Shown in pieces: positions 1-21,149 of a stretch of 21,149 nucleotides of DNA (its first letter is position 1; each line of letters starts with the position of its first letter). The notes beneath the pieces were generated by a model. The model saw nothing but the letters and a program-made list of their open reading frames with translations, was not told the origin of the DNA and made no database searches. The DNA is from a virus: the IMG/VR virus record IMGVR_UViG_3300028393_000383, positions 1 to 21,149 of that record; one strand, given 5' to 3'. A program made the position numbers and the translations under genes.

Positions 1-2
1 CT

Positions 3-338
3 GGCTCAGGTTCAATTATCCGTCTATACGATGGCACACAGCCAACTAACGCTAATACTGCTATCTCTACTCAAACCCTATTAGTTAGCTTAACTGTAGC
101 TGGTAGCTTTGGTACAGACTCTAATGGTACGATTACATTAGGTTCAGTTACTAGCGGAACGGCAGTAGCATCAAACACAGCAACATTCTTTCGCATAGTT
201 AAATCTGACGGCACAACAGTAGTAATGGATGGCTCAGTAGGCACTTCAGGCGCTGATATGAACCTCAATACTACGACTATTGCATCAGGTCAAACAGTCA
301 GCATTTCAGCAGGAACAATCATCCGAGCTAACAGTTAA
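3..338 (+). CDS. Virion-associated protein, 3' part only (5' end outside window)
   Basis: The reading frame is open from base 3 to the TAA at 336-338, giving 111 residues with no start in the window. It reads GSGSIIRLYDGTQP at the left edge and ends in GTIIRANS. Composition is Thr/Ser/Gly/Ala-rich with alternating hydrophobic residues, which suggests a beta-sandwich like those in small phage structural proteins next to tail fibres. The next gene begins 8 bases later and its Shine-Dalgarno AAGG overlaps this stop, so the two are likely co-translated. I recognise the style but cannot name a characterised homologue. The virion role is inferred from composition and neighbours. Confidence 0.7.
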   Translation, partial: GSGSIIRLYDGTQPTNANTAISTQTLLVSLTVAGSFGTDSNGTITLGSVTSGTAVASNTATFFRIVKSDGTTVVMDGSVGTSGADMNLNTTTIASGQTVSISAGTIIRANS

Positions 339-346
339 GGTAAATC

Positions 347-1909
347 ATGGCGCTAATTCTTAAAGACCGTGTCCAAGAAACTAGTACCACGACAGGTACT
401 GGGACATTAACGCTTGCTGGCGCTGTTACGCAGTTTCAGACTTTTAGTTCAGCAGTCGGCAACGGCAATACAACTTATTACACTATCTACAATGCTGGCG
501 GTACGCAATGGGAAGTAGGCATTGGTACTGTAGGCGCAGGAACACTTAGCCGTGATACTGTACTTTCATCCAGTAATGCTAATGCTTTGGTCAGCTTTAC
601 AGGCACTTTATATGTATTTGGTGATTACCCTGCTGGCAAAGCGGTATATCAAGATGCTAATGCAAATGTTTCCGCCAATGCTTTTTTAAATACATTACAA
701 ACTATTGCGGCAACAGGCGGTACAACAACTTTAACTGTTGCATCACCATTAGATTATTTAATTACAGGCTCAGGCGGTCAAACGATTAAATTGCCTGATG
801 CCACTACGCTTGTCAATGGAACGGCATATACATTTAATAACAATCAATCTAGCGGTTCAATTACAGTTAATAACAACTCTAATACTTTAGTTGTTTCTAT
901 TCCTTCTGGCGGTTATGTTAGCGTTACATTATTGTCTAATGCAACTTCTGCTGGTTCTTGGGATAGGCATGACCAAAGTCCTTCAAATGTTTCTTGGTCT
1001 ACTAACACTTTAGATTACCCAGGTTCTATTACTTCAGCAACTTGGAATGGTAATAATATTGCATTAAATCGTGGCGGCACAAACGCAAGCTTGACCGCTT
1101 CTGCTGGTTCAGTACCATATTCAACAGCTTCTGCTTTAGCTTTAAGTGCAGTCGGAACAAGTGGTCAAGTATTAACAAGCCAAGGCACAAGCGCACCTAC
1201 ATGGACGACACCTACAACAGGCACAGTAACTAGCGTTACAGGCACAGCCCCCGTAGTATCAAGTGGTGGTAATACTCCTGCTATTAGTATGCCTGCCGCT
1301 ACAGGAAGCGTAAACGGCTATCTTACTAGCACCGATTGGACTACCTTTAATAATAAAGGGTCTGGCTCTGTAACCTCAGTCAATTTAACTGCAAGCACAG
1401 GCATTTCTGTAAGTGGTGGCCCTATCACTTCTAGCGGTTCTATTACAGTAACTAATACTGCCCCAATGACTTATCCTGGTGCTGGTATTGGCAACTCTAC
1501 AGGTAGCGCATGGGGAACAAGTTATACAACTAGCGGTACAGGTACAGTCGTTGCTCTAGCTACTGCCCCAGCATTGAACACCCCAGTAGTCACAAATTAC
1601 ACAGAAACGCTCTACGCTCCTGCTGCTGGTTCTAGCTTTACAGTCAGCCTTGCTAACGGAACAGTACAAGAACTAAGCCTTAACGCTAACGGCACAATTA
1701 CATTGCCTAGCTCAGTAGCTGGTAAATCTTTTGTAATTATTGTTACTTACTCAGGTGCTTATACATTGACTTGGGCTGGTGGCTCTACGATTAAATGGCC
1801 TGGTGGCACAGCACCTACAGCATCATCTGCAAGCGGTAAATATGACATCTTTACTTTCTTCCAAGATGGCACAAATACCTACGGCAACTCTTTTGGATTG
1901 AACTACTAA
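347..1909 (+). CDS. Tail fibre / receptor-binding-like structural protein, 520 aa
   Basis: Probable appendage protein. The N-terminal ~90 residues (start MALILKDRVQETS) look like an attachment domain seen at the start of many phage structural proteins. Residues 100-240 are beta-rich. Residues 240-290 carry an RGGTNAS...GQVLTSQGTSAPTW segment, and 324-338 carry GYLTSTDWTTFNNKG, a motif common in repetitive phage fibres. The C-terminus (about 455-520) forms a small beta domain ending FGLNY. There are no Cys residues and very few charged residues, which fits an extracellular beta-fibre. ATG 347 has Shine-Dalgarno AAGG at 337-340 with six bases of spacing. The stop overlaps the next ATG (TAATG at 1907-1911). 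The fibre role is inferred from motifs and composition; the receptor is unknown. Confidence 0.75.
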   Translation: MALILKDRVQETSTTTGTGTLTLAGAVTQFQTFSSAVGNGNTTYYTIYNAGGTQWEVGIGTVGAGTLSRDTVLSSSNANALVSFTGTLYVFGDYPAGKAVYQDANANVSANAFLNTLQTIAATGGTTTLTVASPLDYLITGSGGQTIKLPDATTLVNGTAYTFNNNQSSGSITVNNNSNTLVVSIPSGGYVSVTLLSNATSAGSWDRHDQSPSNVSWSTNTLDYPGSITSATWNGNNIALNRGGTNASLTASAGSVPYSTASALALSAVGTSGQVLTSQGTSAPTWTTPTTGTVTSVTGTAPVVSSGGNTPAISMPAATGSVNGYLTSTDWTTFNNKGSGSVTSVNLTASTGISVSGGPITSSGSITVTNTAPMTYPGAGIGNSTGSAWGTSYTTSGTGTVVALATAPALNTPVVTNYTETLYAPAAGSSFTVSLANGTVQELSLNANGTITLPSSVAGKSFVIIVTYSGAYTLTWAGGSTIKWPGGTAPTASSASGKYDIFTFFQDGTNTYGNSFGLNY

Positions 1910-3870
1910 TGTTTAGTGCTGCGTCTAAAACAGGCAGTCAGCCTGCCGCTGTTGCCGCTAATTACATCGAGGATGTATTTTCTACTTGGTTATATACAGG
2001 TAACGGCACATCACAAACTATCAATAATGGTATTGATGTAACAGGCAAAGGTGGATTAGTTTGGATAAAAGATAGAACTGCTGTTCGTGACCATTCATTA
2101 CACGACACTATTCGTGGCAATTTATATACTCTTAATTCTTCAAGCAATGGTGGTCAATCATACAATTTTGACATGTCATTTCTTTCAAACGGGTTTTCTC
2201 TTAATGATGATAACTTTGCTTCAAATAAATCAGGTGACAAATATGTTTCATGGACATTTGCCAAACAACCTAAGTTTTTTGACATAGTTACTTATACTGG
2301 TGATAATACTTATGCTAGAGCAATAAACCATAATCTTGGTTCTGTGCCAGGAATGATTATTGTTAAATGTATAAGCACTACAGGCAACTGGAGAGTTTGG
2401 CAAAGGTCTGCAAATGCAGGCGGTGGCGATGGAAACGCTTATGGCGTATTAAATTTAACCAATGCATTTGTTAGAGATGATGGAACTACTTGGGGTGACC
2501 CTGCTACTGTAGGATATGTTGCTCCAACAAGTACAAATTTTACAGTTAGTGCAACTCCAACTGTAAATTCTAATGGTCAAACTTATGTTGCTTATATATT
2601 TGCCCATAACGCTGGTGGTTTTGGCACAACAGGAACAGATAATGTAATTAGTTGTGGGTCATTTACTAAAGATGGTAGTAATAACGCTACAGTTAATTTA
2701 GGATATGAGCCACAATGGATTCTTGTAAAGTGTTCTGATAGTAGTAGTGGGGTAGGAGCAAATTGGATATTAGCTGATAATATGAGGGGCGCAAATTATT
2801 CCAATACCCCTTATCTTGAAGCAAACGCATCTATTGCCGAACAAACTAATGGTGGCCCTTTCTTTGTACCAACTGCTACAGGGTTTCAAATAAATGGTTT
2901 GAGTGGTGGTACTGGTTCGTCTACTCATATTTATATGGCAATCCGTAGACCAATGAAAGTGCCTACAGATGCTACTACTGTGTTTAAACCTATAACATAT
3001 ACAGGCAATAGCTCTACACAAGTTCTTACTACAGGATTTACTGTAGATGCAGAGTTTGTTGATAATAGAACCCCTGGCGGTCAAGGTTGGCAACCAGGTT
3101 TTAACGACAGACTTCGTGGAAATGGGTTTTATCTTACATCATCTAGCACAGCAGCAGAAGGTGATTTTTCAGCAGGACTTCCAACTGAATTTCAATCTAA
3201 TACTGCGGTAAATAGAACAAGTGCTTACTATAATTATGACGGTGGTGGTGGTGGTGCATATACTTATGTTACTTGGACTTTAGCTCGCAGACCAGGATTC
3301 TTTGATGAGGTTTGTTATACAGGGGATAACACATATGCAGAACGGCCACATAACTTAACAGTTGTTCCTGAAATTTGGATTACAAAAAAGCGTAACGATG
3401 TAGGTGACTGGATTAGTTATTCGTATGGGTTACAAAAATATGGATTGTTAAACACAACAGCGGCTTTTACATCTTTTACAAGAACAGCGTCAACAACAGG
3501 ATTTCAACCAACGCTTGATGGCCCAGGCTCATCTTATGTAACCTACTTATTTGCTACTTGTCCTGGTGTATCTAAAGTTGGTTCTTATACAGGTAACGGC
3601 ACTACACAAGCTATTTCATGTGGATTTACTGGTGGAGCTACGTTTGTATTAATTAAGCGTACAGATTCTACTGGTGATTGGTATGTTTACGACACAGCTA
3701 GAGGAATGACTACGCTTACAGACCCTTATTTATTGTTAAATTCTACGGCAGCAGAATCAGCGACTTTAGGCTCTGTAACAACAACCTCTGGTGGATTTAC
3801 AGTAAACGCAACAATTCTTGCTGCAATTAATACAAGCGGTGCTTCTTATATCTTTTTAGCTATTGCATAG
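1909..3870 (+). CDS. Large repeat-containing tail/appendage protein (DUF7483-like repeats), 653 aa
   Basis: The protein is made of about six diverged repeats of 90-120 residues. Each opens with a YTGN/YTGD-type turn (near residues 29, 129, 251, 364, 470 and 560), followed by a hydrophobic strand of the type P..I.VK and often a W.....D..RG ending. I associate this pattern with the DUF7483-type domain of phage tail proteins; the family assignment is from memory. Glycines and aromatic residues at strand ends suggest stacked beta domains. The start ATG shares its A with the upstream stop (TAATG), so it is probably translated by coupling; no strong Shine-Dalgarno site is seen. Its Arg codons are mixed AGA and CGT. 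A role as a host-recognition or decoration protein is inferred. Confidence 0.7.
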   Translation: MFSAASKTGSQPAAVAANYIEDVFSTWLYTGNGTSQTINNGIDVTGKGGLVWIKDRTAVRDHSLHDTIRGNLYTLNSSSNGGQSYNFDMSFLSNGFSLNDDNFASNKSGDKYVSWTFAKQPKFFDIVTYTGDNTYARAINHNLGSVPGMIIVKCISTTGNWRVWQRSANAGGGDGNAYGVLNLTNAFVRDDGTTWGDPATVGYVAPTSTNFTVSATPTVNSNGQTYVAYIFAHNAGGFGTTGTDNVISCGSFTKDGSNNATVNLGYEPQWILVKCSDSSSGVGANWILADNMRGANYSNTPYLEANASIAEQTNGGPFFVPTATGFQINGLSGGTGSSTHIYMAIRRPMKVPTDATTVFKPITYTGNSSTQVLTTGFTVDAEFVDNRTPGGQGWQPGFNDRLRGNGFYLTSSSTAAEGDFSAGLPTEFQSNTAVNRTSAYYNYDGGGGGAYTYVTWTLARRPGFFDEVCYTGDNTYAERPHNLTVVPEIWITKKRNDVGDWISYSYGLQKYGLLNTTAAFTSFTRTASTTGFQPTLDGPGSSYVTYLFATCPGVSKVGSYTGNGTTQAISCGFTGGATFVLIKRTDSTGDWYVYDTARGMTTLTDPYLLLNSTAAESATLGSVTTTSGGFTVNATILAAINTSGASYIFLAIA

Positions 3871-3878
3871 GATAAATT

Positions 3879-4358
3879 ATGTTAGTTCGAGTTCGTGATA
3901 CTGGTGCTGTAATGTACCTTCCACAATGGGAGCAAACCTTCCCTGATACTTCTTTTCCTAATCCTATTCCTGTAGAAACTCTTAATGAGTTTGGTGCAGA
4001 TGTAGTGTTAGATGGCCCATACCCTACTTGCGGTATTTATCAGTATGTCATCTCTGGCCCTGTAATTGAGCAAGATGGCGCATGGTATACATCGTTTATT
4101 GTTGAAGATATGGATGCAGAGCAGATTGCCGCCAAAAACGCAGAATTAGCCGCCAATAACAAAGCTAAAGGCAAGCAAATACTATCTGATACTGATTGGA
4201 CTGCTATTGCTTCTGTTGCTGATTCTGCCGAATCAAACCCTTATTTGACTAACCGCCAAGCATTTTTAGAGTATCGCTCTGCCGTTAGAGCTATTGTGCT
4301 TAACCCTGCTTTTGATTCAGTATTCCCTACAGAACCAACAGAGGTATGGAGTAGCTAA
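3879..4358 (+). CDS. Tail-fibre-assembly / tail-assembly-chaperone-like protein, 159 aa
   Basis: The N-terminal ~75 residues are a small beta-type region. Residues 80-100 are a charged Ala/Lys helix. The C-terminal part has TDW at 105-107 and a helix with YRSAVRAI at 132-139, ending in VFPTEPTEVW. The arrangement TDW ... Q.(F/W)..YR..(L/V)R.I ... P is typical of phage tail assembly chaperones such as the XkdW and tail-fibre-assembly groups, which are usually encoded directly after the fibre they serve, as here. ATG 3879 has AGGA at 3869-3872 overlapping the upstream TAG. The stop overlaps the next ATG (TAATG at 4356-4360). Likely a non-virion or minor chaperone for the two upstream proteins; this is inference from motif and position. 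Confidence 0.65.
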   Translation: MLVRVRDTGAVMYLPQWEQTFPDTSFPNPIPVETLNEFGADVVLDGPYPTCGIYQYVISGPVIEQDGAWYTSFIVEDMDAEQIAAKNAELAANNKAKGKQILSDTDWTAIASVADSAESNPYLTNRQAFLEYRSAVRAIVLNPAFDSVFPTEPTEVWSS

Positions 4359-5023
4359 TGCTAGGTTTTACCCCGTTCTCGACTAATCCTATATCGGATA
4401 TACAACTTCCTGCAATTACAGGAACAATTAATGTAACCGATAGTAACGATACTGCTACTCTTACAGGTACAGTAGCTAATCCTATTGTTACAGGGACTAT
4501 TTCGGCAACGGATAGTAACGATACTGCTAATATTACAGGTGCTGTTCTTGTACCATCTACAGGCACTATTTCAGCTACAGATAGCAACGACACAGCAAGC
4601 ATTGAAGGCTTTGTTGGCGTACCTGTAACAGGCGATACCCATGACGGCTTTACTCGTAAAGAAATTGAAAGAGCTAGAAAATTACAAGCAAAGATAGCTA
4701 AATTAGAAAAGCAGCGTTTAGACGCTTATCGTAAGGCTCAAGCTGACCGCAAATCTGCTATTAAGGAATTGGTAGACCCAACTCCTAAAAACAAGCAAAA
4801 GAAAAATAAAGTACAATCCAATCAAGAAGTTAGCGAAGATATACCGTCTGAGATAACTGCATTAGACAATACCATCGCTAACCTTGTTAAACAACAACAA
4901 GAACTTTTGCATGGCGTAATGCTTAGACAAGAGCTAGTTCGGATACAAACCGAAATGGCTATCTTAGAAGCAAAACGCTTGCAAGAATTAGACGATGAGG
5001 AAGCATTATTACTACTACTTTAA
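4358..5023 (+). CDS. Repeat plus coiled-coil protein of unknown function, 221 aa
   Basis: Residues 23-92 hold three near-identical 23-24-residue repeats of the form T-I-(S/N)-(A/V)-TDSNDTA-x-(L/I)-x-G, suggesting short beta hairpins. Residues 93-221 are highly charged and helical. They include a Lys/Arg/Ala-rich coiled coil (about 100-140), a basic linker around PKNKQKKNK, and a second Gln/Glu/Leu coiled coil (about 162-216). ATG 4358 follows GGAG at 4348-4351 and overlaps the upstream stop. The protein ends in five Leu codons before TAA 5021-5023, exactly where the next gene's 5' end becomes ambiguous; loss of one base there would extend this frame to the TAA at 5064-5066. No enzymatic motif is seen. 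A minor virion component is plausible but unproven. Confidence 0.65.
   Translation: MLGFTPFSTNPISDIQLPAITGTINVTDSNDTATLTGTVANPIVTGTISATDSNDTANITGAVLVPSTGTISATDSNDTASIEGFVGVPVTGDTHDGFTRKEIERARKLQAKIAKLEKQRLDAYRKAQADRKSAIKELVDPTPKNKQKKNKVQSNQEVSEDIPSEITALDNTIANLVKQQQELLHGVMLRQELVRIQTEMAILEAKRLQELDDEEALLLLL
4424..4633 (+). repeat. Three tandem coding repeats, about 69-72 bp each
   Basis: Units at 4424-4495, 4496-4564 and 4565-4633 encode the TDSNDTA repeats of the 221-aa protein. The core words GATAGTAACGATACTGCTA (units 1 and 2) and GATAGCAACGACACAGCAA (unit 3) differ mainly at third codon positions, so the protein repeat is kept while the DNA drifts. Confidence 0.85.
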
Positions 5024-5118
5024 ATCCACACCAACAATACAAGTTAGCCTACGAGCATCTTCATAATGGCAGATTAGAGCAAGGATTTAGATTATTTGAG
5101 TATCGTTGGCACGATGCG
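4995..5118 (+). other. Coding-like 5' extension of the glycosyltransferase gene, out of reach of a standard start
   Basis: In the glycosyltransferase frame the DNA is open from 4999 and encodes LNPHQQYKLAYEHL (from 5020) and then NGRLEQGFRLFEYRW (to 5109). This is the TPR-type helix pair with a G...G...(Y/F)E.RW ending that normally precedes the GT9-like domain in TPR-glycosyltransferase proteins. No in-frame ATG, GTG or TTG exists between the upstream TGA (4996-4998) and 5119. Two candidates remain. One is ATT at 5008, six bases after GAGGA (4997-5001). The other is ATG 4995 in the +0 frame (MRKHYYY...), which joins the correct frame if one base of CTTTAAA (5018-5024) is lost or skipped. The coding nature is well supported; the mechanism is open. 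Confidence 0.6.
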
Positions 5119-5913
5119 GTGATGGCAAACCAAGCTCAACCATACATTCAGCCATTAAAAATGCCTGTTTGGAGAGGTGAAAGTTTATTAGGGAAAACCA
5201 TTACTGTCCTTGCAGAGCAAGGTTTTGGTGACATTATTCAGTATGCTCGATTCCTACCTTTTTTAAAGGTCATGGGAGCTAAGTCTGTAGTGCTATTGCA
5301 AAACGGCTCATTACATCGTTTATTTGGTCAAATGGACTGTGTTGATGTATTTAGCAATATGCCAGAAGAAGGCATTGCTACTGAGTCTGACTACTGGATT
5401 GGCATGATTTCTTTGCCTTATTACATTAGCCTAGCGCCAGCGTATGCAAGGGCTTTATTCCCTATGACAGCCAAAAAAATAGTAGGCTCAGAAGGCTATT
5501 TAGATGCTTTGCCTAGCAATATCCCTAAAAAATTAGCAGTAAATTGGGCTACTTCTAAAGGTCTTTTGCATTATGTCCGCACAATGCGACCTGAAACTAT
5601 GCTGGAATTAGTAGGTAATGACGCTTATTCATTTAATCCCCAAGAAGATAGATTCTGGTCACCTTTGCCTAATGATGGTTGGAAAGAGGATTGGAATAAG
5701 ACTGCAAGCCATTTAAAAGCCTGTAAAGGGCTTGTGACTGTTGATACAGGCATAGCGCACCTAGCTGGTGCTTTGGGTGTTAAAACCGTCTGCATCATGC
5801 CTAAAAAAGAGTTTAAATGCTGGCGTTGGAAACATGGTTCTTGGTACGACTCAGTAGTGACGGTCGAAGAAGATGAATTGCACAAGATACCTGAACTTAT
5901 TGGGAGAATGTAA
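5119..5913 (+). CDS. TPR/GT9-type glycosyltransferase-like protein (5' end uncertain)
   Basis: Probable sugar transferase related to the heptosyltransferase-like (GT9, GT-B fold) domain of TPR-containing glycosyltransferases. Numbered from GTG 5119 (264 aa), the P.W.GE.L.GKTITV stretch is at about 16-30, the family-typical AEQGFGD loop at 32-38, and the C-terminal signature TVDTGIAHLAGALG at 207-220 (the D-T/S-..-H..GALG sugar-nucleotide site), followed by WRW...SWY at 235-243. The middle (140-200) is degenerate relative to typical members. GTG 5119 lies inside the conserved region, so the real protein almost certainly starts about 30-40 residues earlier. The stop overlaps the next ATG (TAATG). 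It sits inside the virion module, so virion-protein or host-surface glycosylation is possible; donor and acceptor are unknown. Confidence 0.75.
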   Translation: MMANQAQPYIQPLKMPVWRGESLLGKTITVLAEQGFGDIIQYARFLPFLKVMGAKSVVLLQNGSLHRLFGQMDCVDVFSNMPEEGIATESDYWIGMISLPYYISLAPAYARALFPMTAKKIVGSEGYLDALPSNIPKKLAVNWATSKGLLHYVRTMRPETMLELVGNDAYSFNPQEDRFWSPLPNDGWKEDWNKTASHLKACKGLVTVDTGIAHLAGALGVKTVCIMPKKEFKCWRWKHGSWYDSVVTVEEDELHKIPELIGRM

Positions 5914-6308
5914 TGTTAGTAAAGATTCAAAAATGTTGCCCATCTTGTAAACAAAATAGTGAAGATTACGACTATTCGCAAATGGATGACAAGGAAAAAT
6001 ACCTTTATTACTGGGGATTTGAGTTTGGTAGCCCAGAAGCTGAAGAAGCTTGGCAACAAAAGCTAGAAATGACGCCCAAAGAAACCGCTATGGTGATGTC
6101 TGACATTGACGGATATGTAAGCCAAGTTGATGGCTCATGGATTAAAAGCCGTAGCGAGCATAGAAGCCACCTCAAACAACACAGAATGATTGAACTTGGC
6201 AATGATGTGCCGCAGCAACATAAAGCTATTGAAATCAACAATAAATCTAATGAGGCAAGAAAGCGTCAAATTGCTGAATTGGCGTATTCCAAACTTAACT
6301 ACAGATAA
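5913..6308 (+). CDS. Conserved phage protein with CC..C N-terminus, upstream of scaffold, 131 aa
   Basis: Small acidic/basic mixed protein. The N-terminus has C8, C9 and C12 (KCCPSCKQ), half of a possible metal knuckle; no second CxxC is present. The central region is helical and rich in E, K and W. Residues about 63-97 contain the SDIDGYVSQVDGSWIKSRSEHR pattern followed by HRMIELGND. I recall this D...Y...VDG..I.SRS.H..HL...G.IE.GN signature from unnamed proteins encoded between portal and scaffold in many phages, which matches its place directly before the scaffold. Start ATG 5913 has GGGAGA at 5902-5907 and overlaps the upstream stop. The function is unknown. A role in procapsid assembly is only positional inference. 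Confidence 0.65.
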   Translation: MLVKIQKCCPSCKQNSEDYDYSQMDDKEKYLYYWGFEFGSPEAEEAWQQKLEMTPKETAMVMSDIDGYVSQVDGSWIKSRSEHRSHLKQHRMIELGNDVPQQHKAIEINNKSNEARKRQIAELAYSKLNYR

Positions 6309-6316
6309 GGAACATC

Positions 6317-7378
6317 ATGTCAGAAGAATTAGACCGTAGGTCAATGATAGAAGCAGCAATGGAGCAGGCTGAAGAAGGTACTTTAGAGTCACCAGACGAG
6401 GTAGAAATTGAACTTTCAAAAGACGATATATCTGAAGAAAATGAGCAAGCTCGTGATGAAAAAGGGCGGTTTGCTAACGAACAGGAACAATCGGATGGTG
6501 AAACTGTTGAACTTGAAGCTAGAGCGCCAGAGGAGAATACAGAGGAACAAGTAGAGTACAAGCGCCCAACTACCTGGAAGAAGGAATACAAGGAAATTTG
6601 GGACAAAATGGAGAAAGGCGAGCAGATTAACAGAGATGACTTTGTTAAATTTGCCCAATATGCCAATCAGCGTGAATCTGAATACCAGCGTGGCGTAAGC
6701 ACCTATAAGGCTGAAGCTGATGAAGCCAAACAGTTAAAAGAGGCAATTATTCCTTTTGTTCCTGAATTGCAAAAACAAGGCATCAATCCTGCTACTTGGA
6801 TTAATAACCTAGGTCGGGCGCACATGGTGCTAAGTTCTGCCCCCCAAGAGCAAAAAGTTCAAATGTTTCAAAAGCTTGCAAGCGATTATGGTATACAATT
6901 AAACAATATGGGCCAAGTACAACAACTTGACCCTTATGCCCAACAATTGATGAGCCAATTACAATCGGTAAATCAAGAGGTAAGTGTAATAAAAAGTAGA
7001 TTTGCCCAAGAGGAAAATAACCGCCTCATGGGAGAGATTGAAAGTTTTAAGAGTGGTGGTAATGCACCGCACTTTGAATTGGTAAGGGAAGAAATGGCTC
7101 AACTCCTTGAGCTAGGGAAGGCCCAAGACCTGAAAACGGCTTATAAGCTGGCTGTTCGTATTAACGATGAAGCATGGGCTTTAGAACAAGAGAAACTCAT
7201 CTCTGGTGCAAAGCAACAAGCTTCAAAGGCGAATCAGGTAGCTAAAGCTAAGGCTGCTGCTGTAAGTCCACGCTCCGTTACTCCTAGCGGACAATCGACA
7301 AATGGTACAGATAAGAAGGATAGACGCTCAATTATTGCCGACCAATTAAATTCAGGCGCATTGAGTGGCAGGGTTTAA
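6317..7378 (+). CDS. Capsid scaffolding protein (putative), 353 aa
   Basis: Likely the scaffold around which the procapsid assembles. Residues 1-80 are strongly acidic (E/D-rich), 86-100 contain WKKEYKEIWDKMEK, and 115-300 are predominantly helical, with a Gln-rich middle and probable coiled coil at 205-245. The C-terminus is Ala/Lys-rich and then Ser/Thr/Gly-rich (about 300-353) with KKDRRSIIADQLNSG, resembling the basic capsid-binding tail of scaffolds. There are no Cys residues and no enzymatic motif; whether it contains a protease cannot be seen. It lies 40 bases before the major capsid gene, the standard place. ATG 6317 has AAGGA at 6307-6311. The call rests on composition and synteny. 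Confidence 0.75.
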   Translation: MSEELDRRSMIEAAMEQAEEGTLESPDEVEIELSKDDISEENEQARDEKGRFANEQEQSDGETVELEARAPEENTEEQVEYKRPTTWKKEYKEIWDKMEKGEQINRDDFVKFAQYANQRESEYQRGVSTYKAEADEAKQLKEAIIPFVPELQKQGINPATWINNLGRAHMVLSSAPQEQKVQMFQKLASDYGIQLNNMGQVQQLDPYAQQLMSQLQSVNQEVSVIKSRFAQEENNRLMGEIESFKSGGNAPHFELVREEMAQLLELGKAQDLKTAYKLAVRINDEAWALEQEKLISGAKQQASKANQVAKAKAAAVSPRSVTPSGQSTNGTDKKDRRSIIADQLNSGALSGRV

Positions 7379-7418
7379 CTTAGTCTAATTTTGGACACAT
7401 TTTTTAAGGATAATTATC

Positions 7419-8399
7419 ATGGCATTTGCTAATAGCGCAATTACCGATATTATCGCTACAACCATTCAAAGTCGTAGCGGTGAATTGGCAGACAACTTAA
7501 CACAAAACAACGCAATTTTGCAGCGTTTAAATCAAAAGGGCAATGTACGCCCATTCTCAGGTGGTAATGTCATCCTCGAGGAAATAATGTACAACGACCC
7601 CAACTCAAATAATGCTAATAGCTATTCTGGCTATGAAGTATTGAACATTGCTCCAGATAGCCCTATTTCTGCTGCTCAGTATAAAATTTCTCAGTATGCA
7701 GACGCAGTAACAATGTCTGGTTTGGAAATGTTGCAGAACTCAAGCAAAGAAGCAATCATCGACTTGTTAGATGGTCGTATGCAAGTTTCTGAAGCTCGTT
7801 TGTTAAACCGTATCTCTGGTGACTTGTTCCTAGACGGTACAGGTAATGGCGGTAAGAACCTTGATGGTTTGGCTGCTGCTGTTTCCTCTACTCCAACAAC
7901 AGGTACATACGGTGGTATTAACCGTGCTAACTGGACTTTCTGGCAGAACGTTGCTACAACAGGTACAACTATCACTACTTCAAACATCTTGGCTAAGATG
8001 ACTTCTACAGCTATTCAATTAGTTCGTGGAACAGACAAAGCTGACTTGATTGTTGCTGATAACAACTTCTACAGCCTGTATGTACAGTCATTGCAAGCTA
8101 TTCAGCGTATCGCTTCCGAAGAAGCTGGTGCTGCTGGTTTCGCTTCATTAAAGTTCTACGGTGGCGGTACATCTGCTGATGTTGTATTGGGCGGTGGTTA
8201 TGGTAATGAGCAGCCTTCTAACACAATGTACTTCTTGAACACCAACTACATTTTCTTACGCCCACACAAAGAGCGTAACTTTGTACCTATTGGTGGTGAG
8301 CGTCAGTCAATTAACCAAGACGCAATCGTGAAGTTATACGGTTGGGCTGGTAACTTGACTACATCTAACAGCTTCTTGCAAGGCATTATGACCAACTAA
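7419..8399 (+). CDS. Major capsid protein, 326 aa
   Basis: Forms the icosahedral shell. The N-terminus (TTIQSRSGELADNLTQNNAIL) and the following G(N)VRPFSGGNVILEEIMY segment at about 42-58 are characteristic of a family of podovirus/siphovirus capsid proteins, presumed HK97-fold. Residues about 80-110 (AAQYKISQYADAVTMSGLEM) and 120-145 (E/D-rich helix, then SGDLFLDGTGNGGKNLDGL) match the same family. Its Arg codons are all CGT or CGC (12 of 12 by hand count), and Asn, Phe and Ile are often C-ending, as expected for a very highly expressed gene and unlike most neighbours. AAGGA at 7406-7410 gives a good ribosome site. A strong terminator directly follows the stop. No obvious delta domain or cleavage site is visible at the start. 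Confidence 0.9.
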   Translation: MAFANSAITDIIATTIQSRSGELADNLTQNNAILQRLNQKGNVRPFSGGNVILEEIMYNDPNSNNANSYSGYEVLNIAPDSPISAAQYKISQYADAVTMSGLEMLQNSSKEAIIDLLDGRMQVSEARLLNRISGDLFLDGTGNGGKNLDGLAAAVSSTPTTGTYGGINRANWTFWQNVATTGTTITTSNILAKMTSTAIQLVRGTDKADLIVADNNFYSLYVQSLQAIQRIASEEAGAAGFASLKFYGGGTSADVVLGGGYGNEQPSNTMYFLNTNYIFLRPHKERNFVPIGGERQSINQDAIVKLYGWAGNLTTSNSFLQGIMTN

Positions 8400-8424
8400 A
8401 AAGTAAGGGGAAACCCTTATTTTT
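8400..8424 (+). terminator. Intrinsic terminator after the major capsid gene
   Basis: Perfect TAAGGG (8404-8409), GAAA tetraloop (8410-8413), CCCTTA (8414-8419), then five T (8420-8424). The AAAA run before the stem can extend pairing with the T run. It begins right at the capsid stop codon, so it should end most capsid transcripts while allowing some read-through. Confidence 0.85.
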
Positions 8425-8452
8425 GGTCTATTTAACTCATAAAGGAAATATC

Positions 8453-8752
8453 ATGGCATATACCATTACCCCACTATCAGGGATTGATTTTAACGATACA
8501 CAAACCGTTGCAGAAATTGCATCAAATGGCGGTACAGCTCCAACATTTGGCCCATTAGGAGCAGAAGTATTTGGCTCTGACGGTCGTAGATATGTATGGG
8601 CAAAAGCTGGTGCAGCTATTACTGCTTCTACAACAACTTGCTCTATTAACGCTTCAACCTTTGTAGCAACTGCTTCTGCTGGTACTTACTTAGCTCCAGC
8701 AACTGCAATGGCTTCTGGCGATTATGGCTGGTTTAGTGCAGCTTCTGTTTAA
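8453..8752 (+). CDS. Small capsid-accessory candidate (decoration/head-fibre-like), 99 aa
   Basis: Encodes a 99-residue beta-rich protein beginning MAYTITPLSGIDFND with a central VFGSDGRRYVWAKAGAAI motif (residues about 39-56) and a Ser/Thr/Ala-rich C-terminus. The GSDGR.Y.(W/F/Y).KAG.A pattern recurs in short phage proteins encoded straight after the capsid gene, some annotated as head decoration proteins. I chose ATG 8453, with AAGGA at 8442-8446 and six bases of spacing. A longer reading from TTG 8423 would start inside the terminator's T run and is unlikely. It is isolated between two strong terminators, so its dosage may be set by read-through from the capsid transcript. The decoration role is inferred. 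Confidence 0.65.
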   Translation: MAYTITPLSGIDFNDTQTVAEIASNGGTAPTFGPLGAEVFGSDGRRYVWAKAGAAITASTTTCSINASTFVATASAGTYLAPATAMASGDYGWFSAASV

Positions 8753-8772
8753 GTTTTACTTGTAGTACAGAC

Positions 8773-8803
8773 GGGACTCTCTCAAAAGGGGAGTCCCTTT
8801 TTT
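8773..8803 (+). terminator. Intrinsic terminator after the 99-aa gene
   Basis: GGGACTC (8773-8779) pairs perfectly with GAGTCCC (8791-8797). The stem can extend inward by C-G and T-G pairs around a CAAAA loop. Six T (8798-8803), then C and four more T, follow. It lies 21 bases after the stop of the small gene and is a textbook rho-independent terminator. Confidence 0.9.
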
Positions 8804-8835
8804 CTTTTAACAACCTAATCCCTTAGGAGAATTAA

Positions 8836-9456
8836 ATGGCTATTGAATCAGACATCCGTAATGCGGATTCGCAACTTGCAGTACGCTTTTATAAGCGCCC
8901 CGTAGAAATTAAAGATGAAACTATTGCCCAAGGCAGACCAATCTTCAAAGAGATGGATTTCATCACTATTATGACCCCTGGTGACCAGCTTAATATCATT
9001 GATACTATTGCTGAAGATAGGCATAAGCGTAGATTTCCCCTGCATTGGGCTGATTATCAGAACAAAACAGGAAACCATGAAGGTTTTACAGGAACTCCCC
9101 TATCAGAATGGCCTTTATTGACTATGGGACAAGCGGAAGAACTAAAAGGCATCAAATTTTATACTGTAGAAGCGGTTGCCAATTGCGGTGACCAACAATT
9201 GCAGCGTATTGGCATGATTGCTGGTATGTCCCCATATGCTTTTAGGGACAAAGCCAAGGCTTTTCTGTCTGTAGCTAACCAAACTGCCGATATTTCTAAG
9301 CGTGAAGAAGAAGTAGCACAACTTAGAGAAGAAAATGCTAAAATCAAGGCAGAAACAGACGCAAAGCTGGCTGAGATGCAATCTCAGATGACGGCTCTAC
9401 TTGCCGCTGTTGGAACTAAAAAACCACGCAAACAAAAAGTAGAAGCAGAGGCTTAA
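8836..9456 (+). CDS. Conserved virion-module protein with helical hairpin and coiled coil, 206 aa
   Basis: Residues 1-80 include basic stretches such as AEDRHKRRFP (59-68). Residues 86-93 read GTPLSEWP, followed by LTMGQAEELKGIKFYTVEAVANC (about 95-117) and a further helix to 145. This looks like a helix-hairpin-helix type unit (GTPL..WP.(L/I)T..Q...L....(I/F).TVE.(L/V)A). I recall it from many unnamed phage proteins encoded after the capsid gene. Residues 152-190 are a heptad-rich coiled coil, and the end is a basic tail (KKPRKQK). ATG 8836 has AGGAG at 8825-8829. There is one base between its stop and the next ATG. No function is known to me. A role in head completion or DNA packaging is possible from position. 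Confidence 0.65.
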   Translation: MAIESDIRNADSQLAVRFYKRPVEIKDETIAQGRPIFKEMDFITIMTPGDQLNIIDTIAEDRHKRRFPLHWADYQNKTGNHEGFTGTPLSEWPLLTMGQAEELKGIKFYTVEAVANCGDQQLQRIGMIAGMSPYAFRDKAKAFLSVANQTADISKREEEVAQLREENAKIKAETDAKLAEMQSQMTALLAAVGTKKPRKQKVEAEA

Positions 9457-9457
9457 T

Positions 9458-10369
9458 ATGTCATCAACGATGCTACAACTCGTAAATCAAGTTCAATCTG
9501 AGCTTAATTTAGCCGTTACCCCTAATGTGGCAGGAAATCCTAGCCAAGATACGCAACAAATCTTGTCTTTGATGAACGCTGCTGGGTATGAGCTAATTAA
9601 AGAGCATGATTGGCAAGCTTTACAAGTTCAGTATCGTTTTTACACTCAAGCTATTACAACAAACGCTACTACAGTCAATGGTTCTACTATTTTGACTGTA
9701 GCTAGCGGTACTAATATTAGTGCAGTCACAAATCAATGGCAGATTACTGGCTATAACATTAACCAGGACACCAATGTAATATCAGCAAATAACACCTCAA
9801 AGCAAATTACCATGAGCCAAATGGCTTCAGGTACAGGTACGGGTTCTGTTGTATTGGCGCAAACTGCCTATGACCTTCCTGATGACTTTGAAGCTATTAC
9901 AGACCGCACGATGTGGGATAAAACTAAGCATTGGGAAATGTTGGGTGGTGAAGATGCTCAACAATGGCAATGGCTCAAGTCTGGCTATATCTCAACTGGC
10001 CCTAGAATTCGTTGGAGAATCTTAGATAACCAATTCCAAATCTGGCCTCCAATGAACACCCAAGAGTATTTAGGCTGGGAATATCGTTCTAAAGGCTGGG
10101 CTAGAAGTGCTAACGGCACTATAAAAAACAGCTTTACAAATGATGATGATACAACTGTCCTTGATGACCGTGTCATGGTGCTTTATACCAAGCTTAAATA
10201 CTTCCAAATTAAGTCTTTTGACACTACTGCATTAACTCAAGATTATCAGCGTTATTTGTCAATTGCCAAAGCCAATGATAAAGGCGCTCCTAACCTATCA
10301 TTTGCTCCTAATCCAAGCCAAGTGCTAATTGGATGGGCTAATATCCCTGACAGTAACTACGGTACATAA
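9458..10369 (+). CDS. Head-tail connector/adaptor-like protein (T7 gp11 / P22 gp4 position), 303 aa
   Basis: Likely forms the ring under the portal. The N-terminal ~60 residues are helical (LVNQVQSELNL ... LMNAAGYELIKEHDWQ), typical of podovirus adaptor/tail-tubular-A-like proteins, where a helical bundle with a ..W..L motif precedes a beta region. Residues 66-134 form a Thr/Asn-rich beta insertion. Residues 138-144 (YDLPDDF) start a segment with W-rich motifs (DRTMWDKTKHW; WEYRSKGWAR) and a C-terminal helix (VMVLYTKLKYFQ). ATG 9458 has AGAGG at 9447-9451. The stop overlaps the next start (TAATG). The assignment uses the helical start, the YDLP..F motif and gene order. Confidence 0.65.
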   Translation: MSSTMLQLVNQVQSELNLAVTPNVAGNPSQDTQQILSLMNAAGYELIKEHDWQALQVQYRFYTQAITTNATTVNGSTILTVASGTNISAVTNQWQITGYNINQDTNVISANNTSKQITMSQMASGTGTGSVVLAQTAYDLPDDFEAITDRTMWDKTKHWEMLGGEDAQQWQWLKSGYISTGPRIRWRILDNQFQIWPPMNTQEYLGWEYRSKGWARSANGTIKNSFTNDDDTTVLDDRVMVLYTKLKYFQIKSFDTTALTQDYQRYLSIAKANDKGAPNLSFAPNPSQVLIGWANIPDSNYGT

Positions 10370-12123
10370 TGCAAGCTAAACCATTTACCGCCCTTACAGC
10401 GTCTATCACATCGCCTATTGGCGGTTGGAACGCTAGAGATTCTGTTGCACAAATGCCAGTTACCGATGCGGTGACTTTGACTAATTTGTACCCCAATCCT
10501 ACTGATGTGCAGTTAAGGAAGGGTTATTCTAAAAAGTCTATTGGCATTACAGGTAAAGTTAATACATTAATGAACTATGCTGGCGCAAATACTCAAAAAC
10601 TATTTGCTGCGGCTGGTACGGCTATTTATAACTGCGATACCGCTACTGCGACCAATGTTTATACAATTACCAATGACAAGTTTCAGTATGTCAATATTAC
10701 TACTGCAGGCGGTAATTTCTTAGTAGCTTGTAATGGCACAGACCCTACCTTAATCTATGACGGTACTAATTGGATTAAGATGGCTACGACTACAACAGCC
10801 TCTGCAATTGTTTCGATTACCCATGTTGGAACGCTTGCCACGCTTACAACGACTACACCGCATGGGTTAGTCACAGGCAACCAAGTAACGCTTACTGGTA
10901 ACCTTCCTACGGCTTACAACGGCACTTATATTATTACAGTAACAGGTGCAAGCACTTTTACTTATGTAATGGCTAGTACCCCTGCTACTAATGCTCTTAC
11001 TATTGGTTCTTATTTAGTTAATTTTGGTGTAACTGGGGTAAACCCTAATACATTTATTAATGTAAATTTATTTAAAAATCGCTTATATTTTACAGAAAAA
11101 AATACTTTAAAAGTATGGTATTTACCTGTTAATGCTTTAGGTGGCGCAGCTTCTCAATTAGATTTTGGTGGTATTGCTCGTAACGGTGGCTTTCTTCAAG
11201 GAATGGCTACTTGGACTATTGACGCTGGTCAAGGCGCAGACGATTACGCAGTTTTTGTTACCAATATGGGTGAGGTTATTGTCTATAACGGCACAGACCC
11301 ATCAAATGCTGACACATGGGCATTAAAAGGTGTATGGCAACTAGGTTACGTATTTAGCCGTAGGTTCTATTATAAATGGGGTGGGGACATCCTATTGCTT
11401 ACTCAAGATGGCTTAGTTCCTTTGGCTTCTGCCTTGCAATCTAGCCGTTTAGACCCAAGAATAAACATTACCGACAAGATTTATTATGCTATTTCTTTAG
11501 CTGCTGATACTTATTCTACTGAATATGGCTGGCAAGTTATTTATTTTGCCAAACCCAATATGCTGATTATTAACATCCCTGATACTACAGGCACTCAGCA
11601 ATATGTAATGCACACTATCAGTAAGGCTTGGTGCAACTTTACAGGCATTAATACGACTTGTTTTGAACTAAGTAATGATGATTTGTATTTTGGTGGCACA
11701 GGTTTTGTAGGTAAGTTTTTTGATACTAATGCTGACAATGGAGCTAATATTTCAGCCACTTGTCAACAGGCATATAGCTATTTTGACAAACCAGGACAAC
11801 AAAAGCGTTTTACTATGGTTCGCCCTACATTCTTAGTTGATGTGGGTACTCCTGGTATTTATGCTGGTATTAATACCGATTTCCAGACACAGAATAACCT
11901 TGGAAAAGTCACTTTTGTGCAAACCCCTACCACTACCGCAATATGGGGTACGGCTACATGGGATAATTCTGTATTTGCTGGAAACTTAGTAATTTCTCGC
12001 CAATGGCAAGGGGTTACAGGTTTAGGCTATGCTGGTGGTATTAACTTAAATATGGTTTCCGCTGGTATTGATGTACATTGGGTATCTACGGATTATGTAA
12101 TGGAACAAGGTACTGTAATCTAA
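10369..12123 (+). CDS. Tail hub / stabilisation-like protein (T7 gp12 or P22 gp10 type), 584 aa
   Basis: Probable nozzle or hub of the short tail. The N-terminus has SPIGGWNARDSVAQMP (15-30) and then LTNLYPNPTDVQLRKGY (37-53), the recognisable opening of podovirus tail-stabilisation/tail-tubular-B-type proteins. Repeated beta blades follow (VNTLMNYAG..TQKLFAA; FLVACNG; AVFVTNMGEVIVYNGTDPS; DILLLTQDGLVPL), suggesting a propeller-like body. Residues about 145-205 look like an extra beta module with HGL.TG..V...G....YNG.Y.I.V....TFTY. The C-terminal ~100 residues are beta-rich and end YVMEQGTVI. The start overlaps the upstream stop with little Shine-Dalgarno signal, so translation is probably coupled. 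A 67-base gap containing a hairpin follows. Confidence 0.72.
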   Translation: MQAKPFTALTASITSPIGGWNARDSVAQMPVTDAVTLTNLYPNPTDVQLRKGYSKKSIGITGKVNTLMNYAGANTQKLFAAAGTAIYNCDTATATNVYTITNDKFQYVNITTAGGNFLVACNGTDPTLIYDGTNWIKMATTTTASAIVSITHVGTLATLTTTTPHGLVTGNQVTLTGNLPTAYNGTYIITVTGASTFTYVMASTPATNALTIGSYLVNFGVTGVNPNTFINVNLFKNRLYFTEKNTLKVWYLPVNALGGAASQLDFGGIARNGGFLQGMATWTIDAGQGADDYAVFVTNMGEVIVYNGTDPSNADTWALKGVWQLGYVFSRRFYYKWGGDILLLTQDGLVPLASALQSSRLDPRINITDKIYYAISLAADTYSTEYGWQVIYFAKPNMLIINIPDTTGTQQYVMHTISKAWCNFTGINTTCFELSNDDLYFGGTGFVGKFFDTNADNGANISATCQQAYSYFDKPGQQKRFTMVRPTFLVDVGTPGIYAGINTDFQTQNNLGKVTFVQTPTTTAIWGTATWDNSVFAGNLVISRQWQGVTGLGYAGGINLNMVSAGIDVHWVSTDYVMEQGTVI

Positions 12124-12131
12124 TGATTTTT

Positions 12132-12160
12132 AAGGGTATAATCGGCATTGCCGACCCCTT
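12132..12160 (+). promoter_or_regulatory. Hairpin with an embedded TATAAT in the gap before the ejection-type genes
   Basis: The 67-base gap 12124-12190 holds AAGGG (12132-12136) pairing with CCCTT (12156-12160), and inside it CGGC-ATT-GCCG (12143-12153). TATAAT (12137-12142) sits in the left unpaired part. There is no T run after it, so it is not an intrinsic terminator. No good -35 lies 16-18 bases upstream and no TGn extends the -10, so promoter activity is speculative. It may be a transcript-processing site or a protector of the downstream message. AGGAG at 12180-12184 is the ribosome site of the next gene. Confidence 0.3.
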
Positions 12161-12190
12161 GGTAATTAACTAAACACTTAGGAGTAGGTC

Positions 12191-13891
12191 ATGGGCGCAG
12201 TAGACACATCATTAAATAGATACAATCAATACGCTAGTTCAGTATTGCCTGGCCCTGGACAGCCTATGCCAAATTATCAAGATTGGACTCAGCAACAAAA
12301 GTCTACTCTAGACCCGCAAAGTAATGTGCCACAAAACACATATCAAAACACAATGACAGGGTTAATGAACCCTAGTAGTTACGAGCAGGGATTTGTTAAT
12401 CCTTTTCCTGACGGCACTCAACAGTTAACAGGCCCTCTTGGTGGCGGCCCAGGCTACACTCCTCCTACACAGCAACAACTAGATTATTGGAAAACAAATC
12501 CAGGTCAAATGGATGAAGGTACTGGTTCAGGCCCTTATGCTCCAGGATATAAACCAGACGCTCCTTATACTGGAAATGAATCTATTGGCGAAAGATTCAA
12601 TATTATGAATAATCTTATGAGCCAACAAGCAGCAAATACTAATATAAACAATCCTCAATTAAACGCTCAAACAAACACTAATGCTAGTGGAGCTAATGAC
12701 CCTGTTAGCGGTTTATATCAAAGTTTATTAGGTCGTGCTCCTGATGCAGCAGGACTTCAATATTTTCAAAATCAATTGCAATCTGGCAAATCTGTTCAAG
12801 ACATTACCAATGCTATTAAAGCTAGTCCTGAATATACACAAAGAAACCCTACTGCAACAGCAACACAAGCAAATGACCCTGTTTCAAATTTGTATCAACA
12901 AGTTTTAGGTCGTACACCTGATGCTGCTGGATTGCAATATTGGCAAGGTCAATTAGCTTCAGGCAAGTCTATTCAAGATATTACTAACGCTCTTAAAGCT
13001 AGTCCTGAATACAAGCAAAAAAATCCTACTAACCCTAGTACACAGCCAAATACTAATCCATATGGTATTACTACTGCTAACCCTTTTTCATCTAGTACAA
13101 ACCCTTATATCCAAGCTGCACAGCAAACTTCATTAGCTAACTTAGCTGGCGCACAAACGGCTACTGCCGCTAATCGTGTAAACCAACAAACGCCTTATGG
13201 TTCATTGCAATACACCCAAACAGGTACAGATGCTCAAGGCAACCCTATTTGGTCTGCTAATCAATCATTAAGCCCACAGTTACAACAATTAACTACTCAA
13301 TCATTAACAGGATTACAGAATTCTTTAACTAATCCTGCTTATGGCATTAATCCTGGTCAGACTTATAGCGATGCAATTATGCAACGCTTGCAACCACAGC
13401 AAAAACAAGCACAAGAGCGTTTAGATGCCCAGTTAGCCAACCAAGGAATTATGCCTGGTTCAGAGGCTTACAACCGTGCTAAAACACTACAAAGTCAGTC
13501 ACTTAATGACCAATTAACAAGTGCTATTGTTGGCGGTATGCAAACAGGCATACAAGCTAATACTGCTCAAAACCAAACAGCAGCTAACATTAAGTCTTTA
13601 GCTACTCCTGGTTATATAAACCCTTATAGTCAAGCAGCTACAACTGGCCCTGATTACACAGGTGCTTACGCTACATCTAGTGCTGCTGATATTGCCGCTA
13701 GAAATGCTCAATTAGCGCAAAAGAATAATTTAACTTCAGGCTTATTTAATTTAGGTACTGCTGGAATATTAGGCGGCGGTGGTTTAACTGGTTTAGCAAG
13801 CTCTATTCCAGGTGTTTATAACTATTTTGATAATTTAGCTACAAGAAGCATAAATCAAGCATCGCCTGATTTTATTGGCCCAATATTTTAA
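12191..13891 (+). CDS. Internal/ejection-type virion protein with two DUF4214-like repeats, 566 aa
   Basis: Gln/Asn/Pro/Gly-rich and low in charge. Residues 1-165 are disordered-looking. Residues 170-215 and 229-274 are two tandem copies of a DUF4214-like unit: DPV..LYQ..LGR.PD.AGLQY(F/W)...L.SGKS.QDITNA.KASPEY. Residues 334-341 (TPYGSLQY) and the Q-rich helix around 397-435 (LQPQQKQAQERLDAQLANQG, then MPGSEAY) are typical of a protein found next to ejection proteins in many environmental phages. Residues about 517-545 form a Gly-rich hydrophobic segment that could contact membrane. ATG 12191 has AGGAG at 12180-12184. A DNA-ejection or internal-core role is inferred; the role of DUF4214 in phages is not established. 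Confidence 0.65.
   Translation: MGAVDTSLNRYNQYASSVLPGPGQPMPNYQDWTQQQKSTLDPQSNVPQNTYQNTMTGLMNPSSYEQGFVNPFPDGTQQLTGPLGGGPGYTPPTQQQLDYWKTNPGQMDEGTGSGPYAPGYKPDAPYTGNESIGERFNIMNNLMSQQAANTNINNPQLNAQTNTNASGANDPVSGLYQSLLGRAPDAAGLQYFQNQLQSGKSVQDITNAIKASPEYTQRNPTATATQANDPVSNLYQQVLGRTPDAAGLQYWQGQLASGKSIQDITNALKASPEYKQKNPTNPSTQPNTNPYGITTANPFSSSTNPYIQAAQQTSLANLAGAQTATAANRVNQQTPYGSLQYTQTGTDAQGNPIWSANQSLSPQLQQLTTQSLTGLQNSLTNPAYGINPGQTYSDAIMQRLQPQQKQAQERLDAQLANQGIMPGSEAYNRAKTLQSQSLNDQLTSAIVGGMQTGIQANTAQNQTAANIKSLATPGYINPYSQAATTGPDYTGAYATSSAADIAARNAQLAQKNNLTSGLFNLGTAGILGGGGLTGLASSIPGVYNYFDNLATRSINQASPDFIGPIF
12698..13012 (+). repeat. Tandem duplication encoding the DUF4214-like units, 177-bp period
   Basis: The unit at 12698-12835 recurs at 12875-13012 with many shared words (GACCCTGTT..., TTAGGTCGT, CCTGATGC(A/T)GC, CAAGA(C/T)ATTAC, AAAGCTAGTCCTGAATA). 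Differences are concentrated at third positions and in aromatic residues (YF versus YW). Confidence 0.85.
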
Positions 13892-13897
13892 ATAATT

Positions 13898-14254
13898 ATG
13901 ACTCCATCAGAAATCATTATTGCCGATACTCAAGATGTAGACCCTAATGAGGTTTTACAGGGAATTGCTCAAGCTGTAAAAGCTAAAAAAGCGGTTCTTT
14001 TCCATGAGGGTAATTCTGTATTAGTGGCATTTAAACTTGATAATCAAGCGGTAGAGCTACATTTATTTACCAAAGATTCACCAATTAAATTAGCTAAAGC
14101 AATACTAGAGTTTGTTAAAAAGCTACAAAGTGCTGGTATTAAAACAGTATACGGTACTGAGCCACCAACTCAAATTTTGCAATTATTAAAAAATTTAGGA
14201 ATTGAAGTTCAAGAGTCTGATAATCCTAAGTTTATGTGGATGTCACAAATATGA
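13898..14254 (+). CDS. Small protein in T7 gp13 position, possible acyltransferase-like fold, 118 aa
   Basis: Alternating strands and helices: VLFHEGNSVLVAFKLDN and VELHLFTKDSP (two strands, about 33-63), a long helix LAKAILEFVKKLQSAG (about 65-80), strand TVYGTE, helix ILQLLKNLGIEVQ, and a final FMWMS strand. This order and the AGI..VY....P.....L.NLGI pattern resemble the C-terminal half of GNAT-fold proteins, including the small internal virion protein of T7-type phages. No clear acetyl-CoA loop (R/Q..G.G/A) is visible, so a structural rather than catalytic role is more likely. ATG 13898 is six bases after the upstream stop with no Shine-Dalgarno site. The TGA overlaps the next ATG (ATGA). 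Function inferred, moderate to low confidence. Confidence 0.5.
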   Translation: MTPSEIIIADTQDVDPNEVLQGIAQAVKAKKAVLFHEGNSVLVAFKLDNQAVELHLFTKDSPIKLAKAILEFVKKLQSAGIKTVYGTEPPTQILQLLKNLGIEVQESDNPKFMWMSQI

Positions 14255-15258
14255 TTAAAAGCAAACATTCTGGATGGTCTTACGATTTACAGCGCACCCC
14301 GTTTAAAGGTGGTGGCATTATTGAGTCTATTGGCAACGCTGTTGGCGATGCGTTTGGCTCTGTGGGAAATGCTATTGGTGATGTTGGTGTTTTTATAGAT
14401 AAAAGTGTTACACAACCTGTCGGCAAAGGATTTGCTCAAGCAGACAAATTTATGACTAATTTAACGCCTTATGGTTGGGCGTTACCAGCAGCTATCGTAG
14501 CTGCATATTTTACTGCTGGTGGCTCTCTTGCAGCAGAAGGCGCTGCAGAAGGTGCAGCATTAGCAGCAGAAGCTGGAACGGCAGCAGCAGAAGCTGGTGC
14601 GGCTGCAGCAGCAGAAGCTGGAGCAACAACAGCCGCAACCGAAGCCGCAACAACGGCTGGGAGTGAAGCTTTTGCAAATGGTATTGCTGCTGGAATGTCT
14701 GAAGCAGAGGCTACCGCAGCTGCAAATGCAGCAGCAGACGCTTCTTTAGCTTCTTCAGCAGGAGTAGAGTCTGGTGCTGGGTTAGAAGCTTTGTCAACTT
14801 CAAGTTCAGCAGTAGGGCCAACTTACGGTGAATTAGGAGTTACAGGTGTTGAAGGTGGAATGGCTGGGCCAACATACGGTGAACTTGGTTACACAGGATT
14901 AAATCAAGGCGAGGCTATTGCATCAGCTGATGCTGCATCACAATTAGCTCAATTAAAAGATTACGCATCAACCGCAAAAGATGTTTATAGCAATGTTAAT
15001 CGTGCAAAAAGCATTTTTGATACTTTAAGTAATTCTGGTCAATCATCTACCCCGCAAGCTTACGCTGCTGCATTACAAGCTACCCAAACACCAATGGAGC
15101 AATTTGGTGGTTTATATCGCATGAATAACACACCATTCTTGCAACAACAAACAGCATCAATTAGCCCAGATTCTTATAATGTATCTGGTCAAAACATAGC
15201 ATCACCTACAGCGCCAACAAATCAATTATTGGCTAATTTGTTATATCCAAAGGCTTAA
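14251..15258 (+). CDS. Ala-rich internal virion/ejection-type protein with a membrane segment, 335 aa
   Basis: Numbered from ATG 14251. Residues 15-50 contain F.GGGIIESIGNAVGDAFGSVGNAIGDV, an amphipathic Gly/Ile/Val repeat often seen in phage internal proteins. Residues 74-91 (YGWALPAAIVAAYFTAGG) are a likely transmembrane or membrane-inserting helix. Residues about 93-170 are almost pure Ala/Glu/Gly/Thr. GPTYGELG occurs twice, 17 residues apart (14815-14838 and 14866-14889). The rest is helical and then Gln/Ser/Asn-rich. I chose ATG 14251 because it forms an ATGA overlap with the upstream stop; a GTG at 14236 would add only five residues and overlap more. By order and hydrophobicity it may play the part of T7 gp14 in tunnelling DNA through the envelope. 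Confidence 0.65.
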   Translation: MIKSKHSGWSYDLQRTPFKGGGIIESIGNAVGDAFGSVGNAIGDVGVFIDKSVTQPVGKGFAQADKFMTNLTPYGWALPAAIVAAYFTAGGSLAAEGAAEGAALAAEAGTAAAEAGAAAAAEAGATTAATEAATTAGSEAFANGIAAGMSEAEATAAANAAADASLASSAGVESGAGLEALSTSSSAVGPTYGELGVTGVEGGMAGPTYGELGYTGLNQGEAIASADAASQLAQLKDYASTAKDVYSNVNRAKSIFDTLSNSGQSSTPQAYAAALQATQTPMEQFGGLYRMNNTPFLQQQTASISPDSYNVSGQNIASPTAPTNQLLANLLYPKA

Positions 15259-15260
15259 TC

Positions 15261-16421
15261 ATGGCACAAGACGCATACTTAACCGACCCAAATAATCCTG
15301 AATACGCTGATATATCTCGTCAACGCAAACTTGCTGAAATGCTCACTTCAAAAGCATTTGAACAGCCACAAGGTAATATGGTGTCAGGTCATTATGTAGC
15401 TCCTTCAATTACTCAGCAATTAGCCCCATTATTTAGTGGTATTGCTGGGCAATCAATGAACAAACAGTTAGATGAAAAACAATTAAAACTTGCTGAAGTT
15501 TTGCGTCAAAAACAAGCTCAACAAATTGAACAATATGGTCAATTAGAACAACAAGACAAAGGCGCTGCGTTGCGCTTTGCTTTAAGTAGTGATAATCCTA
15601 TATTGCGTGATATGGCAAAAGAAGAACTAAAAGGAATTACCCTTGCAGAAGGTGCTGTAAATAAAAAAACAAGTTTAAGCGGAGCTGTAACAGAACAAAA
15701 AGGAAATGAAAAATTACATTCTGTAGATGGTAATTTGGTTAATTCTCAAGGACAAGTAATATTTAAAGCCCCTAAAGTATTTGCGCCTCATGCTTCACAA
15801 CTTGTACCAGTTCGAGGTGGTTTTGCAGAATACAATCCAAATACAAAAACCCTTACACCTATAGGCGGAGGTCAAGGTGGTGCAACAGGTACGCCAACTG
15901 GTGCTTTAATGCCTCCATTACCACAACATTTGCAAACAGAAATGTCGTCAATTAATCAACAAAAATCAACTATTAATGATGTATTAAAAAGCGTTGAACA
16001 AAATAGACAATATTTTGGAACTAAATATGCAGCACCAGAAATTATTGCTGGAGAACTTGGTGCTTCAAAAATGAATCAAAAACTGCCATCTTCTGCTGTT
16101 GAATCAAGGTCACAAGTATTTAATACAGCTTCTTCTGTTATTAAAGAAAGGGCAGGTACTGCACAATCTAAAAATGAAAGCGCAATTATTATGCGTTTCT
16201 TGCCTTCTATTTATGACAATGACAAAGTAATTATTGATAAATTAAATGGTTTTAATAAATATTTAGAAAGTAAAGAAAAGGGTATAACACCTGATATTGG
16301 TGCTGTTCCTGCATATAGACCTGGAACAACAAACACCAATTCAAATCAAAAATTTGACCCTGCATTATTACAATATATGACTCCTGAACAACAAGCTTTG
16401 TTTGCTCCAAAAGGTCAATAA
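15261..16421 (+). CDS. Internal/ejection-type virion protein, 386 aa
   Basis: The N-terminus (AYLTDPNNPEYADISRQRKLAEML ... QPQGNMVSGHYVAPS, residues 5-50) is a pattern I know from phage proteins in the ejection cluster. Residues 65-110 are a Gln/Lys/Glu coiled coil, 115-140 helical, 145-215 beta-rich with Gly-rich linkers, and 220-345 helical (QQKSTINDVLKSVEQNRQYFG). The C-terminus ends in FDPALLQYMTPEQQALF. No signal peptide or transmembrane segment is seen. ATG 15261 has AAAGG at 15249-15253 overlapping the end of the upstream gene. The next ATG follows two bases after this stop. Its length and place suit a T7 gp15-like internal core protein, but no homology to gp15 is visible to me. Confidence 0.6.
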   Translation: MAQDAYLTDPNNPEYADISRQRKLAEMLTSKAFEQPQGNMVSGHYVAPSITQQLAPLFSGIAGQSMNKQLDEKQLKLAEVLRQKQAQQIEQYGQLEQQDKGAALRFALSSDNPILRDMAKEELKGITLAEGAVNKKTSLSGAVTEQKGNEKLHSVDGNLVNSQGQVIFKAPKVFAPHASQLVPVRGGFAEYNPNTKTLTPIGGGQGGATGTPTGALMPPLPQHLQTEMSSINQQKSTINDVLKSVEQNRQYFGTKYAAPEIIAGELGASKMNQKLPSSAVESRSQVFNTASSVIKERAGTAQSKNESAIIMRFLPSIYDNDKVIIDKLNGFNKYLESKEKGITPDIGAVPAYRPGTTNTNSNQKFDPALLQYMTPEQQALFAPKGQ

Positions 16422-16422
16422 T

Positions 16423-18288
16423 ATGGCAGACTTAACATTAGAACAACAGCAAGCTATTGCAATAGCTCAAGCCAAAATGCGTATGGCTCAAGCTAAGCCT
16501 GAGCAAGGTAATATGTACACTCAAGGTGCTGAGGATATTCAATATTCACCTGAAGGTATACCTCTAAATACATCTTCTTATGGTTCTGCACCTACAGGCG
16601 CAACTAAATCTGCACAAGAAGCATTAACTAGCACAGTTAGCTTGCCTTTAAATGTAGCTACTGGTGTTGCTAAAGCCCCTGCTGCATTAGCTCAATTAAT
16701 TAGCAAAGGTATTGGTTCAAATGCTGGTGATATACCTGTAAATGCTATTAATCAAATTGAAAAAGGTACACAAGCTCAAATGGGAGATGTGGGTAGTGCT
16801 GCAAGTCAAATTGGAAGTGCAGTTGGTCAAGCAGCGCCATTTTTAGCTGGCGGTAATATTGGCATGATTCCTAGCATGGCACAAAAAATTGGTGGAGGAG
16901 TTTTAGGTGGTATAACTTCAGGATTTTTAACTCCAGAAGAAACTAATTTAACGCCTGAACAATTTAAAGATGCTAAAGCACAAAATATAGCTATTCAAGC
17001 TACATTAGGCGGTGTTTTACCTGGAGCAGGCGGATTAATTAAAGGCGGTTATAACGCTGCTAAATCAGCTTTAGAACCATTTTATGAAAGTGGTCAAGGA
17101 AAAATTATTGGTCGTGCGTTGCGTGACTTTGCAGGAGGTCAAGCTCCACAAGCAATTGAAAATATTAGAAATGCACCACAATTAGTAAAGGGTGTTCAGC
17201 CTACTGTTGGTGAAATTTCTGGTGTGCCAAGTTTGGCTGCCGCACAAAGAGCAGTTTCAGCTTCTTCACCTGAAGCTACAAATATTATGGCTCAAAGACA
17301 AGCTCAAAATATTGAAGCAAGAACTAACGCCTTACAAGGAATTGCAACCCCTACAAGAACGCAAAAATATACTGCGTTGAGAACAGAACTTGGTAATGAT
17401 TTATATGAACCAGCTCTTAAAAAAGGCATTAATTTTTCTTCTTTAACCCCAAAATTACAAACAGAATTTAGGGGACTAACAACATCTCCATCTATTAAAT
17501 CAGCAATGATTCAAGCCAGTAAAAATGCTGCCGATGAAGGTAAAAAAATTGGCAACCCAGCAAATTCATTGCGTGGTTTGCATGAAACTAAATTAGCTTT
17601 AGATAGCCAAATTAATTCTCTAGAAGCTAAATTAATAAATACTAAAAATCCTAGTCTTGATGCTGAATTAAAAGCTAAAAAAACTGCAAAAAATAGATTG
17701 CTTAGTTTTATTGAAAATTCTGAAGTTAGTCCAGAATATAAAATAGCTAGAGAAACTTTTGCTAGAGCATCAAAACCTATAGACCAATTAGAATCTATTG
17801 CTAAATTAGCTGAAAAATCTGTTTCACCAGAAAGTCAAAAGATTTATTCTGCTCAATTTTCAAGAAATTTTGATGCTTTGAAAAAAGATGGGATTTTAAC
17901 TGACCGTCAAATTAATAGATTAGAAGCAATTAAAAAAGATTTAGAGCGTGTTTCTTTTTCTGAAAAAGAAGGAAAAGGCGTAGGTTCTGACACAGTACAA
18001 AAACTTGCTTATTCAAATATGGCTAATCAAGTTGGAATACCTAATGCTTTAAGAGGTTTTCCAGGCGGTCAAATGTTAGGTAATGTAGCTCAAAGAGTTG
18101 GTAAATTAGCTTATGGTGATGCAAATAAAGAATTGGCCATAAAATTAGCTGAAACTATGGCAAACCCAAAACAAGCTGCGTTATTAATGGAGCAAGCAGG
18201 ATTAAAGAATGCGCCATTAACATCAGAAAATCAAAGAAAATTAGCTAAAATTTTATTAATGCAGTCTACAGCTCAAATAGCACAATAA
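16423..18288 (+). CDS. Large internal/ejection-type virion protein, 621 aa
   Basis: Numbered from ATG 16423. The N-terminal helix is Gln/Ala-rich (LEQQQAIAIAQAKMRMAQAK). Residues about 122-170 and 190-210 are Gly/Ala/Ile-rich hydrophobic stretches that could insert into membranes. Residues 230-621 are mostly helical and charged, with coiled-coil propensity around 395-440, and end near LAETMANPKQAALLMEQAG and KILLMQSTAQIAQ. I see no lytic transglycosylase motif, which larger internal proteins such as T7 gp16 carry. Arg is coded by AGA/AGG in 15 of 21 cases by hand count, opposite to the capsid gene. I prefer ATG 16423 (AAAAGG at 16409-16414) over TTG 16402, which overlaps the upstream gene. 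Confidence 0.65.
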   Translation: MADLTLEQQQAIAIAQAKMRMAQAKPEQGNMYTQGAEDIQYSPEGIPLNTSSYGSAPTGATKSAQEALTSTVSLPLNVATGVAKAPAALAQLISKGIGSNAGDIPVNAINQIEKGTQAQMGDVGSAASQIGSAVGQAAPFLAGGNIGMIPSMAQKIGGGVLGGITSGFLTPEETNLTPEQFKDAKAQNIAIQATLGGVLPGAGGLIKGGYNAAKSALEPFYESGQGKIIGRALRDFAGGQAPQAIENIRNAPQLVKGVQPTVGEISGVPSLAAAQRAVSASSPEATNIMAQRQAQNIEARTNALQGIATPTRTQKYTALRTELGNDLYEPALKKGINFSSLTPKLQTEFRGLTTSPSIKSAMIQASKNAADEGKKIGNPANSLRGLHETKLALDSQINSLEAKLINTKNPSLDAELKAKKTAKNRLLSFIENSEVSPEYKIARETFARASKPIDQLESIAKLAEKSVSPESQKIYSAQFSRNFDALKKDGILTDRQINRLEAIKKDLERVSFSEKEGKGVGSDTVQKLAYSNMANQVGIPNALRGFPGGQMLGNVAQRVGKLAYGDANKELAIKLAETMANPKQAALLMEQAGLKNAPLTSENQRKLAKILLMQSTAQIAQ

Positions 18289-18298
18289 AGGAATTACT

Positions 18299-19540
18299 AT
18301 GCCACGCTCAAGCGGAACTTACACCTTACCAGCAGGTAATCCTGTTGTTACAGGGACTACTATTACCTCTACATGGGCTAATACTACATTTAGCGATGTA
18401 GCTACAGCTTTGACAGGTTCTGTTGCTACAGACGGTACATCGCCTATGACAGGCATTTTGCAAATGAGCAATAACAAGATTACAGGGGTTGCTGATGGTA
18501 CAGCCGCTACAGATGTAGCTACAGTTAATCAGATTTCTAATCCTACAATTACTGGCGGTACTATTGATGGCGCACCTATTGGTGCTGCTAATCCAAAAAA
18601 TGGTGCTTTTTTAGCTTTATCTGCTACTACTGCTGCTTTTTCAGGTGTATCTACAGCCCCTACAGTAACTCCAGCATCAGATAGCTCTACAAAGATTGCC
18701 ACTACAGCTTTTGTACAATCTGCAATTAGCGCAGTATCTTCAGGTGTTACTAGCTTTAATACGCGCTCTGGAGTGGTTACATTAAATTCAGGTGATGTCA
18801 CTACGGCATTAGGGTATACCCCATATAATTCAGGTGGTGCTACTGTTATTACTACTAGCAACATTAGCACTTATGCCCCTACAGTTAGCGGCACAGGCGC
18901 TTATGGTACATGGGGTATTTCTGTAAGTGGTAATGCTGCAACTGCAACAACAGCTACTAATCTTTCTGGTGGCTCTGTAAGTGCTACAACAGTTACGGCA
19001 TCAGGGGCGGTTACTTCAAATAGTAGTGGATTTGCTGCTTTAGCTAGTTCTGCTGTTCAGCTTTATAACGGCAACACTTCTATGTCGCATAATGGAACTT
19101 CATTTTCATGGGGTCAAAATAGCACAATTATTGCTGCTTTATCTCCAAGTCAATTTGTACCTTCACCTGACAACACTTTAAGTTTAGGTTCTGGTGGATT
19201 GCGTTGGACTACTGTATACGCTACTACAGGCACTATTAATACTTCTGACCGCAACGATAAACAACAAGTAGCAGACTTAACAGCAGCAGAAAAAGCAGTA
19301 GGTCAAGCCCTAAAAGGCATGATGAAAACCTTTAAGTTTAACGATGCCGTATTAGTTAAAGGCCCTAATGCTCGTATTCATTTTGGTGTAATTGCACAAG
19401 ATGTAAAAGCTGCTTTTGAGGCACAAGGTCTTACTGCTGAAAACTATGGTGTATTTTGCTCTGATACATTGCCAAATGGTCATACTCGTCTTGGTGTTAG
19501 ATATGAAGAATTGCTTGCTTTAATCATCGGCTCTTTATAA
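18299..19540 (+). CDS. Tail fibre with C-terminal S74 intramolecular chaperone domain, 413 aa
   Basis: Adsorption fibre. The N-terminus (PRSSGTYTLPAGNPVVTGTTI) is a common virion-attachment domain of phage fibres. Residues 60-120 contain MSNNKITGVADGTAATDVATVNQ and a TIDG/IG repeat area. Residues 120-310 are Ser/Thr/Gly/Ala-rich beta-fibre with an SGDVTTALGYTP motif (167-178). The C-terminus is an S74 (endosialidase-type) chaperone that trimerises the fibre and then cleaves itself off. TSDRNDK at 315-321 supplies the Ser316/Lys321 pair expected for autoproteolysis before Ser316, followed by helices with FGVIAQDVKAAFEAQG, YGVFCSD and LGVRYEELLALIIGSL. ATG 18299 has AAAGGA at 18287-18292. Predicted mature fibre is about 315 residues. 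Confidence 0.88.
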   Translation: MPRSSGTYTLPAGNPVVTGTTITSTWANTTFSDVATALTGSVATDGTSPMTGILQMSNNKITGVADGTAATDVATVNQISNPTITGGTIDGAPIGAANPKNGAFLALSATTAAFSGVSTAPTVTPASDSSTKIATTAFVQSAISAVSSGVTSFNTRSGVVTLNSGDVTTALGYTPYNSGGATVITTSNISTYAPTVSGTGAYGTWGISVSGNAATATTATNLSGGSVSATTVTASGAVTSNSSGFAALASSAVQLYNGNTSMSHNGTSFSWGQNSTIIAALSPSQFVPSPDNTLSLGSGGLRWTTVYATTGTINTSDRNDKQQVADLTAAEKAVGQALKGMMKTFKFNDAVLVKGPNARIHFGVIAQDVKAAFEAQGLTAENYGVFCSDTLPNGHTRLGVRYEELLALIIGSL

Positions 19541-19557
19541 ATTTTTAAGGTTTAAAT

Positions 19558-19767
19558 ATGTCTTTTGAAATTGACCCAGTACGATACGGACAACTTTGGG
19601 AAAAGGTTGATACTTTAACTCAAAAAGTAGATAAGCTAGAAGAAGGCATGGAAGAATTGCTTGCTTTAGCCAACAAAGGCAGAGGTGGCTTTTGGGTAGG
19701 CATGATGGTTGTATCAAGCATTAGTTCTATTATTGGCTTTATTGCACACTATTTTACAAGTAAATGA
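19558..19767 (+). CDS. Small coiled-coil membrane protein of the lysis cassette (XhlA-like), 69 aa
   Basis: Residues 8-38 are a short coiled coil (YGQLWEKVDTLTQKVDKLEEGMEELLALANK), then GRGGFW, then one transmembrane helix at 45-66 (FWVGMMVVSSISSIIGFIAHYF), ending in a short YFTSK tail. This coiled-coil plus C-terminal membrane anchor design matches XhlA-type proteins and many unnamed small phage proteins near holins. ATG 19558 has AAGG at 19547-19550 and seven bases of spacing. It is the first gene after the tail fibre. It may act in holin function or lysis timing; which of the small membrane proteins here is the holin is not decided by the sequence. Confidence 0.65.
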   Translation: MSFEIDPVRYGQLWEKVDTLTQKVDKLEEGMEELLALANKGRGGFWVGMMVVSSISSIIGFIAHYFTSK

Positions 19768-19768
19768 T

Positions 19769-20215
19769 GTGGCATACGGAATACCTGAAGGCGTTAGAAG
19801 CCTTACAGATAGCATCGAAGCAAGCAGAGCAGCAAGCAAAGGGCTATCTGAGTCTATTGAAAACATACAAAGAGATGGTCTTGATGTTGCTAACAAACAA
19901 GCACAAGAACGATTAAGACAAAGGCGAGAAACAGAGTTTAGGAAAGAAAAAGCATTAATTAAAGCTTTAGAATCTTGGAAACATAAAAAACAAATAAGCG
20001 ATGAAGAAGCCAAATTAAAAATTGATTTTGTAAAAAAATATGGCGCAAAAGAATGGGAAGCGGTACTTAAAATTAAATTAGATATTGAAAATATGCAACG
20101 CAAAGACAATGAAGAATTCCAGCACGATTTAAAAGCTGTTAGAAAAGTTCAGTTTTATTGTTTTGCAGCGGCTGCGGTTATTGCTTGGTATTTGACTTGG
20201 GGGTATAAAATATGA
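19769..20215 (+). CDS. Coiled-coil protein with C-terminal membrane anchor, GTG start, 148 aa
   Basis: From GTG 19769 the protein reads VAYGIPEGVRSLTDSIEASRAAS (V read as M), then a long charged helix (about 40-125, rich in Arg, Lys, Glu and Gln, with QERLRQRRE and KKYGAKEWEAVLK), then one transmembrane helix at 127-144. This start fits my memory of related phage proteins that begin MAYGIPE. A longer reading from TTG 19709 would run deep into the upstream gene and adds a sequence without family support. GTG lies one base after the upstream TGA, with no Shine-Dalgarno site, so it depends on coupling. The stop overlaps the next ATG (ATGA). Function unknown; position suggests a lysis or membrane-associated role. 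Confidence 0.65.
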   Translation: MAYGIPEGVRSLTDSIEASRAASKGLSESIENIQRDGLDVANKQAQERLRQRRETEFRKEKALIKALESWKHKKQISDEEAKLKIDFVKKYGAKEWEAVLKIKLDIENMQRKDNEEFQHDLKAVRKVQFYCFAAAAVIAWYLTWGYKI

Positions 20216-20442
20216 ATGGAATATTTACACAGATATTGACTGGAAAAGATAATCAAACCCATTGCATAGCAAGATGGGCATGGATGCTTGGTTTTTTATT
20301 GGTTGGTTTATCTGCTATTTATTTAATTTATTCTGGCAAAGAAATTAGCCTTACAGAGCTTGCAGGCGCTTTAGGCATCATTTCAGGGTCAGGAGCAGCT
20401 TCAGTAGCTGGCAAACAATTAGCAGGTGCAGAGCCACAATGA
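20212..20442 (+). CDS. Small membrane protein, holin candidate, 76 aa
   Basis: Residues 1-18 are polar with TGKDN.TH(C)IARW, a motif I associate with small phage membrane proteins located before spanins. Residues 20-41 form a clear transmembrane helix (RWAWMLGFLLVGLSAIYLIYSG). Residues 48-68 are a second, weaker hydrophobic Gly/Ala/Ser-rich helix (ELAGALGIISGSGAASVAG), giving a possible two-segment (class II-like) holin. Size, topology and placement directly before the spanin and muramidase genes support holin. Both ends overlap neighbours by four bases (ATGA), a tight translational chain. The 69-aa and 148-aa membrane proteins upstream are alternative holin or antiholin candidates. Confidence 0.55.
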   Translation: MNGIFTQILTGKDNQTHCIARWAWMLGFLLVGLSAIYLIYSGKEISLTELAGALGIISGSGAASVAGKQLAGAEPQ

Positions 20443-20867
20443 GCTTTCTATTTAACTTATTAACAAGTATGGGCAGTCAAGTCTATATTTACATGGCTAT
20501 AGCCTTTGGTGGTTTTGGAGCTGGTTTTTATATAGAACATTTACGCTTTGCTGATTTTGAAAGCAAAGTAGTTTTAGAGGCTCAAAAACAAATTGATGCC
20601 AATAAAGCAATTAAGAAAGAACAGGAGATAATTAATGACAATGTTAAAAAAACTTATCAAGCTAATGTTGATAATATCCACAATTTTTATAGCAGCTTGC
20701 ACAACGCCAGTAGCGGTTCAATGTCCTACAATGCCAACTCCACCGTTGCCATTAATGGAAAAACCGTTGACATATTACTTGTTGCCGAGCAATGCGCCCA
20801 AACAACCCAGCAATTAATTACTTTGCAAGACTGGATTAACCAACAAATAGGATTAAATGGCCAATAA
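20439..20867 (+). CDS. Rz: Inner-membrane spanin (Rz-like), 142 aa
   Basis: i-spanin: it links the inner membrane to the outer-membrane lipoprotein and fuses the two membranes in the last step of lysis. Residues about 14-32 are an N-terminal transmembrane anchor (QVYIYMAIAFGGFGAGFYI), followed by a periplasmic coiled coil (38-80, FESKVVLEAQKQIDANKAIKKEQ...) and a C-terminal region ending with CAQTTQQLITLQDWINQQIG (119-138), which matches the C..T..QL..LQ.W ending frequent in Rz proteins. The gene contains a complete o-spanin in another frame (20635-20817). Its start overlaps the holin candidate (ATGA) and its end overlaps the muramidase start by eleven bases. Confidence 0.85.
   Translation: MSFLFNLLTSMGSQVYIYMAIAFGGFGAGFYIEHLRFADFESKVVLEAQKQIDANKAIKKEQEIINDNVKKTYQANVDNIHNFYSSLHNASSGSMSYNANSTVAINGKTVDILLVAEQCAQTTQQLITLQDWINQQIGLNGQ
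20635..20817 (+). CDS. Rz1: Outer-membrane spanin lipoprotein (Rz1-like), nested in Rz, 60 aa
   Basis: o-spanin lipoprotein in the +1 frame relative to the i-spanin and completely inside it. Signal peptide: Lys-rich start (MTMLKKLIK), hydrophobic core LMLIISTIFIAA and lipobox IAA-Cys22, so the mature protein is about 39 residues beginning CTTPVAVQC. It is proline-rich (TMPTPPLPLMEKP), typical of Rz1. The ribosome site AGGAG at 20623-20627, seven bases before ATG 20635, is one of the best in the window and supports independent translation. A nearby ATG at 20641 would also keep the signal peptide. It pairs with the Rz-like protein across the periplasm and indicates a Gram-negative host. Confidence 0.9.
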   Translation: MTMLKKLIKLMLIISTIFIAACTTPVAVQCPTMPTPPLPLMEKPLTYYLLPSNAPKQPSN

Positions 20868-21149
20868 TTTTCAAGAGTGTTTAGACTTAGTATTAGCTTC
20901 CGAAGGTGGATGGGTTAATCATCCCAGCGACCCAGGCGGCGAGACTAATTTAGGGGTTACCAAGGCTGTTTGGGAAGAATATGTAGGTCATCCTGTAAAG
21001 ACCATGAAAGACCTTACCAAAGCCGATGTAGCCCCCTTGTACGAACTTAAATACTGGAGAACAGCATATTGTGAAGTATTACCTAGGGGACTCGACTTTG
21101 TTGTATTTTCAATGGCAGTTAACGCAGGCCCAGGAAGAAGCGTTAAACT
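20857..21149 (+). CDS. Endolysin, GH108-type N-acetylmuramidase, 5' part (3' end outside window)
   Basis: Open from ATG 20857 to the window end, 97 complete codons. The start reads [35 protein letters not shown]. The EGG(Y/W)VN.P.DPGG.TN.G(I/V)T signature is diagnostic of GH108 muramidases, with Glu16 as the expected catalytic acid. It continues with [36 protein letters not shown], matching the helical core of the family. The first residues could contact membrane only weakly, so I see no signal peptide or signal anchor; export would depend on a holin. AGGA at 20849-20852 precedes the start, which overlaps the Rz stop. It hydrolyses peptidoglycan glycan strands at lysis. The C-terminal peptidoglycan-binding part is not visible here. 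Confidence 0.92.
   Translation, partial: [97 protein letters not shown]

Follow-up and report, generated by a model that had tools for sequence, protein, structure and literature searches.

The window, by which we mean the whole 21,149-nucleotide stretch analysed here (positions 1 to 21,149 of IMG/VR virus record IMGVR_UViG_3300028393_000383), is a phage structural region with genes for a major head protein, a tail protein, a neck/nozzle-like protein, several delivery-type proteins and a tail fibre protein (Table 1). The subject of this study is a 566-residue ORF, called the core gene below after its conserved C-terminal core. The first-pass annotation had assigned this ORF to an internal or ejection cluster, and its setting agrees with that assignment: the gene sits in a delivery-type cluster between the phrog_5107 neck/nozzle-like gene and the Peptidase_S74 tail fibre gene. 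PHROGs names phrog_5107 an amidase, and a Rhizobium phage record lists a homologue as neck protein. The window's phrog_5107 protein gave no match in a PDB search, either as a single protein or as a profile, and its family aligns with a nozzle-type family (L138/L157/L158 and two more loci) over 45 columns at a probability of 49%; we therefore infer a nozzle here from position. The tail protein also had no PDB match, and the 628-aa cluster protein had no PHROG or Pfam match. The 118-aa protein directly after the core gene bears a weak, non-significant resemblance to a GNAT-like gene that precedes the core gene in many relatives; it is not claimed as a GNAT protein (E 0.043 in a single-target search, hhalign probability 6.5).

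Table 1 Features mapped in the 21,149-nucleotide window
Feature	Position	Strand	Evidence
Major head protein (phrog_9953)	7419..8399	+	PHROG match
Tail protein (phrog_6013), adaptor-like by position	9458..10369	+	PHROG match, gene order
Neck/nozzle-like protein (phrog_5107), 584 aa, directly before core gene	10369..12123	+	PHROG match, position
ORF, 566 aa, virion-type: variable N-terminal arm, two DUF4214 units, conserved C-terminal core	12191..13891	+	
N-terminal arm (aa 1-167), variable among relatives, AF2 confidence mostly low	12191..12691	+	
DUF4214 unit 1	12692..12844	+	Pfam, in-register comparison
8-residue linker separating the units	12845..12868	+	
DUF4214 unit 2	12869..13021	+	Pfam, in-register comparison
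Conserved core, aa 280-531; phrog_6121 best stretch aa 390-465	13028..13783	+	
118-aa protein directly after core gene	13898..14254	+	
Ala-rich 340-aa protein, delivery-type cluster	14236..15258	+	
386-aa protein, delivery-type cluster	15261..16421	+	
628-aa protein, delivery-type cluster	16402..18288	+	
Tail fibre protein with C-terminal Peptidase_S74	18299..19540	+	PHROG + Pfam

The 566-aa protein is rich in Gln and Asn (22.3% together), as first described, and its two repeated segments, initially read as DUF4214-like, belong to that family. In a profile search the whole ORF scores 84.7 bits against PF13946 (E 4.6e-24), far above the curated cut-off of 23.2 and with the family pattern, and the single units score 41.2 (unit 1) and 51.3 bits (unit 2); a genome scan placed them at 12692-12841 and 12815-13021. 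The tandem arrangement, with an exact 177-bp period, was also borne out, and the strongest 50-residue self-diagonal in the protein contains 40 identities, where 200 shuffles gave 13.2 on average and at most 16. Identity between the two units is 75.8% for DNA, 78.4% for protein and 63% at third codon positions. The resulting dN of 0.20 against a dS of about 0.75 points to purifying selection on the units. The duplication had been called recent-looking, which fits neither this dS nor the presence of the same two-unit arrangement in the relative L005, whose unit 1 is identical in protein to that of the window. Across 16 phage units, both window units included, seven columns (Y, R, P, D, G, G, E) are invariant, and the pattern Y-LGR-PD-G-W-G-E is kept in units of unrelated proteins. 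The AF2 model of the 566-aa protein has a mean pLDDT of 60, with residues 1-89 under 50; the DUF4214 units are modelled confidently, with 10-residue blocks at 71-97 pLDDT, each unit forming a small bundle of about four helices.

The C-terminal half of the protein consists of a conserved core made up mostly of helices, modelled as a long helix, a β-hairpin and further helices. It matches phrog_6121 (E 4.4e-18, 66.9 bits) over part of the profile (positions 139-214 of 392), a family that PHROGs labels as virion structural protein under 'head and packaging'. One scan found the core in 46 viral contigs and a profile scan in at least 368 stretches, of which the best 80 loci were kept; invariant core columns are common to 38 aligned relatives. 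Named phages of Sulfitobacter, Rhizobium, Bradyrhizobium and Microcystis, among others, encode it, and in Sulfitobacter phage pCB2047-C, Rhizobium phage RHph_I3_18 and EBPR podovirus 2 a homologous core stands in a similar gene order. Unlike the window protein, the four named-phage phrog_6121 records searched carry no DUF4214. The pCB2047-C homologue (L051:5421-6410) ends in Peptidase_S74 (30.3 bits, cut-off 22), a fibre chaperone domain and a hallmark of tail fibres, which was found in none of the 38 core-family members scanned, the window included. The pCB2047-C gene with this ending itself sits within a delivery-type cluster. PDB searches returned no match for the whole 566-aa protein or for the core-family profile, and fold searches with two models (mean pLDDT 60 and 67) gave no PDB hit below E 0.001. 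Fold-search rows over aa 388-458 resemble generic helical bundles. In BFVD, the one hit below 0.001 is a phage DUF4214 protein, and some of the weak matches bear names referring to a tail-fibre or chaperone domain. The window protein was also considered as a tail tape-measure protein and rejected, as no PHROG or Pfam tape-measure family matched it.

The gene order around the core is that of a T7-like delivery region. Both genes are visible in 121 loci (a set that, like the 125 core ORFs, contains near-copies and contigs represented more than once). The start of the core gene follows the neck/nozzle-like gene at a distance of 62-199 bp in 53 of these loci, 200-799 bp in 67 and 1021 bp in one, and 62 of the 121 have a GNAT-family ORF in between. 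The T7 map reads 11-12-13-14-15-16-17-holin, with gene 13 between genes 12 and 14. According to PMC8954989 and PMC11784390, gene 12 encodes the nozzle, gp14 is the first internal protein to leave, and the gp14 channel at the outer membrane contacts LPS. In position, the core gene therefore corresponds to T7 gene 14, after a nozzle-type gene (putative in the window) and before larger delivery proteins and a fibre gene. By hhalign, however, the core family shows no relation to T7 gp14 (probability 0.0, E 0.96), and eight cluster families compared with seven T7 proteins (genes 11-17) yielded nothing convincing, with a best probability of 4.2. Whereas gp14-like proteins are described as having transmembrane helices (PMC8954989), a simple hydropathy scan of the 566-aa protein found none, the maximum over 19 residues being 1.17 and no window exceeding 1.6. 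Because we found neither a sequence relation to gp14 nor a predicted membrane helix, we do not file the protein as a gp14. The T7-like order suggests that the phage is probably short-tailed, and the best account of the 566-aa ORF is that it encodes a virion protein belonging to a cluster of DNA-delivery (ejection) genes.

DUF4214 forms an exchangeable arm at the N-terminus of the core protein, gained or lost at least four to six times. Counting units in related phages, a check proposed by the first-pass annotation, gave DUF4214 in 16 of 125 core ORFs (repeats included) and left 109 without it. The count used a profile built from phage units, with which Pfam scans agree; the L031 unit, below the Pfam cut-off, was counted through this profile, and one match on another contig of a bacterial assembly was left uncounted. 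Between 27 and 333 residues precede a core motif in the 121 ORFs that contain it. On a core tree of 114 rows, which left out 11 of the 125 ORFs (the distant or short L050-L053 and L126-L128, and the repeats L014, L055, L057 and L099), the trait requires at least six changes, at least four of them forced by starred branches, against 15.3 with shuffled labels. Close to the window, L005 has two units, L006 one and L007 none, L007 bearing an unrelated arm in its place. By eye, the single L006 unit resembles a fusion between the first half of L005 unit 1 and the second half of its unit 2. In the clade L084/L090/L092 (SH-aLRT 98) the core lacks a unit and a DUF4214-like unit lies in the next gene downstream, scoring 26.2 bits in L084 (6328-7287) and weak, below the cut-off, in L090 and L092.

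The same module recurs in other phage proteins. A scan of IMG/VR with the 16 phage units confirmed 238 stretches, and the best 80 loci, which were kept, comprise 50 tape-measure-like, 13 core-family (three already among the earlier core loci), 10 large array, 5 small ejection-type and 2 unclassified carriers. The tape-measure-like carriers were called by length and unit position in 48 cases and by eye, as C-terminal fragments, in two (L142, L179). PHROG and Pfam scans covered 26 of the 42 non-redundant carriers, Salicola phage CGphi29 among them; 21 of these 26 candidates match phrog_25966, 'tail length tape measure protein', and Pfam detects DUF4214 in 25, TMP_2 in 7, TMP_3 in 6 and PhageMin_Tail in 3. 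Of 49 complete or partial carriers, a set that takes in Salicola phage CGphi29, only 18 show a C-terminal motif that we take to be of tape-measure type. Among 39 complete carriers, 90-119 aa (median 104) separate the end of the last unit from the C-terminus, and 39 of 49 carriers have two units, most often 45 residues apart. In lambda, the tape-measure C-terminus is located in the tail tip, beside the exit (PMC10721106), and can pass the opened tip (PMC11101478). Siphovirus carriers such as L147, L190 and Salicola phage CGphi29 bear this module, as a rule in tandem, on proteins that move through the tail, whereas the window protein has 566 aa, with its units before the core and 59 residues apart.

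The array proteins (L138, L140, L151, L157, L173, L181, L184, L189, L193 and L201) contain three to seven units starting near the N-terminus and measure 1328-1630 aa in the seven complete ones; the four of the ten that were scanned (L138, L157, L173, L181) match no PHROG family. In L138, L157 and L181 the array protein is encoded by the first large gene after a nozzle-type gene, with an 83-aa ORF in between in L138 and L181. That nozzle-type gene belongs to phrog_3287 in L138 and L157, and the L181 protein aligns with both. Nozzle-type proteins match the solved nozzle 8zkk, with E 3.1e-5 for L157 and 9.7e-28 for L158. Four of the five small ejection-type carriers are near-copies, and the two scanned both match phrog_4287, 'DNA ejection protein'. 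The DUF4214 protein of L158 matches phrog_4287, is encoded downstream of the nozzle-matching protein and precedes by two genes a phrog_26400 'DNA ejection protein'. For L175, Pfam detected DUF4214 only and no PHROG family matched. Taken together, the tape-measure, array and ejection-type carriers show the module recurring on proteins whose route leads, or probably leads, through the tail; the location in the window, at first judged unusual, is thus a recurrent one.

We claim this association with delivery proteins for the 80 closest loci rather than for all viral DUF4214, on account of two further observations. A second viral sample, seeded with gp15 of EBPR siphovirus 2, returned 21 loci, and none of the ten carriers scanned has an informative PHROG match; gp15 itself (L001:3915-5195) is annotated as a protease and has two N-terminal DUF4214-like units. 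In Marine virus AG-345-O18 (L207), the protein with the unit is large and hits PHROGs for virion structural and major head proteins, so that it is neither a tape measure nor an ejection protein. Five DUF4214-bearing queries against 50,697 phage records matched such units in no more than three phages: Salicola phage CGphi29, EBPR siphovirus 2 and Marine virus AG-345-O18. Three phages among so many records, set against 238 confirmed stretches in one environmental viral scan, mark a blind spot.

A DUF4214 call in a phage is already known in databases, where automatic annotation names phage proteins DUF4214 domain-containing (BFVD hit A0A6J5MN99). In the literature searched, which lay largely outside subscription papers, the papers that use the term DUF4214 include none on phages, the accession PF13946 is absent, and the pattern of DUF4214 across delivery proteins was not found. 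The members discussed in these papers are bacterial and taken to be surface or extracellular proteins (PMC12780176, PMC11970703), in contrast to the phage delivery-cluster protein described here. DUF4214 is called a likely surface-anchoring domain in a study of segmented filamentous bacteria (PMC12780176), and a Halomonas DUF4214 protein was mutated in seven of eight evolved populations (PMC11970703).

A profile of the tandem pair matches the N-terminal domain of the Caulobacter S-layer protein RsaA (residues 4-92; PDB 6t72) at a whole-sequence E of 3.9e-4 and 1.4e-3 for the best stretch; a single-unit profile reaches only 0.26. The match is weak, and RsaA 4-92 has its own Pfam family, RsaA_NTD (PF19198), with no DUF4214 at E up to 1; conversely, PF19198 is not among the Pfam matches of the window protein at E up to 1. 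Structural comparison of models with mean pLDDT 60 and 67 gave a Foldseek E of 0.85 and VIA Z scores of 3.5 (rmsd 10.1, 99 residues) and 3.9 (rmsd 2.3, 45 residues). The RsaA domain binds the LPS O-antigen with Ca2+ and uses a Ca2+ loop at residues 77-100 (PMC6978808); inspection by eye shows no obvious counterpart of this loop in the phage units. The initial suggestion that the virion protein may contact surface or wall sugars gains some support from the match to this O-antigen-bound domain.

Gene order and the 'DNA ejection protein' matches of similar carriers point to an ejected window protein, whereas the tail-fibre hallmark on the pCB2047-C homologue points to an exposed one. Taking as observations the DUF4214 domain and conserved core, the order of the genes, the gain and loss of units, and the recurrences at tape-measure C-termini and downstream of nozzle-type genes, we infer, tentatively and at somewhat less than even likelihood, that the two DUF4214 units are an envelope-docking module on an early-leaving part of the delivery machine. 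The units would be packed inside the virion and would leave through the tail with the first proteins. They may then bind an envelope polymer, either the LPS O-chain or core, or peptidoglycan, and, once bound, would hold the growing channel in place during DNA passage. The weak match to the O-antigen-bound RsaA domain, and the early exit of T7 gp14 with its LPS-contacting channel, speak for a partner of this kind. Differences between host surfaces could in turn drive the gain, loss and duplication of units and their placement in a neighbouring gene. Counting against docking are the weakness of the RsaA match, the 109 of 125 core ORFs that lack the module, the lack of a convincing relation between the cluster families and T7 genes 11-17, the second viral sample with its uninformative PHROG scans, and the Peptidase_S74 ending of the pCB2047-C homologue, unexpected for an internal protein.

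The main rival is an assembly role inside the tail, in which the units, as an assembly or plug module, would bind phage proteins rather than the host, seating the protein in the nozzle or tail-tip ring and helping to keep the delivery proteins in place until ejection. The Foldseek list is headed by phycobilisome linkers (E 0.018-0.067 for the first five), proteins located in the lumen of ring-shaped discs, with a VIA Z of 5.6 and an rmsd of 3.9 over 87 residues, and the linker protein ApcE has the best whole-sequence E (1.5e-7) in the tandem-pair profile search. One linker domain (PF00427) aligns over both window units at 14.8 bits, below its cut-off of 28.7. This alignment, which spans window positions 12692-13021, would fit an origin of the linker domain from a duplicated DUF4214-like unit. 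Several DUF4214 carriers are encoded after nozzle-type genes, and the units of tape-measure proteins lie near the C-terminus, the end that in lambda meets the plug protein gpI in the tail tip (PMC10721106, PMC11101478). Against these points, the ApcE score adds weak domains together, the best single stretch having an E of 0.79 against 0.0014 for RsaA, all fold matches are weak, and presence in 16 of 125 ORFs with repeated gain or loss fits a dispensable trait better than a part needed for assembly. Fold support for docking and for assembly is comparable, the modelled resemblance to RsaA and to linkers appearing consistent but weak in each case. We regard the assembly role as rather doubtful.

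It is unlikely, in our estimate, that the units are passive spacers, a common and easily duplicated helical filler acquired by recombination and without a binding role. Patchy presence, variation in unit number and the unrelated arm of the near relative L007 are what such a filler would produce, but the Y-LGR-PD-G-W-G-E pattern persists across unrelated proteins, the dN and dS between units point to purifying selection, and placement is repeated at the same end of tape-measure proteins. Quite improbable is an exposed tail adhesin, with the core protein as an external tail or fibre component whose DUF4214 arm touches the cell surface at adsorption: the S74 ending in pCB2047-C, the weak BFVD matches to tail-fibre or chaperone-domain names and the variable arm speak for it, and the lack of S74 in all 38 core-family members scanned, the position of the rest of the cluster and of a separate S74 fibre gene after the core gene, and the fact that the commonest other carriers are tape-measure proteins, inside the tail, speak against it.

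Envelope docking can also be framed more broadly. DUF4214 would then be a general, exchangeable docking module of phage conduits, related to the LPS-anchoring domain of a bacterial S-layer protein and spanning unrelated tape-measure and ejection proteins in long- and short-tailed phages alike; taken as a whole, this wider reading is somewhat doubtful. If it is true, phages would moor their delivery channel to the envelope with a module of the sort by which bacteria keep surface proteins attached there. A small modular domain near the tail-tip end of many tape-measure proteins, gained, lost and shifted within delivery clusters, offers a direct handle on what tape-measure and ejection proteins touch as they exit. 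The DUF4214 domain can be made alone, which renders it amenable to a binding assay.

Three further features of the window were recorded. An ORF at 5119-5913, inside the structural cluster, resembles glycosyltransferase family 9 (heptosyltransferase-like; 21.9 against a cut-off of 22.0), and homologues stand upstream of the head genes in the related contigs L054, L060, L063, L074, L087, L099, L100 and L103. The 340-aa cluster protein contains Ala-rich tandem repeats of GCA type at 14545-14637. By eye, near-repeats of the type TGTISATDSNDTA run through 4358-5023, in a protein encoded upstream of the head genes.
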